This document shows, one piece after another, positions 1 to 64,000 of a stretch of DNA of 64,000 nt (positions are counted from its first letter, which is position 1; every line of letters starts with the position of its first letter). The stretch is from positions 4,898,001 to 4,962,000 of the forward strand of contig NZ_BBWW01000001.1 of assembly GCF_001485215.1 (NCBI RefSeq). Reading direction: 5' to 3'. This DNA is from Leptolyngbya sp. NIES-2104 (GTDB lineage: Bacteria; Cyanobacteriota; Cyanobacteriia; Leptolyngbyales; Leptolyngbyaceae). Under the pieces are notes generated by a model. That model was not told the DNA's origin. It worked only from the letters and a program-made list of their open reading frames with translations, and made no database searches. The translations under genes were made by a program, and so were the position numbers.

Positions 1-203
1 GGAGTCAGTTGCGGCAAGCTCAAGAATCGTTGAATGTTTCGTCGTCTGCTCTCAAATAGAATCGGTTGCGGAAATAGAGTGGCTAAGCGTTCAATCGTAA
101 TTCTGCGCTCTTTGTGCAACAGTTCGACCAAGATTTCTAGCGTCACAAATTGCGTCTGGGTTAATTGCGATTGTAAACAGGTTTGATAGAATGAGGGCAA
201 CAT
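1..203 (-). mobile_element. IS4-like transposase, N-terminal part, cut by window edge
   Basis: An open frame starts at the ATG complementary to 201-203 and runs off the left edge (67 codons visible). It begins MLPSFYQTCLQSQLTQTQF and contains LATLFPQPILFESRRRNIQR. From memory this is the typical N-terminus of cyanobacterial IS4-family transposases, upstream of the DDE catalytic core. The catalytic residues lie outside the window, so whether the copy is intact cannot be seen. It is too short to be called by length alone; the family assignment rests on the FPQPI..ESRRRNIQRFL pattern. Confidence 0.75.
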
Positions 204-214
204 ATTTTAGATCG

Positions 215-250
215 ATGAGGTGAAACAATTGGAATCACCTCATTTTTTCT
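215..250 (+). terminator. Hairpin with T-tract beside the IS end
   Basis: A perfect 9-bp stem (ATGAGGTGA at 215-223, TCACCTCAT at 235-243) with an 11-nt loop is followed by TTTTTCT. On the + strand this has the form of a rho-independent terminator. It lies just upstream of the transposase start, where it would stop + strand transcription coming out of the IS. Its stem would also fold in minus-strand read-through from panC-cmk. It could be part of the IS terminal region. Confidence 0.5.
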
Positions 251-347
251 GTCTCTCGATACTGCTATCCGGCATCTTCTCTACGGTTCAGCTGCGTTGT
301 CACCCCCTAAGCAAAACTGGTTTCTACGGGTTTTAATGATTCTGAAA

Positions 348-1901
348 TTACATCGAAACCGGAGCCGTTTTTTCTTGATACAAGCTAACAATCCGATCGA
401 GCACTTCTGTCACACTCAAATCATCTGATTGAATCTCGATCGCATCTGTCGCCTTCCGCAATGGTGAAATTGCACGAGTACTATCTTTACGATCGCGCTC
501 GAAAATCGCTTGCTCTAATTCCGCTAAACTCACTTCAGCCTGTCCGAGATGCTTCAAATCAAGCTGTCTCCGCCGCGCCCGCTCTTGAATTGATGCCGTG
601 AGATAAATTTTCACCTCCGCATCCGGGAACACATGAGTGCCAATATCGCGACCATCGACCACGATCCCGCCCCGACGACCGTAATTTTGCTGCTGTTTCA
701 CCAGCGCTTCTCGCACCGCAGCTTGAGCCGCGATCGTTGAAACATGCGCCGTCACCTCCGGAGTGCGAATCGCTTGTGTCACATCTTGACCGTTCACAAA
801 CACGATCGGAGTCGCAGTATCGGTCTGAAAATCGATCTCACATTGATGTGCTAATTCTGCGACTGTCGGTTCATCGTTGAGATCCGCGCCCGATTGCAGC
901 ACAAACCAAGTGAGCGCTCGATACATTGCACCCGTATCGAGATAAAACAAATTCAATTCAGTCGCGACCGCTCGTGCGACCGTGGATTTTCCCGCACCCG
1001 CAGGACCATCGATCGCAATCATCGGACGACGATCGCGCAAGGTACAGTTATCAATCAGGCGGGTTGAACCTAGCCGCGCAGCTAGAGCCAACAACCCTTC
1101 ATCGGTCACAGTTTCTAATGATTTCAACGTCATCGGATCAACAAGTTCGATATACTCTGGTCGCAGGTCAGGCACTTTTTCGAGTTCCTGCTTCACTGCC
1201 TGAACTAAGGTAGCACTTACACGCTCTCCGGATCGAAACAGTTTTTCAGCTTGTGACAATCCTCGATAAAGCGCAGTCGCCTTTAATCTTTCTTCATTAG
1301 AAAGATACTGATTCCGGGAGCTTAGTGCTAAACCGCTTTCTTCCCGCACAATCGAGCAAGGAACGATCGCGATCGGCAAATTCAAATCTTTCACAAGTTG
1401 CTGAATAATCGCCAATTGTTGCGCGTCTTTTTGCCCAAAATAAGCGCGATCGGGCTGCACAATATCGAGCAGTTTGGTGACGATCGTAGCGACCCCTTCA
1501 AAATGTCCCGGACGAAATGCGCCACAGAGTCCAGACGTTAGATCTTTTGGGGGCTGAACTCGCGTCGGAGTGGGGGGATCAACGCCTATTTCTTTCGGGC
1601 TAGGGGAAAAAATCGCATCGACTCCCGCCTGTTCACAGAGAATTCGATCGCGTTCTAACGTCCGAGGATAACGATTTAGATCTTCATTCGGTCCAAATTG
1701 CAGCGGATTGACGAAAATACTTACAACCACGATCGCATTTTCCTGACGCGCCCGGTCAATCAGGCTCAGATGCCCCTTGTGCAAGGCACCCATCGTGGGA
1801 ACAAAGCCGATCGACGATTCCACCGTATCCGTCGCGATCGAGTGTTTCCGCTGTAACTTCAAATAGCACTGCAATCCCGCGACAGTCGTAAACAGGCGCA
1901 C
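348..1901 (-). CDS. panC-cmk: Bifunctional pantoate--beta-alanine ligase / cytidylate kinase
   Basis: One 517-aa chain carries two enzymes. Residues 1 to about 285 are pantothenate synthetase, which joins pantoate and beta-alanine with ATP; the nucleotidyl-transferase HxGH motif is HKGH at 41-44 and GQKDAQQ lies near 157. Residues about 293-517 are CMP/dCMP kinase, with a P-loop GPAGAGKST at 299-307 and the CMP-site DGRDIGT further on. This fusion is characteristic of cyanobacteria. The gene stands alone on the minus strand; the ATG at 1901 fits the usual PanC N-terminus. Action is cytosolic, in coenzyme A and pyrimidine nucleotide synthesis. Confidence 0.97.
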   Translation of the reverse strand: MRLFTTVAGLQCYLKLQRKHSIATDTVESSIGFVPTMGALHKGHLSLIDRARQENAIVVVSIFVNPLQFGPNEDLNRYPRTLERDRILCEQAGVDAIFSPSPKEIGVDPPTPTRVQPPKDLTSGLCGAFRPGHFEGVATIVTKLLDIVQPDRAYFGQKDAQQLAIIQQLVKDLNLPIAIVPCSIVREESGLALSSRNQYLSNEERLKATALYRGLSQAEKLFRSGERVSATLVQAVKQELEKVPDLRPEYIELVDPMTLKSLETVTDEGLLALAARLGSTRLIDNCTLRDRRPMIAIDGPAGAGKSTVARAVATELNLFYLDTGAMYRALTWFVLQSGADLNDEPTVAELAHQCEIDFQTDTATPIVFVNGQDVTQAIRTPEVTAHVSTIAAQAAVREALVKQQQNYGRRGGIVVDGRDIGTHVFPDAEVKIYLTASIQERARRRQLDLKHLGQAEVSLAELEQAIFERDRKDSTRAISPLRKATDAIEIQSDDLSVTEVLDRIVSLYQEKTAPVSM

Positions 1902-1941
1902 AAGTCATCCATCCCTTTAATACAATCTACTTAAGTTTAGA

Positions 1942-2328
1942 TTAGGGATCGAAAATCTTCTCCTGCATCGGCTGACAAAACGGTTCGACTCCAGTTTGAA
2001 TCACATAGATCGCGACCGGAACCGCTAAGCGCATTGGCAGATCGGTTTTCGCCACGATCGCATCCATTAATTTCCCAGACAAGCCATCCTCTAAGTCTTC
2101 TTTGATCTCCGCCTCACACAAAATATGTCGCCATCGTTTCGCTAGTCCCACGATCCAGCCTTCATTTTCTTCGGGAAGCTGTCCCGATCGGATCGCTAGA
2201 GAAATTGCGGCATCTTCAAGATCGCCATCGCAATCCTCAATCACATCCAAGGCTGAAAGTGCATTCGGATGATCTCCAAGCTGTTCGCGAAACAGTTCGA
2301 GGTCTTCGGGTGACACGATGATCGACAT
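1942..2328 (-). CDS. Conserved cyanobacterial hypothetical protein
   Basis: This 128-aa acidic, mostly helical protein has no signal peptide or membrane segment. It begins MSIIVSPEDLELFREQLG and contains a D/E-rich stretch, IEDCDGDLEDAA, at about residues 31-42, suggesting a CUE/UBA-like three-helix bundle (inference only). It lies 40 bp upstream of panC-cmk on the same strand and could be cotranscribed with it. I recognise it only as a type of protein found across cyanobacteria without known function. Codon use and HIP1 content resemble the neighbours. Confidence 0.8.
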   Translation of the reverse strand: MSIIVSPEDLELFREQLGDHPNALSALDVIEDCDGDLEDAAISLAIRSGQLPEENEGWIVGLAKRWRHILCEAEIKEDLEDGLSGKLMDAIVAKTDLPMRLAVPVAIYVIQTGVEPFCQPMQEKIFDP

Positions 2329-2486
2329 GAGACAAACCTGAAACGTACAGATTGTTCGATCGTATCACTCCAGGAAATCTGGAGCGACAAAACGCAGCAT
2401 CAGTAGTCAAAGAAATTCTGAGATTTTTCACCGTCAAAAATCGTTTGTCCTAGAGTGAAAGGCAGTTGTTTCAAACTTTGGAAATT

Positions 2487-3584
2487 ATGACCCCTTCACC
2501 GATGTTGCTTAGCCCTTTTCAGCTTGGCGATCTCACGCTAAAAAATCGTGTAGTCATGGCTCCAATGACGAGAGCGAGAGCCGGAACAGACCGCATTCCG
2601 AATGCGCTGATGGCAGAGTACTACACGCAGCGATCGACGGCTGGACTCATCCTGATAGAAGCGACTTCGATTTCTCAACAAGGACTCGGCTGGCTCAATA
2701 CTCCAGGAATTTACACCGATGCTCAAACCGACGGCTGGAAATTGGTGGTTGAGACCGTTCAAAATCAAGGCACTCCGCTATTTTTGCAGCTTTGGCACTG
2801 TGGACGGTCATCTCATAGTAGTTTTCAGGAAGGAGGACAGTTACCCGTCGCACCGTCTGCGATCGCGATTGAAGGCGAGGAAATTCACACTCCGAATGGC
2901 AAGCAACCGCATGAAGTGCCTCGCGCTCTTGAAACCGATGAAGTCCCGCAGGTGGTTGAGGACTACCGTAAAGCCGCAGAGCGAGCGAAACAGGCTGGAT
3001 TTGCAGGAGTCGAGATTCATGCGGCAAATGGTTATTTGATTGATGAGTTTCTGCAATCCAAATCGAATCATCGCAGCGATCGCTACGGTGGCAGTATCGA
3101 GAACCGCTATCAGTTTCTCAAAGAAATCGTGGAAGCGATTCTTACGGTGTATCCATCGGAACGAGTCGGAGTCCGGCTTTCACCGAATGGAGCTTATAAC
3201 AGCATGGGTTCTCCTGACTATCGAGAAACCTTTCTCTATGTTGCAAGCCAATTGAACGCTTACAAGTTGGCTTATTTACACCTTTTGGATGGGTTAGCGT
3301 TCGGCTTTCATGAACTGGGAAGCCCGATGACATTACCGGAGTTTCGACAAGTGTTTGATCAGCCGTTGATGGGAAATTGTGGATATACTCAGGCAGATGC
3401 TGAAACTGCGATCGCGAATGGCTCAGCGGATTTGATTTCGTTTGGACGACCGTTTATTAGCAATCCAGATTTAGTTGATCGCTTTAAGAACGGCTGGGAG
3501 TTAAATCCATCATCGGATATGAGTCAGTGGTATTCGTTTGGCGCAGAGGGCTACATCGATTTTCCAGCTTATTCAGCAGCTTAG
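2487..3584 (+). CDS. Old Yellow Enzyme family alkene reductase
   Basis: A 365-aa FMN-dependent NAD(P)H:flavin oxidoreductase of the OYE/NemA/12-oxophytodienoate-reductase type, which reduces activated C=C bonds of enones and related electrophiles. The TIM barrel is full length. Visible landmarks are KNRVVMAPMTRARA (FMN-binding start), QLWHCGRSSH, the family signature HAANGYLIDEFLQ, RSDRYGGSIENR and the phosphate-binding FGRPFISNPDL near the C-terminus. An in-frame TTG at 2466 would add seven residues, but the ATG at 2487 matches the usual family start. It is followed by a clear terminator, so it is probably monocistronic. The physiological substrate cannot be told. Confidence 0.93.
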   Translation: MTPSPMLLSPFQLGDLTLKNRVVMAPMTRARAGTDRIPNALMAEYYTQRSTAGLILIEATSISQQGLGWLNTPGIYTDAQTDGWKLVVETVQNQGTPLFLQLWHCGRSSHSSFQEGGQLPVAPSAIAIEGEEIHTPNGKQPHEVPRALETDEVPQVVEDYRKAAERAKQAGFAGVEIHAANGYLIDEFLQSKSNHRSDRYGGSIENRYQFLKEIVEAILTVYPSERVGVRLSPNGAYNSMGSPDYRETFLYVASQLNAYKLAYLHLLDGLAFGFHELGSPMTLPEFRQVFDQPLMGNCGYTQADAETAIANGSADLISFGRPFISNPDLVDRFKNGWELNPSSDMSQWYSFGAEGYIDFPAYSAA

Positions 3585-3599
3585 AGAGAAGGTCTAGAG

Positions 3600-3629
3600 T
3601 CGCGCTTTCCCCGTGAGGCGCGATTTTTT
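3600..3629 (+). terminator. Rho-independent terminator of the OYE gene
   Basis: TCGCGC (3600-3605) pairs with GCGCGA (3618-3623) across a 12-nt loop and is followed by six T residues, about 15 bp after the OYE stop codon. Confidence 0.75.
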
Positions 3630-3688
3630 GTGCAAAAGTTTGATGATTCTTAATAGATCATTCCTTCAACCCAGATAGTTCAGTTTCA

Positions 3689-3750
3689 TTCAAAGTCCCC
3701 CAGAATGGAGGATTTAGGAGGCACAAGCCGACCAAAATGAAGCGACTGAT
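3689..3750 (+). repeat. Dispersed repeat, AAAGTCCCCCAG...GGATTTAGG family
   Basis: The stretch starting TTCAAAGTCCCCCAGAATGG recurs nearly identically at about 56927-56986 inside the MITE-like element; both copies continue through an AAGCCG / GCGAYT tail. A shorter member lies inside menC (17390-17421). The core is palindromic (CCCCCA...TGGGGG-like arms). This copy has GGAGG where the other has GGGGG, so the palindrome has begun to decay. Confidence 0.75.
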
Positions 3751-3816
3751 TTCCATCGATCGAGCCAAATCAACAACCACAACCCGCACAAAACACCCAT
3801 TTCAAAGGCAATACAA

Positions 3817-4010
3817 CGTCAGTTCGATGAATTCCTTCGCTCCGTTGTTCACTCGCCCCGAAATAGAATTCGGGGCTGACAGTGCGAAGTCCCTTCAGGA
3901 CTGCAAGCTCTGATTTCATGCGCCTTTAGCCCACTAAAGGGGGCTTCGCACGATTAGCCCCGAATTCTATTTCGGGGCGAGGGTCGAATCGAAGCGGAAA
4001 GACTGCTCGA
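3817..4010 (+). repeat. Large nested palindromic repeat, copy A
   Basis: Two palindromes, ACTCGCCCCGAAATAGAATT... at 3851-3878 and CCCCGAATTCTATTTCGGGG at 3958-3977, face each other across a middle section with CCTTCAGGACTGCAAG and CCTTTAGCCCACTAAAGGGGG. The whole unit can fold into a long branched hairpin. It is almost the exact reverse complement of copy D at 43311-43516. Related shorter or diverged copies are at 16350, 28669, 56786 and 62230. No coding frame is evident. The remaining spacer up to chlL (4011-4276) is AT-rich with no recognised element. Confidence 0.85.
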
Positions 4011-4276
4011 ACTTACGCCAATACTGAAAATTTTTGTTTGTTTTTTGTTCTGTTTTCTATAAAGTTCAAAACCTAAATTCATATCTAACTGTTTCTTACT
4101 CGTTGAGCAGCGATCTCATTCAATTCCTATTCAAAAACATTTTTTTCGCCTACCTCTCTTTATTTATCGATGTAAACTCTTCTTTCAACCCCTAGGCAGA
4201 ACTCTCAAGATCAACAACAATGCAAACAGAGACGTAACCGCGCTCATCCCTTCAGAAGACGACAGGAGACCCCAGA

Positions 4277-5137
4277 GTGAAACTCGCAGTTTACGGAAAA
4301 GGCGGCATCGGCAAATCAACCACAAGCTGCAACATCTCAGTTGCCCTTGCCAAACGCGGTAAAAAAGTCCTGCAAATCGGTTGCGACCCGAAGCACGATA
4401 GTACTTTTACCCTGACCGGATTTTTAATTCCCACGATCATCGACACGCTGCAAGAAAAGGACTATCACTACGAAGATGTCTGGGCAGAAGATGTTATCTA
4501 CAAAGGCTACGGCGGAGTAGATTGCGTTGAAGCCGGAGGACCGCCAGCGGGTGCGGGCTGCGGTGGCTACGTGGTTGGCGAAACCGTCAAACTACTCAAA
4601 GAACTCAATGCCTTCGATGAGTACGATGTGATTTTGTTTGATGTCCTTGGTGACGTGGTTTGTGGCGGATTTGCTGCGCCGTTGAACTATGCAGACTACT
4701 GCATGATCGTGACGGACAATGGCTTCGATGCGTTGTTTGCCGCGAATCGGATTGCCGCTTCGGTGCGCGAAAAAGCTCGAACTCACCCGCTGAGACTGGC
4801 TGGACTGATTGGAAATCGCACCGCAAAACGGGATTTGATCGATAAATATGTCGATGCGGTTCCGATGCCTGTGTTAGAAGTGTTACCGCTAATCGAAGAC
4901 ATTCGAGTATCGCGGGTTAAAGGAAAAACATTGTTCGAGATGGCGGAATCTGATCCTTCACTGAACTATGTGTGTGACTACTATCTGAACATTGCTGATC
5001 AGATTTTGGCGAATCCTGAAGGGGTCGTGCCAAAAGATGCTCAAGATCGCGAACTGTTCTCGCTGCTGTCAGACTTTTATCTCAATCCGCCACCGACGAA
5101 AACGGCTGACCAAGAACTCGATCTGATGATGGTCTAA
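4277..5137 (+). CDS. chlL: Light-independent protochlorophyllide reductase, iron protein ChlL
   Basis: ChlL is the NifH-like ATP-dependent electron donor to ChlN-ChlB, which reduces protochlorophyllide to chlorophyllide in the dark. The 286-aa product shows the P-loop GKGGIGKST at 7-15, switch II near [11 protein letters not shown], and the two cysteines that bridge the dimer [4Fe-4S] cluster at 95 (GAGCGG) and 129 (VVCGG). The start is GTG at 4277, supported by AGGAG at 4264-4268 with 8-nt spacing. It is followed by a DUF5331-like gene and chlN. The cluster is oxygen-sensitive in this family; no regulatory motif was recognised upstream. Confidence 0.98.
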
Positions 5138-5225
5138 AGAAACTCTGAAGGGTAATCGATAAAGCAGTCAAATCGCGTTATGTGATTAGATTGAGGCTGA
5201 CTTTATCGTTATCTTGATTTGACTT

Positions 5226-5633
5226 GTGAACATTGATCAACTGCGTCGATCGCTTAAAGATCGCTGGCTCGATTACTACGAAGAAAACCGCGCTTGGATT
5301 ACTCGTTTATCGATTTGGGTGAGTTGTGACGGACAACGGCGACCGTCATCGAGCTTTATTCTGGGCGCACTCTCCACGCTAGAACCCCGACTGATCGATC
5401 TCTTGCCGCTGATTGTCGATTTGAGCAGTCATCCCGATCGCATTGTGGTCGCCCTTGGACTGAACTTTGATCCTGACCAAGAACTTGCCCAGATCAAACA
5501 GTTAAAAGCCGACACTCCGAAATACCTCCCGGCAAGCGCCACCCCTGAAGTAAAACCGCGTCGTCCGGCTGAAGTCGATGAAGCCTGTGAAGGACGCATC
5601 CGCACTGATCGATCGCCTCGTCCACCTCGTTAA
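5226..5633 (+). CDS. Conserved protein between chlL and chlN (DUF5331-like)
   Basis: This 135-aa soluble protein starts with GTG ([20 protein letters not shown]). The first ~90 residues are helical and well structured ([20 protein letters not shown]); the last ~30 are basic, proline-rich and probably disordered. I associate it from memory with the cyanobacterial DUF5331 family, often placed between chlL and chlN. It lies 88 bp after chlL and 12 bp before chlN. Position suggests a role in assembly, protection or regulation of the dark-operative reductase, but no motif in the protein shows this. The 88-bp gap holds an imperfect inverted repeat (CGATAAAG...CTTTATCG). Confidence 0.85.
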
Positions 5634-7049
<1,416 letters not shown>

Positions 7050-7070
7050 AAACCGTTTTAAACCTCCGCT

Positions 7071-7240
7071 CAGATCAAACACGGAATGTTTAAAATAAAC
7101 TCTGTTCCTTGTCCGGGAGCAGGGTTTATTTCGATCGAGCCTTAATGTTTCTCCACAATGATTTGATGAGCGATCGTCATTCCTAGTCCTTAAGCCAACA
7201 GCCCAAAAACGGGACAACGAGGATCAAACGCAGAGGCAGT
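7071..7240 (-). pseudogene. Decayed C-terminal fragment of a sensor histidine kinase
   Basis: Read on the minus strand in one frame, the spacer after chlN gives FDPRCPVFGLLA, a stop, GLGMTIAHQIIVEKH, a stop, and then GSIEINPAPGQGTEFILNIP before a final stop at 7071. This matches the end of a HATPase_c domain: the FDPFF region, the G2 box GLGM, then EKHGGSI and the terminal GTEF.I.IP strand. Two in-frame TAA codons break it, one where the glycine of KHGG would be. No other part of the kinase is seen. The segment is therefore a relic, about 55 codons long. Confidence 0.75.
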
Positions 7241-7389
7241 CTCCTAAAAATCGTCGTCTGCCTTAAAATTTCCTCAACTTTTTTCTACCTAACCGGGAAT
7301 CTCACGAATCTCGCTGGATGCGATACATTCATCCGTGCAGAGTTTTACTAAGATCAGAGGTATTGATTTTATGGCGATTGATACTCTGA

Positions 7390-9051
7390 ATGTTTGACTC
7401 TGGCAATTCCGTCTTGACAAAACCACGATCGATTCGACCGATCGGAGCCTATGCGCTTTATGGTTTAGCTGTTTGGTACGATCGCATTGTGGCACTCGAT
7501 ACGGTGCGCGGCTTCCTGCTGCAAATCAATCCAACCAATGACAATACGATCGTGCTCAATCCCTGTCACACCGATCAGTTCATTGATGCGAAAGGCTTTG
7601 CGATTTGGGAAGATACGATTTGGTTTACAAAAGACAATAGCGTTTACTTCTGTACGTTTGATCAATTAGAGCCGCAGTTATTCATCTCTCTGCCTTATGA
7701 TGCCGATGGTGTTGGCGTTTGGAATTCTACGATTTATGTGACTTCTCAAAAGTTAGGCTATATCGTCATTTACGAGCGGCAAACCAAACGGAAGATTACT
7801 CAATTTCCATTGCCCGGAGTGGGACCCACGAATCTGACAATCCGTGGAGAAGAATTGTGGTTATGCGATCGCATTGAAGAAACCGTCTATTGTCTTGATC
7901 GTGCAACCGGAGAACTTCAGTTTAGTATGCTGACTCCATTTGTGAATCCAACCGCGATCGCTTTCCTGAACGAACCAAATACAGATCAATCAACGCTGTA
8001 TGTATCGTATTCAGGCGAGGAAGCTTACATCCGCGACAATCCAAATGCTGATCCGAATTTAGAGTTAACGTATCGCGATCGTACTTTTATTCATCCGCTG
8101 TATTTTCGCTATTATCCTGAAGAGCGCTACACGTTATCGAGCGGCTATTTACTCGAAATGTCATACGTTGAGGAATTACTACCGCTCGATGAAGTGGAAG
8201 TTCAGGATTTAGAATGGCGCATTGCACTACCGACAGAAACACATCGTCAAAAGATCCGCAGTGTCGAATCGATCGGGCTTCCGTTTACTGAAGAGATCCA
8301 AGAAGGTCAACGAGTCGCCGTGTTCAAATTTCCTTCGCTTAAGTCTCAAGAGCGACACGTTTTCGGCTGGAAAGCTCTGATCGAAGTTCGAGGCATTAAA
8401 TATCAATTTGACTTTGATGATGTCGATAAAGCTCCGCCGCTGACTTCTGAATTTCGCGATCGCTATCTGGTCGATGATGATGAATTAGCGATGGATACTC
8501 CTGCCATTCAGCAAGCGGCAAAAGAAGCGATCGGAACCGAGACGAATCTACTGAGGAAAATGCTCAAGATTCGGAATTATGTTTACGATCGTTTATCCTA
8601 CGGCATTAAACCGCACATTGATTCACCTGATGTTGTGCTTGAGCGCGGAACTGGATCTTGTGGTGAATACGTCGGTGTGTTGTTAGCGTTGGCGCGATTG
8701 AATGGCATTGCGTGTCGAACGGTTGGACGATATAAATGTCCGGCATTTGCCGATCGTCAAAATGTGCCGCTCGAACCCGATTACAATCACGTTTGGATTG
8801 AGTTCTACGTTCCCGGATATGGTTGGTTGCCGATGGAATCCAACCCCGATGACATTGTTGAACGCGGACCGTATCCGACGCGGTTCTTCATGGGCTTACC
8901 TTGGTATCATGCCGAAATTGGTAAAGGGATTTCATTTGAATCGTTGAGGCAGAACGGCGTTCCGTTAGGGGATGTGATGGATATCTCGATCGGGGATCTC
9001 GCACTCAATCACATTCGATTCATGATTCTTGAAGAACTACCACCGTTATAG
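7390..9051 (+). CDS. Transglutaminase-like protein with N-terminal beta-propeller-like region
   Basis: The 553-aa protein has two parts. Residues 1 to about 250 are short beta-rich repeats with recurrent aromatic/Asp patterns (YDRIVALDTVRG, DTIWFTKDNSVYF, GEELWLCDRIEETVY), suggesting a propeller. From about 390 there is a transglutaminase core with a complete Cys-His-Asp triad: C424 (GSCGEY), H467 (NHVWIEF) and D487 (SNPDD). Such domains act as peptidases or amide-cleaving enzymes in bacteria. No signal peptide is evident, so it is probably cytosolic. It ends directly against the convergent next gene, with no spacer. The substrate is unknown. Confidence 0.85.
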   Translation: MFDSGNSVLTKPRSIRPIGAYALYGLAVWYDRIVALDTVRGFLLQINPTNDNTIVLNPCHTDQFIDAKGFAIWEDTIWFTKDNSVYFCTFDQLEPQLFISLPYDADGVGVWNSTIYVTSQKLGYIVIYERQTKRKITQFPLPGVGPTNLTIRGEELWLCDRIEETVYCLDRATGELQFSMLTPFVNPTAIAFLNEPNTDQSTLYVSYSGEEAYIRDNPNADPNLELTYRDRTFIHPLYFRYYPEERYTLSSGYLLEMSYVEELLPLDEVEVQDLEWRIALPTETHRQKIRSVESIGLPFTEEIQEGQRVAVFKFPSLKSQERHVFGWKALIEVRGIKYQFDFDDVDKAPPLTSEFRDRYLVDDDELAMDTPAIQQAAKEAIGTETNLLRKMLKIRNYVYDRLSYGIKPHIDSPDVVLERGTGSCGEYVGVLLALARLNGIACRTVGRYKCPAFADRQNVPLEPDYNHVWIEFYVPGYGWLPMESNPDDIVERGPYPTRFFMGLPWYHAEIGKGISFESLRQNGVPLGDVMDISIGDLALNHIRFMILEELPPL

Positions 9052-9966
9052 TTAGTTCTTTGGCGCAAAGAATCCCAACTGAGCCGCGATCGGGCGTTCC
9101 CGCATCGGAATTCTTGATTGAATCGGAGCATTGAGCACCTTTGCGCCAGTTGGTGTCTGAACTGCCAACGTCACTGATCCGCCACCGTCCAGGTTCAGAG
9201 CAGTTTCAGCACCTAATCTCTCCAGATACTCTGACATTTCCACATAGGTTAATCCCTCGCTGTACTGCAACTGTTTGCCATCGACCAGGATGAGCCAAAG
9301 TGTTTTGCCGGATTTATCGATCGCAATCACCGTTCGAGAATAGGGCTTATCTTTGGGCGCAATGTGCGGCGGTGGCGGTACAGGTTTTCCATCTTTCATC
9401 AAGAAATCATTGCCTGCTACCGCTTGCTCAGTTTCCTTGGGACAAAATCCACTTTGCTCAAATCGCACCCGATTCTGCGGCAGAAAACAGACCGTTGACC
9501 AGCCTGCCTGCGGTGGCGAGTAGGTATTTCCGTTTGAAGTGACTTGTCCTAGATTGTTCACAGATTGACCGATGTGCGGGTAAAAATCCCAGGGCGTTTC
9601 TTCACGAAAGGGATTGAAAAAATTCGCGTTAATTCCAATTTGAAGATCAAATTCATCCACGAATTCGGTCACAGTTCGGGCAACGGTTTCTAAACCTCTC
9701 GGAGACAGAGCAACAACACCGGGAGTCACAAAAGGACGAATACCAGGAGTCGCAAGATCGATCGCGATTTGATGTACCATCAGCGGACGCGGATCAGATA
9801 AAGCTTTCCGTTCGTATACGATTCCCGGAAACAACGATCGCATTTCATCGGTTCGGGGCGGTCGAGAAAATTGCGATCGACTATAAAGCGCGATTGGAAT
9901 CATCAGCAGAACCAACACAAACAGACTCACTATTTTTCTAAAATTTGCTCGATCGCGTTGCAGCAT
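9052..9966 (-). CDS. Phosphodiester glycosidase (NAGPA-domain) family protein, membrane-anchored
   Basis: This 304-aa protein has one N-terminal hydrophobic segment (about residues 11-27, IVSLFVLVLLMIPIALY) preceded by basic residues, so it is an anchored or exported periplasmic protein. The rest is a NAGPA/DUF2233 domain, related to the enzyme that uncovers mannose-6-phosphate and to bacterial exopolysaccharide-linked proteins. Landmarks are GINANFFNPF, RTVIAIDKSGKTLWLILVDG and the terminal LNLDGGGSVTLAVQ. A second copy of this domain is fused to a deacetylase at 41478-43307. The substrate is unknown; cell-envelope glycan is the likely context. Confidence 0.88.
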   Translation of the reverse strand: MLQRDRANFRKIVSLFVLVLLMIPIALYSRSQFSRPPRTDEMRSLFPGIVYERKALSDPRPLMVHQIAIDLATPGIRPFVTPGVVALSPRGLETVARTVTEFVDEFDLQIGINANFFNPFREETPWDFYPHIGQSVNNLGQVTSNGNTYSPPQAGWSTVCFLPQNRVRFEQSGFCPKETEQAVAGNDFLMKDGKPVPPPPHIAPKDKPYSRTVIAIDKSGKTLWLILVDGKQLQYSEGLTYVEMSEYLERLGAETALNLDGGGSVTLAVQTPTGAKVLNAPIQSRIPMRERPIAAQLGFFAPKN

Positions 9967-10003
9967 CGCTATAACTTAAGTGTGCGCGACAGTTTTCCTG
10001 AGT

Positions 10004-10915
10004 ATGACCCATTTTATTAATCGTGATCTAAGAAATCGATCGTTTCGGAAAAAGAATTTTGCATTAACGAATTTTCGCGGTGCAGATATTCGCGGCTGTG
10101 ATTTTACAGGTGCAATCCTCAGCGGCTCTGATTTTGCAAATGTGAAAGCAGGCTTATCGATGCGGCAGAAAATTTATTTAGGAGTGTTGATTAGCGCGAT
10201 TCTCCTGTTTGCTGGGGATGTGATGGCGCGATTGTTCTTTAACACGATCGGGCAATCGCCTTTAGATTTCACCACCCCGTACGTTCCCCTGTTTTATGGA
10301 CTGGTGAATCTAGCTGGAATCACTTCTGCGATCGCTGCACTTAATCCCAAAACTAACTTAGGCAGAATTCTGACGATCGCAACAGGTGTCTTAATCGGTG
10401 CGATCTTAGGATTTGGGGTTGGATTCTTTTATCCTGGATTGCTATCACACGTCATCTTTCCACCCAATCGATTCATTCCCAGTAACCAAGAATGGTTCAA
10501 TCAGATTCTGTCGTTTCTCGACGAGCGAAATACAACCGTTGCAGGCTTCATCGCAGTATTCGGTGCCGCAATCATGTTACTGTTTTCGCGCAGTCAAAGA
10601 CGTAACAGTTTCAAAGTTGGGGTGAGTGTTTTAGGAGCGATCGCGAGTTACGTTGCGACATTTTTTTGGGTGACGATCGCGAATGCGTTCCTGATAAATC
10701 AAAATTCTACACTTGGCATTGTATTTAGCGTTGTTGCAATTATTTATCTAGCATTAACATTTATATCCATCAACCGAATCATCTATGAATTACAACATGC
10801 AATCGGAACTTCGTTTCGTGGGGCAGAACTGACTCATGCTAGATTCGAGTATGCAGATTTACGAAATACGGACTTTTCTCAAGCGATCGGATTTTCACCG
10901 TATGAGATAAAGTAA
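10004..10915 (+). CDS. Membrane protein flanked by pentapeptide repeats
   Basis: The 303-aa chain begins with pentapeptide repeats (NFRGADIRGCDFTG, LSGSDFANV; about residues 20-48), continues with several hydrophobic helices (about 55-255), and returns to pentapeptide repeats at the end (FRGAELTHARFEYADLRN). Thus a right-handed quadrilateral beta-helix appears split by the membrane domain. I chose the ATG at 10004; an in-frame GTG at 9980 would add eight residues. It is divergent from the NAGPA gene with a 37-bp gap. Function unknown; related pentapeptide membrane proteins are common in cyanobacteria. Confidence 0.85.
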   Translation: MTHFINRDLRNRSFRKKNFALTNFRGADIRGCDFTGAILSGSDFANVKAGLSMRQKIYLGVLISAILLFAGDVMARLFFNTIGQSPLDFTTPYVPLFYGLVNLAGITSAIAALNPKTNLGRILTIATGVLIGAILGFGVGFFYPGLLSHVIFPPNRFIPSNQEWFNQILSFLDERNTTVAGFIAVFGAAIMLLFSRSQRRNSFKVGVSVLGAIASYVATFFWVTIANAFLINQNSTLGIVFSVVAIIYLALTFISINRIIYELQHAIGTSFRGAELTHARFEYADLRNTDFSQAIGFSPYEIK

Positions 10916-10940
10916 GAAAATTCAATCTCCACATTGAACA

Positions 10941-11225
10941 ATGGAACTTTTGCTTTTAGCGGCTTCTATCATCATTACAGGTATGGTTTTCCTCTGGCTT
11001 GTACGGGTAATCAAAGCCACCTTGAGAACTGCTTTATTGATTGCCGCGATCGTCTTTGCACTGCAATTTTTTGGCATCGGCAGCGATCGTATATTGGCTC
11101 AAATGCAGCAAATCTTTCAGTCTCTTTGGCGTTTGATTCCTGGACAGCAATCTTTTAATCTCGATCGCGCAGTGTATCAAATCACTCAGGCTGCACAGTC
11201 TATCTTAGAACAATTTTCGAGCTAG
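10941..11225 (+). CDS. Small membrane protein of unknown function
   Basis: The 94-aa product has two hydrophobic segments, about residues 2-22 (LLLLAASIIITGMVFLWLV) and 30-46 (ALLIAAIVFALQFFGI), followed by a polar amphipathic tail rich in Gln (QMQQIFQSL, ITQAAQSILEQF). It lies 25 bp after the pentapeptide-repeat membrane protein on the same strand, so the two may form a unit. I do not recognise a family. No catalytic motif can be seen. Confidence 0.7.
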   Translation: MELLLLAASIIITGMVFLWLVRVIKATLRTALLIAAIVFALQFFGIGSDRILAQMQQIFQSLWRLIPGQQSFNLDRAVYQITQAAQSILEQFSS

Positions 11226-11254
11226 AACTGACTAGAAGATCGTCTTTTCAAACC

Positions 11255-11878
11255 ATGATTCAAGCAATCTCTAAACAAATCAATAACCTGAACCAAGTTC
11301 GTGAGAAATTCGGATTGCAGCGGACACAGAGCGACCAATTTTTTACAGAATGGACAGAGCATTTACCCGGACTGTCATCTGCTGAAAAAGAGCGACTCGA
11401 CCAAATTAAGCAGCGCTATGAATATCAGCGATCGAATAATCGTCTACTTGAAGAAACAATCAAATTGCTCGTTGTTTCTCCGCTGTTGGATCTTGCTGGA
11501 TTCTATGAACCGCCTTTTCAACTGAGTACTGAAACTCCAGTCAGCTTCGAGCTAGAAGATAGACAAGAAATATTACAAGGGCAAATAGATATTCTTGTGC
11601 TGCAACAACGATTCTGGGTACTTGTCATCGAAGCGAAACATACCAAGATCGAAATCGAAGTTGGGATTCCACAAATGCTGACTGATATGATGGGAAATCC
11701 GAATCCCGATCGCGCTGTTTTTGGACTGGTCACAAACGGGGTCAGCTTCGCTTTTGCAAAAACACGCCAACAAGAATATGACTTGTCACGAGTCTACTCA
11801 TTGTTGCCGTGTCGGAATGAATTGTATGAAGTGCTGCAAATTCTCAAAACGATTGGTTCAGCGATTCAGCCCGATTAA
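11255..11878 (+). CDS. Orphan HsdR-N-like / PD-(D/E)XK protein
   Basis: The 207-aa protein resembles the N-terminal nuclease domain of type I restriction subunit R, but there is no helicase part and no HsdM or HsdS nearby. Residues 56 to about 75 carry RSNNRLLEETIKLLVVSPLL. The catalytic core reads GQIDILVL then VIEAKHTK, which fits D-(x)n-ExK of the PD-(D/E)XK fold. Stand-alone proteins of this kind are common in cyanobacteria and their role is unproven. The 3' end overlaps the convergent permease gene by 4 bp. Confidence 0.8.
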   Translation: MIQAISKQINNLNQVREKFGLQRTQSDQFFTEWTEHLPGLSSAEKERLDQIKQRYEYQRSNNRLLEETIKLLVVSPLLDLAGFYEPPFQLSTETPVSFELEDRQEILQGQIDILVLQQRFWVLVIEAKHTKIEIEVGIPQMLTDMMGNPNPDRAVFGLVTNGVSFAFAKTRQQEYDLSRVYSLLPCRNELYEVLQILKTIGSAIQPD

Positions 11879-12648
11879 TACCCGCCCAACTTGCCGCGTC
11901 GTTTGGTTTCGCGTTCTGACCAGCGAAACAGCACCATCCCGATCGCGAAATACACAATCCCGTTCAAAAACGCCGCACCAAGCGCGACCCAATCTAATCC
12001 CGACTGCCGCGCCATCAAATCCCGCATCACGCCCGCGCCCGTCGTCATCGGAATCAAATATCCCAAATATCGCTGCAAACCTGTCCAAGTCTCAGTTGGA
12101 ATCGTCAACACAAACAGCAATGAGAAGTTAAGAATTCCGGCAAGCTGTTGAGCGGTTTTAAAGATCAGAGTGAGACTCCCGATCGCGAATGCTAACCCAT
12201 ACGCACCCAGAATCACAGTGATTAATGGCAGAACTAATACTGGAGAAAAAGCAAGCCATCTTCCAGTGATTGCCATGATGAATAGAAGTACGATTCCAAT
12301 CACAACAAATTGAAAAACAAGATCAGAAACGGCTCTCAGTAGTAAAGTCTTTCTAACATTGAACGGCGAAATGAATAATTGCTCTAACGTTCCGACCTGT
12401 GCTTCTCGCTGCAACGTTGCATTCACACCATTCATGATGAAAATGATCAGCGACCATAAAATATAGCCAACAATTACAGCATCTAAGCGATCGCCAAATC
12501 GAACCGTTCCACCTGCAATATATCCAACGCTGAGAAATAGTCCATAAAAGGTCACGGTCAACGCAATCACACCACCAAAAATCTCATGTGCGTACCGTTT
12601 ATACTGAATCCAACTCCATTTGAGTTGTGCCAAAAATAATTCAAACAT
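11875..12648 (-). CDS. ABC-2 type transporter permease
   Basis: A 257-aa integral membrane protein with about six hydrophobic segments, including IFGGVIALTVTFYGLFLSVG near the start and AAFLNGIVYFAIGMVLF at the end. It follows the ATPase gene directly (ATPase stop at 12649, ATG at 12648), so the two are translationally coupled and form one exporter. The ABC-2 fold (NATLQREAQVGTLEQLFISP) fits drug, lipid or polysaccharide export; the substrate cannot be inferred from sequence. Confidence 0.9.
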   Translation of the reverse strand: MFELFLAQLKWSWIQYKRYAHEIFGGVIALTVTFYGLFLSVGYIAGGTVRFGDRLDAVIVGYILWSLIIFIMNGVNATLQREAQVGTLEQLFISPFNVRKTLLLRAVSDLVFQFVVIGIVLLFIMAITGRWLAFSPVLVLPLITVILGAYGLAFAIGSLTLIFKTAQQLAGILNFSLLFVLTIPTETWTGLQRYLGYLIPMTTGAGVMRDLMARQSGLDWVALGAAFLNGIVYFAIGMVLFRWSERETKRRGKLGGY

Positions 12649-13557
12649 CTATTTCTTCACCAACTTCAAGAACACATCGACCAAATTCGCCTGATCCTTT
12701 TCGACTCGGATGATCGTCATCGGCTTCAGAATTTCTAACGCTTGATACAGCCATTCAGTTTGTCGAACAAAAACCGTTTTGCCTTCGATCGCAGCATCGA
12801 TCGCGCTTAATTTACTGATGCGATCGCTGTCTAATTCCTGCTCTAAGTCAATCCGATAAGCATCTCCAGAAAACTGCTGAATCAATGTCTCTGTTCGCTC
12901 TTGAACAACAATTTCACCTTGCTTGATAATGGCAACGCGATCGGATAACTCCTCAGCAATATCTAATTGGTGCGTGGTTAACAAAATTGCCCGTCCTTCT
13001 GAAGCAATTTCTCGCACAAGTCGTTTCACTGTTTGAGTCGCTTCCACATCCAAACCTAATGTCGGTTCATCAAGTAAAAGTAACTGCGGTTCGTGAATCA
13101 GTGCAACTGCGATCGCTAACTTCTGCTGCATTCCGCGAGAAAGATTTTGCACGATCGTATTGCGTTTCGGGATTAATTCAAATCGCTCTAACAAACTCTT
13201 GGCTCGTTGTCGTGCGACATAGCCACTCAATCCCCGCAGCACCCCAAAATACTCTAAATTCTCCTCCGGAGTGAGTCGCCAATAGACATTTCGATTGCCT
13301 TCGAGAACGGCTCCGACTGACTTGAGCGCGATCGAATGACGATGCGGATCGCGTCCGGCAATTCTCACCTGTCCTCGATCGGGCAAAATCAACCCCGCAA
13401 TCATCTTAATCGTGGTCGTTTTCCCCGCTCCATTCGCACCCAAAAACGCCAACACCTCGCAGTTAGCGATATTAAATGAAACATTTCTCACTGCCTCAAC
13501 GGTCTTTCCCCCGCTTCGGTACGTCTTTTGTAACTGCTCAACTTCTAGAACTTGCAT
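12649..13557 (-). CDS. ABC transporter ATP-binding protein
   Basis: The 302-aa nucleotide-binding subunit of the exporter. Walker A is GANGAGKTTT, the signature is LSRGMQQKLAIA, and Walker B is LLLLDEPTLGLD followed by TTHQLD with the switch His. The C-terminal ~80 residues (after about 215) are a DrrA/CcmA-like extension. ATG at 13557 is preferred; an upstream in-frame GTG at 13569 adds four residues. The upstream 200 bp is shared with the divergent bilin-lyase gene. Confidence 0.93.
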   Translation of the reverse strand: MQVLEVEQLQKTYRSGGKTVEAVRNVSFNIANCEVLAFLGANGAGKTTTIKMIAGLILPDRGQVRIAGRDPHRHSIALKSVGAVLEGNRNVYWRLTPEENLEYFGVLRGLSGYVARQRAKSLLERFELIPKRNTIVQNLSRGMQQKLAIAVALIHEPQLLLLDEPTLGLDVEATQTVKRLVREIASEGRAILLTTHQLDIAEELSDRVAIIKQGEIVVQERTETLIQQFSGDAYRIDLEQELDSDRISKLSAIDAAIEGKTVFVRQTEWLYQALEILKPMTIIRVEKDQANLVDVFLKLVKK

Positions 13558-13756
13558 CAATCTACACACTGCAAACTGTTTCCATGATGACAGACCGACT
13601 CTTCTATCTGTGGTCTGTTGCTCATCGCCTCATTTCTCAGTATATTAAAATTTGTTAACTTGTTCTTGATTAATTCCTAGGGAAGTGTTTCAAACTCCAT
13701 CTTCCAACGTATAAATTTTGTAGCTACTATTTACTCTCTCGAAGGAGCGGTGTTCT

Positions 13757-14293
13757 GTGACTGTATCTGTACTTTCCTCCAAAGCGGACGACCAGTTGAT
13801 TGCAGCATTTTTCCAGCAATCCGAAGGGCAATGGCGATCGGAGCGTCGCTATTACACACTGCCTGACGGTGAAGCAAAGGAAATGGTCAGCCTCATTACC
13901 ATCCAGTTTTTGGAGCAAGGCTCACCTGAATTGATCGAACTTGCACGCCTGCATGGACTCGAAGACGAAACTTCGATGACCTGTGGTGCAGCCGTGACTT
14001 GGGACAGCGAGAATACCGTCTCCGGTCGCACAGAATCCAAAGGATCGACTTTGTTTGGCGTAATTGGCTCGGTGTTGTATCGCGATCGCGGTTTCGCCAC
14101 GTCCAAACCTGTAACCGCAGGCTTCTACTTCAACAACCCCGATACGCTCTGCCTCAGAACCGAATACAAAGGCTCAGTGTTTGAAGAAGAGTTAAAACTC
14201 ATCGGTGGCAAATATCGGACTCGTCAAACAATCATTTCTCGCGCTGGCGAACAACAAATGATCGGACAGTACCTCGAAAAACGGATTGCTTAA
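13757..14293 (+). CDS. CpcS/CpeS-family phycobiliprotein lyase
   Basis: This 178-aa lipocalin-fold protein belongs to the S-type lyases that attach bilin chromophores to phycobiliprotein cysteines. Family marks are FFQQSEGQWRSERRYY near residues 18-33, GSVLYRDRGFATSKP in the middle, and the closing strands YKGSVFEEELKLIGGKYRTR. Start is GTG at 13757, set by GAAGGAG at 13741-13747 with 9-nt spacing. A strong terminator follows, so it is a single-gene unit. Which subunit and cysteine it serves (CpcS, CpcU or another S-type) cannot be decided here. Confidence 0.88.
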   Translation: MTVSVLSSKADDQLIAAFFQQSEGQWRSERRYYTLPDGEAKEMVSLITIQFLEQGSPELIELARLHGLEDETSMTCGAAVTWDSENTVSGRTESKGSTLFGVIGSVLYRDRGFATSKPVTAGFYFNNPDTLCLRTEYKGSVFEEELKLIGGKYRTRQTIISRAGEQQMIGQYLEKRIA

Positions 14294-14329
14294 GCAGTTC
14301 AGCAAAAGTAAAGAGCGTTTTTCTCAGCG

Positions 14330-14356
14330 AAAGGGATGTAGTTTGCATCCCTTTTT
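14330..14356 (+). terminator. Terminator of the bilin-lyase gene
   Basis: AAAGGGATG (14330-14338) pairs with CATCCCTTT (14346-14354) around a 7-nt loop, ending in a run of T. Confidence 0.85.
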
Positions 14357-14421
14357 GACGTTTTAGGCTCCTTTAGTGCAATAACAGCTACAGTGAAATT
14401 AGCTTCAATCCAAACGCAGCG

Positions 14422-14667
14422 ATGAAAACAATCGAAACGATCATCACTATTACCCCAAACCAGGAATTCAAGATTCAGCTACCTGAGAATTTACCTGTTG
14501 GAACGTTCAAAGTACTGCTCGTGATTGATGAAGCATCTGTTATTCCGACTGAACAAACTGAAGCAATCTCGTTTTTAGAAGCGGCTGGAGATTTGATCGG
14601 ATCTCTAGAAGGATTGCCCTCTGATTTATCGACGAACAAAAGCTACTTTAAGGGATTTGGTCAGTGA
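14422..14667 (+). CDS. VapB-like antitoxin of a broken toxin-antitoxin pair
   Basis: This 81-aa protein starts MKTIETIITITPNQEFKIQL, an AbrB-like or VapB-like beta-strand N-terminus, and ends with a flexible acidic tail (LSTNKSYFKGFGQ). Its stop overlaps (GTGA) the start of a PIN-domain toxin fragment, the usual VapBC arrangement. Because the toxin is truncated, the antitoxin is now probably without a partner at this locus. The family call comes mainly from context. Confidence 0.7.
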   Translation: MKTIETIITITPNQEFKIQLPENLPVGTFKVLLVIDEASVIPTEQTEAISFLEAAGDLIGSLEGLPSDLSTNKSYFKGFGQ

Positions 14668-14780
14668 TAAAACGTCCCTTGTTGTTAGATACAGGCGTTT
14701 TAGTTGCATTATTGAGTCAGTCTGACCAGTTTCACCAACGGGCGATCAAAGCGGTTAAAAATGCGGATGAAAGGACTTGA
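14664..14780 (+). pseudogene. Truncated VapC-like PIN-domain toxin, ending at tRNA-Leu
   Basis: A GTG at 14664 overlaps the antitoxin stop. The frame reads VIKRPLLLDTGVLVALLSQS, then DQFHQRAIKAVK, a PIN-domain N-terminus with the first acidic residue (LLLDTG) in place. About 34 codons in, the frame runs into the 3' end of tRNA-Leu (14762) and stops at 14778-14780. PIN toxins are normally about 130 residues, so three catalytic acidic positions are missing. The break coincides with the tRNA 3' end. Confidence 0.75.
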
Positions 14781-14843
14781 ACCTTCACTTCTTGCGAAAC
14801 CAGAACCTAAATCTGGCGCGTCTACCAATTCCGCCACATCCGC
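14762..14843 (-). tRNA. tRNA-Leu (anticodon UAG)
   Basis: On the minus strand the acceptor stem GCGGATG (14837-14843) pairs with CATCCGC (14763-14769), with A as discriminator at 14762. The D-loop is AATTGGTAGA. The anticodon arm is CCAGA-TTTAGGT-TCTGG, giving anticodon TAG. A long variable arm (class II, TTTCGCAAGAAG) and a T-arm with TTCAAGT complete it. CCA is not encoded. Confidence 0.95.
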
Positions 14844-14906
14844 GAACGATATTCATCATAACAGGAGAAAGGAGAATTGCTTCATCCTTTCTCCGGGGAT
14901 TTCGAG

Positions 14907-15242
14907 TTAGGGCAGACTGCCGAGACTGAGGGGGATAAGATTGCCTTCGACGGTAAAGCCGAGCAGCATCGGTTCTCCAGAATGAATCGGTTTTCCAGTG
15001 AGGGCGCAGCGATCGTCGGTTTGAGCCGTTGCGGACAGAGTTGCTCGGACATCGGCGGCTGAAAGTTCGGGGGAATAGCTGCCCGATCGCTGTTGCACAT
15101 AGTTCCACAAAATATCGCGAATGAGCGCTTGATAGCCTTGATTGCCGGAAAGTGCTTTAAGCTCCTCCTTCAACTCACGTTCTAAACGGATGCTCGTCAC
15201 TTCCATTTCCGTTGTGCTGGTGCGAGTTAAGGTGTGCATCAT
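14907..15242 (-). CDS. Ribbon-helix-helix domain protein
   Basis: The 111-aa protein has an N-terminal RHH/CopG-like segment (MEVTSIRLERELKEELKAL, about residues 13-31) followed by a helix (YQALIRDILWNYVQQ) and a C-terminal domain with DDRCALTGKPIHSGEP. The latter suggests a small zinc- or ligand-binding knuckle, though only one cysteine is present. The RHH start suggests DNA binding or antitoxin-like activity. It is a conserved cyanobacterial type without known function. A palindrome (GGAGAAAGGA / TCCTTTCTCC, 14864-14894) lies just after its stop and may end transcription. Confidence 0.75.
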   Translation of the reverse strand: MMHTLTRTSTTEMEVTSIRLERELKEELKALSGNQGYQALIRDILWNYVQQRSGSYSPELSAADVRATLSATAQTDDRCALTGKPIHSGEPMLLGFTVEGNLIPLSLGSLP

Positions 15243-15305
15243 GAGTCTCCTTAGATAAAGTGGACAGGTTTATAATACAAGTGTAGTATGTGTGCCCGTC
15301 AACTG

Positions 15306-16790
15306 TCACAGATGTTCGGATAATTTGATGATTTCTTCGATGCGATCGCGAATAATTTTTCCCTGAGCCGTTCGCGGAATTTGGTTGACTTTGATCCAGC
15401 GCTTCGGATGTTTGAAGGAGGCGAGACGCGATCGCAGTTCGGTTTTAATCTGGTCGATCGTAATCGTTTCTTCACCCGGCACAAAAATCGCTGTAACGCT
15501 TTGCCCCCAGACTGGATCGAGCGTTCCTAAAACGTGAATATCTTGAATTAAATTAGTCGATCGTACTGCTGCTTCAACTTCGGACGGGAAAATATTTTCA
15601 CCACCGCTGATGATTTTATTGCTGGCGCGTCCGATTAGGTGCAGGAATTGTCGATCGTCAAAATAGCCCAAGTCATCGGGATCAAACGTCGGCTCAGGTA
15701 AAAAATTTGGATAGTAACCAAGCATGAGTGATTTTGCTTGAATCCTCAGTTTTTGATTGGCGATCCGGGACGGATCAGCTTTGCTGCACGTAATCTCCGC
15801 ATGAGGCAGAACGCGCCCACAGCCTTCGATGCCGCTCAAGAAATCCGCAGGTTTGAGGGTGGCAATTTGAGAAGCGGTTTCCGTCATGCCGTAGGTTGGG
15901 GCGATCGGTAAGTTTCTCGATCGAGCCTCTTCAAGCAAATCAGACCACGCAGGCGCACCCCCTAACAAGATTGTTTTGAATTTCGCTAACCAATCCGCAT
16001 GATTCATCAATTGTTGTAGTTGAGTCGGAACCAGCGAAATGAAAAAGTCTTGAGGATCGAATTGAGTGTCTAAGGTTTTCCAGGATTGCGTGATGAATCT
16101 GCCATCGGTGAGGAACGATCGCATAAATTGCATCAGACCGCTGACGTGATAGAGCGGCAGAACACAGTAGGAATGAATGCGATCGGTTTCAAAATATTGG
16201 CGAAATCCTTGCACAGATGCGCTGAGTGTTTCCCAATTGTGCATGGCAAATCGAACGTTTCCCGATGTGCCACCTGTTGGAATCATGATCAAATTTGAAG
16301 CGAACAGATGACTACTGAGGTTCTGTGAAATTCTCCGCTCTAGTTCATCTTCAGTCCCCTTCAGTGGACTTCGCACTGTTAGCCCCGAATTCCATTCCGG
16401 GGCGGGTGAATGCGATAAACGATCCGTCTCAAACAACCCTGGAACCAATTCCAATGAACGATCGATCTCAAACAACCCCGGAACAGATTCCAACGAATGA
16501 TCGATCTCAAACAACCCCTCAGATTCACCCCAAACCAAACTCGGTTTAACGAACTCCAAAACCTGCCGCCACTCAGACCCACCCCAATCGGGATTACATA
16601 AAAACACATGACACGGAGCCGAACAAGCCGCAACAAATCCCGCCAAAAACTGAACCGGATCGCGATCGCACAACACAACATTCGGCTTCTCAAACTCCAA
16701 CACTTCCCGATACCGAAGTTTCGCCAACTTCACTAATCGATCGCGCTCAGCAAAATCAAACTTCGCTAACCGACTTAGAAGCTGTTCCAT
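15306..16790 (-). CDS. menE: 2-succinylbenzoate--CoA ligase
   Basis: MenE activates o-succinylbenzoate with ATP and CoA in phylloquinone synthesis. The 494-aa chain has the adenylate-forming P-loop MIPTGGTSGNVRF, the A5-type YGMTETAS, GYY...GDLGYFDD-like A7 and the C-terminal catalytic lysine in RTAQGKIIRD. The ATG at 16790 overlaps the menC end by 16 bp. Residues 92-124 are a 13-aa tandem repeat and residues about 128-148 are encoded by a genomic palindromic repeat. Both lie in the variable linker before the P-loop, so activity may be kept. The family identity is clear from its place after menC. Confidence 0.93.
   Translation of the reverse strand: MEQLLSRLAKFDFAERDRLVKLAKLRYREVLEFEKPNVVLCDRDPVQFLAGFVAACSAPCHVFLCNPDWGGSEWRQVLEFVKPSLVWGESEGLFEIDHSLESVPGLFEIDRSLELVPGLFETDRLSHSPAPEWNSGLTVRSPLKGTEDELERRISQNLSSHLFASNLIMIPTGGTSGNVRFAMHNWETLSASVQGFRQYFETDRIHSYCVLPLYHVSGLMQFMRSFLTDGRFITQSWKTLDTQFDPQDFFISLVPTQLQQLMNHADWLAKFKTILLGGAPAWSDLLEEARSRNLPIAPTYGMTETASQIATLKPADFLSGIEGCGRVLPHAEITCSKADPSRIANQKLRIQAKSLMLGYYPNFLPEPTFDPDDLGYFDDRQFLHLIGRASNKIISGGENIFPSEVEAAVRSTNLIQDIHVLGTLDPVWGQSVTAIFVPGEETITIDQIKTELRSRLASFKHPKRWIKVNQIPRTAQGKIIRDRIEEIIKLSEHL
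16350..16410 (+). repeat. Palindromic repeat copy B, in frame inside menE
   Basis: The + strand segment CTTCGCACTGTTAGCCCCGA and onward to CCGGGGCGGG matches the right half of copy A (3945-3980) and of copy F (62350-62390). It is read in the menE frame as APEWNSGLTVRSPLKG (about residues 130-145), without a stop or frameshift. Confidence 0.75.
16419..16517 (-). repeat. 39-bp tandem repeat inside menE
   Basis: The coding strand holds two full and one partial unit of 39 bp giving GLFEIDHSLESVP, GLFEIDRSLELVP and GLFETDR. The DNA units differ at only a few positions, so the duplication is recent. It adjoins the in-frame palindromic repeat. Confidence 0.85.
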
Positions 16791-17707
16791 AACTTCTCAA
16801 AGTCTTCACTGTTCAACTCATCAAACCAATGATTTGTTCCATATCCCACGGCTCGTTTACTCAATTCTGCCGCAAGTTGCAATCCCATTTGTCGCCCGAT
16901 CGCAGTTTCAAACACAGTCGAAAAAACGGTATCAATCTGATTTTGCTGACAGAATTCACGCAGCTTTGAAGGAAATCCAGCGATCGCAGGTTTAATCACA
17001 AAAATTCCGCGCCATCCTCGATCGTAACAATCTCGCAGTTGTTCCAGACTTGCAACCGATTCATCTAATGCGATCGAAGTTCGATATTGCTGACTCAATT
17101 TCAGCATTGTTTCAAATTGATCGACTGGCATTGGCTGCTCTATAAATTCAATGTTGTAAGAATCGCAAAACTCTAACCACTGATGCGTTTCAATTTCATT
17201 TAATCCCATGTTTGCATCAAGTCTAAGAATTGCTCCTTCTGGTAATTCGTTTAACAATGATTCAACCGTTGCAATTTCGATTTCGATTGGTGCAACTGCA
17301 ATTTTCACTTTAAACGTTCGATACCTCTGCCCCCAAAGCAATTCCCAATCCTCTACTTTTCCCAATAATCCACTGTGTCTTTGCTCTTCAAAGTCCCCCA
17401 CTCGTGAGGGATTTAGGGGGCTTTCCAGAGCAGTCTCAAATCCAAATTGACACGCCGGAAAAGAAATCGATCGAATCCACTCGAAATCGATCGTTTCTGG
17501 AGCATTTCGGCAAAATGCGATCGCATCCCCGATCGACTCTGACCCGAACCATTCAAGCGGCGCAATCTCTCCAAATCCAACGCGCCCAGATTCATCTTCC
17601 AATCGTACTAAAATCCCCTCTCGTACCACCCAAATGCCGTGATGTGTTTTGAGCGGTTGACGAAATTTTCGTTGATAAGGACGATACTCAAATCGAAACT
17701 TTGTCAC
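16775..17707 (-). CDS. menC: o-Succinylbenzoate synthase
   Basis: MenC is an enolase-superfamily enzyme that dehydrates SHCHC to o-succinylbenzoate. Family marks in order are the KVKIAV lysine strand, the metal ligands in LRLDANMG, FIEQPMP and ALDESVA, and the catalytic lysine in FVIKPAIAG. I chose GTG at 17707, giving 310 aa starting VTKFRFEYRPYQRKF, because it overlaps the menA stop in a GTGA junction; a longer frame reaching 17776 would overlap menA by about 70 bp. Residues about 96-106 are encoded by a dispersed genomic repeat. It lies between menA and menE in one operon. Confidence 0.93.
   Translation of the reverse strand: MTKFRFEYRPYQRKFRQPLKTHHGIWVVREGILVRLEDESGRVGFGEIAPLEWFGSESIGDAIAFCRNAPETIDFEWIRSISFPACQFGFETALESPLNPSRVGDFEEQRHSGLLGKVEDWELLWGQRYRTFKVKIAVAPIEIEIATVESLLNELPEGAILRLDANMGLNEIETHQWLEFCDSYNIEFIEQPMPVDQFETMLKLSQQYRTSIALDESVASLEQLRDCYDRGWRGIFVIKPAIAGFPSKLREFCQQNQIDTVFSTVFETAIGRQMGLQLAAELSKRAVGYGTNHWFDELNSEDFEKLWNSF
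17390..17421 (+). repeat. AAAGTCCCCC family repeat, in frame inside menC
   Basis: The + strand CAAAGTCCCCCACTCGTGAG continues into GGATTTAGGGGGC. It matches the repeat at 56868-56885 and 56930-56962 and at 3689. In menC it is translated as SPLNPSRVGDF without disrupting the frame. Confidence 0.75.
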
Positions 17708-18603
17708 GCTAAGAGAAATCCTAATCCAAACAGCAATCCATACCAGAAATGTAATTTGACGGCAATTAATCGACACCGTAAAAGTTTATGTGGCTGATCA
17801 TACTGTGAACCAATCGTATGACATAACTGTTTCGCAATTGGAAGACTCAGTAGTGATAATAGAGTCCAGAACGGAAACACTTTCAGAATCACAAACAAAA
17901 TCGTCAACGCGTAAAAGCTGCCACAAACCCACGGTAATAATTCAGCCGATCGCTTTGCTCCAAGTCTAACCACCGGAGATTTTTTCCCGATCGCCGCATC
18001 ATCTTTCACTTGATTAAAATGCGAACAAAACAGGACTAAACTCGTTGCAATTCCGACCCCGATCGATGCCGCAAAATTCACATTCGACCAAGCTTGCGTC
18101 TGACTATAATAAGCCGCTCCAAACGCCAAAGGACCAAACGCCACAAAGCACAACAGCTCACCTAACCCTTTGTAGCTCAGTCGAAATGGAGGACCTTGAT
18201 AGACATACCCGATCGCACAACACGCCAGAATCAACCCAATCACCGTAAAATCTCGTTGCCAAAGCGCGATCGACAAAATTCCCGCCAGTCCCGACAACAA
18301 GAAAAAATTCGCAATCCAAAACACAAGCGACTTATTTCCCGTGATATTCACCACCGAATTCGCTTTATTCACATCGACTCCCGTTTCCGAGTCGAACACA
18401 TCATTGCTCAAATTTTCCCACGCCAAAATCAAGATCGCAGACACCAGAAACGTGAAGAAAATCACTGGATTGAGCGATCGAGTTTCCGCGTATGCCACCA
18501 TCGACCCGACCCAAATCGGCATAATCGCCACACTATACATCGGGGGTTTAATCGCGGCGTACCATAATTTCTTTTTAGAAGACTCAACCGATCGCGGGGT
18601 CAT
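17704..18603 (-). CDS. menA: 2-carboxy-1,4-naphthoquinone phytyltransferase (MenA)
   Basis: A 299-aa UbiA-superfamily membrane prenyltransferase that attaches the phytyl chain to dihydroxynaphthoate in phylloquinone synthesis. The first Asp-rich motif is NLSNDVFDSETGVDVNK (about residues 65-81) and the second is near FNQVKDDAAIGKKSP. There are about eight hydrophobic helices. The TGA stop overlaps the GTG start of menC. It is first in the menA-menC-menE operon; menD, menF and menB are not in the window. Confidence 0.94.
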   Translation of the reverse strand: MTPRSVESSKKKLWYAAIKPPMYSVAIMPIWVGSMVAYAETRSLNPVIFFTFLVSAILILAWENLSNDVFDSETGVDVNKANSVVNITGNKSLVFWIANFFLLSGLAGILSIALWQRDFTVIGLILACCAIGYVYQGPPFRLSYKGLGELLCFVAFGPLAFGAAYYSQTQAWSNVNFAASIGVGIATSLVLFCSHFNQVKDDAAIGKKSPVVRLGAKRSAELLPWVCGSFYALTILFVILKVFPFWTLLSLLSLPIAKQLCHTIGSQYDQPHKLLRCRLIAVKLHFWYGLLFGLGFLLA

Positions 18604-18706
18604 CCAACTCGCTCCAACTGAAACACTGACGAACGCTCAGATTTCAGTGTCTCATTCGAGTTTGAGCAAAATTGCGATCGGTTATAGAAACGTTACAGAT
18701 TCTGAC

Positions 18707-19438
18707 CTACTGATAATTCACAATCCGCGCAAATCCTTTTGGATCAAGACTTGCGCCGCCCACTAATGCACCATCGATTTCCGGCTGCGCCATGATTTCA
18801 TCCACGTTCTCAGGCTTCACCGAACCGCCATACTGAATCGTTACATTCGGATTCGTTAACTTGCTGCGAATCAAACCGATCACGCGATTTGCCTCGATCG
18901 ATTCACACGTATCGCCTGTCCCGATCGCCCAAATCGGCTCATAAGCAATGACTAAATTCTCTTGGTCAACGCCTGCTAAACCCTTCTCTAACTGCTCAAA
19001 AATGACGGCTTCCGTTTCACCCGCATCCCGCTGCGCTTTACTTTCACCCACACAGAGAATCGGCTTCAATCCGGCTTTCTGAGCCGCTTTCAGGCGTAAA
19101 TTGACCGTTTCATCCGTTTCACCGAAAAACTGTCGCCGTTCACTGTGTCCAATCACCACATAGCGCACGCTCAATTCCACCAGCATCGATGCAGAAATTT
19201 CGCCAGTAAATGCCCCTGATTCCGCCCAGTGAACATTCTGCGCCCCGACCTGAATCCGGCTTCCGTGCAAATTCTCTGACAACACTGCTAAATCGGTAAA
19301 CGGCACACACAGCAAAATCTCTCGATCGTCCGGTGTCTCCTCCAACAGAGGCATAAATCCTTGCAAAAACTCCAGCGTTTCTGCCTGAGTTTTAAACATT
19401 TTCCAATTGCCAGCAATGATAATTTTTCGCACGGTCAC
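18707..19438 (-). CDS. tpiA: Triosephosphate isomerase
   Basis: A 243-aa TIM-barrel enzyme interconverting dihydroxyacetone phosphate and glyceraldehyde 3-phosphate in glycolysis and the Calvin cycle. It shows the substrate-binding GNWKMFKT (Asn and Lys near residues 10-12), GHSERR with the electrophilic His, the catalytic Glu in [11 protein letters not shown] and the phosphate-binding [10 protein letters not shown] and GALVGGAS. Length is normal. It lies upstream of menA on the same strand with a 100-bp gap. Confidence 0.98.
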
Positions 19439-19506
19439 TTAGCTTCAAACGGATAAATTGCATTCTCCAGTCTACGGCTTTGCGGGACAGTTTCGCGCAA
19501 CCAAAG

Positions 19507-19537
19507 AATCGGAAGCCGTTCATTTTTGCTTCCGATT
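19507..19537 (-). terminator. Terminator-like hairpin after the lectin/Calx-beta gene
   Basis: AATCGGAAGC (19507-19516) pairs perfectly with GCTTCCGATT (19528-19537), ten bp after the stop at 19547. The following minus-strand bases (CTTTGG) give only a weak U-tract. Confidence 0.5.
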
Positions 19538-19546
19538 CACTGAATT

Positions 19547-21817
19547 CTAGAGCGCTAACGCTTTCGGACGAATCCGAATCTGCCACCCCGTATCAACCGT
19601 TGGAGTCGCTTCGCCTGCGGTAATCTCCGTACCATCGACTAACCAGATCGCATCTCCACCATTCACCCGATTCCGCCAAATCAGATCGGCTTTGTTATCG
19701 CGATTCGTGTCTCGTGCTGCGACGATTTCCCAGTTCACGTCGGCAACCGTCGGAATCAGCGCGCCAGTCGAAACTGTTGCACCATCCAGCAGCCAGATTG
19801 CATTTTCGCCCGATGTCCGATGCCGCCAGACAATATCGGCTTTTCCGTCTGCATTAAAGTCACAAACATCCGCAATCTGCCAGTTTGCATCTGGAGCCGA
19901 CAGTAATCCTCCACCTGCAACCGTCGCACCGTCCATTAGCCAGACGACGGTTTGTCCAGAATTTCGCTGCCTCCAGATAATGTCCGCTTTACCGTCTCCG
20001 CTGGTATCGCGTGCCGCTACGAATTCCCAGTTTGGATCAGCCAGCGGAACGAGTGCACGTCCTTCACTCACGGTGCTGCCATTCATCAACCAAACAACAG
20101 AGCCACCAGAGTTAGAATTCCGCCATGCGACATCGGCTTTTCCGTCATTGTTGAAGTCTGCAAAATCAGAGATTTGCCAATCGGTCGAAACGACACCAAT
20201 CGATCGTCCATCGATCACATTAAAGCTGTTCATCAACCAAACGACGTTATCACCCGATAAGCGATTTCTCCAGAAGATGTCAGCGGTTCCGTCATTGTTG
20301 AAGTCACGTGATCCAATCACTTGCCAGTTGGTATCTGCTACGGACGCAATGCTTTCGCCTCTCAAGACATTTTTGCCATCCATCAGCCAGAGCGAGTTAC
20401 CTCCTGTGATGGAATTGCGCCAGAGCAAATCAGTTTTACCATCTGCGTTGAAATCGCGAGTGGAGACAATTTCCCAACCAGGATCGGTCGCTCCCGGAGC
20501 ACTCCCATCTACCACCTTGGTGCCATCAATCAGCCAAATCGCGGTTTCATTTGAATTGACGTTTCGCCAGGGAATATCGACTTTGTTGTCGCCATTGAAA
20601 TCAGGAATGGCACAATCGTTGTCGCTCATTCGGGTCAGCAAAACGTTTTTCGTTGAATTCTGAGGACTACGATCGGCATTTGTCGGAGTTCCAAGGCGAA
20701 TCTCGATCGTTTTATCGCTCACGGTCGGAGAGTTAATTAGTCCAGTCAGTGTGACGCTGCCTGTAGTTTGTCCAGGTGCGATCGTAATTGAGCCTGGAAT
20801 GTTGTAATCCGTTCCCCGAAGTGCCGTGCCCGTAAATTCCAGCGGAATCGTGACTGTTTGCGTGGTGGCGACATCGATCGTAGCTGTCACCTCAAACGTT
20901 CCCGTCGGCTTGATGACCCGCGTCGTTGAAGGAAATTCAACCAGCGGTCTGTACGGTCCGTCAAACGTGTTGATTTGCAGATTGTTGAGTTCGTGGAAGT
21001 TGGTGGAACCTCCGGTCGATGCTGCAAATCCAAACTTGAAGGTACCGGGTAAAGCTCCGTTGGTGGTCGTCACATTGAAATCTGAAATGACTCGCTCGTT
21101 CGAGGTCAGGGTGCCATCGCCGTTGAGATCGAATGAAACCGAGAGCAAGCCCGTATTAGATAAATCAACACCAACTCGCCGACGTGCTTCAGGGCGAGTC
21201 GTACTGGTTGAATCGATCGTAGCTCCGCCAGGAAGTCTGCCTGTGGTCGTGATGAATGGATAGTTTAATCCTTCTCGACCGCGAACGGTAATCGATTGAG
21301 GCACACGATCGGCACTGGCAATTCCACCTGATCCATATCGATTAACAGCGAAGTTGCCAAATTCATCGAAGCCAATACCCAAGTAACCTCCGACGATTCC
21401 TGGTCCGACTTCTCCCGGAGTAGAATTCGAGGAATATCCCAAACTGCCACCCACGCCGCCAGCCGTTGTAGGATTGGCGCTACCGTCGATTAGAAAGAAG
21501 CTAATTCCATCTGCTCCAGGACTACTGCCACCATAGGAATAAAGATCGAACTGGACGGAAAGACCCGATGCAGAGTTGAGGGGTTTGTCATAGATGACAA
21601 AGGAGCCTTGATTCTGAGTGTTGTTGGTGAGTCGGAGTGCACCATTACCAGGGGTATCTGTACCGCCGCCAGGGAGTCCACGAAATGAGGCGGAACTGCT
21701 ACCGCGAGCAGTCAGAATCGGAGGAAGTGCAGTCGATCGACTGGTGCCAAAAATCCAATTGAATTGTTCGACATCTGCATTCCTAAAAGATTCAGTTAAA
21801 ATCCGTTCTTGTACCAT
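19547..21817 (-). CDS. Lectin / Calx-beta / seven-repeat FG-GAP-like protein
   Basis: A 756-aa protein in three parts. Residues 1 to about 285 form an L-type lectin-like beta-sandwich (GSFVIYDKPLNSASGLSVQF, GADGISFFLIDG, GYLGIGFDEFGNFAV). About 290-405 is a Calx-beta domain ending in TRMSDND. From about 405 to the end are seven repeats of about 50 residues, each with a DxNxDGxxD calcium loop followed by WRN...WLMDG. Seven blades suggest a complete propeller. There is no Sec signal, so export by a type I system or an unusual route is inferred. It is probably a surface or adhesion protein. No secretion genes are adjacent. Confidence 0.85.
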   Translation of the reverse strand: MVQERILTESFRNADVEQFNWIFGTSRSTALPPILTARGSSSASFRGLPGGGTDTPGNGALRLTNNTQNQGSFVIYDKPLNSASGLSVQFDLYSYGGSSPGADGISFFLIDGSANPTTAGGVGGSLGYSSNSTPGEVGPGIVGGYLGIGFDEFGNFAVNRYGSGGIASADRVPQSITVRGREGLNYPFITTTGRLPGGATIDSTSTTRPEARRRVGVDLSNTGLLSVSFDLNGDGTLTSNERVISDFNVTTTNGALPGTFKFGFAASTGGSTNFHELNNLQINTFDGPYRPLVEFPSTTRVIKPTGTFEVTATIDVATTQTVTIPLEFTGTALRGTDYNIPGSITIAPGQTTGSVTLTGLINSPTVSDKTIEIRLGTPTNADRSPQNSTKNVLLTRMSDNDCAIPDFNGDNKVDIPWRNVNSNETAIWLIDGTKVVDGSAPGATDPGWEIVSTRDFNADGKTDLLWRNSITGGNSLWLMDGKNVLRGESIASVADTNWQVIGSRDFNNDGTADIFWRNRLSGDNVVWLMNSFNVIDGRSIGVVSTDWQISDFADFNNDGKADVAWRNSNSGGSVVWLMNGSTVSEGRALVPLADPNWEFVAARDTSGDGKADIIWRQRNSGQTVVWLMDGATVAGGGLLSAPDANWQIADVCDFNADGKADIVWRHRTSGENAIWLLDGATVSTGALIPTVADVNWEIVAARDTNRDNKADLIWRNRVNGGDAIWLVDGTEITAGEATPTVDTGWQIRIRPKALAL

Positions 21818-22200
21818 GATTTACTCAGAGCAAAAAGTTTCGTACCCTTTCTAATTACCATTCTTGTTGACTTTGCTCTACCGGGTTCCGTGAAAACCGC
21901 GTTGAATTTTCAAACAATCCATGCAGATGTAAGTATCACTTCATACACGCTTCACAGAGTCGAGAAATTCCCGAAACTGTGCTGCAAAATATGGATGATT
22001 CAGGTTTGAGAGAATAGACTGGATTCTGCTCTCAAAAGAATTTTAAGTACTACGGTATAAATCGCAGCACTGCTAAAAAATATCAAGCTAAACCAGTGAT
22101 GTAGTTTCAAGAAAATATAGAGCCTTACTTATTCCTACTATTTTGATTCGCTAAAACTGCAACGTTTTCTTAATACAAAAACCATCAATTTTACGATCGA
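21818..22200. other. Gene-free spacer upstream of the lectin/Calx-beta gene
   Basis: This 383-bp AT-rich stretch lies between the starts and ends of two minus-strand genes. It must hold the promoter of the lectin gene. I found no open frame, RNA or repeat in it, and no convincing -35/-10 pair. Confidence 0.5.
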
Positions 22201-23001
22201 TCATCCCCCGATCGCCATTGCCAATTTAACCGCTTCCATGCTGACCGTTTGATAAACCAATTTCAGCGTTTCCATCGCAACTTGGTTCGCAGGCGGTTCT
22301 ACTTTGATGGGAAGTGCTCCGAGTACATCGAGCACCGTTTCACTACTGGGTGGCGGCGTAATCACAATGAGCGAAGGTTCGAGTTGCTCAGTGTAAATCC
22401 AGAATTGATCAGGATTGAGCGGTGTTGCAGGACGAACGATCGCACTTGTTGCAGTCGGTTCTTCTCCTGAGCTGCGAATTTGTCTCAGAGCATTGATGAT
22501 TTCGTCTTTAGTGCGTCCACGCAGTTGAAAGATCACGAACGGATCTTCTCCGAATTGATCACCCAAAAGATAGTAAACAGCCCCGATGTGTTTACAAGGA
22601 TTGGCTGGATCGGGACAACTACAGCGGCTATGAATGCTCGATTTGTCGAAGGGAAATAGGCTGAGTCCATTCGCGGTGAAGACATCTTGAATGTTTTGTG
22701 GCATTTCGCCTGCAAGCAGTTTGGCAGAAAAGATGGCTCGTTCTGCCATTGTTTCAATCACATAGCTCCATTCTTCATCGGTAAAGCGATCGAGCGAAAA
22801 GGTCACTTCATAAGGTTCAGGTGCCGTTCCTTGCACTTTCGCAGTTACTTTTGCACCTTTGAACTCGATGCTTAATACATTTCCTTGACGCGCATAGTTT
22901 CGCGCTCGTGCTAACCGCTGTGTGAATCCAATGCGTTCTAGAACTTCGATCCATTGTTCGACCCACCATTCGCGACTCGGTTGAGCATAAGCATCACTCA
23001 T
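22201..23001 (-). CDS. SWIM zinc-finger protein paired with a SNF2 helicase
   Basis: The 266-aa protein contains a SWIM motif: CSC then CKH in HSRCSCPDPANPCKHIGAV (CxCx(n)CxH), near residues 140-155. SWIM domains bind DNA or protein. I chose the ATG at 23001 (MSDAYAQPSREWWVEQW), four bp after the helicase stop, over an in-frame TTG at 23016. The rest of the chain is mixed alpha/beta with a conserved N-terminal region (VTFSLDRFTDEEWSYVIE). In many bacteria SWIM proteins are encoded next to a SNF2 ATPase, and the two probably form one machine. Confidence 0.9.
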   Translation of the reverse strand: MSDAYAQPSREWWVEQWIEVLERIGFTQRLARARNYARQGNVLSIEFKGAKVTAKVQGTAPEPYEVTFSLDRFTDEEWSYVIETMAERAIFSAKLLAGEMPQNIQDVFTANGLSLFPFDKSSIHSRCSCPDPANPCKHIGAVYYLLGDQFGEDPFVIFQLRGRTKDEIINALRQIRSSGEEPTATSAIVRPATPLNPDQFWIYTEQLEPSLIVITPPPSSETVLDVLGALPIKVEPPANQVAMETLKLVYQTVSMEAVKLAMAIGG

Positions 23002-23005
23002 CGGT

Positions 23006-26000
23006 TTAGTCCTCAATCACTGCACTACGATCGAGCAAGAGCAAATCTCTTAACTGATCGGTATTCAAGTCTGTTAGCCAGTTTTCACCTGTCCCGACCA
23101 CTTGTTCTGCTAATGCTTTTTTGCTCTCGATCATGTCGTGAATTCGTTCTTCTAAGGTTCCGGTACAGACGAATTTGTGCACTTGAACATTGCGCTGCTG
23201 ACCAATGCGGAAAACGCGATCGGTTGCTTGATTTTCAACCGCTGGATTCCACCACCGATCGTAGTGAAACACATGATTCGCACGAGTAAGGTTTAATCCA
23301 ACTCCGCCCGCTTTGAGTGACAGAATAAAAATTCTCGGAGCTTGCGGATCGTTTTGGAATCGATCGATCATTTCTTCGCGCTGTTTCTTCGGTGTGCTGC
23401 CATAAAGGAAAAGCGTTTCCCGTCCTAATTGTTGTTCCAAATGCGGTTTGAGCAGCTTACCCCACTCTGCAAATTGCGTGAAAATCAAAGCGCGATCGCC
23501 TTCTGAAACGGCTTCTTCTAACATTTCTTCAAGTCGTTGCAGTTTCACCGATCGATTAGATGGAATTGTTTCTTCTTTGTTAAATAATGCGGGATGATTG
23601 CAAATTTGTTTGAGCTTCGTGAGCAATGCAAGAATGATTCCTTTACGCTGAATGCCTTCTGCGGCTTCGATTTGGGCGAGAGATTGATCCACGATCGCTT
23701 GATACAATGCGGCTTGCTCAGCAGAAAGTCCACAGTAAACGGGCATTTCTTGCTTTTCGGGCAGATCTTGAATGATAGAGCGATCTGTTTTCAATCGGCG
23801 CAGAATGAACGGTTGGGTTAGAGATCGTAATGTTTGCAGCGAAGTAGTATCACCGTAACGCTCGATCGGAATCGCGAATCGTCTCTGGAAAAAGTTCTTC
23901 TGTCCTAAATAACCTGGATTGAGAAAATCGAGAATTGACCATAGTTCAGTTAACCGATTTTCGACAGGGGTTCCAGTCAGTGCAATTTTGAATTCTGCTT
24001 CTAATTCTCGAACAGCTTGGGATTGTTTAGCTTCTGAATTTTTGATGTTCTGTGCTTCGTCTAGTGCGATACCTTGCCAGCTAACAGAGGTAAGGGTTTT
24101 AACATCACGTTGAACAAGTGGATAGCTGGTGAGAACTAAACCGCAATTCGCGATCGCAGTTTGAAACGCTTTTCCCTGCAATCGTTTATCACCATGATGT
24201 ATCAATACTTTAAGTGTTGGTGTAAACTTTTTAACTTCTCGCTCCCAATTGCCTAGAACTGAAGTTGGACAAACAAGAAGCGTTGGTTTCTCTAAAAGCT
24301 TTTGTTCTTTTAAATACATCAAGAATGCGAGAAATTGCGGAGTTTTTCCCAGTCCCATATCGTCCGCTAAACACGCTCCAAGCCCCCATTTTTCTAGAAA
24401 TGCTAACCATGAAACGCCGCGTAATTGATATGGTCTGAGTTCGCCCTGAAACGCTTTGGGTGTTTTGATTTCTTCTGGTGTTCCAGTTCCGGTCAGTGTT
24501 GTAACTAACTCTTGTAGTGCGCCTGATGCCTCAAAGCTGACCACCGGAAGTTTCTCGATCGTTTGTGTATCCCCGGTACTAATCCGCAACGCATCTTCAA
24601 GCGATAGTGTTGTTTGATCTTTTCTCGCTGCAAAAAACGATTGCGCCGATCGAATATCGGATTGCCGCAGTTCGACCCATTCGCCGTTAATTTCAACTAA
24701 AGGTGAATTCTTAGCAACTAAGCGATCGAATTCTTTTTTACTGAGACTCTGACCGCCGATCGACAATTCCCATTCAAAATTCAATAGACTCTGCAATCCG
24801 AGCTTGCCCTTCTTCTGTTTAGTTGGCGTGGATGCTTTGATTCGCAAGCCTAATCGATTCGCCAGTCCGCCCCGATTTGCCAAACTCGGCGGCAGAAGTA
24901 CCCCAATTCCACTATCTTGCAAGCGCCAAACCACATTCATCAGAAAGTCATAAGCCTGAGTGGGATCGAGTAAACAGGCTTGCGGTCGGGCTTCTTGCAG
25001 ACTGGGTTCAATCAATGGATAAAGGCGCGATGCTAGTCCCAATCCCATCAATAATGTTTCTTGAGGTCGATCGATGATTCGTCCCTCGTGGTGCAATTGC
25101 TCAACAGCATTCCGCCAAATCATCGGAGCATTGATCGTGAACTCTGGATCATCGATCGCTTGCAATAAGTATTCAATCTTCCAGCTTTGGTAACTTTCAG
25201 CAGGTGGAATTAACTTCAAACAAGCTCGAAATTGTGCCTGACTTTTTTGCAGCGGTGCTTTCCAATTTGATAACGAGATCGACAACGTTTTCGAGTCGGT
25301 TTCATTCAACGTTGATGATTTCGTTCCGAGTCCTTGTATCCAGGTTTGCAGCAGGGATTGCGATCGCGGTAACGTGACTGATTTGCGAACTTGAGAATCA
25401 ATCAATTGATTGAGAAAATCATTCAGCAGATCTTGAGGCTCGATCGGCAAATCAAGCGCAAATTCTTCGCCATTCTGATACAACCGACAAACTGAAGGCA
25501 TTTGACGCACAAAATGACGCAATCGAGTTTGATCGGTTGAGCTGTCTAAGAGCGCTTCCCACTGAGCAAGATTAGGGAGAAACTTCGATCGAGCTAACAA
25601 ATCCAACGCCCATCGCGCCCCATGTGACCAAAACCGCAAATCGCCGCCCATGAACGAATCATCGCCCAAAGCACCCAGCGGCAACGAGTTTAGAAATTCA
25701 AATGCTTCAGAAGGATTGAGCCAAAGCCCTTCCACCTTCCACGGATACAGCACCCATTCGGAAATCGGAGTTGCAGATAACTGGGGCGCTTCTCCGTCGA
25801 TCGGTAACGCCAAAACTCGTGTCGTCGAATTCTCCAGCGTCGATGTGCTTTTTCGTCCCCGTTTTGGAGCTTCAGACTTCAATCCTGGCAATTTCAGCCC
25901 CAACGGTTCTAGAAATGCGAGAAGTTCCGTTTGATTCATCGCGTAGGGATGAAGCGGAACCGCTGGAGAAGCAGAGATCGATTCCAATCTGCGCCACATT

Positions 26001-26074
26001 TCTCCCCACAAAAACAAGCCGCCATTCTGCGACTCTGCTGCTTGCGCGAACCATCCACCGTGTAAAACTGCCAT
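23006..26074 (-). CDS. SNF2-family DEAD/DEAH-box ATPase
   Basis: A 1022-aa protein with a long N-terminal region (about 1-540; SNF2-associated DUF3670-like) and a C-terminal SWI2/SNF2 ATPase. Motifs are DDMGLGKTPQFLAFL (Walker A), LLVCPTSVLGNW (Ia), LDEAQNIKN (II; DEAQ), ALTGTPVENRL (III), LSLKAGGVGLNLT (V) and QATDRVFRIGQ (VI). It translocates on duplex DNA in related systems; here a role in DNA repair, transcription recycling or defence cannot be separated. It is translated with the SWIM gene. The start at 26074 begins MAVLHGGWFAQAAE. Confidence 0.95.
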   Translation of the reverse strand: MAVLHGGWFAQAAESQNGGLFLWGEMWRRLESISASPAVPLHPYAMNQTELLAFLEPLGLKLPGLKSEAPKRGRKSTSTLENSTTRVLALPIDGEAPQLSATPISEWVLYPWKVEGLWLNPSEAFEFLNSLPLGALGDDSFMGGDLRFWSHGARWALDLLARSKFLPNLAQWEALLDSSTDQTRLRHFVRQMPSVCRLYQNGEEFALDLPIEPQDLLNDFLNQLIDSQVRKSVTLPRSQSLLQTWIQGLGTKSSTLNETDSKTLSISLSNWKAPLQKSQAQFRACLKLIPPAESYQSWKIEYLLQAIDDPEFTINAPMIWRNAVEQLHHEGRIIDRPQETLLMGLGLASRLYPLIEPSLQEARPQACLLDPTQAYDFLMNVVWRLQDSGIGVLLPPSLANRGGLANRLGLRIKASTPTKQKKGKLGLQSLLNFEWELSIGGQSLSKKEFDRLVAKNSPLVEINGEWVELRQSDIRSAQSFFAARKDQTTLSLEDALRISTGDTQTIEKLPVVSFEASGALQELVTTLTGTGTPEEIKTPKAFQGELRPYQLRGVSWLAFLEKWGLGACLADDMGLGKTPQFLAFLMYLKEQKLLEKPTLLVCPTSVLGNWEREVKKFTPTLKVLIHHGDKRLQGKAFQTAIANCGLVLTSYPLVQRDVKTLTSVSWQGIALDEAQNIKNSEAKQSQAVRELEAEFKIALTGTPVENRLTELWSILDFLNPGYLGQKNFFQRRFAIPIERYGDTTSLQTLRSLTQPFILRRLKTDRSIIQDLPEKQEMPVYCGLSAEQAALYQAIVDQSLAQIEAAEGIQRKGIILALLTKLKQICNHPALFNKEETIPSNRSVKLQRLEEMLEEAVSEGDRALIFTQFAEWGKLLKPHLEQQLGRETLFLYGSTPKKQREEMIDRFQNDPQAPRIFILSLKAGGVGLNLTRANHVFHYDRWWNPAVENQATDRVFRIGQQRNVQVHKFVCTGTLEERIHDMIESKKALAEQVVGTGENWLTDLNTDQLRDLLLLDRSAVIED

Positions 26075-26429
26075 GCCAATCTACTCGAATAAAAGCAAAT
26101 CTATCCAATTTTGGGCAAGCCACCTCTGATCTTCTGAGAAGTTGAATGATCTCGACCCAAATTTCTGTAAAACTTAATCCCACCGATCGCGCTTTTGATA
26201 ACGCGAATTGAACAATCTTTCTAATTCGTGAAGCAACGTAACAAGCTGTATAAATCCTGCCGATTCATTTCATTCTATCGCGATCGCTCAAAGGATGATT
26301 TCCCTAGTCTCTCTGAGATTTCACGCCTTTTGTACTCTTCGAGTTCTAGAAATAAAAAAGCAGCAAAAAGTATATCAGTGCTACGATTGCAAGAAGCAGA
26401 AACAAAGAGAAGAAAGGAAAATATACTTC
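26075..26429. promoter_or_regulatory. Divergent promoter region between SNF2 gene and pnp
   Basis: This 355-bp spacer separates divergent genes. TATAAA at 26249-26254 could be a -10 for pnp without a good -35. The sequence just before pnp is A-rich with AGAAAGGAAA at 26411-26420 as ribosome-binding site. No other element was recognised. A long leader is plausible because pnp is autoregulated in other bacteria (inference). Confidence 0.4.
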
Positions 26430-28580
26430 ATGCAAGAGTTCGAGAAGTCAATATCCTTCGATGGAAGGGATATTCGACTCAAAGTAGGCTTGTTAGCACC
26501 CCAAGCTGGAGGAGCAGTTTTAATCGAGTCGGGAGATACGGCAGTTCTAGTGACTGCGACTCGTGCGAAAGCGAGAGAAGGGATCGATTTTCTCCCCTTG
26601 CTAGTCGATTATGAGGAACGCTTGTACGCAGCCGGACGCATTCCGGGCGGATTCCTCAAGCGCGAAGGTCGTCCCCCTGAAAAGGCAATCCTCACCAGCC
26701 GTTTGATTGATCGACCGATGCGCCCGTTGTTCCCCTCCTGGTTACGGGACGATATCCAAATCGTGGCAACCACGATGTCGATGGATGAACGAGTTCCGCC
26801 GGATGTGCTCGCGGTAACTGGAGCTTCGATCGCGGTTCTCCTCGCAAAGATTCCGTTTAATGGTCCGATGGCGGCAGTGCGCGTGGGATTAGTCGGAGAC
26901 GATTTTGTCATTAATCCGACCTATAAAGAGATCGAATCCGGTGATTTAGATCTCGTTGTCGCAGGCTCTCCCAATGGCGTGATCATGGTCGAAGCAGGCG
27001 CAAATCAGCTTCCTGAAGCCGACATGATCGAAGCGATCGATTTCGGTTATGAAGCGGTGCGCGATTTGATTCAAGCTCAGCGCGATTTCATTCAGGAACT
27101 CGGAATCGAACTGGTGCAAGAAGCCGCCCCAGAAGTTGATCAAACGCTAGAAAACTTCATTCGCGATCGCGTTACTGCTCCAGTCAAAGAAATTCTGGCG
27201 CGACTGGAAAAAGATCGAACTGTTCGCGATGCTGCACTCGATGAAGTCAAAGCTTCACTCGTTGCCGCGATCGCAGAATTGCCCGACGACGATCCGGTCA
27301 AAGTCGCAGCGGCAGCCGATGCCAAAGCAGTGGGTAACACCTTCAAAGATGTGAACAAAACGCTGATGCGTCGTCAAGTCGTCGAGGACAATGTGCGGGT
27401 TGATGGTCGTCAGCTTGATGAAATTCGTCCGATTTCTTGTCGGGTCGGCGTTCTGCCGCAGCGCGTTCACGGGAGCGGGGTGTTTAATCGGGGACTGACT
27501 CAGGTTTTATCGATCGCAACGCTTGGCAGTCCGGGCGACGAGCAAGAAATGGATGATTTGCATCCCGACACCGAAAAACGCTACCTGCATCACTACAACT
27601 TCCCGCCCTTCTCGGTCGGTGAAACTCGTCCGATGCGATCGCCGGGTCGGCGCGAAGTCGGTCACGGTGCTTTAGCAGAACGCGCTCTAGTTCCAGTTCT
27701 ACCACCAAAAGAACAGTTCCCTTACGTGATTCGAGTCGTCTCGGAAGTTTTATCTTCCAACGGTTCGACCTCGATGGGTTCCGTTTCTGGTTCGACGCTG
27801 GCACTGATGCACGCAGGCGTTCCGCTCGTCAAACCTGTAAGCGGTGCAGCGATGGGACTGATCAAAGAAGGCGAAGAAATTCGCATCCTCACAGACATTC
27901 AGGGGATTGAGGACTTCTTAGGCGACATGGATTTCAAAGTCGCAGGCACCGACACCGGAATCACAGCACTGCAACTCGATATGAAAATTTCTGGGTTGCC
28001 GATGAATGTGATTGCCGATGCGATTCACCGAGCAAAACCCGCCCGACTGCATATCTTGGGTAAGATGCTCGAAGCGATCGACCAACCGCGCCCCGAACTC
28101 TCTCCCTATGCGCCTCGCTTGTTGACGATTAAGATCGATTCGGATCAGATCGGCATGATCATCGGACCGGGTGGTAAAACGATCAAAGGCATCACCGAAG
28201 AAACCGGAGCCAAGATCGATATTGCTGAAGATGGAACGGTGACAATTAGCGCGATCGAAGGTGAGAAAGCGAAACGGGCAAAAGCAATCATCCAAGGCAT
28301 GACGCGCAAGCTGAGTGCGGGTGATGTCTATGCGGGCAAAGTGACGCGAATTATTCCGATCGGTGCGTTTGTGGAGTTCTTGCCTGGAAAAGAAGGCATG
28401 ATCCACATTTCGCAGTTGGCAGATCATCGAGTCGGTAAGGTTGAAGATGAGGTCACGGTGGGCGATGAAGTGGTCGTGAAGATCCGCGAAATCGATAACC
28501 GGGGTCGAGTGAATTTAACTCGATTGGGGATTCATCCAGACGAAGCTTCGGCAGCACGAGAAGCTGCGGCAGCGAAGTAA
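26430..28580 (+). CDS. pnp: Polyribonucleotide nucleotidyltransferase (PNPase)
   Basis: A 716-aa phosphorolytic 3'-5' exoribonuclease and polymerase. The order is RNase PH 1, helical linker, RNase PH 2 (about 320-545), KH ([20 protein letters not shown]) and S1 ([20 protein letters not shown]). ATG at 26430 ([14 protein letters not shown]) matches the family start and follows AGAAAGGAAA by 9 nt; the open frame extends upstream without support. In cyanobacteria PNPase also makes RNA tails. A strong terminator follows. Confidence 0.97.
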
Positions 28581-28630
28581 GGTGCTCTAACTCCTCTCTC
28601 TGCGGAAAGGGGAGCAAAAATTTTGGAAAG

Positions 28631-28667
28631 AGCGATCGTTGATTCAATTCGACGATCGCTTTGTTTT
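28631..28667 (+). terminator. Terminator of pnp
   Basis: AGCGATCGT (28631-28639) pairs with ACGATCGCT (28652-28660), followed by TTGTTTT. Confidence 0.8.
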
Positions 28668-28668
28668 A

Positions 28669-28764
28669 ACGTGAGTTGATGAATTTTTTCGCTGCGTTGT
28701 TTTCTCGCCCCGAATTTCATTCCGGGGCGAGACGGAATCGAAGCAAAAAAACTCGTCGAACTAA
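28669..28764 (+). repeat. Palindromic repeat copy C (short form)
   Basis: Contains TCGCCCCGAATTTCATTCCG followed by GGGCGA, with outer arms ACGTGAGTTGATGAATTTTT and ACTCGTCGAACTAAC. It equals the outer parts of copies A and D with the ~100-bp middle missing, so it is a minimal unit. Confidence 0.8.
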
Positions 28765-28779
28765 CATTGTTCTAAAGAT

Positions 28780-29466
28780 TCAAGCCGAAATCACTTGTAG
28801 CTTTGTCCAACGTTCTCGCAAGACTCCCGACAATGCTCTTAATCCCCAGTGTTCACATCGACGATGCCCGACTTCGATCACATTCATTCTGGTTTCTAAC
28901 ACTGCGGGTTTTGCAGAGACTCGAAATTGTCCAGTGATATAGAGGTCTGCACCTTGGTCTGCTGCCGATCGCACTAGTTCTTCATTCATTGCCCCTACGA
29001 TCGCAATTTTGCTAATCTTTTCCCGATGAGCAATTGCAGGTTCATATCCACCAAAAATGTCTCGAACTTGTCCAGAATAGCGATCGAAACTCTGCAGCGG
29101 AATTTCTCCGATCATTCCAATCGATCGCCCTGCCTTTTCTCCAAAGGGTTGCACATTCCTGAGAGACAATACTTCTGCTAATCGTGGATTAAATCCCAAT
29201 GTCAACCGTTCATCAAAGGCTAAATGATAGTAAGTCACACCGATATCGAGTTCAGGATCGAGTTGCCAAGGTCGATGAATAAATAAACTATCAATGCGAT
29301 GATTCTTAATCCAGCGATCGACATTCGGAATCGGTTCTAACATCAATCCCAATCGTTGAATCAGTTGATCGCTTTGTCGATAAATTCCGCCTCGCTCATC
29401 TTCAGAGTATTGCTCCACTTGAAAAAAGCGATCGAGAAATTCAATCAATTCTTGCTGCCTCATCAT
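28780..29466 (-). CDS. Nif3-like dinuclear metal centre protein
   Basis: The 228-aa protein fits the NIF3/YbgI/DUF34 family: a metal-binding hexamer with recurrent His/Asp/Glu ligands. Seen here are the His in FIHRPWQLD, then TYYHLAFDE, and the C-terminal GADLYITGQFR and VIEVGHRRCEHWG, where the latter stretch supplies ligands. The biochemical function of the family is unsettled (GTP cyclohydrolase-related and metal-handling proposals exist). The ATG overlaps the stop of the metallophosphoesterase gene by 4 bp, so the two are coexpressed. Confidence 0.85.
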   Translation of the reverse strand: MMRQQELIEFLDRFFQVEQYSEDERGGIYRQSDQLIQRLGLMLEPIPNVDRWIKNHRIDSLFIHRPWQLDPELDIGVTYYHLAFDERLTLGFNPRLAEVLSLRNVQPFGEKAGRSIGMIGEIPLQSFDRYSGQVRDIFGGYEPAIAHREKISKIAIVGAMNEELVRSAADQGADLYITGQFRVSAKPAVLETRMNVIEVGHRRCEHWGLRALSGVLRERWTKLQVISA

Positions 29467-31013
29467 CCAATCACAATGGGATCAAGTGCTCGATCGTGCC
29501 ACTGTCGCTTCGACCATTCCGACACATAAGGGCGCAGAATCAACTTCACTGGATCGTCTGCGGTGACATCAATTCTTAGAAACGAATACGGTCGCTGCTT
29601 GTTGCTTCCTTGTCCGGTTCGCCCGACAAATAACTGTGATTTTGCAACAATCTTTTCCTCTAAACCATCCCGCTCTGTGATCTCTGCGCCTTCTTCTCGT
29701 TGTCGTCGCAAACTATAGCCACTTCCACCACACACAACCCAATTGATATTCGAGTCTGCATGTCCTGTGTCTACCGTTCTGAGGTACTCAAAACAATGAG
29801 CGTGACCGTTGAGCACGAGATCAACGATCGGGCGACCTTTGGGATCAATCTGCTTTACGACATCATCAAACACTTGCCGCAATCGATATCGAACGGCGAA
29901 AGTCTGCGCCTGATACCATTTCGTTGCCTCGGTCACATACGGCGGATGATGAAAATAAATGATTCGTCCTCGCACTTCAGGATCTTGCCAAGATTGAACT
30001 AATCGATCGCGTAACCAATCCAATTGCTCATAATCGACGGTCACATTTGCTGAAGGATTGAGCTGTTTCTCAATGTCGATCTGAATCTCCTCAAGCTGCT
30101 GCAACTTCACGCGAATATCATCCGCTTGATCTGATTGTTCTGGCTCAGATACATCCATTCGACCCATTTCTAACACTAGCTGTTGCTTCTCTTGTTCGAT
30201 CGCGTCACGCTGCTCAATGAGTTTTTGTCGATCGCTTTGATCGGTCGAAGGCAAAACTGGCTCATTGATCGTATTAGAATCGAGTGCAAAGAAATCAATC
30301 CCACCATAGCGAAACGTGTAATACCGATTCGGCAGGCGCGTAAATGATCCCGGTTCGTACTTCAAACAGCGTCCGGTCGAAGTTTCTGCGGTGTAATGTT
30401 GATCCAGATGTGCCGCGAGTTTCCCTTGCTGATCTGCCGTCGAGAGCAGATCCATAAAAGCTTGAGCGAAAGCTCTTCCTTGATACGACCCATGAAAGCG
30501 AATATCGAAATCGATGCGCGATCGTAAAACTCGTCGAACCGGATAAGAAAGTTGTGCTAACACGCCGTAAAAAATCGGCAAATCATAATAATCATGATTT
30601 CCTAACACAGGTAGAAATGGCAGATTAAACACCATCTGATCAAATGTGATGTTCTTCGGGTTCTCGCCGCCTACAATGAATTCCCGATACGGCTCAATAA
30701 AATTCTGTGGGTAAAACTCGCTTGATCCCACCAAATACACCACGTCGCCAGTATGCAACACAAAGCGACACTCCTCACGATGCGGCAACATCTGTTCTGT
30801 GATTCTGCGCTGAGGAGAATGTCCTGGATGTCGTCCTGAGCCGCTATCGCCAATCACCAGAAACGAAAAGGCTTCTTGCTCTTTCGCGTCATCGATCGCT
30901 AATCGAGTCTGATCAATGCCACGATCGATCACTTTCGGATTGCGCCATCTCACTCGCTCCTGCATTTTCTCAATCTTGAGTGATGTCGCTGGATCTGAAA
31001 CGAATCTCATCAT
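29463..31013 (-). CDS. Calcineurin-like metallophosphoesterase
   Basis: The 516-aa protein has the full dinuclear phosphoesterase motif set: FLVIGDSGSG (here D-x-G variant), HTGDVVYLVGSSE, LGNHDYYD, YFHHPPY and NGHAHCFEY. An insert of about 50 residues with a predicted coiled coil (QRDAIEQEKQQLVLEMG) lies between the Asn-His and later His motifs. No signal peptide is evident. It resembles purple-acid-type phosphatases of cyanobacteria; the substrate is unknown. It overlaps the Nif3-like gene downstream. Confidence 0.88.
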   Translation of the reverse strand: MMRFVSDPATSLKIEKMQERVRWRNPKVIDRGIDQTRLAIDDAKEQEAFSFLVIGDSGSGRHPGHSPQRRITEQMLPHREECRFVLHTGDVVYLVGSSEFYPQNFIEPYREFIVGGENPKNITFDQMVFNLPFLPVLGNHDYYDLPIFYGVLAQLSYPVRRVLRSRIDFDIRFHGSYQGRAFAQAFMDLLSTADQQGKLAAHLDQHYTAETSTGRCLKYEPGSFTRLPNRYYTFRYGGIDFFALDSNTINEPVLPSTDQSDRQKLIEQRDAIEQEKQQLVLEMGRMDVSEPEQSDQADDIRVKLQQLEEIQIDIEKQLNPSANVTVDYEQLDWLRDRLVQSWQDPEVRGRIIYFHHPPYVTEATKWYQAQTFAVRYRLRQVFDDVVKQIDPKGRPIVDLVLNGHAHCFEYLRTVDTGHADSNINWVVCGGSGYSLRRQREEGAEITERDGLEEKIVAKSQLFVGRTGQGSNKQRPYSFLRIDVTADDPVKLILRPYVSEWSKRQWHDRALDPIVIG

Positions 31014-31319
31014 GCGCGTCTAACCCTTCTTCACGAAACTGATTTTATCGATCGTGTGCGATCGATGGCATCGCCTTCAGAAAGATTTTGCCTCTGAGAT
31101 TCGGCTGAACTCAATGAAGATTCTGTAAAGAAATTCATGTATTGCAGATCACAACAATCGACACAAGCCAATCGCATCCGTAGATTTATTTATGATTGAA
31201 ATTTTCGATAGGTTCAGCCCAAAGATTGTACTAGACTATACTGTTGAAGACGTTGTACTCTGCCCTTAGAAGTAGACGCTTAACGTTCTTTACTCGATGG
31301 TGTGAATACGGAAGTGATC
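31014..31319. promoter_or_regulatory. Promoter and leader of the SLH porin gene
   Basis: In this 306-bp spacer TATACT at 31237-31242 is a likely -10 for the porin, without a clear -35. GGAAG at 31310-31314 lies 5 nt before the ATG at 31320 and decides that start. No Fur-box-like palindrome was recognised. Confidence 0.4.
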
Positions 31320-33038
31320 ATGGCTAATCAATTGTTGAAATCGCTGCTGGTAAATCCAGTACTGCTCAGCGCAACGCTGACTGTCTCCGCTACGATCGGT
31401 GCTGCTGGACTGGTAAGCGCATCTGAAGTCAAAACTGAACCGACTCAAACAATTCCCTCTCTCGATCAGGTCAACGCTTACAGCAACGAAGGAACCGTCT
31501 CAGCAAATGACGCTGGACAAGTCACTTCAGTTTCTCAGCTTTCTGATGTCCGCCCGACCGATTGGGCATTCCAAGCACTTCAATCGCTGGTTGAGCGCTA
31601 CGGCTGTATCGCGGGTTATCCCGATCGGACTTTCCGAGGCAACCGCGCTACAACTCGTTTTGAATTTGCGGCAGGTCTGAATGCGTGTCTCGATCGTGTC
31701 AACGAACTGATCGCAGCATCCACCGCAGACCTCGTTAAAAAAGAAGACTTAGCCACCCTGCAAAAACTGCAAGAGCAATTCGCAGCAGAACTGGCAACGA
31801 TTCGCGGTCGCGTTGATTCGCTCGAAGCCCGCACCACGACTTTAGAGAAGCAACAATTCTCTACCACCACCAAACTGCAAGGGGAAGCAATCTTCGCAGT
31901 CTCTGGCGCACAAGGCGACTTCAAAGCAGTGGGAACGACTCCCGCTGGTGGAGCTGCGGCACCCTTCGGAGCAGGCACCGTAGACGATAACACCACCTTT
32001 AGCAACCGGGTTCGTCTGAGCCTGAGAACCAGCTTCACGGGTCAAGATACTTTAGTCACCCGGATTCAAGCTCGGAACATTACAGATTTCGGTGTTGGTA
32101 GCGCAGCGGCTCCAGGCGCAACCGGAACCAACATGGCTCGCTTATCCTTCGAGGGTGGCGGTGCCAGCGGTAACGCTGCGATCGTTGATAAATTGTTCTA
32201 CCGCTTCCCGATCGGTCGTGGTGGAAACATCACCCTTGATGCGATCAACGGTGAGTTTTACAACAACGTCAACAACTTCAACCCCCTGTTGGCAAGTGAT
32301 GGACAAGGCTCGATCTCGCGCTTTGGTCGCTTTAACCCGATCTACCGTCAAGGTGCTTCACCCGGTGTGGTCAGTGGTGCGGGTGTGACTGCAAACTTGC
32401 CTTTGGGTAATGCCTTCACCTTATCGCTCGGTTATATCGCCGATGAAGCTCAAGATCCCACGGGCGCTCGTGGTGTGTTCAATGGCTCGAATGCAGCACT
32501 CGCTCAGCTTGCGTTCCGATTCGCTCCGGGTGCAGAAGTCGGTTTCACCTACGTTCGCGGATACGATCGAGGCGGTAACGTCGCAACCACTTCCGCAACC
32601 GGTAGCCGTTTGTCCAACGCTCCGTTTGGTGGCGGTGTTGCGACCTCGACCGATAACTTCGGGATTCAAGGAAGCTTCCGCATCACGCCGAACTTCGTGT
32701 TATCGGGTTGGGGTGGTCTGACCAAAGCCAATGCGGAATCTGGAGTGTTGGCAGGTTCAGAAGCAGATATCTTGAACTGGGCAGTTTCGCTGGCGTTCCC
32801 TGACCTGGGTGGTAAGGGCAACTTGGCTGGGGTAATCTTCGGGATGCCGCCGAAAGTCACCAGCAGCGACTTGGCAGACGATCCGGATACCTCGTTCCAC
32901 CTGGAAGGTCTGTACCGCTTGCGTTTGAACAACAACATTTCGATCACCCCTGGCATTATCGTGATCTTCAATCCTGAGCACAACAATGCCAATGACACTG
33001 TTTACGTCGGTACAATTCGGACGACTTTCTCGTTCTAA
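31320..33038 (+). CDS. SLH-domain OprB-type outer-membrane porin (iron uptake porin family)
   Basis: The 572-aa product begins with a signal peptide (MANQLLKSLLVNPVLLSATL, with cleavage probably near VSASEV). An SLH domain follows at about residues 60-115 (LSDVRPTDWAFQALQSLVER, GYPDRTFRGNRATTRFEFA). A coiled coil comes next (about 125-175; LQEQFAAELATIRGRVDSLE) and then a beta-barrel of the carbohydrate-selective OprB type, ending in the aromatic TIRTTFSF. This is the standard architecture of cyanobacterial major porins (Som/Slr1908-like), where the SLH domain grips peptidoglycan-linked polymer. The family is often annotated as iron-uptake porin; selectivity cannot be read from sequence. Confidence 0.93.
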   Translation: MANQLLKSLLVNPVLLSATLTVSATIGAAGLVSASEVKTEPTQTIPSLDQVNAYSNEGTVSANDAGQVTSVSQLSDVRPTDWAFQALQSLVERYGCIAGYPDRTFRGNRATTRFEFAAGLNACLDRVNELIAASTADLVKKEDLATLQKLQEQFAAELATIRGRVDSLEARTTTLEKQQFSTTTKLQGEAIFAVSGAQGDFKAVGTTPAGGAAAPFGAGTVDDNTTFSNRVRLSLRTSFTGQDTLVTRIQARNITDFGVGSAAAPGATGTNMARLSFEGGGASGNAAIVDKLFYRFPIGRGGNITLDAINGEFYNNVNNFNPLLASDGQGSISRFGRFNPIYRQGASPGVVSGAGVTANLPLGNAFTLSLGYIADEAQDPTGARGVFNGSNAALAQLAFRFAPGAEVGFTYVRGYDRGGNVATTSATGSRLSNAPFGGGVATSTDNFGIQGSFRITPNFVLSGWGGLTKANAESGVLAGSEADILNWAVSLAFPDLGGKGNLAGVIFGMPPKVTSSDLADDPDTSFHLEGLYRLRLNNNISITPGIIVIFNPEHNNANDTVYVGTIRTTFSF

Positions 33039-33061
33039 TCGAATTTCAACTTGAATTATCA

Positions 33062-33087
33062 GCCTCGCAAGTTGCGGGGCTTTTTTT
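33062..33087 (+). terminator. Terminator of the porin gene
   Basis: GCCTCGCAA (33062-33070) pairs with TTGCGGGGC (33072-33080; one G-T pair) and is followed by seven T residues. Confidence 0.85.
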
Positions 33088-33173
33088 ATGACGTTTAGAA
33101 AACCTACAAAACCCTAGTGAGAAACCGGAGTATACTAGAAGAAAGCCTGTTAACCTGATCCCAGAGAACGCCC

Positions 33174-33620
33174 GTGGAGATTTCCTGTAAGAGTGAGTAC
33201 GCTCTATTAGCACTAATCGAACTCGCCGTCGTCTATGACAGCGGCGAACCCCTGCAAATTCGTCAAATCTCGGCTCAGCAAAACATTCCCGATCGCTATC
33301 TTGAACAATTGCTGGCAACGTTACGCCGCGGTGGAATTGTGCGATCGCAGCGGGGAGCCAAAGGCGGCTATCTCCTAGCGCGGGAACCCTGGAAAATCAC
33401 CTTGTTCGATGTGTTAGCGTGTCTTGAAGGATTCGACCATCAGCCGATCGATCAGGAAACAGCTTTGAAATCTGGTAAAACCCTAGAAGGGTCAATTGTC
33501 TGTGAGATCTGGCAAGAGGCGAACGATGCGGCGAATTCGGTGTTTCAGAAATATACGCTGAAAGATCTGCGAGAACGCCGTGATGCCCGTCGTCAGCTTG
33601 ATTTCATGTACTACATTTAG
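33174..33620 (+). CDS. Rrf2-family transcriptional regulator
   Basis: The 148-aa protein begins with GTG and has the Rrf2 winged helix ([57 protein letters not shown]). The three clustered cysteines that hold an iron-sulphur cluster in IscR are absent: only C5, one in VLACLEGF and one in IVCEIW are seen. It is therefore more like CymR than IscR (inference). It sits 35 bp before cysK on the same strand, so it probably controls cysteine synthesis and itself. TATACT at 33131-33136 is a possible -10. Confidence 0.88.
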
Positions 33621-33655
33621 ATTTCTCGATCGCGTTTTTTACCCCCATTCGTCTT

Positions 33656-34624
33656 ATGCGTATTGCTCAAAATGTGACCGCTTTGATTGGACATACCCCA
33701 CTCGTCCAACTGAATCGTATTCCTCAAGCCGAGGGATGTGTTGCCCGCATCGTGGCAAAGCTCGAAGGGATGAACCCGTCCGCCTCGGTGAAAGACCGCA
33801 TCGGGATCAGTATGATTTTGGCAGCAGAGCGTGAAGGATTAATCTCGCCCGGAAAAACAGTATTAGTCGAGCCGACTTCTGGAAATACCGGAATTGCGCT
33901 CGCGATGGCGGCAGCGGCAAAAGGCTATCGATTGATTTTAACAATGCCAGAAACGATGAGTTCGGAACGACGCGCCATGCTGAGAGCGTACGGAGCCGAA
34001 CTCGAATTAACACCGGGAATCGAGGGTATGGCAGGCTGCATTCAACGAGCACAGCACATTGTCGATACGACCCCGAATGCTTATATGCTGCAACAGTTCC
34101 GCAATCCTGCGAATCCTCAAATTCACCGCGAAACGACCGCCGCGGAAATTTGGGAAGACACCGAAGGTGAAGTTGATTTCATCGTCGCGGGGATCGGTAC
34201 GGGTGGAACGATTACCGGAGTTGCGGAAGTGATTAAGCAGCGCAAACCGAGCTTTAAAGCGATCGCGGTTGAACCCTTAAATAGTCCGGTGCTTTCTGGT
34301 GGAAGACCTGGACCTCATAAAATTCAAGGGATCGGAGCGGGATTTGTGCCGCCTGTGCTGAATGTGAATTTGATCGATGAAGTGATTTCTGTCTCGGATG
34401 ATGACTCGATCGCATACAGTCGTCGATTGGCGCGGGAAGAGGGCTTACTGTCTGGGATTTCCAGCGGTGCGGCACTCAAAGCTGCGATCGAAGTCGGCAA
34501 GCGTCCCGAAAATCTGGGCAAGCTAATTGTGATGATTCAGCCGAGCTTTGGTGAACGCTATCTGAGTACAGCGCTCTTCCAAGATCCGGAATTAACGATG
34601 CCTGCTGCGATGCTGAACGGCTAA
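33656..34624 (+). CDS. cysK: Cysteine synthase A (O-acetylserine sulfhydrylase)
   Basis: The 322-aa PLP enzyme forms cysteine from O-acetylserine and sulfide. The PLP lysine is K46 in [10 protein letters not shown]; the asparagine-loop reads [11 protein letters not shown]; the phosphate-binding loop is [10 protein letters not shown]; and the C-terminal SGISSGAAL is conserved. Length is normal. CymR-like regulators act with CysK in Firmicutes, and the upstream Rrf2 gene suggests a similar pairing. Confidence 0.97.
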
Positions 34625-34730
34625 GCGTTTGGGGAGCTAGGGAAAACCGTAAAAAGGTAGAAATGGGTTGACAAAAAACCGATCCTCTAGTGCCTAGCTC
34701 CCAAACCAATTCGCCTTTTAGAATGGCAGA

Positions 34731-35447
34731 ATGGCTACTCACACTCTTACCCACTACCAAATTCTCGACCTTGATCCGACTGCAACTCAAGCAGAGATCA
34801 AGCAAGCTTATCGACGGTTAGCGAAACAGTTCCACCCTGATAGCAATCGTGCAACCGCAAGTCACGATCGCATTTCTCGTATTAATGCGGCATACGAAGT
34901 GTTAGGCGATCCGCAGAGTCGTCGATCGTATGACCAGCAGTTGAAATATTCTGAGGCGGGTTACTCTGAAGCAGAACTGCGATCGCGAAGAGAGCGAAAC
35001 GAAGCCGCCCAAGCGAAATATCGACAGCAGCGAGAAGCAGAACAGAATGCTGATAATCAATTGAAGCTTTGGCTGAAACTTTTTACGTCAGTGAATCGCA
35101 TCCTGAATCAAATCATTCGTCCGCTGAAGTCGCAAATCAACGAGCTTGCGGCTGATCCATTTGATGATGAATTGATGGAAAATTTCCAGGCGTATTTGGA
35201 AGAATGTCAGGAATTACTGGCAAAGGCACAGCAGAATTTTCGATCGATTCCGAATCCTCCGAGTGCTGCCGGAGCCGCTGCGAATTTGTATTACTGTTTG
35301 AATCAGTTGAGTGATGGCATTGATGAGTTAAGTTATTTCACGAATAACTATGATGATCATCATCTGCGGAACGGGCGGGAATTGTTCCGGATTGCAGATG
35401 GACTGCGGAAGGATGCACAAGCAGCAGTTCGGGAAATTCCGCGTTGA
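34731..35447 (+). CDS. J-domain (DnaJ-type) protein
   Basis: The 238-aa protein starts with a J domain, with the Hsp70-activating HPD in AKQFHPDSN at about residues 32-40 and the helix-IV RSYDQQLKY. The rest is a charged helical region (SRRERNEAAQAKYRQQREA) followed by a mixed helical C-terminus. No Gly/Phe or zinc-finger domain is present, so it is a type III J protein with a specialised partner that cannot be named. It is followed by a terminator and is convergent with the aldo/keto reductase gene. Confidence 0.92.
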   Translation: MATHTLTHYQILDLDPTATQAEIKQAYRRLAKQFHPDSNRATASHDRISRINAAYEVLGDPQSRRSYDQQLKYSEAGYSEAELRSRRERNEAAQAKYRQQREAEQNADNQLKLWLKLFTSVNRILNQIIRPLKSQINELAADPFDDELMENFQAYLEECQELLAKAQQNFRSIPNPPSAAGAAANLYYCLNQLSDGIDELSYFTNNYDDHHLRNGRELFRIADGLRKDAQAAVREIPR

Positions 35448-35469
35448 TTTGAATTTAGGAAGAAATTGT

Positions 35470-35498
35470 GGGTCGGGCATCTTGCCTGACCCTTTTCT
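35470..35498 (+). terminator. Terminator between convergent genes
   Basis: GGGTCGGGCA (35470-35479) pairs with TGCCTGACCC (35483-35492) around a 3-nt loop and precedes TTTTCT. Confidence 0.8.
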
Positions 35499-35515
35499 GT
35501 TGGATTTCTAAAACA

Positions 35516-36421
35516 TCAAACCTGCGCGATCGCATCTTCCACGATCGCAATTTCCATCGGATCTAACCGCACCTGTGTCGCCTTCACCGAATCTGCAATA
35601 CTTTCTGGTTTACTTGCACCCGGAATCGGAACAATACAAGGCGATTTTGACAGCATCCACGCCAAAATCAAACTGTAAACTGAGAGTTCTTTCTCAGCCG
35701 CTAAATCTGCAATACCAGAGAACTGCTTTAATTGACTCACTCGACCAGAACCACCGAGCGGACTCCAAGGTAAAAAGGTAATGCCTTCGGACTCACAGTA
35801 TTCGAGTACGCCATCATATTCGGGGTTGCGATGCCAAGGATTGTACTGGTTTTGTACCGAGACAATTTCAACCACATCCCGCGCCCGTTTGATTTGATCT
35901 ACGCTGAAGTTTGACACGCCCACGTAGCGGACTAATCCTTGATGCTGAGCTTCTTTAGCAGGGGTGAGCGCGTCTTCGATCGAATAATTCGGATCGGGCG
36001 AATGATATTGCCAAATGTCGATCGGTTTATTGCCACCTAAAGCTTCAAAACTTTCGCGAATCGTTTGCCGTAAGTGATCGGGGTTGCCGTTCTGTGTCCA
36101 AGCTCCATTCGGGCGCATTAATCCGCCTTTTGTGGCAATCATCACTTGGCTTTTATCACCAGAGTATTGTTGAATTGCTTTATAAATTAGTTTTTCATTG
36201 TGATGCTTATCGGATTCGTCGCGACAGTAGGCATCGGCTGTATCAATCAATGTGACACCGAGTTCTAAAGCTTTATGAATCGTCGCGATCGATTGATCTT
36301 CCGATGGGCGACCGCGGATTGACATCGGCATTCCACCTAGCCCGATCGGAAAGACCATTTCGCGTGTGATTCCCAGTTCTCTTAAATGGGGCAGTGACAT
36401 TACTTTGTCCTGAGTTTCCAT
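35516..36421 (-). CDS. Aldo/keto reductase
   Basis: A 301-aa TIM-barrel NAD(P)H-dependent oxidoreductase. The catalytic tetrad fits Asp-Tyr-Lys-His: DTADAY, MIATKGG and QYHSPDP supply D, Y, K and H. The cofactor motif is near the C-terminus (IVPIPGASKPESIADS), as in pyridoxal- or sugar-type members. It starts METQDKVMSLPHL; a second Met at residue 8 is possible. The substrate is unknown. It is monocistronic, facing the J-domain gene. Confidence 0.93.
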   Translation of the reverse strand: METQDKVMSLPHLRELGITREMVFPIGLGGMPMSIRGRPSEDQSIATIHKALELGVTLIDTADAYCRDESDKHHNEKLIYKAIQQYSGDKSQVMIATKGGLMRPNGAWTQNGNPDHLRQTIRESFEALGGNKPIDIWQYHSPDPNYSIEDALTPAKEAQHQGLVRYVGVSNFSVDQIKRARDVVEIVSVQNQYNPWHRNPEYDGVLEYCESEGITFLPWSPLGGSGRVSQLKQFSGIADLAAEKELSVYSLILAWMLSKSPCIVPIPGASKPESIADSVKATQVRLDPMEIAIVEDAIAQV

Positions 36422-36516
36422 AGCAATACCTCTAAACTGATCCTCAGTAAAACGGTATTGACCAGGTTCCTACGTCCTACCCAAGAAAGAGTTCGGAAGT
36501 AACGAAGTTTACAATT

Positions 36517-36852
36517 CTAAAGTAATCGTTCAAACTCATTCTTAAGCGAATGAATATCTGCAACTCGACTCACAAGGAGGCTTTCTTTTCCAGCATCTTG
36601 AAGGCGATCTTTCCAGTGATGAATGAGGTCAGAATTGTTCATCCAGAAGTTCACAACTGTTCCTACAACTTCGTCTAGATGCCACTTGTGGTGAGGGCTA
36701 ACCGTTTCAACAGAATGAATTAAAGCATCGAGCGTACATTCAAATGTCGAAACGTATTCGACTCCGGTAGATTGATTTTTTTCAAGAACGTTTTGTTGTT
36801 GATTGAAGAAAGACAAGATTGGAGAGACTCCAACAATATCAAAGGTATACAT
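36517..36852 (-). CDS. Hypothetical protein
   Basis: The 111-aa frame begins MYTFDIVGVSPILSFFNQQQ and is mixed alpha/beta without signal or membrane parts. I chose the ATG at 36852 because AGGAG (minus strand) lies 11 nt upstream; the ATG at 36861 is only 2 nt from it. I do not recognise a characterised family. The first residues match a style of small conserved cyanobacterial protein, but that is a weak impression. Confidence 0.7.
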   Translation of the reverse strand: MYTFDIVGVSPILSFFNQQQNVLEKNQSTGVEYVSTFECTLDALIHSVETVSPHHKWHLDEVVGTVVNFWMNNSDLIHHWKDRLQDAGKESLLVSRVADIHSLKNEFERLL

Positions 36853-36950
36853 CAATACCATTTCTCCTCAAAACTGAGTTTATTTTTGAACGCTATTTTA
36901 GGAAGATTGAATTCGATTTGAAAAGATTTGTTGAATAATCTTAACGACTT

Positions 36951-38171
36951 ATGGATCTATTTCTCGGAATCGATTTTGGCACCTCTGGAGCAAGAGCGAT
37001 CGCAATTCATTCCAACGGTGATCTAGTTGCTCAAACCAGTGTGAAAGCTTCTCAACATTGGGATCAAATGCTGTGGCAACTTCTAGAAGCATTGTCGATC
37101 GAGGTTCGATCACGCTTAGCTCGAATTGCAATTAATGGAACCTCTTCAACGGTTTTATTATGCGATCGTGCTGGAGTTCCAATCACTGAACCTTTGATGT
37201 ACAACGATGCTCGTGGTGCAAGCGTGCTAGACCAAATTCGCAACATTGCACCCGAACAACATACGGTCATAAGTGCGACATCGAGCCTTGCAAAGTTACT
37301 ATGGTGGCAATCGAACTGTGAACTGTTTTCTAAAGCACAGTACTTTCTTCATCAAGCAGATTGGTTAGCATTTCTACTGCATGGACAGTTAGGAATGAGT
37401 GACTATCACAATAGTTTGAAGCTTGGTTATGATGTAGAGCGATTCGAGTATCCAGACTGGTTGCCTCTGCGAGAATTGTTGCCGATCGTGGTAGAACCCG
37501 GAAGCGCGATCGCACCGATTCAAAGCGCGATCGCTCAACGATTTAACATTCCGCTAACTTGTCAAATTTGTGCGGGAACAACTGATAGTATTGCTGCTTT
37601 TATTGCGAGTGAAGCGAAAGAAAGTGGGGATGCTGTCACTTCGCTCGGATCAACATTAGTTCTAAAGTTACTGAGCGAGACTCGCATCGATCGATCAGAG
37701 TTTGGTATCTACAGTCATCGTTACAAAGATAGATGGTTAGTCGGTGGTGCTTCTAATACGGGTGGCGCAGTGTTGGAGCACTTTTTTACCTCGAATGAAC
37801 TGCGGGAATTGAGCGATCGTATTCCCGATCGTGAAAGTCCACTCGATTACTATCCGTTGTTGCAACCGGGCGATCGATTTCCAATCAATGATCCAACCCT
37901 TGCTCCTCGACTAGAACCAAGACCGGGCGATCGAGTCGAATTTCTCCACGGTCTGCTAGAGAGCATGGCGAGAATTGAAGCGCAAGGATATCGACTGCTG
38001 GAATCTTTCGGAGCGACACCCTTAAAGCGAGTGTTGACCGCAGGGGGAGGAGCAAAAAATCAAGCTTGGACAGCAATTCGGCAACGTCACCTTGGTGTTT
38101 CGGTGCAGAGTGCGACTCAAACAGAGGCAGCTTATGGAACCGCTTTATTAGCAATGCGAGGATTGATTTAA
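36951..38171 (+). CDS. FGGY carbohydrate kinase, D-ribulokinase-like
   Basis: A 406-aa ASKHA-fold sugar kinase. The phosphate-1 loop is GIDFGTSGARAIAIH, the substrate loop region is YNDARG, and the ADENOSINE-type end is TAGGGAKNQAW. It is shorter than glycerol or xylulose kinases (about 500 aa) and resembles the cyanobacterial SePSK / plant XK-1 group, which phosphorylates D-ribulose. The ATG at 36951 is well placed. A second FGGY kinase of the longer gluconokinase type is at 54263. Confidence 0.88.
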   Translation: MDLFLGIDFGTSGARAIAIHSNGDLVAQTSVKASQHWDQMLWQLLEALSIEVRSRLARIAINGTSSTVLLCDRAGVPITEPLMYNDARGASVLDQIRNIAPEQHTVISATSSLAKLLWWQSNCELFSKAQYFLHQADWLAFLLHGQLGMSDYHNSLKLGYDVERFEYPDWLPLRELLPIVVEPGSAIAPIQSAIAQRFNIPLTCQICAGTTDSIAAFIASEAKESGDAVTSLGSTLVLKLLSETRIDRSEFGIYSHRYKDRWLVGGASNTGGAVLEHFFTSNELRELSDRIPDRESPLDYYPLLQPGDRFPINDPTLAPRLEPRPGDRVEFLHGLLESMARIEAQGYRLLESFGATPLKRVLTAGGGAKNQAWTAIRQRHLGVSVQSATQTEAAYGTALLAMRGLI

Positions 38172-38271
38172 TCGACGTATCCAAGACCCCGAATTATCAA
38201 GCCGCATTCAAAGTTCCCTTTAAAGAACAGTCCACCTCAAAACTTTACAGAGATGGACTGCTCTAAATCAG

Positions 38272-39141
38272 CTATACCTTTGCGAATGCAGGTTCACGCA
38301 TCGAAAGTGCGATCGAATCGGTCGCGCTGGCACCGTAAACCTCACAGGAATTATTCGGGCTTTCAATCAATTTCACTTTGTACAACTGTGCACCAATTTG
38401 CCCAATCGGATCTTCCAGCAGATCGCGAATGTGAACAGCAATGTTTTCAGCAGTGGGCACAACTTTCTCGAAATATGGAATATCTTTATTCAAGAATGTG
38501 TGATCAAACGGTTCTACTACATAATCATCAACTGCTTTCTGAAATGCAACTAAATCTGCAATCATTCCTGTTCTCGGATCGATTTCACCTTTGATTGTGA
38601 CTTCAAGGTGATAGTTATGACCGTGACCATTCGGACGAGCACACTTACCGTAGATTTCACAGTTTGTTTCGTAGCTTAGATCTGGACGAGCGAGACGGTG
38701 AGCGGCGCTGAAATGAGTACTAATGGTGAGGTAGGCTTCCATATTGTTTCCTAGATAATCTGCCCAAAGTTCGGGATGTTCGTACAGTCGGATTTTGACG
38801 ATCGGTAAGTGCGATTCCAGTCGTTTCCAGATCGATCGTGCAATATGTTCAGTGGTCGGAAGCGTTTGCTGGAATTCGTCCCAAGCGTCATTCAGGAAGG
38901 AAAAATCAAGCTGACTCGTCACTTCGCGCTTGATTACGTGCTTCACATCAGACAGGTTTAGCACCATTCCATACTCGTCAAGATCTCCCAGCATCGAGAC
39001 ATACAGCACATAATTGTGTCCATGTCCGGGCGACCGACTACAGGCTCCGAATCGCTCGACGTTCTCCGCTTCGCTCAGTTCGCTCAAGTAGTACCGATGA
39101 CTTGCCGAAAACTGAGCACGGCGATCGATGATACATTTCAT
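38272..39141 (-). CDS. Tandem 6-pyruvoyl-tetrahydropterin synthase / QueD-type protein
   Basis: One 289-aa chain contains two complete PTPS modules. Module 1 (about 1-120) has the zinc His in FSASHRYYL and the paired His in SPGHGHNYVLYV. Module 2 (about 133-280) repeats this as FSAAHRLAR and PNGHGHNYHLEV. Each carries its own catalytic Cys: RFGACSR and YGKCARP. QueD makes carboxytetrahydropterin in queuosine synthesis, and PTPS makes pyruvoyl-pterin. Two active sites in one chain could give an internal dimer. It is convergent with the ribulokinase-like gene. Confidence 0.92.
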   Translation of the reverse strand: MKCIIDRRAQFSASHRYYLSELSEAENVERFGACSRSPGHGHNYVLYVSMLGDLDEYGMVLNLSDVKHVIKREVTSQLDFSFLNDAWDEFQQTLPTTEHIARSIWKRLESHLPIVKIRLYEHPELWADYLGNNMEAYLTISTHFSAAHRLARPDLSYETNCEIYGKCARPNGHGHNYHLEVTIKGEIDPRTGMIADLVAFQKAVDDYVVEPFDHTFLNKDIPYFEKVVPTAENIAVHIRDLLEDPIGQIGAQLYKVKLIESPNNSCEVYGASATDSIALSMREPAFAKV

Positions 39142-39210
39142 AGATTAGGGTTAGGAGTTTAAAAAACTTCACACTCTTCTTAGGATACGCGCTCTGGGTT
39201 TGGATTGGGT

Positions 39211-39801
39211 TTAAATTTGCGATGGGTTGAGGATTTGATTCACCGTGAGCGCAAACGCAGGCACGATCTGAGATTGCAATCGGTCATCGCCGCGGTGGAC
39301 TTGATCTTCGTACTGTCCGTTGTCCCAAATGCAGAGTGTGACTTGCTGGTCTTGTGGGTCGATAATCCAATATTCAGAAATGCAGCGGGCAGCGTATTCT
39401 GTGCGTTTGTGGCGATAGTCTCGGTCGCGATTGGTTGTGCCCGGAGAAACGACTTCAATGACGATCGCGGGAGATGGCATTTCGTGGGTAATGGTCGATC
39501 GAGTTTTGCCGATCAATGCCGCATAAGATTCTTCAGAATGAACAATTAGATCGGGGAGTCGGCATCTTGCTTGTCTGCCAGAGACTTCGATTTCAGTATC
39601 TTTGTAGGCAATCAGTTCGATCGGGAAATGCTTGAGAAGTTCAAACAAAATACGTTTAGCAATATCGTTATTTTGCTGTGATTCGGGCGGCATTTCAATG
39701 AGTTCTCCATCCACAAGTTCGTGTCGGGTATCTGTCCCATCGTCGTAAGTCAAATACTCTTCAAAGGTTAGTCGTTTTGTTTGAGATCGAGTTTGAGTCA
39801 T
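39211..39801 (-). CDS. Uma2-family (DUF820) putative endonuclease
   Basis: A 196-aa PD-(D/E)XK-fold protein starting [20 protein letters not shown]. Family marks are [16 protein letters not shown], the catalytic-type [15 protein letters not shown] followed by YRHKRTEYA and the [14 protein letters not shown] strand. Cyanobacterial genomes carry many such genes; most have no proved activity. Another lies at 48084-48725. Confidence 0.9.
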
Positions 39802-39977
39802 GAGATTTCCGCACGCCGATCGAGGTGGTCTTATTCTATCGCAGGAGTTCTGAGCAATCAGGCTGCACTACAAGCAATTCGACGGTACCGCGCTCAAAGC
39901 ATGACAGAACCAGAGAACTTGCAGATTGCTGGAGAAGATTTCGCGATCGCTTATCAAGCTTTACTGAGTCAGCGACG

Positions 39978-40157
39978 TTAAGGGGCCGCATTCCGAATGA
40001 TTACTTCAACGCGGCGGTTTTTCTGACGACCTTCAGGATCATCCGAGCCATCCGATTTTGTGTTCGACGCGATCGGTTGCGTTTTGCCGAATCCTTTTGG
40101 AACTAAGCGATCGCCCCGTACCTGAAAGTTCTGAACTAACGTGTTTCTATCTTTGGG
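39978..40157 (-). pseudogene. Remnant of an OmpA-family C-terminal domain
   Basis: The minus strand reads TLVQNFQVRGDRLVPKGFGK then TQPIASNTKSDGSDDPEGRQ, KNRRVEVIIRNAAP and stop. This is the final third of an OmpA-like peptidoglycan-binding domain, with the typical GFGKTQPIASN and EGRQKNRRVEV. An in-frame stop lies just upstream (40158-40160), and no start or N-terminal half is visible. The rest of the surrounding spacer (39802-39977 and 40158-40243) shows no gene I can support. Confidence 0.85.
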
Positions 40158-40243
40158 TTAGCCAAGCTATTTCGATCGAGGGAATTTTAGAATTTGCGAT
40201 CGGGCTATCTTCAGAACCATAGCGAATTCTGAGAGTAAACATT

Positions 40244-40558
40244 ATGTCAAACGAAAAAGATTTATCCTCGCCAGCGTCGGCAGAACCCGGAAGAGGTGCA
40301 GCCGGAAACGATCATTGGGCAGTTCAAACGGCACAGCCAACCGATGTGAATCCGCCTGATGAGCGAATTCCCTCTGGTGTCAATGTTGAGGAAAACATTC
40401 ATAATCTCGAAGCCGCAGTTGATGCAGAAGCAGATACTGATTTGAAAACCACCGATGGCTATGTGATCACAGAATCCGGTCAAATCAATAACTTTGCGGT
40501 TGAACCTCCGATGTATTACGAAGACAACAACGGAAATCGCGTTGATTTACCCGATTAG
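40244..40558 (+). CDS. Conserved hypothetical acidic protein
   Basis: The 104-aa protein is acidic and low in hydrophobic residues, likely disordered over its first half (ASAEPGRGAAGNDHWAVQTA), with a C-terminal YEDNNGNRVDLPD. No signal or membrane segment. It precedes the HEAT-repeat gene by about 120 bp on the same strand. I know of related cyanobacterial proteins but no function. Confidence 0.75.
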   Translation: MSNEKDLSSPASAEPGRGAAGNDHWAVQTAQPTDVNPPDERIPSGVNVEENIHNLEAAVDAEADTDLKTTDGYVITESGQINNFAVEPPMYYEDNNGNRVDLPD

Positions 40559-40681
40559 TCAGATGATTTGATGCGAATGAGCGGCGGAAGTGGGGTTGCT
40601 TCCGTCGTTTTTATGGGCAGCGATCGCGATTCGCGCAATTCTGCCACAATGAAATCAGAACTTTTAAGATTTGTGAAAATT

Positions 40682-41350
40682 ATGAGCTTGAGTATCGAGC
40701 AGATTACCCAAAACCTGGAAAGCGAAAATAGTCGCGATCGTATGATTGCCTTGGCAAACCTGCGAGATATTCCGGCTGAAGAAGCGGTGCCGCTGATTAA
40801 AAAAGTGCTGAACGATGAAAGTTTGCAGATTCGATCGATGGCAGTTTTCGCACTGGGGATCAAGCAAACTGACGAGTGTTTCCCAATTTTGCTCAACATT
40901 CTCGAAACTGAGAAAGATTATGGAATTCGAGCCGATGCCGCAGGAGCATTAGGTTATCTCGAAGATATTAGAGCGTTTGAGCCGTTAGTCCGAACATTTT
41001 ACGAAGACACAGACTGGCTCGTGCGGTTTAGTGCAGCGGTCGCTTTAGGAAATTTGAAAGATCCCAGAGCCAAGGAAGTGTTGTTGCAAGCGTTGGACAG
41101 CGAAGAAGTGGTCGTACAGCAAGCCGCGATCGCAGCCTTGGGAGAAATTAAAGCGATCGAGGCTGTCGAGGCTATCTTGCAATTTGCTCAATCCGAGGAT
41201 TGGCTCGTTCGACAACGACTTTCAGAAGCGCTAGGAAATTTACCCAGCGAGAAAAGCGTTTCAGCCCTGCGCTATCTGGAAAAAGACAATAATTCCAATG
41301 TGGCAGAATCGGCACGAATCTCATTAGAGCGATTAAACGGAACAATTTAA
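40682..41350 (+). CDS. HEAT-repeat (PBS-lyase-like) protein, possibly NblB-type
   Basis: The 222-aa protein consists of about six HEAT repeats of roughly 31 residues: SLQIRSMAVFALGI, YGIRADAAGALGYL, DWLVRFSAAVALGNL, EVVVQQAAIAALGEI and DWLVRQRLSEALGNL. In cyanobacteria such proteins include bilin lyase subunits (CpcE/F) and NblB, which acts in phycobilisome breakdown. Its length suits NblB, but the repeats alone do not prove it. The ATG at 40682 (MSLSIEQITQNLE) gives the normal N-terminus; the frame is open further upstream. Confidence 0.85.
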   Translation: MSLSIEQITQNLESENSRDRMIALANLRDIPAEEAVPLIKKVLNDESLQIRSMAVFALGIKQTDECFPILLNILETEKDYGIRADAAGALGYLEDIRAFEPLVRTFYEDTDWLVRFSAAVALGNLKDPRAKEVLLQALDSEEVVVQQAAIAALGEIKAIEAVEAILQFAQSEDWLVRQRLSEALGNLPSEKSVSALRYLEKDNNSNVAESARISLERLNGTI

Positions 41351-41477
41351 CCGGACGGGCAGCGGGTTAGCGAGAAAAAGATTGACAAGCCTCCCTCTAA
41401 TTGTGTAATTTGCATGACTTAGAGACGGCTGATCGATCGAGTACATATTTAGCAGTGACCCTAACCCCACCTTCACC

Positions 41478-43307
41478 ATGAAATTGTCGCCTTGGAATCG
41501 TCTCCTGAGCTTCTCAAAGCGGGTTGCTCCTCGATCGTACCGGAAACGTTTCGCGCTCTCGTTGCTGTCTTGTGCCGCTACAGTCTCGATCGCGGCTTGC
41601 TCAGGAATCAATACGACTCAGATGACCACGCTCACGCCCCCATTGCTGAACGTGGCTGAGAAGCCGCCCACCCTGCAATCGAGTCTGAATGTCGCGATCG
41701 CGCCTGTCTGCGCTCAAGGAACTCAAATTGGGTATCAAGCCGCGACCTCTGTTCCATCTGATTTCAAGCCTGTAACCTTTAGTGCTGAATCTCAACGGTT
41801 TGCAGAAGCGTGGAAAACCGAATTTGCTGAGGTTCCTTCTCCCCAAATCAATCCTCGTGCGCGATTGGCGAAAGTGCCGATCATGATGTATCACGACATC
41901 ATTGCTCAGAAAGAAGTATTTTTTGATGTCACACCCGAAGAACTAGAAGCACACTTCAAACTGATTCAGAAAAATGGACTGACTCCGATCAGTTTGGATC
42001 AGCTAGTCGAACATCTCAAAACTGGAATTCCATTACCGCCGAAACCGATCGTACTTACCTTCGATGATGGCTACCTAGGACATTACAAGTATGTCTATCC
42101 TCTGATGAAGAAGTACCGCTACCCGGCAGCATTCTCGATTTATCCAGCCAAGATCGATAAACCGAGAGGTCGTCCGGGCATGAATTGGGATCAGGTCAAG
42201 GAAATGGCGGCTGATCCGTTAGTGACGATCGCATCTCACAGCGTCAATCATCCCGCCGATTTGCGCGAGGTCAAAGATGATACCAAGTTAGCGTTCGAGA
42301 TGACCGAATCGAAACAATCGCTAGAAACGAATCTCGGCATTCCGATTAAATACTTTGTCTATCCCGAAGGCAAGAATGATGAACGGGTGCAGCAAGCCGC
42401 GATCGCAGCCGGGTATCAAGCCGCTTGGACGATGAGTGATGAAGCGAATCTGTTTGCAGCGGAATCTGAAAATCTCTTCAACATCTCACGAATTGGACAA
42501 TCGCAAATTGAGAAAGTTGTAGAAGTTGCGAGTGGAGGTCCGCCAGTCGCATTTATTCAAGACGGGCTGAACTTCAGCGCTCCTGTGGAACTCACCAAAA
42601 CGACGATCGGGAAAGTGCCGTTAATTATGGCAGCAGGTGGAAAACCGACGACAATCCATGCCAAGACGCGGTATCAGGTTGGCGAAATCATGCAGGGAAC
42701 ACCCGCGATCGCAGCCGTTGACGGTGGCTTTTTCTCGCTAGAAATGCTCGACTCAAATAAAATGATCGGTCCTGTGATGAGTGGTTACTCTGGAACATTT
42801 GCGGCGGCTCCTCAAGGGTCGTTAAAAAAACTCGAAGGGCGACCGCTCGTTTTAATTAGCGATCGAACGATTAAATTTGTTCCGTTCGATCCACTCAAAC
42901 ACAATACTCGTGAAGGCATCACAGAAGAAATGAGCGATGTCAAAGATGCCTTTGTTGCAGGAGCGTGGCTCGTCAAAGATGGTAAACCGCAATCAGCGGA
43001 GACGTTCCGGGGATTATTTGGATTTGATGCGGAACGCGATCGAGCGTTTTGGGGAATTGATCAAGCCGATCGTCCGTTAGTCGGCGTGTCCGGTGATTAT
43101 GTGAATTCGGTGGCACTCGGTGAAGCGTTATCGAAAGCAGGCTTGAAAGAAGCCGTCATGCTCGATTCGGGTGCAAGTGCTTCTTTGGTGTACAAAGGTG
43201 AGTCGATGATGAGCTACACACCGCGCCCAGTGCCGCACGTTGTGGCATTGATGCCGCCGATTCAGACAGATTCAACGACCTGTCAGACTGCTGCGGCAAA
43301 ACCTTAA
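41478..43307 (+). CDS. Lipoprotein with polysaccharide deacetylase and NAGPA-type glycosidase domains
   Basis: A 609-aa exported fusion. A lipoprotein signal ends in SIAAC with the lipid-modified Cys at 41. The NodB-type deacetylase (about 130-330) has TFDDG at 194-198 and SHSVNH with metal His at 254 and 258, plus FVYPEGKND. The C-terminal NAGPA-like domain (about 360-600) has IAAVDGGFFSLEM, GVSGDY and AVMLDSGASASLVYKG. It probably modifies exopolysaccharide or cell-wall glycan at the periplasmic face. The NAGPA half has ASASL where the relative at 9052 has GGGSVTL. Confidence 0.9.
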   Translation: MKLSPWNRLLSFSKRVAPRSYRKRFALSLLSCAATVSIAACSGINTTQMTTLTPPLLNVAEKPPTLQSSLNVAIAPVCAQGTQIGYQAATSVPSDFKPVTFSAESQRFAEAWKTEFAEVPSPQINPRARLAKVPIMMYHDIIAQKEVFFDVTPEELEAHFKLIQKNGLTPISLDQLVEHLKTGIPLPPKPIVLTFDDGYLGHYKYVYPLMKKYRYPAAFSIYPAKIDKPRGRPGMNWDQVKEMAADPLVTIASHSVNHPADLREVKDDTKLAFEMTESKQSLETNLGIPIKYFVYPEGKNDERVQQAAIAAGYQAAWTMSDEANLFAAESENLFNISRIGQSQIEKVVEVASGGPPVAFIQDGLNFSAPVELTKTTIGKVPLIMAAGGKPTTIHAKTRYQVGEIMQGTPAIAAVDGGFFSLEMLDSNKMIGPVMSGYSGTFAAAPQGSLKKLEGRPLVLISDRTIKFVPFDPLKHNTREGITEEMSDVKDAFVAGAWLVKDGKPQSAETFRGLFGFDAERDRAFWGIDQADRPLVGVSGDYVNSVALGEALSKAGLKEAVMLDSGASASLVYKGESMMSYTPRPVPHVVALMPPIQTDSTTCQTAAAKP

Positions 43308-43310
43308 ACC

Positions 43311-43516
43311 AACGTGAGTTCGATCAGTCTTTCCGCTTCGATTCGACTTCGCCCCGGAATGAAATTCGGTGCTAATTGTGCGAAGCCCACTAAAGGGGGC
43401 TAAAGGCGCATGAATTGGAAGGCTTGCAGTCCTGAAGGGACTTCGCACTGTCAGCCCCGAATTCTATTCCGGGGCGAGTAAACAACGGAGCGAAGGAATT
43501 CATCGGACTGACGTTA
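43311..43516 (-). repeat. Large nested palindromic repeat, copy D
   Basis: The reverse complement of this segment aligns with copy A (3817-4010) along nearly its whole length, including GACTGCAAG, CGCCTTTAGCC and the outer CCGATGAATTCCTTCGCTCC arm. Differences are mostly single bases. It lies 3 bp after the deacetylase-glycosidase stop. Confidence 0.88.
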
Positions 43517-43555
43517 AACCACTGTGTCGCATTTTTGAATCGAAAAAGTCAAAAG

Positions 43556-43587
43556 GAGAAGCGATCGCTCTAAAACGATCGCTTCTC
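43556..43587. terminator. Bidirectional-type hairpin between convergent genes
   Basis: GAGAAGCGATCG (43556-43567) and CGATCGCTTCTC (43576-43587) form a perfect 12-bp stem. The minus-strand side continues CTTTTGAC; it can serve argZ, which ends at 43597. Confidence 0.65.
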
Positions 43588-43596
43588 TTAAATTCG

Positions 43597-45705
43597 CTAA
43601 ACAGTTTGTACAACCTGGTAAGGATTAGTCAATTTATCAAGCTGTTGTACTAACAAGCTCAAGAACAATCCAACATCGGTGACGACTCCAACCGATTCGA
43701 CCGAACCTCGATCGCTTAATTTCGTCACAACCGCTGGATTGATATCCACACAAACCATCTTCACACCGGATGGAGTCATATTACCAACCCCGATCGAGTG
43801 CAGCATCGAAGACAACATCAAAATCATGTCTGCGCCTTCGATCAAACGAGCATAATCTTGCTGAGCTTCGATCAGATCCATCTTCGTATCCGGTAACGGT
43901 CCGTCATCACGAATCGATCCCGCTAGCGAGAATGGAACATTATTCTGCACACATTCGTAAAGGATGCCGTTCTTGAGAACACCCGCTTCAACTGTTTTAG
44001 CAATGCTGCCATAGCGCCGGACAGTGTTGATTACTTTCAAGTGATGGCGATGTCCACCCCGGACGGAAACACCGCGCTTCATATCAACACCGAGCGAAGT
44101 TCCAAGCAGCGATTGTTCCATGTCGTGAACTGCGATCGCATTTCCACCCAAAAGCGCCTGAACATAGCCTTCTCGAATCAATTTTGCTAAGTGCTCACCG
44201 CCGCCTGTATGAATCACCACAGGTCCCGCTGTAACGACCACACGACCGCCTTGATCCCGAATCTGCCGCAGTTCCCAAGCAATTTGCTCCACGACTAATT
44301 CGACGCGCCGTTCGCTCGATACACCTGCACCCATAAAGCTAAACTCTTGAGTGTTGCGCTGATCGCGAGTGGAAGCTTTCCGAATCGTGCGAATTCCTTC
44401 CACACCAACGACTACACGATCGCTTGTTGTTAAATCCCGCAGTAACTTACATTGAGCACTCTTACCATCTGGAGCAACCGCGATCGCGCCATCCATTCTT
44501 TGTCGATCGACTCTCACCCATTGGCAATTCACCCGAACTTCAGTCGGATAGATCGTCGTCACATAGAAGTCATCCGGTGCAACTCCATCTTGGATCACTG
44601 CTTCTAGTTCTGCATCACAAATTTCTTGCGGGCGCGGCAATGCACCTAGATCAATCAACTGCGACATGATCGTTTCCATCACATCATGAGACGGAGCCGT
44701 CACTTTCACTTCTGCCGATGAAGTACTTTGTCGCTGTGTGCCTAAGTTGAAGTTCAGAACTTGGAAGCTTCCACCCGCTTCAACAATCACATCAAGCGCA
44801 CGATTGATCACACCCGAATCGAGTAAGTGACCTTCAAGTTGCACAACGCGACTTTCGATCGTGGCACTTGCATGAAGTTCAACGCGAACAGGCTCAGTCA
44901 CCCGTAGCGTTAGACATTTCGCGGCTCCTCCAGCTTTGAGAAACTCTGTGAGCGGCGTTTCTAACACTTCAAACCCTGCATTCGACAACTGTTGCTTCAA
45001 TTCTTTGCTGGCTTTGTTCATGATCACAATGTGATCAATGTTCACCGCATTACAAGCAAAGTTCGCCGCATCCGGTTCGGCGATCGCGATTCGTTTTTCT
45101 GCTGGAACCCGCATTTCGATCAATCGATTCGAGTACGCATCAAATGCAGGCGGATAGTACAACAGATAGCCATCTTTGAGCGGACAGAAACAGGTATCGA
45201 GGTGATAAAAGCGATCGTCCATCAATCGCAGCGAGAGCACCTCAACATCGAGCCATTTTGCTAAATACGGATGCGAATCGAGTTCTGATCGGAAACCGTA
45301 TCCTGACCAGAGCCAGCGACCTTCGCGATCGAACAGTGCATCACCCGCGCCTTCAAACGGCAACTCTGGCGGCAATTCATGAACGGTAAACCCATTGTTC
45401 TCAAACCAAGCTTTGAAGTACGGTTCTTCGCCTTGCCGCTCTTTGTGATAGAACCGACTTAACACGGCTGTATCACCGAGAACCAAGCCAGCATTCGCCG
45501 TGAATACCATATCTGGTACGCCTTTTTCCGGCTGTACAAGATCGACGATCGCATGTTGCTTGATCAGTTCATACAATCCTTGCCATTGTTCCACAGCGCG
45601 ATCGCGGGATGACTTGTGAATGTTGCCTTCCATCCAGGGATTAATCACATAATCCACGTCGTAATGGTCAGGCGCACACATCAGAATCCGAGTCGAGGAG
45701 GTCAT
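43597..45705 (-). CDS. argZ: Bifunctional arginine dihydrolase / ornithine cyclodeaminase-type protein
   Basis: The 702-aa protein matches cyanobacterial ArgZ/AgrE. The N-terminal half (about 1-280) is a guanidine-modifying domain that converts arginine to ornithine, CO2 and ammonia; it has VFTANAGLVLGD, H168 in YHLDTCFCP and C264 in GAAKCLTLRV. These positions agree with those I recall for catalytic residues of Synechocystis ArgZ. The C-terminal half is the LOR/SDH (TIGR00300) domain linked with conversion of ornithine to proline in AgrE. A terminator-like hairpin lies about 200 nt upstream of its start. Confidence 0.93.
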   Translation of the reverse strand: MTSSTRILMCAPDHYDVDYVINPWMEGNIHKSSRDRAVEQWQGLYELIKQHAIVDLVQPEKGVPDMVFTANAGLVLGDTAVLSRFYHKERQGEEPYFKAWFENNGFTVHELPPELPFEGAGDALFDREGRWLWSGYGFRSELDSHPYLAKWLDVEVLSLRLMDDRFYHLDTCFCPLKDGYLLYYPPAFDAYSNRLIEMRVPAEKRIAIAEPDAANFACNAVNIDHIVIMNKASKELKQQLSNAGFEVLETPLTEFLKAGGAAKCLTLRVTEPVRVELHASATIESRVVQLEGHLLDSGVINRALDVIVEAGGSFQVLNFNLGTQRQSTSSAEVKVTAPSHDVMETIMSQLIDLGALPRPQEICDAELEAVIQDGVAPDDFYVTTIYPTEVRVNCQWVRVDRQRMDGAIAVAPDGKSAQCKLLRDLTTSDRVVVGVEGIRTIRKASTRDQRNTQEFSFMGAGVSSERRVELVVEQIAWELRQIRDQGGRVVVTAGPVVIHTGGGEHLAKLIREGYVQALLGGNAIAVHDMEQSLLGTSLGVDMKRGVSVRGGHRHHLKVINTVRRYGSIAKTVEAGVLKNGILYECVQNNVPFSLAGSIRDDGPLPDTKMDLIEAQQDYARLIEGADMILMLSSMLHSIGVGNMTPSGVKMVCVDINPAVVTKLSDRGSVESVGVVTDVGLFLSLLVQQLDKLTNPYQVVQTV

Positions 45706-45902
45706 AGAGAAAAATCTGGGTAAATGTGTAGTCTAGGCAATTCAACCTAGTGGAGTTTGATCCGGTGAGTTGTATCGAGCAATACGGGCGGGGGCTGACA
45801 TCCGATCCATTGTAGGGAAAAGGAGACGCGATCGGACGGGTAGTAAACTTCCGAGTCAAGGTTTGAAAAGATTTCGTCGGGAAGAATGAGATCGTTTTTA
45901 AA

Positions 45903-45935
45903 CAACAAAAAACCCAGTAGCGCGACACCACTGGG
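45903..45935 (-). terminator. Intrinsic terminator upstream of argZ
   Basis: Reading the minus strand, CCCAGT (45930-45935) pairs with ACTGGG (45913-45918), then TTTTTTGTTGTTT follows. It either ends transcripts from hepT/a small RNA or acts in the argZ leader. Confidence 0.75.
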
Positions 45936-46196
45936 CTGGTAGCTGTGAAAGTTGATACTCTCTAATGAAATGACTTATGTGCTAATCATCTCAGGCTGCC
46001 TAGATTTCCTCATCTGTAGATTCACGGGAATGTATCCTAAAGAACGAGAAGGATTTTGGATCGGCTCAGAGAGAATCCGTATTCACACGGTATACTTTCG
46101 CAGTCAATTTGAAGATGATTGAAAGCTTTGCGATAAATTGCGGATTCGCAACGCAACTGAAATCCTAATTCACTCGCTACTTAAAGCAAGATATTC
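45936..46196 (-). other. Spacer ending in a terminator: small RNA or argZ leader candidate
   Basis: Between hepT (stop 46197) and the terminator at 45903-45935 lie 261 bp without a convincing frame; the best start gives only MRKSRQPEMIST. TATACC on the minus strand near 46093 resembles a -10, but a suitably spaced -35 is missing. Further on, 45706-45902 up to argZ has no gene. A noncoding RNA ending at the terminator or a leader regulating argZ would both fit. Confidence 0.35.
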
Positions 46197-46673
46197 TCAA
46201 GCGCCCTGACTTCTCAGAAAAGCTGCAAACGCCGCTAATTCAGCTCGAACCTGGGAAAACAGATCTGGAACTGCTTCAACTAAAGGCTGAATACGCTCTG
46301 CCTCAAATTGCTGGGTGTAGAGGTGACGAACGATATGACGAAACCTACGATATTCATCCAAAACAACTCGATTTGCTTCAGAAATGACAGCGGGACGAAC
46401 TTCTTCAACTTCGTTTACCATCTGAATCAGTAACATTTGATGCCAGTTGTTTCCTTGCGGACGTGTGCGATCGATCATTGCCGCAATCAACTCAAACAAC
46501 CGCTCTAGTCCGTTGTAGAAACCGTGCAAGTTTAGCGCCACGCTATCAATGTAAAGATCATCCCCAGATTGCTGAAATCGCCGCCAACTCTGCTGAGTGC
46601 GATCGACAACCTGTTCAATTTCCTCTAGCTCTGTGATGATGCGATCAGCAAGCTCTAAAAGAATCTCACTCAA
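46197..46673 (-). CDS. hepT: HepT-like toxin of a HepT/MntA pair
   Basis: The 158-aa helical HEPN-type protein has the RX4HXY motif RHIVRHLY (about residue 125-135), the active element of HepT. The start is inferred as TTG, overlapping the mntA stop (TTGA at 46670-46673) with AGGAG seven nt upstream; a longer frame to 46721 would overlap mntA by 50 bp. In studied pairs MntA adds AMP to the Tyr of HepT to silence it. The Tyr is present. Confidence 0.8.
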   Translation of the reverse strand: MSEILLELADRIITELEEIEQVVDRTQQSWRRFQQSGDDLYIDSVALNLHGFYNGLERLFELIAAMIDRTRPQGNNWHQMLLIQMVNEVEEVRPAVISEANRVVLDEYRRFRHIVRHLYTQQFEAERIQPLVEAVPDLFSQVRAELAAFAAFLRSQGA

Positions 46674-47047
46674 ACCACAACTCCTGTGCGCTCGATCGCT
46701 TGCTTCACAGACGAACGACAAAACGGATCAGTCGGATCAACGAGATCAATCTCGAAATCCGAGTCAACCTCGTTTAGAACTCCAACTGCTGTATAAAACC
46801 GCTCTGGTGCAATTCCCCAAACTGCGAGATCAATGTCTGACCAAGGCGTATAACGGCTTTTATCGGTTAGGGAGCCAAAAATCATTACTTGTTCTGCTCC
46901 AAACTGTTCTCTGAGAATTAACGCCAATTTGGGCACTAATTCCCAGGCTTTTTGCCAATGCTCTTCTGCAATTTGGAGATTTATTCGCTTGGCGGGATTA
47001 TAGTGACGTAACTCCTCAGAGGTTAAATCTAACGCTGTCTTCGCCAT
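46670..47047 (-). CDS. mntA: MntA-like nucleotidyltransferase antitoxin
   Basis: The 125-aa protein is a minimal nucleotidyltransferase with GSLTDKSRYTPWSDIDLAVW, i.e. GSx(10)DxD, and a third acidic residue in DFEIDLVDP. It precedes hepT and overlaps it. ATG at 47047 (MAKTALDLTSEEL) is preferred over the open frame up to 47092. The set is a chromosomal type VII toxin-antitoxin unit. Confidence 0.85.
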   Translation of the reverse strand: MAKTALDLTSEELRHYNPAKRINLQIAEEHWQKAWELVPKLALILREQFGAEQVMIFGSLTDKSRYTPWSDIDLAVWGIAPERFYTAVGVLNEVDSDFEIDLVDPTDPFCRSSVKQAIERTGVVV

Positions 47048-47084
47048 ATGCGTCCTTGCGTACTTAGCACCTATTATAGGTGGG

Positions 47085-47933
47085 CTACTCACATCGATCG
47101 ACTTGTGCCAGTTGCAGCACGATTTGATCGACCGCGGTTGCCAATGATTGCCCGGATTGTCCGGGTTGATTCACTACAATGCTAAACGCGATCGTGCCAT
47201 AACTCGGATTATCTAAATACCCAGAGAGTGCTCTCACGCCACGTAAGGTTCCCGTTTTGCCGTGAAGATTGCCCTGAACTAAGGTATTGCGGAATCGATT
47301 TCTCAGCGTTCCATTCACGCCCGCGACCGCTAACGATCGATGAAATAATTCGTTTCGCGGATCAGTAAACATTGCTTCTAACAAGGTCACTAATGCAGCA
47401 GGGGTGACGCGATTGCTGCGAGACAGTCCTGAACCATCAACCTGAGCATAAGTATTTGCATCAATTCCTAAATTTGTGAGAGCGCTTCTGATCGCAGATT
47501 GACCCCCAATGCGGCGACGAAGGGCATCGGCTCGATCGTTGTCGCTGTAACGATTCACAACCGTTAGCCAGTTCTGAAAATTAGATGGAGCGCGATCGGC
47601 AAGTTGAAGAGCGGCGGCAGTCGTTAACAGCTTGACATTCGAGGCGGGAATTAGAGAAAGATTTGGATTGTGCTGGTAGAGAATGGTCGATTTCTCGATC
47701 GGTTTAATCACAATGCCCCAACGTGCTGAACGAAATCTAGGTTGTTGAATAATACGATCGATTCTTGTTGCTAAATCACGTGCACAAACTGTAGAGACTG
47801 CGGCTTGAGGCGTTTGAGCAGTGGCAACCTCCGGGTGACTCCAGAATCCTAGACTGATACTCGCGATTACCGCAGTTGCTTTAATCACTTGTCGAGTTTG
47901 AATGAGAGCGTTTTTGTCAGACCTTCGCATCAT
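47085..47933 (-). CDS. D-alanyl-D-alanine carboxypeptidase-like (S13-type) protein, shortened
   Basis: This 282-aa protein carries penicillin-binding motifs: SNVK (SxxK) in IPASNVKLLTTAA, SGL in DGSGLSRSN, and KTG in HGKTGTLRG. An N-terminal hydrophobic segment (ATAVIASISLGFW) with following ATAQ resembles a signal peptide. S13 enzymes such as DacB are usually about 450-480 aa with extra domains between SxxK and SGL; here they are mostly missing, so it is a compact form. It probably trims peptidoglycan in the periplasm. Confidence 0.85.
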   Translation of the reverse strand: MMRRSDKNALIQTRQVIKATAVIASISLGFWSHPEVATAQTPQAAVSTVCARDLATRIDRIIQQPRFRSARWGIVIKPIEKSTILYQHNPNLSLIPASNVKLLTTAAALQLADRAPSNFQNWLTVVNRYSDNDRADALRRRIGGQSAIRSALTNLGIDANTYAQVDGSGLSRSNRVTPAALVTLLEAMFTDPRNELFHRSLAVAGVNGTLRNRFRNTLVQGNLHGKTGTLRGVRALSGYLDNPSYGTIAFSIVVNQPGQSGQSLATAVDQIVLQLAQVDRCE

Positions 47934-48083
47934 GCTAATCGTAGAATTCACTGAGCGTTTCCGTAGCAGAATTCTTCCTGCCGCGATGCAATATATCACA
48001 GGAGTGAACCACGATCGCGATCGATAAAAATCAGCATTTGCGTTGAGATATTGGAAAATAAAGAGGCTGAATGGGCAAAAATT

Positions 48084-48725
48084 ATGCTTCTAGAACTCAA
48101 GCGAATTGAAGTTCCACCAGGGCAGCGAGTCTTATTGCAGGATGTCTCATGGCAAGAATTTGAGCGAATTCTAGAAGACTTGGGCGATCGCCGTGCAACT
48201 CGAATCGCTTATGAAAACGGGATTTTAGAAATTATGACACCTTTGCCCGAACATGAAGCCAACAAAGAAGTGATTGGAGATTTGATCAAAGCACTGCTTG
48301 AAGAATTGGATTTTGAATTTCTCACATTGGGATCAACCACGTTCAAGAATCAGCAAATGCTCAAGGGAATTGAGCCAGATCAGTGTTTCTACATCCAAAA
48401 TGAATCCAGAGTTCGAGGCAAGAAACGCCTAGATTTGAGTACTGATCCACCACCGGATCTCGCGATTGAAATTGATCTAACTTCTCGGACTCACCCAAGT
48501 ATTTATCAAGAGTTGGGAGTTCCGGAGCTATGGCGATTTGAAAAAGGACAACTCCAGATCAATGTTTTGCGGAATGATCAGTATGAAGTTTCAGAGCGTG
48601 GGGAAATTTTTGCAGCGCTACCGATCGCACAAATCATTCCACAGTATCGAGAGCAGAGCAACATCATCGGAAGAAATGCAGCCTTGAAAGCATTCCGACA
48701 ATGGGTAAGACAGCAAATCGAATAA
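48084..48725 (+). CDS. Uma2-family (DUF820) putative endonuclease
   Basis: The 213-aa product has family features: LSWQEFERILEDLG-like start, EIMTPLPEHEANKEVIG, and the core PPDLAIEIDLTSRT followed by YQELGVPELWRFE. ATG at 48084 (MLLELKRIEV) is preferred over a TTG at 48051. It is about 100 bp before alaS on the same strand. Not closely similar to the Uma2 protein at 39211. Confidence 0.88.
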   Translation: MLLELKRIEVPPGQRVLLQDVSWQEFERILEDLGDRRATRIAYENGILEIMTPLPEHEANKEVIGDLIKALLEELDFEFLTLGSTTFKNQQMLKGIEPDQCFYIQNESRVRGKKRLDLSTDPPPDLAIEIDLTSRTHPSIYQELGVPELWRFEKGQLQINVLRNDQYEVSERGEIFAALPIAQIIPQYREQSNIIGRNAALKAFRQWVRQQIE

Positions 48726-48827
48726 ACAGCGATTTTGAGCTTCAGTTTTGCCAAAATGCCAGCCAATCTAGCGAACCTGCGGCAAGATAAGATAAATAAC
48801 GCAATTGTTAAATTTCCTTGGACTTCA

Positions 48828-51449
48828 ATGGCTACTCCTCTTAGCGGCGCTCAAATTCGGCAAACGTTTCTCGATTTCTTCGCACAGCGCGGACATCAAC
48901 CGCTACCGAGTGCGTCGCTCGTGCCTGAAGATCCAACCGTATTGCTCACGATCGCGGGAATGCTTCCGTTTAAGCCGATTTTTCTCGGTCAGCGTCAGGC
49001 AGAGTTTCCGCGCGCAACGACTTCGCAAAAATGTATCCGCACGAATGATATTGAAAACGTAGGACGAACGGCGCGACACCATACGTTCTTTGAAATGCTG
49101 GGGAATTTTAGCTTTGGGGATTATTTCAAGTCGCAAGCGATCGCTTGGGCGTGGGAATTATCGACCAAAACGTTCGGCTTACCTCCGGAGCGCATTGTTG
49201 TGAGCGTGTTCGAGGAAGATGATGAGGCGTTTGCGATTTGGCGTGATGAAGTTGGAATTCCAGCACACCGAATTCAGCGGATGGGTGCAAAAGATAACTT
49301 CTGGAATTCGGGTCCGACGGGTCCTTGTGGTCCTTGCTCTGAGTTGTATTACGACTTTCATCCGGAGTTGGGAGACGATCAGATTGACCTCGAAGACGAT
49401 ACTCGATTCATTGAGTATTACAACCTGGTGTTTATGCAGTACAACCAGGACATTGACGGGAACTTAACTCCGCTTCAGAACAAAAATATTGATACTGGAA
49501 TGGGCTTAGAGCGGATGGCGCAGATTCTGCAAAAAGTGCCGAATAACTATGAGACGGATTTGATTTTCCCGATCGTACAAACCGCCGCTAAAATCGCTGG
49601 AATCGATTACGCGATCGCAGACGACTCGACAAAAGTATCGCTCAAAGTAATTGGTGATCATGTTCGTGCAGTCGTTCACATGATTGCAGATGGCATCACC
49701 GCATCGAATGAGGGACGTGGCTATGTGTTGCGGCGTTTGATTCGTCGAGTCGTGCGTCACGGGCGCTTGATTGGAATTGAGCAAGACTTTACACCGGAAG
49801 TTGCAGAGAGTGCGATCGCGCTTTCTGAGTCGGCTTATCCGAATGTGCGACTGAAGGAAACGGTTGTTAAATCAGAATTGAAGATCGAAGAAGAGCGCTT
49901 TCGTAAAACGCTCGATCGCGGTGAAAAACTGCTCGAAGATATCTTGAGCAAATCACCCAAACACATCTCAGGAGCAGAAGCATTTGAGCTATACGACACT
50001 TACGGTTTTCCGGTTGAACTGACCGAGGAAATTGCAGCGGAAAAAGGCTTAACTGTTGATATAGAGGGCTTTGAAGCTGAGATGGAAAAGCAGCGTCAAC
50101 GGGGACGCGATGCCCATCAGACGATCGATTTAACGGTTCAAGGCACACTAGACACCTTAGCGGCATCGCTGCAAGAAACTGAATTTATCGGCTATAAACA
50201 ACGATCGAGCCAATCAGAGATTCAACTATTGCTCGTCAATGGTGAAACTGTCGATCGCGTTGAATCGGGTGCAGAAGTGCAAATCGTTCTGAACCAAACG
50301 CCGTTTTATGCGGAATCTGGAGGGCAAATTGGCGATCGAGGCTATCTTTCCGGTGATGATTCGGTGATTCGGATCGAAGATGTGAAAAAAGAATCGGCTT
50401 TCTTTGTTCACTTTGGACGAGTCGAGCGTGGAACAGTTAGAGTCGGCGATCTCGTCACGGCTCAAATTGATTTATCCTGTCGTCGTCGTGCGGCTGCAAA
50501 CCATTCTGCAACTCACTTACTGCAAGCAGCACTCCGCAGGATTGTCGATGAAGGAATTTCTCAAGCGGGATCATTAGTAGACTTCGATCGCTTACGTTTC
50601 GACTTCAACTATTCCAAGCCATTAACCACTGAACAACTGCAACAAATCGAAGAACAGATCAATACCTGGATTGCAGAAGGACATCAAGCGGAAATTGCCA
50701 CGATGCCGATCGCAGATGCAAAAGCGAAAGGTGCGATCGCAATGTTCGGTGAGAAATACGGCGATGAAGTTCGCGTCATCGACTTCCCAGGCGTTTCGAT
50801 GGAACTCTGTGGCGGAACTCATGTCAGCAACACCGCAGAAATCGGATTGTTCAAGATTGTTTCAGAAGCGGGTGTTGCTGCGGGAATTCGTCGGATTGAA
50901 GCGATTTCTGGGGCATCGGTTCTAGAGTATCTCAATGTTCGCGAAGCAGTTGTGAAAGAGTTAAGCGATCGCTTCAAAGTCAAACCCGAAGAAATTTCTG
51001 ATCGGATTACTGCACTGCAAACCGAATTGAAGAACACTCAGAAGCAGTTAGAAACCGTGAAAGGACACTTAGCGATCGCAAAATCGGATCAATTACTGTC
51101 TGAAGCTGAGTCCGTTGGAGAGTTCAAAATTCTGGTGGCTCAGCTTGAGGGCGTTGATCCGACTGCCTTACAAAAAGCGGCGGAACAATTGCTGCAAAAA
51201 GTTGGAGAAGGCGCGATCGTTTTAGGTTCAGTCCCCGAAGCAGGGAAAGTCAGCTTTGTGGCGGCGTTTAGTCCGGCGGTGGTGAAGAAGGGACTGCAAG
51301 CGGGGAAAGTAGTGGGCGCGATCGCGAAAATCTGCGGCGGTGGCGGTGGTGGTCGTCCGAATCTTGCACAAGCAGGCGGACGAGATACGAGCAAGCTACC
51401 GGAAGCATTGGCAGAAGCGAAGCAACTGTTACAGACTGGACTCAGCTAA
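48828..51449 (+). CDS. alaS: Alanyl-tRNA synthetase
   Basis: A 873-aa class II synthetase, full length. N-terminal catalytic domain starts [20 protein letters not shown], with motif 2 near [19 protein letters not shown]. The editing domain has zinc-binding [11 protein letters not shown] and [13 protein letters not shown], and the C-Ala domain ends [15 protein letters not shown]. The frame is open to 48735 but the ATG at 48828 gives the family N-terminus. Confidence 0.97.
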
Positions 51450-51508
51450 ATTACTATACGGCTTGGTTTGTCGATCGAGTCGTGGCATTACTACCTGGAG
51501 GATACTTC

Positions 51509-51712
51509 GTGGAAATCCAAGAGCTAAAGGCTTTAATTAAAGAAAGTGTTCGAGAAGTCATCCGAGAAGAAAGACTGAGCTTATGTCAGGCTCTAATTCC
51601 CTATGTGAGTGACGAAGAGCAGCAAGAAATTGAAGCAGAGTTTGGTTTGCCCGACGATGATGAAGATGAATGGGTTCATCGAATTGGTGCAAGAGGGGAT
51701 ATATACAAGTAA
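51509..51712 (+). CDS. Antitoxin-like small protein without a visible toxin
   Basis: The 67-aa protein begins at a GTG supported by GGAGG at 51497-51501 (7-nt spacing): VEIQELKALIKESVREVIRE, then SDEEQQEIEAEFG and an acidic tail. This pattern resembles small cyanobacterial antitoxins that precede a RelE/HigB-type toxin, but the next gene is an alpha/beta hydrolase. It could therefore be an orphan. It lies 60 bp after alaS. Confidence 0.65.
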   Translation: MEIQELKALIKESVREVIREERLSLCQALIPYVSDEEQQEIEAEFGLPDDDEDEWVHRIGARGDIYK

Positions 51713-51734
51713 TCTAATGTTATTGTCTCTTGCA

Positions 51735-52574
51735 ATGAAAACGAAGTGGCTTTGGAACGGGTTGACGAGCGGATTGAAAATTTACGCGATCGTATGTTTC
51801 GTTCTCTTTCTCATTCAGTCCCGCTTTATTCTCTTCCCGAACCGAACCGTTTACAAAACACCGCTAGATCTCGGTTTGCCTGCTCAAGAAGTGTGGGTTC
51901 CGGTGAAAAACTGGCTCGGTAAAACGGAGCGCATTCATGGCTGGTGGCTTCCGGGTCGCGATCCAAAGTTAGGCACAGTCCTTTATTTTCATGGCAATGG
52001 TGGAACGCTGGGCGGGGTTGACCAGATGGATCGGATTCACAAGCTCGGATTCTCAGTGTTAGTCATTAGCTATCGAGGATACGGTAAAAGTGAAGGCGGA
52101 TTTCCCTCAGAATCGCAGGTGTACGAAGATGCTCAGGCGGCTTGGAACTATCTAACAAAAGATCGTAAAATTCCACCGGATCAAATCACGATTTATGGCT
52201 ATTCGATCGGAGGCGCGATCGCGATCGATTTAGCGGCGAAACATCCCGACGCGAGAGCGCTGATTGTTCAAAGCTCGTTTACATCGATGACAGAAATGGC
52301 ATTGTTACAAAAGCAGTTTCGATTGTTTCCGATCGAACTCATTTTGACTCAGCGATTTAACTCGATCGACAAAGTGCGATCGCTAAAAATGCCCGTCATG
52401 TACTTCCACGGGGATGCAGATGAAATTGTTCCAGCCCGCATGAGTCAAGCGTTATACGATGCCAGCCCGAACCCGAAACAATTATTATTTATTCGAGGCG
52501 CGAATCACAACGACGCAGAATTTACAATTGAACACTTGGAAGCGATTCGGAAATTTGTGCAACAAAATCCATGA
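51735..52574 (+). CDS. Alpha/beta hydrolase, membrane-anchored (BEM46/ABHD-type)
   Basis: The 279-aa protein has one N-terminal hydrophobic segment (IYAIVCFVLFLIQSRFILF, about residues 17-35). The hydrolase follows with oxyanion YFHGNGGT, nucleophile GYSIGG, Asp in HGDADEIVP and His in GANHNDAEF. This layout is typical of the BEM46/ABHD13 group. Start choice: ATG 51735 (MKTKWLW) or 51717; both are in frame. It overlaps the next gene by 4 bp. Substrate unknown. Confidence 0.88.
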   Translation: MKTKWLWNGLTSGLKIYAIVCFVLFLIQSRFILFPNRTVYKTPLDLGLPAQEVWVPVKNWLGKTERIHGWWLPGRDPKLGTVLYFHGNGGTLGGVDQMDRIHKLGFSVLVISYRGYGKSEGGFPSESQVYEDAQAAWNYLTKDRKIPPDQITIYGYSIGGAIAIDLAAKHPDARALIVQSSFTSMTEMALLQKQFRLFPIELILTQRFNSIDKVRSLKMPVMYFHGDADEIVPARMSQALYDASPNPKQLLFIRGANHNDAEFTIEHLEAIRKFVQQNP

Positions 52575-52918
52575 GTGATTTACCACCACTAAACACCGCC
52601 ACGATTTGGGCAATTCTCAAAGATACGATCGACGACACCACCGCGAATCGTCTAGTGTGTCACCACCTCGGTTATGACGATGGAACCGTTGACCCGCAAT
52701 GGTTAGAAGCGTATCCTGAACCACCGAATTTTATTGAAAGTCGTCCTGCGGTCGTGAAATTAACGCGATCAATTCCGCCTGAAAATAAGCAACTCCTGAA
52801 AGAGCAGCTTGGATTTGGTGGCTATACGATCGATGAACTGGTGCCCCGAAAAACTCGACGTGCAACAATGGCGAACTGGTTGCTAAGCTACATGCAGCAG
52901 AATCAAATTCCACTTTAG
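52571..52918 (+). CDS. Conserved hypothetical protein
   Basis: This 115-aa protein starts at an ATGA overlap with the hydrolase stop. It contains TANRLVCHHLGYDDG and RKTRRATMANWLLSYMQQ, is basic near the C-terminus and lacks signals. I do not recognise a named family. Coupling with the hydrolase and the next two genes suggests a five-gene unit ending in bioF. Confidence 0.75.
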   Translation: MSDLPPLNTATIWAILKDTIDDTTANRLVCHHLGYDDGTVDPQWLEAYPEPPNFIESRPAVVKLTRSIPPENKQLLKEQLGFGGYTIDELVPRKTRRATMANWLLSYMQQNQIPL

Positions 52919-52930
52919 GAGACGGATATT

Positions 52931-53146
52931 ATGGGAATCGAACGCCGAATGTCGAGAGCGATGTTTCTCCCTGCTGAAACGGTTCAACTGCGTCAAGTGT
53001 GCTTTACGCCTGGGAAAGTCTATCAACCTGGTCGATACATTGCAGGCGAACTGCCCGATGTTGCATTTGAAATGGGTTTAGTGGATAAATTGCCTCCAGT
53101 ACGCGGTAAGAGTGCAGAAATTCGTGAGCAACCGGATGAAGAATGA
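52931..53146 (+). CDS. Small hypothetical protein
   Basis: The 71-aa frame is preceded by AGGAGACGG (52917-52925). Its sequence ([20 protein letters not shown], then [14 protein letters not shown]) looks like a phage or virion-type beta-strand protein but matches nothing I can name. It overlaps the bioF start by 11 bp. Confidence 0.65.
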
Positions 53147-54293
53147 TCCTTATGCTTGGATAGAACAATCGTTAAGCGCAATCGATCGGGCTGGCTGGCA
53201 TCGATCCGTTAAAACCATCGATCGTCCGGGTGCAGTGATTCAGATTGCTGATCGTACTTACTTGAATTTTGCAAGTAATGACTATCTAGGACTAGCAACA
53301 GACGATCGATTAATCAATGCTGCCATCGAAGCCACTCGGCAATATGGTACAGGCAGCACAGGATCACGCTTGCTCACGGGACACAGACCTTTACACCGAG
53401 CATTAGAAACCGCGATCGCACAATTAAAACAAACCGAAGATGCGATCGTGTTTAGTTCCGGATATCTAGCAAATTTAGGCGCGATCGCTGCATTAGTGGG
53501 AAAACGCGACTTAATCTTATCGGATCAATACAATCATTCCAGCTTGAGAAATGGTGCGATTGTCAGCGGTGCAACGATTTTGGAATATCGGCATTGTGAT
53601 ATTGCAGATCTACAGACTAAGTTAGAACAACAGCGATCGCACTTTCAAAGATGTTTGATTTTGACCGACACTGTGTTTAGTATGGATGGTGATCTCTGTC
53701 CACTGCCTGAGATTTTAGAGTTAGCCGATCGATTTGAGTGCATGGTGCTGGTTGATGAAGCTCATGCGACTGGAGTATTGGGTGCGACAGGTGCGGGATG
53801 TGTCGAACACTTCGGCTGTACAGGGCAGGCGATTGTGCAGATGGGAACTTTGAGCAAAGCATTAGGTAGCTTAGGTGGGTATGTTGCTGGATCGGCTGCG
53901 TTGATTGATTATTTGAGAAATCGTGCTCCGAGTTGGATTTATACAACGGGATTATCTCCGGCTGATACGGCTGCGGCATTGTGTGCGATCGAGCTAACTC
54001 AAACAGAACCGGAACGTCGATCGCGACTTTGGCACAATGTTGCTTATCTCAAATCCAAGCTATCAGACTTCGCATTGTTACCTTCAGAATCTCCAATTCT
54101 CTGTTGGCAGTTACCTGATGTTCAAACTGCGCTACAAACTGCACAGTCATTACAGAATCAAGGAATTTTTGCGCCTGCGATTCGTCCTCCGACTGTTCCG
54201 ACTAGTCGAATTCGGATGACGGTGATGGCAACGCATACAGAAGAATCACTCGATCGCTTAATTCAATCTCTCGAAAACTCTGGCTCTAACTGA
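53136..54293 (+). CDS. bioF: 8-amino-7-oxononanoate synthase
   Basis: The 385-aa PLP enzyme condenses pimeloyl-thioester with alanine in biotin synthesis. It shows [31 protein letters not shown] and the PLP lysine K241 in GTLSKALGS. Serine palmitoyltransferase-like and KBL relatives share this fold, but the first residues and length fit BioF. ATG at 53136 is inside the previous gene's end. Its 3' end overlaps the convergent gluconokinase gene by 31 bp. Confidence 0.93.
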
Positions 54294-55759
54294 TAGTAAA
54301 GTCGTTGATAGCGCTCAAATAGCTTGTGATACTGCTCAGAAAATTGCAGATTAGGAACATGTCGATCGCGAATCCGAATCATCGATCGAACCTTTTCTAA
54401 TTGATCAATTTCCTTCATGGCATACATCGCTAACACAGCCGCCCCAAATCCACTCGCTTCAAACACCTCCGGAACAAGCACTTCGATGCCAAATAGATCA
54501 GCCATCATTTGCAACGAGATCGCCGATCGAGCAAATCCCCCCGATGCCAAAATCGTCTGGTTTGCTTCAGTTAAGTCACTCAATACCGTTGTGATACTGT
54601 AAGCCGCGAATAGAATCCCTTCTAGCACAGCGCGAATAAAATGCGATCGCTCATGTCGCATCGATACCCCGAAAAACACTCCTCGTGCATCTGCATTCCA
54701 ATAAGGCGCACGTTCTCCAGAAAGAAACGGTAAAAATAATAGTCCTTCGGCTCCCGGTGGAATCGATGCAGCAAGTTCGATTAAGCGATCGTAAGCATCA
54801 GATTCTTTACTTTCAGGCAGTCCGAACTGATCACGAAACCAGCGTAAAACAATTCCACCATTGTTCGATGCGCCGCCGATCAGCCATTGATCTTCAGTGA
54901 TAGCATAGCAAAATGTTCTCGCTTGCGGGTCAGTCATTGGTTCAGAAACAATTTTGCGAACCGCGCTACTAGTTCCGATCGTAATGGCAACTTGATCAGA
55001 TGCGATCGCGCCTACTCCAATATTTGCTAATACACCATCACTTGCACCTATCACGACTGGAACATCTGGATCAAGTCCCATCATTTCGGCATATTGCGCT
55101 TTCATTCCTCTTAAAATGTGCGTTGACGGCACAATCTCGCTTAATTGATCGGCTCGAATCTGCGTGAGTTCTAGAGCGTTCTTATCCCAAGCTAACGTTC
55201 TGATATTAAATAATCCAGTCGCAGAAGCGATCGAGTAATCTACGACATAGTGTTCAAACCATTGATAGAGGACATACTCTTTAATTGAAATGAACTTAGC
55301 AGCATTACGAAAAAGTTCAGGTTCACAGTCTCGCATCCAAAGCAACTTTGTCAGCGGAGACATCGGATGCAAGGGTGTTCCAGTATTTTGATAGATAGAA
55401 ATTCCGTTTGAGCTTTGCTTTAATGCTTCAGCCTGTTTGATACTGCGAGTATCTGCCCAAGTGATACTCTGTGTTAACGGCAGATGATCAGCACCCATCA
55501 CAATCAAACTATGCATTGCAGAACCACATCCCACCGCAGCAATGTCACGACTCGATAACTTTGCTTGCTGGATTACTTCTTGTACCGACTCCAGCACAGC
55601 AGTAAAAATAACAGTCGGATCTTGTTGCGCGAATCGAGGGTGAGGAGAAAGTAACGGATACTCTCGACTTGCAATGCTCTTGACTTCGCCTGTTGATGAA
55701 ACCGCGATCGCTTTTGTGCTAGTCGTACCGATATCAATTCCTAGATAGTAGTTCATCAC
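54263..55759 (-). CDS. gntK: FGGY-family gluconokinase-like carbohydrate kinase
   Basis: A 498-aa sugar kinase starting [20 protein letters not shown]. The second signature region reads [18 protein letters not shown] and the adenosine end is ASGGFARS. Size and the [11 protein letters not shown] motif fit gluconate kinases of the FGGY family rather than xylulokinase. It would feed gluconate into the oxidative pentose phosphate route. Confidence in the exact sugar is moderate. Confidence 0.85.
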
Positions 55760-55816
55760 GTTTCGCGAAATTTGAGCAGTCCGACCAAGTTCGATCGGAC
55801 TTTCATTTTCTCATGC

Positions 55817-56605
55817 TTAACTGCTTTGCTGCGAAGCCTGGAGGCGACGATTAATTTCACTCCAGTTCACAACATTCCACCAGTTATTGAGATAGTCCGC
55901 CCGACGATTTCGGTAGCGCAAATAGTAGGCATGTTCCCAAACATCATTTCCCATGATTGGATAACTGCCTTCACTGATCGGATTGTCTTGATTCGCAGTA
56001 GAAACGATTTGCAGTTGTCCTTGAGGATTTCGCACAAGCCACACCCAACCGCTACCAAACCGATCGCTGCCTGCTTGATTAAATTGCTTGCGGAAGCTCT
56101 CAAAGTTGCCAAACGTTTGATTGATCACTTGTGCGATCGCGCCTGTCGGTTGTCCTCCGCCATTCGGACTCATAATTTGCCAGAAAATCGTGTGATTCAA
56201 ATGCCCGCCCGCATTGTTCCGCACTTTCTGACGGATGTTCTCTGGCACTGCATTGAGATCACGCAACATTGCTTCAATGCTCAATTTCTGTAAATTCGGC
56301 TGATCCTTCAAAGCACTATTGAGGTTATCTACATAGCTTTTGTGATGTCGATCGTGGTGAAGTTGCATTGTTTCCGCATCGATCGCTTTACTCAAAGCAT
56401 TTGCGGGATAAGGCAAGGGAGGCAATTGAGCAGGTGAAGCACTGAGTGTCCGATCGACATAAGCAACCGGACGATCTGCAACCGGAGATGGAGTTGGACT
56501 GGGAGTTTGAGATACCGCTGTTTCATTCGGTTGACAAGCAATCATCAAACAACCGAGCAAAAATGCGGTTGCGAATGCGATCGGGCGCTTTAAAGATCTC
56601 ACCAT
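55817..56605 (-). CDS. Lipoprotein Fe/Mn-type superoxide dismutase
   Basis: A 262-aa SOD with a lipoprotein signal peptide ending LMIAC (Cys 24) and a Ser/Pro/Thr linker before the enzyme. The metal ligands are seen: [20 protein letters not shown] and [10 protein letters not shown] with [11 protein letters not shown]. The DVWEHAYY sequence fits the Mn/Fe family; GGHLNHT and Gly-rich SPNGGG resemble Mn forms. Lipid anchoring implies a periplasmic or thylakoid-membrane enzyme, like membrane-bound MnSOD in Anabaena. ATG at 56605 is preferred over a frame to 56626. Confidence 0.9.
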
Positions 56606-56699
56606 ATTAAGAGAACAAAATGTCAATTTTCAAAGTAATTGTCGCTAAAAAATCTATCGATCGAATCTAACTTGCGCTAGAGGTAATAACGATTCATAC

Positions 56700-56733
56700 A
56701 AAAACCCTGCCTTAATTGAAGTCAAAGCAGGGT
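56700..56733 (-). terminator. Terminator downstream of the DUF2267 gene
   Basis: On the minus strand ACCCTGC (56727-56733) pairs with GCAGGGT (56704-56710), then TTTTGT follows. It lies about 340 bp past the DUF2267 stop, with the repeats between. Confidence 0.7.
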
Positions 56734-56785
56734 GATTTGCGAATCGCTAAATTAGGCTAACGTTTGAGAAGTGTTGTTTCCTGCG

Positions 56786-57070
56786 TCAGTCCGCCCCGAA
56801 TTCCATTCCTATCGTGTGTACACAAGTCGATTGATCGGTCATCGCCGAAATCTTTCGCCCCCTAAATCCCCCACGAGTGGGGGACTAAGAGTAGAGCAGA
56901 TTACTCCAGTTAAAAGAATTGCTTCAATTCAAAGTCCCCCAGAATGGGGGATTTAGGGGGCAGAAGCCGCCTAAAACGAGGCGATTCAGACTTGTGTATA
57001 TACAATAGAAGTTCCATTCCGGGACGGGTAAGCAACGAAGCAAAGAGACGGATCAAACTCGCGTTAACTC
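56786..57070 (-). repeat. Palindromic repeat copy E, split by an insertion
   Basis: The outer parts match copy D in reverse: left GTCAGTCCGCCCCGAATTCC (56786-56809), right GGGACGGGTAAGCAACGAAG to CGCGTTAA (57021-57070). The centre is replaced by the MITE-like element at 56810. Confidence 0.75.
56810..57007. mobile_element. MITE-like element of about 198 bp
   Basis: The ends are inverted repeats: TATCGTGTGTACACAAGTC at 56810-56828 and GACTTGTGTATATACAATA at 56989-57007, matching at 16 of 19 positions. No coding frame is present. The interior is two opposed copies of the CCCCCTAAATC / AAAGTCCCCC repeat. TTCCATTCC lies directly left (56801-56809) and again at 57012-57020, so a 9-bp target duplication is possible, with 4 extra bases on the right. 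No matching transposase is in the window. Confidence 0.8.
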
Positions 57071-57073
57071 TAA

Positions 57074-57463
57074 CTATCGTTGTGCGACTTCTACAAACAG
57101 TTCATCATAGTCCTTAGCAAAATTCACCCGGACATCTGCGAACTCTCCAGGGCTAACCGCTTGACTCAGAACCGTCATTACTGTTCTTGCATAGGTCGCC
57201 GCTGCTTCAATATCAACGCCTCCTCTGTTAGCAACACGAGTGTAGAACTCTTCAATCTTGAAGTTGTCGCCCATTTGTCCTTCGCGTCCGCGTAGACAGT
57301 CTGCTAATTCTGCTGGAAGTTGCGCCGCTAAGTTACTGGCTTCATCACCCAGTAGTCTTTCGCGCACTGTTTCCAACACAGCTTTCGTGGCTTTGATCGC
57401 AGAATCGCGATCGCTAAATTGTCCCGAATCCTTTACTGATTTAATAAATTGATCGTAGTTCAT
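57074..57463 (-). CDS. DUF2267 domain protein
   Basis: The 129-aa all-helical soluble protein starts MNYDQFIKSVKDSGQFSDRD and continues with AVLETVRERLLGDEASNLAA and QLPAELADCLRGREG, the DUF2267 signature. Often found with stress or hydrolase-like genes in cyanobacteria; function unknown. It follows the release-factor-like gene by 76 bp. Confidence 0.88.
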   Translation of the reverse strand: MNYDQFIKSVKDSGQFSDRDSAIKATKAVLETVRERLLGDEASNLAAQLPAELADCLRGREGQMGDNFKIEEFYTRVANRGGVDIEAAATYARTVMTVLSQAVSPGEFADVRVNFAKDYDELFVEVAQR

Positions 57464-57539
57464 GGTCTGGCTCCCAAAGATGTACTGTCTTTAATGGTCG
57501 TAAGTTTGTCAAAAGATGAATCTACTTTTTGGTTGAAGT

Positions 57540-58715
57540 TTAGTAGCGGAAGACGGCTGCGATCGGAGCTGAAGATGGCATTCGATCGGGTTCAACTGCA
57601 TACACAGTTCCACCGTTGAGAATCGTTTGCAGTGCGGCTGCATCTAACAAGTCTTCATCTTCCGGTTGAGCTTCGTTATGAATCTCAATTTCATTCGTAT
57701 CGGGGTTGAATCTGCCCCACCGCTGAACCCCGACCGGAACAAATAGCTGATCAATCCGCCCGTAGTAGGCGGCTGGAACCGTTTCTTCGACCTTGGTTGA
57801 AATCAAATCGGTGCTTGACAGTTCGTGATAGTTATTCACGGCTCTTTCTTGCTCTTGAGCAAACAAAGGTTCAACGATCGACCAAGCTTGCTCGTGCAAA
57901 AAGCCTAAACTATCATCTTTCACATTTCCGTGAATGCCTTCCTCTACAAGCTTCGGATAGGTATTCGCTTCCCGATAGATCGGCATCAGATAATCGACAC
58001 AAGCGAGAATCAAAGGCGCACGTTTTCCGTTTAAGAACCCGTGCAAAGCTTCATCGATCGCATGGAAAAATTGACTGTAATCCTTTTTCACATCATCGCG
58101 ATCGGGTGCGCCTTGACCGTGAAAAACACCCGTTCCACTCGATGAGTTATTCGGGTTTGATGCACCGCTAGACGTGCCAATGCGGAACTGTCCTTGCTGC
58201 TCGCTTTCGTCATATTGCAAGACATCATCCATGTTCTTTGGTAAGCCTGGAACATGAACTTCTCGCATGTGATCGCGATCGCCTTCAAACAGCTTGACCA
58301 GTTTCTGACTCAGTTCTAGAACATAGAATGTTCCATCGCCGTTCAGCAAAGGTAACAATGGCTTGAGGTGAAATTGATCGGTAACAACGACTAATTCAAA
58401 TAGGTCACGCGGAACTTTGTAATAGCGATAAAACCCATCAGTGACAAACAGAGCAAAACCGCGATCTTGTTGTTGCCAAAACTCTTCTTGATTGTCGATC
58501 GCTTCTAAAGCCGGACGCAAAAACTCATTCGCTTCGTCTTCTGAAAGTCCAGTCTCTTGAAGCTTTTGAATCGCTTGTCGAGTCAGATTCTTAAATCGAA
58601 TTTCATTTTGTCGGGTTTCAGCACCCGCTACTATGGTCGGCATGTAGATCGAAATACTCCAGCTTTTCGGCTGTTCGATCAATGCCTTTACTGTTTCAAC
58701 TGTTAAAATGCTCAC
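57540..58715 (-). CDS. Bacterial archaeo-eukaryotic release factor (baeRF3-type) protein
   Basis: The 391-aa protein resembles baeRF family 3, the eRF1-like proteins of bacteria. Start is GTG at 58715 (VSILTVETVKALIEQP) with GGAGG 5 nt upstream; the open frame extends above without support. SISIYMPTIVAGAETRQN and RAPLILACVDYLMPIYREAN match the usual Vlrf/RF-1 middle domain. A GGQ motif is not present; FHGQGAPDRDD stands where a catalytic loop could be, with HGQG. Roles in ribosome rescue are proposed for the family. Confidence 0.85.
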   Translation of the reverse strand: MSILTVETVKALIEQPKSWSISIYMPTIVAGAETRQNEIRFKNLTRQAIQKLQETGLSEDEANEFLRPALEAIDNQEEFWQQQDRGFALFVTDGFYRYYKVPRDLFELVVVTDQFHLKPLLPLLNGDGTFYVLELSQKLVKLFEGDRDHMREVHVPGLPKNMDDVLQYDESEQQGQFRIGTSSGASNPNNSSSGTGVFHGQGAPDRDDVKKDYSQFFHAIDEALHGFLNGKRAPLILACVDYLMPIYREANTYPKLVEEGIHGNVKDDSLGFLHEQAWSIVEPLFAQEQERAVNNYHELSSTDLISTKVEETVPAAYYGRIDQLFVPVGVQRWGRFNPDTNEIEIHNEAQPEDEDLLDAAALQTILNGGTVYAVEPDRMPSSAPIAAVFRY

Positions 58716-58731
58716 GAAAACCTCCAAGGAA

Positions 58732-58929
58732 CTAGGATTGCTTCTGATCGTTTTCCGTTGGTGCTTCGGTGGGTCGCTCAAATGCAGCCTCATTAACCGG
58801 AGTGAGATCTTGATCGTCGCGGGTATAATCCGCTTCGGTTGGCGTATCGCCGGGATTCGGATCAATTTCGCCGTTCTGATTCGTATTTGGTTTTGTGGTG
58901 CTGGTTCTGTGACTGTTTGACTTCGCCAT
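58732..58929 (-). CDS. Small disordered acidic protein upstream of baeRF3
   Basis: The 65-aa product is highly polar and low-complexity (TKPNTNQNGEIDPNPGDTPT, then RDDQDLTPVNEAAFERPTEA), so likely disordered. It lies 16 bp before the baeRF3 start, and the ribosome site for the latter is in this gap. Function unknown; related small proteins sit in stress loci. Confidence 0.7.
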   Translation of the reverse strand: MAKSNSHRTSTTKPNTNQNGEIDPNPGDTPTEADYTRDDQDLTPVNEAAFERPTEAPTENDQKQS

Positions 58930-59106
58930 GATGTTTTCTCTAATACGGTGTACCTCTATTCAACTAACGTTCTGATAAGCGAAATCCATCAAAAGAATGG
59001 TCAATGTAAACTTTCGTATCTACCTCTAAGGTATGTTTCAAAGAAGCGAGACACCCCCATCTACAGAGGGTAATTTTACCGATCGCATTGCACAGTAGAG
59101 GGAGTA

Positions 59107-60342
59107 ATGAAGCCACCCGTTCCCATGATGCAGCCGCAATTTCCAAGACAACAATTTCACCTGTTTGTGGATCAGTTCAAGATTGACCTATGGGAGTTTG
59201 GCAATTTAGCTTGGGTGTTTGCCATTGTCGATCGAACATTGACCGCGTTCAGAAATGGTCTTCCAAATGCGGTGGATTTAGTTGAAATCTTTGTAGTAGC
59301 ACTCCTAGCATTTGGGTGGGTGCTACTCAGTCCCAACTCGGAAACAATGGTGTTGAACCTCTACGATCGCTTTCAGCCCGTTTTTTCATTCACTCCTGCA
59401 AGCCCGATACCCCCGTCGATCGAACGACTACAGCGATTCGGCTATCAGCAAGCTTTATCCTGGCGCGGTTGGAAGGTTCATCACACCGTTTTTCCAAATC
59501 CGAGAAGCGAAGTTCCCATCATTTTTGTGCATGGGTTTGGTGGCTCGATCGGACATTGGCGGCAGAACATGTCAGTGTTATCGAAGCATCACAGTGTATA
59601 TGCGATCGATCTACTTGGATTTGGCGCATCCGAAAAGCCAGATATTCACTATTCGATCGATCTTTGGACTGAGCAGCTTTATGAGTTTTGGCAGTCTTGT
59701 GTCGGTAAGCCTGTGATTTTGGTGGGAAACTCGATCGGGTCACTGATTTGTGCGGTGACTGCTGCAAAACATCCTGAAATGGTGCGGGGCGTGGTGATGA
59801 TTAGCTTACCGGATACTGCCAGTCATCAGGAAATGATTCCAGCTAGACTTCGCCCGATCGTGCAAGCGATCCAAGATGTTTTTACCTCGCGCTGGCTGCT
59901 GTATCCGTTGTTTTTCTTGCTGCGTCATCCTCGGATTGTTCGTCACTGGGCATCGTTTGCATATGCCGGTCAAGAAGCGATTACCGATGAACTGTTAGAA
60001 ATCCTGTCAAAACCTGCACAAGAACGGGGATCAGCGCGTGCGTTCTGCGCGATTCTCAAAGCGATGACCCATCCGAAATTTAGTCCGAGTGTGCGATCGA
60101 TTCTCAGCCATATTCGCACTCCAGTGTTATTGCTCTGGGGCAAGCAAGACCGAATGATTCCGCCTGATTCTGCGCGGCAATTTCTGAAATACAATCCAAA
60201 TCTGAAGCTCATCGAGCTAGAAGATGCGGGACACTGCGCTCATGATGAATGTCCAGAACGAGTCAATGCTGAACTAATCAACTGGATTCGCTCTGAAATT
60301 ATTCAATCATCTTCACGTCCTAGAGTCCTCTTACCCTCATAG
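59107..60342 (+). CDS. Alpha/beta hydrolase with N-terminal membrane segment
   Basis: The 411-aa protein has one hydrophobic helix (FVVALLAFGWVLLS, about residues 62-75) in a divergent N-terminal region. An alpha/beta hydrolase starts near residue 135: FVHGFGGSIGHW, nucleophile GNSIGSLI, Asp in GKQDRMIP and His in DAGHCAHDE. It resembles pheophytinase / chlorophyll-dephytylase-like hydrolases of photosynthetic organisms (inference from general pattern only). It is divergent from the baeRF3 group. Confidence 0.88.
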   Translation: MKPPVPMMQPQFPRQQFHLFVDQFKIDLWEFGNLAWVFAIVDRTLTAFRNGLPNAVDLVEIFVVALLAFGWVLLSPNSETMVLNLYDRFQPVFSFTPASPIPPSIERLQRFGYQQALSWRGWKVHHTVFPNPRSEVPIIFVHGFGGSIGHWRQNMSVLSKHHSVYAIDLLGFGASEKPDIHYSIDLWTEQLYEFWQSCVGKPVILVGNSIGSLICAVTAAKHPEMVRGVVMISLPDTASHQEMIPARLRPIVQAIQDVFTSRWLLYPLFFLLRHPRIVRHWASFAYAGQEAITDELLEILSKPAQERGSARAFCAILKAMTHPKFSPSVRSILSHIRTPVLLLWGKQDRMIPPDSARQFLKYNPNLKLIELEDAGHCAHDECPERVNAELINWIRSEIIQSSSRPRVLLPS

Positions 60343-60401
60343 AAGCTGTAAAATCAAATTTGATCTTTGGGTTCAGGTGAACCGATGTTGGGAGCGGGGA
60401 A

Positions 60402-62213
60402 ATGGCGCTAATCGTTCAGAAATATGGGGGAACTTCGGTCGGTACGGTCGAACGCATTCAGGCAGTAGCACAACGAGTCAAGAAAACCGTAGAAGCCGGA
60501 AATTGCGTTGTAGTCGTGGTGTCTGCAATGGGAAAAACGACCGATGGACTCGTGAAACTGGCAACTGAGATTTCTCCAAGTCCGAATCGGCGCGAGATGG
60601 ATATGCTGCTTTCAACGGGTGAACAAGTGTCGATCGCGCTTCTGAGTATGGCACTCCAAGAAGCCGGACAGCCTGCGATTTCTCTAACAGGCGCTCAAGT
60701 TGGAATTATTACCGAATCGCATCATACTCGCGCTCGAATTTTGAAGATTGAAACCGATCGCATGGAGCGACATTTACAGCGCGGTGAAGTCGTCGTTGTA
60801 GCTGGATTTCAAGGCGTAAACAGCACCGAAGATTGGGATATTACCACACTCGGACGCGGTGGATCGGATACGTCAGCGGTCGCATTGGCGGCAGCATTAA
60901 AAGCGGATTTCTGCGAAATTTACACGGATGTTCCTGGTATTCTCACGGCTGATCCTCGTTTGGTCGAAGATGCTCAACTAATGAGCGAGATTACCTGTGA
61001 TGAAATGTTAGAGCTTGCGAGTTTGGGCGCGAAAGTGCTGCATCCGCGTGCAGTCGAGATTGCGCGAAACTATGGAATGCCGCTCGTAGTGCGATCGAGC
61101 TGGACGGATGATCCTGGTACTTGGGTGCGATCGCCCAAACGCCAACCCCGACCACTCGAAGGCTTAGAAATTGCACGTCCAGTCGATGCTGTCGAATTTG
61201 ATACTGATCAAGCCAAAGTTGCATTATTACGAGTTCCCGATCATCCAGGTGTTGCCGCTCGATTATTCGGTGAGATTGCCTCGCAAAAACTCGATGTTGA
61301 TTTGATTATCCAGTCGATTCACGAAGGCAATTCTAATGACATTGCCTTTACCGTTGTTAAAAATTCTCTCACTCGTGCAGAAGCAGTTGCAAATGCAATC
61401 ATTCCAGCATTGACCGCTGGACATTCGATTTCGCCTGAACTGGCTCCCGATGTGATGATTCAGCAAAAGATCGCGAAGGTGACGATCGCAGGTGCAGGCA
61501 TGATCGGTCGTCCCGGTGTAGCGGCTCAAATGTTTTCAACCTTGGCGGATGCGGGCATCAATATTCAAATGATCTCGACTTCGGAAGTGAAAGTGAGCTG
61601 TGTGGTCGATGAAGTAGACTGCGATCGTGCGATTGCAACTCTGTGTGAAGCCTTTGAGGTTTCCCAATCGGGCATGAAAACGCAAGATGCGATCGCGCCA
61701 ACTGCCGTTGCGGTTCGGGGGGTGGCGCTGGATCTCAAACAAGCGCGAGTGGCAGTCCGTCACATTCCCGATCGACCGGGGATGGCGGCGAAAATTTTCC
61801 AACTGCTGGCAAGTCACAATATCAGCGTCGATATGATTATTCAGTCGCAGCGTTGCCGGATGATTGATGGTGTGATGACGCGGGATATTGCCTTTACGGT
61901 GGCGCAAATGGACGCAGAAGGAGCAAGACAGGCTTTGGAAGCAGCGCGATCGGACATTGGATACGGTGAAGTTGTGGTCGATAGTGCGATCGCAAAAGTG
62001 AGTATTGTCGGTTCTGGAATGGTCGGACAGCCTGGGATCGCGGCTCGGATGTTTGAGGCGCTATTTAAGAAGGAGATTAATATTCAGATGATTGCGACCT
62101 CTGAGATTAAGGTCAGTTGTGTAGTGGCAGAAGATCAAGGTGTGATGGCACTTCAGGCGATTCATGCTGCTTTTGAACTGGCGGGAACTCAGCGAATTCA
62201 GGTTTCTGCGTAG
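60402..62213 (+). CDS. lysC: Aspartate kinase (four ACT domains)
   Basis: A 603-aa enzyme phosphorylating aspartate, first step to lysine, threonine and methionine. The kinase domain (about 1-250) has [27 protein letters not shown] and [16 protein letters not shown]. The C-terminal half has two pairs of ACT domains, with repeated [19 protein letters not shown] and [19 protein letters not shown], and [10 protein letters not shown]. Cyanobacterial aspartate kinases use four ACT domains and are inhibited by lysine plus threonine. ATG at 60402 overlaps no gene; no terminator but a large palindrome follows. Confidence 0.96.
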
Positions 62214-62229
62214 CAGGATGCTGTTTCAG

Positions 62230-62437
62230 AGGATGTTTGAAAAGTTGTCGTTCGGTGCAATGTTCCGCCCTGAAATGAATTTCGGGCTAATCGGCGCAAG
62301 TCCTTTGAAATGGACTAAGAATCTGAAACTGGCTCCCAGTCTACTTCAGTAGACTTTCCACGATTAGCCCGAAATTCATTTCAGGGCGGGAGGCAACCGA
62401 AGCGAAGAAACTTTTTATACTTTTCAAACACCCTCTC
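62230..62437 (+). repeat. Palindromic repeat copy F (diverged, long arms)
   Basis: CCGCCCTGAAATGAATTTCG... at 62265-62287 and CGATTAGCCCGAAATTCATT... at 62360-62388 correspond to the two palindromes of copy A. The outermost arms GATGTTTGAAAAGT (62232-62245) and ACTTTTCAAACACC (62420-62432 region) also pair. It follows lysC at once. Confidence 0.8.
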
Positions 62438-62498
62438 ACACCAATTCGAGCATTTAATGCAACAGATCGAACGATCATCGTTCCACCGCAAAATCCCT

Positions 62499-62549
62499 GT
62501 AGAGACGCGATTAGGAGCTTCGCTGCACCTTCGGTGTTCGCATCTCTAC
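62499..62549. repeat. GTAGAGACGCGA palindromic repeat
   Basis: GTAGAGACGCGA (62499-62510) and TCGCATCTCTAC (62538-62549) pair at 11 of 12 positions. It resembles a palindrome widespread in cyanobacterial intergenic DNA. Between here and 62758 there is no gene; only a short direct repeat GTCGGGT is seen. Confidence 0.65.
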
Positions 62550-62758
62550 GTCGTCGGGTAAACGCGAAATCCGTCGGGTTGATTGCATCGCTATCACACC
62601 AGATTTCTGTCTTTAGTTAGAAAGTATTGCAATTAGCTTTACTATTCTTAATCATAAGGTTACTGTTTGTAAACAAGTCTCAGAATCCTCTGTCTGCGTT
62701 TTGGCTTTCATACTCACCCAGTTGATTCTGATACCCAAGCAAACCCTAATTTACGAGA

Positions 62759-63094
62759 ATGATGAAAGTTAAGCAATTCGCTCCCGTGTTTGTCGCTCTA
62801 GTCAGTTGTCTTCTCTTCTTCGTCATTAATCTTGCTGCGCCTCGGAGTGCTGCAAGTTCTCCTCAAACGCATTACCTGATCAAGCCTTTACACGCCGATC
62901 GAGTCCTTTATGTGCAACCTCGATTAGCACTCGGCAATCTAGCACCCGACTCGCTCATGAGTGCATTAGACGAAATCTCACAGCAGTACACTGTTAAAGG
63001 CTCCAGATTGTACACTCGGCATGTCAATGGTCGGGAGATTCCTGGAATGTTGGTGTTTACTGAACCGATGATCGCTCAGGTTGCAGAAGAGTAA
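62759..63094 (+). CDS. Small secreted protein of unknown function
   Basis: The 111-aa product begins with a signal-peptide-like segment (FAPVFVALVSCLLFFVINLA) and AAPRSAASS, with probable cleavage near residue 33. The mature part includes YLIKPLHADRVLYVQPRLAL and REIPGMLVFTEPM. I do not recognise a family. It is convergent with the histidine kinase and shares a terminator hairpin. Confidence 0.75.
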   Translation: MMKVKQFAPVFVALVSCLLFFVINLAAPRSAASSPQTHYLIKPLHADRVLYVQPRLALGNLAPDSLMSALDEISQQYTVKGSRLYTRHVNGREIPGMLVFTEPMIAQVAEE

Positions 63095-63118
63095 GTAACA
63101 CCCAACTGATTTGATATC

Positions 63119-63150
63119 AAATGACGTGGGCGATCGCTTGCGTCATTTTT
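63119..63150. terminator. Terminator shared by convergent genes
   Basis: AAATGACG (63119-63126) pairs with CGTCATTT (63141-63148) and ends in TTTTT on the + strand. It overlaps the last codons of the histidine kinase gene. Confidence 0.65.
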
Positions 63151-64000
63151 GCAATGGAATCTCGATCGTAAAAGTCGTTCCCACTTGCAGTGCACTTTCA
63201 ACGGTGATTTGCCCATTCAATCGATCGACGCATTGTTTCACGATCGCGAGTCCGAGTCCGGTTCCCGCAATCTGAGCGGTATTCGAGGCACGATAAAATG
63301 ATTGAAATAATCGAGATTGTTCTGCGATCGGAATTCCAATTCCAGAATCTTGAACGGTTAACGTGAACTGATGCGGCTTGATCGACAATCGACACTCAAT
63401 CTTTCCACCTGCTGGAGAGTACTTAATACTATTCGAGAGTAGATTCACAAGAATACGCTGAAGTAGGTTCGCATCAGTAACAATCAACGACTGATCTGCT
63501 ATCAATCTGATTTCATGGCGATCGCTGCTCATCTGTGCTTCTTCGACACATTCTGCACAGGCTTGCACCGGATCAATTTCGCTCATCACTGGGGCGGCTT
63601 GTTCTCCTCGACTCAGGACGAGAATGTCATCGAGCAGTTGTCCCATTTGCTGTACTTTCGATCGCAGTCGGCGAAAATGTTTCTGTTTGCGCTCGATCGA
63701 GAGCTGCTCATGATCGAGTAAATCGATCGAGGTCGCCATCACTGCCAACGGCGATTTCAATTCATGTGCTGCATCTGCTAGAAAGCGCGTCTTCTCGGCT
63801 GAATCACTTTCCGGAGCAGGTGGCTCAATGTTGCGGCTCATCGTTGCAAATCCAAGCGGCTGATTGCTAAACGGATCGCGCAGTAAAAACCATTGACTTT
63901 CAAACCACATCGGCTCAGAGTCTCGCAACATCGAAAACTGTCCGCGCCAGTGTCCGCACTCTAGCAGTTGAGGCAAAACGGTTTGATTCCAAAGCTGCTG
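63143..64000 (-). CDS. Sensor histidine kinase, C-terminal part, cut by window edge
   Basis: At least 285 codons are visible and the frame is still open at 64000. A PAS-like tail (LLECGHWRGQFSMLRDSEP, PLGFATMSRNI) precedes HisKA with H-box FLADAAHELKSPLAVMATSI and the catalytic domain: N-box ILVNLLSNSIKYSP, G1 VQDSGIGIP, F-box LFQSFYRAS and G2 GTGLGLAIVKQ. All boxes are intact. The input domain and any cognate regulator are beyond the edge. Confidence 0.93.
   Translation of the reverse strand, partial: QQLWNQTVLPQLLECGHWRGQFSMLRDSEPMWFESQWFLLRDPFSNQPLGFATMSRNIEPPAPESDSAEKTRFLADAAHELKSPLAVMATSIDLLDHEQLSIERKQKHFRRLRSKVQQMGQLLDDILVLSRGEQAAPVMSEIDPVQACAECVEEAQMSSDRHEIRLIADQSLIVTDANLLQRILVNLLSNSIKYSPAGGKIECRLSIKPHQFTLTVQDSGIGIPIAEQSRLFQSFYRASNTAQIAGTGLGLAIVKQCVDRLNGQITVESALQVGTTFTIEIPLQK

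Follow-up and report, generated by a model that had tools for sequence, protein, structure and literature searches.

The window, as we call the whole 64,000-nucleotide stretch of Leptolyngbya sp. NIES-2104 DNA that was analysed, corresponds to C1:4898001-4962000 of a 6.39-Mb genome (G000). Towards its right end, a DUF2267 gene is followed by a terminator-like hairpin, and between the two lies a palindromic repeat that is split by a shorter element with inverted ends (Table 1). The original prediction held that this element separates the gene from its terminator, and comparison agrees: about 340 bp lie between stop codon and hairpin here, against 22 bp in genome G004, 29 bp in G003 and 25 bp in G001. 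The visible effect on the host is this longer, structured stretch between the gene and its terminator. No open reading frame of at least 80 amino acids overlaps the element. Rfam gave matches to two miRNA families and to PsrR1, three in total at 20-25.5 bits and each under its gathering score, and these were rejected as chance. Far from this locus, at window positions 16415-16519, there is a short tandem array with a period of 39 bases and about three copies.

Table 1 Features at the DUF2267 locus, in window positions.
Feature	Position	Strand	Description
DUF2267 gene	57074-57463	-	Pfam PF10025, 8.8e-34; stop at 57074; lies upstream of the insertion
Terminator-like hairpin	56733-56704	-	Probably serves the DUF2267 gene; pushed away from it by the insertions; 22-29 bp past the stop codon in G004, G003 and G001
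Host palindromic repeat, split by the element	56789-57070		Own matter about 56789-56808 and 57020-57070; many places in the same genome match positions 50-120 of the joined empty site used as query
CCCC arm of host palindrome	56794-56797	+	Directly 5′ of the duplication; palindrome intact in 26/28 paralogues
Target duplication, left copy	56798-56808	+	GAATTCCATTC, 11 bp
MITE-like element	56809-57008		200 bp; limits set by its 20-bp inverted ends and the duplication on either side; further copies in this genome and in relatives
Left terminal inverted repeat	56809-56828	+	CTATCGTGTGTACACAAGTC; resembles ends of the 1.48-kb IS
Inner unit, 156 bp	56829-56984		Also found without terminal repeats; abuts left terminal repeat, stops 4 bp before right one; matches query 24-179 at L003 and L007
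First hairpin unit	56857-56886	+	GCCCCCTAAATCCCCCACGAGTGGGGGACT
Second hairpin unit, inverted	56930-56961	-	GCCCCCTAAATCCCCCATTCTGGGGGACTTTG
Right terminal inverted repeat	56989-57008	-	CTATTGTATATACACAAGTC when read on the minus strand
Target duplication, right copy	57009-57019	+	AAGTTCCATTC; 9/11 identical to left copy
CGGG arm of host palindrome	57020-57023	+	Directly 3′ of the duplication

The element starts with CTATCGTGTGTACACAAGTC and finishes with GACTTGTGTATATACAATAG, and its inverted ends are identical at 17/20 bases. It had been described as about 198 bp long with imperfect 19-bp ends; the element and the imperfection are real, and the lengths become 200 bp and 20 bp once the base on each side that had been assigned to the host repeat is returned to the element. 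The host-repeat sequence reported on both sides is also present and is better read as an 11-bp target duplication, and the interval first outlined, 56786-57070, contains the element together with parts of the host repeat. Short, non-coding and bounded by terminal inverted repeats, the element has the form of a MITE. Because its two duplication copies agree at only 9/11 positions, it fails our scripted duplication rule and is absent from the 43 duplicated sites and the 28 CCC/GGG sites counted below; in the flank analysis of 108 elements, it falls among the 44 with neither direct nor inverted flanks. By the same imperfect match, the window copy is an old one.

The host palindrome can be written as CCCC-GAATTCCATTC-CGGG, with CCCC-GAATTCCATTC preceding the element and AAGTTCCATTC-CGGG following it. 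When the two sides are joined into an empty site, at least 64 matches are found in the same genome at E<=1, two of them being the window itself (40 of 184 first-look candidates were scored). In 26 of 28 sampled paralogues of the host repeat, the palindrome CCCCGAATT[C/T][C/T]ATTCCGGGG is uninterrupted, and the remaining two show single-base differences from it. At L191 (C1:1680478-1680678), an element occupies the same site of the same host-repeat family in the opposite orientation, and here the duplication, GGAATGGAATTC, is exact, measuring 12 bp if the terminal bases are counted as target and 10 bp otherwise. A further copy in the same genome, L190, has a 10-bp duplication, CATAGCTTTC.

Empty sites are also found at the orthologous position. 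Ten DUF2267 loci were compared and the stop codon was located in eight; only those of G004 and G003 are syntenic as far as the SOD gene, as read by eye, and both are without the host repeat and without the element. In G001, both are likewise absent after the DUF2267 gene, beside a different neighbour, and the loci of G006, G005 and G002, which have other neighbours, were left out. Since repeat and element are missing together, the relatives' loci do not show which came first; the nesting of the element within the repeat places the host repeat first and the element second. A palindromic repeat resembling the host repeat lies behind the DUF2267 gene of G007 as well (L239), in a different gene neighbourhood. 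The prediction of a MITE-like element inside a palindromic repeat is thus borne out by its ends, by further copies in this genome and in relatives, and by paralogous and orthologous empty sites. The imperfect match of the flanking TTCCATTCC repeats, and the many elements that have neither direct nor inverted flanks, would also suit an origin by rearrangement between adjacent host repeats, with no target duplication at all. We regard such an origin as highly improbable, given that the unlinked L191 has an exact duplication at this very site of the repeat and that nearly all paralogues show an uninterrupted palindrome. The 200-bp element is an insertion.

A search of the same genome with the end pattern led to a 1480-bp insertion sequence (IS) at C2:24539-26018, which has similar ends and an exact 12-bp duplication, GTCGCTATCAAC, so that the transposase with matching inverted repeats that had been suggested as a check does exist, with ends similar to those of the element. 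The first such search, at three mismatches, returned 16 matches against 11 for the reversed pattern, and its weak matches were therefore not used alone. The 434-amino-acid transposase encoded by this IS matches the IS4-family model NF033590 of NCBIfam (358.6 bits against a cut-off of 160) and the Tn5 transposase in the PDB (E 7.4e-33). The IS4 family is described, in the text of PMC2266710 available to us, by a DDE transposase, a Y(2)R(3)E(6)K motif, a D(60-110)D(100-150)E spacing and a duplication of about one helix turn. Residues Y290, R293, E297 and K304, together with D52, D156 and E297, are invariant in three related transposases (catalytic roles assigned by eye) and agree with both motif and spacing. 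The 56 duplications measured are 10 bp (24 cases), 11 bp (21), 12 bp (5), 9 bp (4), 8 bp (1) and 13 bp (1) long, so that 45/56 are of 10 or 11 bp, about one helix turn.

Within the IS4 family, the IS50 subgroup is defined by ends of the form CW------Y---CA-A--W-, a size of 1350-1550 bp and a duplication of 8-9 bp (Table 1 of PMC2266710, from the available part of that paper). The end CTACCGTGTACACACAAGTC, compared with this table by eye, agrees at all seven stated positions, and the IS of the present group (from this genome, G012, L246 and L247) measure 1472-1486 bp, within the subgroup range. Their duplications are mostly 10-11 bp, not 8-9 bp, and for this reason we call the group 'IS50-like' and do not file it as a member of the subgroup. 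Two further IS copies in this genome belong to a relative that is 60% identical, one with a 10-bp duplication and the other without a clear one. As expected of a MITE, the element shares its ends with an autonomous partner: they resemble those of the IS in this genome, without full identity. The idea that the MITE is a simple internal deletion of the IS is unsupported, as five IS inspected by eye share no sequence with it past the 20-bp ends.

The same ends recur widely. Nearly identical ends bound 12 paired IS of 1483-1484 bp and two MITEs of 188 bp in Kovacikia minuta (G012). The protein alone led to 32 loci in named records, and a pair of ends passing the cut accompanies 22/32, with Nostoc, Calothrix and Fortiea among the hosts. 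Exact ends were found in 20 of 292 genomes sampled from the phylum, covering 13 of 116 genera; the reversed pattern did not occur among the matches listed for this sample. G001 and G003 are rich in MITEs, yet gave no transposase match at E<=1e-20, and the partner in these genomes may therefore have been lost, have diverged or be unassembled. Twenty further places in G001 yielded 11 loose end pairs, 6 of which passed a stricter cut into the flank, hairpin, spacing and core counts. Short contigs of G003 (C942, C532 and C690, for example) end about 80-250 bp past a copy of CTACCGTGTATACATAAGTC, as if the repeat had broken the assembly.

A first set of 80 end pairs was used to examine target choice. 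A direct duplication flanks 43/80 of them and is lacking in 37/80, under a rule that fires on 2/4000 random point pairs; among MITE-size pairs of this set, 30/65 have one. A CCC within 6 bp to the left of the duplication and a GGG within 6 bp to its right accompany 28 of the 43, where 0.09 would be expected (29807 control positions). This CCC/GGG rule was formed after the first sites had been inspected, and was fixed in advance for a second set drawn from other families, in which 40 regions were chosen among the matches listed and 10 had no end pair. The second set, which includes near-identical copies such as the 175-bp elements of G224, has a duplication in 18/30 paired elements, of 10-11 bp in 16/18, and the rule holds in 11/18 against 0.03 expected. 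The target counts took only elements with a duplication, leaving out 37/80 of the first set and 12/30 of the second. The bias is in register with the duplication, with C at 77, 77 and 84% at positions -4 to -2 and G at 79% at +2 to +4. Predicted hairpin energy lies within the best 5% of a site's own surroundings at 29/56 sites. For the ten IS in named records that have a duplication, 4 satisfy the CCC/GGG rule, and the hairpin energy of 6 ranks in the best 5%.

These figures could in principle arise with random insertion. Selection may have removed copies that fell into genes, leaving intergenic repeats enriched, and such survival in palindrome-rich cyanobacterial intergenic DNA would give an excess of palindromic sites; the controls came from the flanking DNA as a whole, with its genes, and an intergenic background may exceed the one measured. 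Survival alone would hardly raise 0.09 expected sites to 28/43, and C and G stand in register with the duplication, not merely close to it. We therefore consider random insertion unlikely, and infer that the target bias is due to the transposase rather than to selection.

A different pattern marks 8 of the 108 elements, whose flanks mirror each other up to the ends, perfectly or nearly so, without a direct duplication (L142 and L151 of G001; L177 and L179 of G004; L230 of G012; L278, L279 and L282). The longest such mirror, at L142, covers 30/30 bases. Two further elements of the 108 have inverted flanks and a direct duplication both. The rule used was passed by 0/6360 random point pairs and 0/1444 mirrored pairs, and by 0/30 elements of the second set. 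Such flanks would be accounted for if template switching or gene conversion had corrected an imperfect palindrome; a duplication-free insertion into a perfect palindrome, or a rearrangement, is a possible alternative.

The interior of the element is highly structured. Folded as single-stranded DNA, the element reaches -51.8 kcal/mol (z -11), and none of 200 shuffles does as well; CCCCCTAAATCCCCCA has four matches in the window at up to two mismatches and none in 100 shuffles. Both internal hairpin units recur elsewhere, many matches in the same genome covering the hairpin part alone. The hairpin core, CCCCCTAAATCCCCC (at up to three mismatches), lies inside 68 of 71 MITE-size elements; 7 of the 71 were picked for likeness to the window element and the rest through the end pattern or beside IS copies; 55 have it in both orientations, and L153, L234 and L235 lack it. 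It falls within 90 bp of 123/142 ends, at 48 or 49 bp in 100 of the 123, and this spacing is seen across MITE-size elements of G000, G001, G003, G004, G006, G011, G015 and G017. The seven spacers of G015 and G017 have just 23-43% similarity to those of G000, and still place the core at 46-48 bp. In the second set (L328-L367), the core stands at 27 or 47-48 bp in 18/60 ends and was not found in 42/60. From 27 to 48 bp is a step of 21 bp, or roughly two turns of the helix.

The suggestion that the hairpin repeats travel as cargo holds in part: it fits most MITE-size elements, and needs one amendment. At L003 (C1:319600-319756) and L007 (C1:2080220-2080376), the inner unit occurs without terminal repeats and with identical boundaries in both. 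These two loci suggest that the unit has its own boundary, which could be a neutral cause of the fixed core spacing; besides travelling as cargo, the unit is dispersed independently. Together with the occurrence of the core in many other places, this is what would be expected if the element were a REP/REPIN-like repeat, two inverted hairpins with machinery of their own, and the 20-bp ends merely part of a larger repeat. Nevertheless, the same ends bound differing interiors, including the coreless L153, L234 and L235; exact 10-bp duplications adjoin the 20-bp ends of L234 and L235; and similar ends bound the 1.48-kb transposase units. A REP-like identity for the whole element is accordingly quite improbable to us. 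A core-like stretch is found within 40 bp of 11/56 insertion sites, where 0.88 would be expected (5447 control windows), and the elements can therefore enter what they carry. In the same genome, L006, L013, L015, L016, L020 and L022 (and, less clearly, L011) have the same hairpin pair between other inverted ends, approximately TACCRAAT...ACAGATC. These ends start with TA and perhaps belong to a second MITE family, which we take to be possibly of IS630 type.

One name in use for the present IS group is ISSysp3, an IS4-family element annotated on plasmid pAQ7 of Picosynechococcus sp. PCC 7002 (L246). It is 1485 bp long, with ends CTACTGTGTACACACAAGTA and CTACTGTGTACACACAAGTG like those described here, a 10-bp duplication, CCCTCTAAAT, and a transposase 58% identical to that of the present genome. 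Unlike the window element, it is autonomous, and its site is not a hairpin (hairpin-energy percentile 0.93). With IS50/Tn5, the group shares a Tn5-homologous transposase, end positions, size and the YREK motif; it differs from the published IS50 subgroup in its mostly 10-11-bp duplications, against 8-9 bp, and in a marked palindrome preference.

A taste for palindromes has precedents. In the available text of PMC1525189, Tobes and Pareja link an IS4-family element to REP palindromes, into which ISRm22 and other IS had inserted, and state that palindromes are frequent among Tn5 sites, with GC pairs at either end of the duplication. Palindrome targeting is therefore already known in kind. ISRm22 resembles our case as an IS4-family element on the axis of palindromy of a repeat (PMC1525189); it is of another subgroup, having been assigned to IS4Sa (PMC2266710), and of another host, and the portion of PMC1525189 at hand mentions no MITE. 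In Coxiella, a palindrome within another small repeat, QMITE2, is likewise the target of a mobile element, IS1111, but there an IS invades a MITE whereas here the MITE is the invader (PMC10969869, in part). GTAG-15 REP dimers in long palindromes of Anabaena variabilis are also nested short repeats of a cyanobacterium, although the accessible part of PMC3733652 states no IS4 link. Nezha, too, is a cyanobacterial MITE, a likeness drawn from mentions in parts of PMC10969869 and PMC3733652 and not from sequence. A literature search that covered subscription journals thinly returned, in the texts available, no account of the present element or of ISSysp3, and none of the hairpin core from any bacterium. 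What is new here is the IS group, the host phylum and the strength of the palindrome preference.

We conclude, with a probability of roughly 0.85, that the window element is a non-autonomous MITE related to an IS4-family, IS50-like, palindrome-preferring IS group that includes ISSysp3 of Picosynechococcus, and that it was probably moved by the transposase of this group. Most likely, its 20-bp ends were recognized by a Tn5-like DDE transposase encoded by a full-length copy, which by cut-and-paste chemistry would have excised the element and inserted it at a target cut with a stagger of 10-11 bp. The group favours palindromic targets with a C-rich and a G-rich arm, approximately CCCN-[10-11 bp]-NGGG, and because of this preference the element would have come to lie in the centre of the host palindrome and L191 at the same position of another member. 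The interior is an inverted hairpin pair that also spreads on its own.

More tentatively, and as a conjecture we would not bet on, a widespread cyanobacterial group of IS50-like transposases may recognize cruciform-prone CCC-N-GGG palindromes, its MITEs carrying such hairpins at a near-fixed distance from their ends, so that copies create new targets and nest; replication or repair might then invert direct duplications and erase the usual mark of transposition. The inverted flanks, if they are converted duplications, would account for some insertions in which a duplication is seemingly absent. For cyanobacteria, a palindrome-favouring transposase with short derivatives that import new palindromes offers a mechanism for repeats within repeats. 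It also draws attention to naturally occurring IS50-like transposases, directly comparable with Tn5, whose duplication exceeds that of the published IS50 subgroup and whose target preference is clear.
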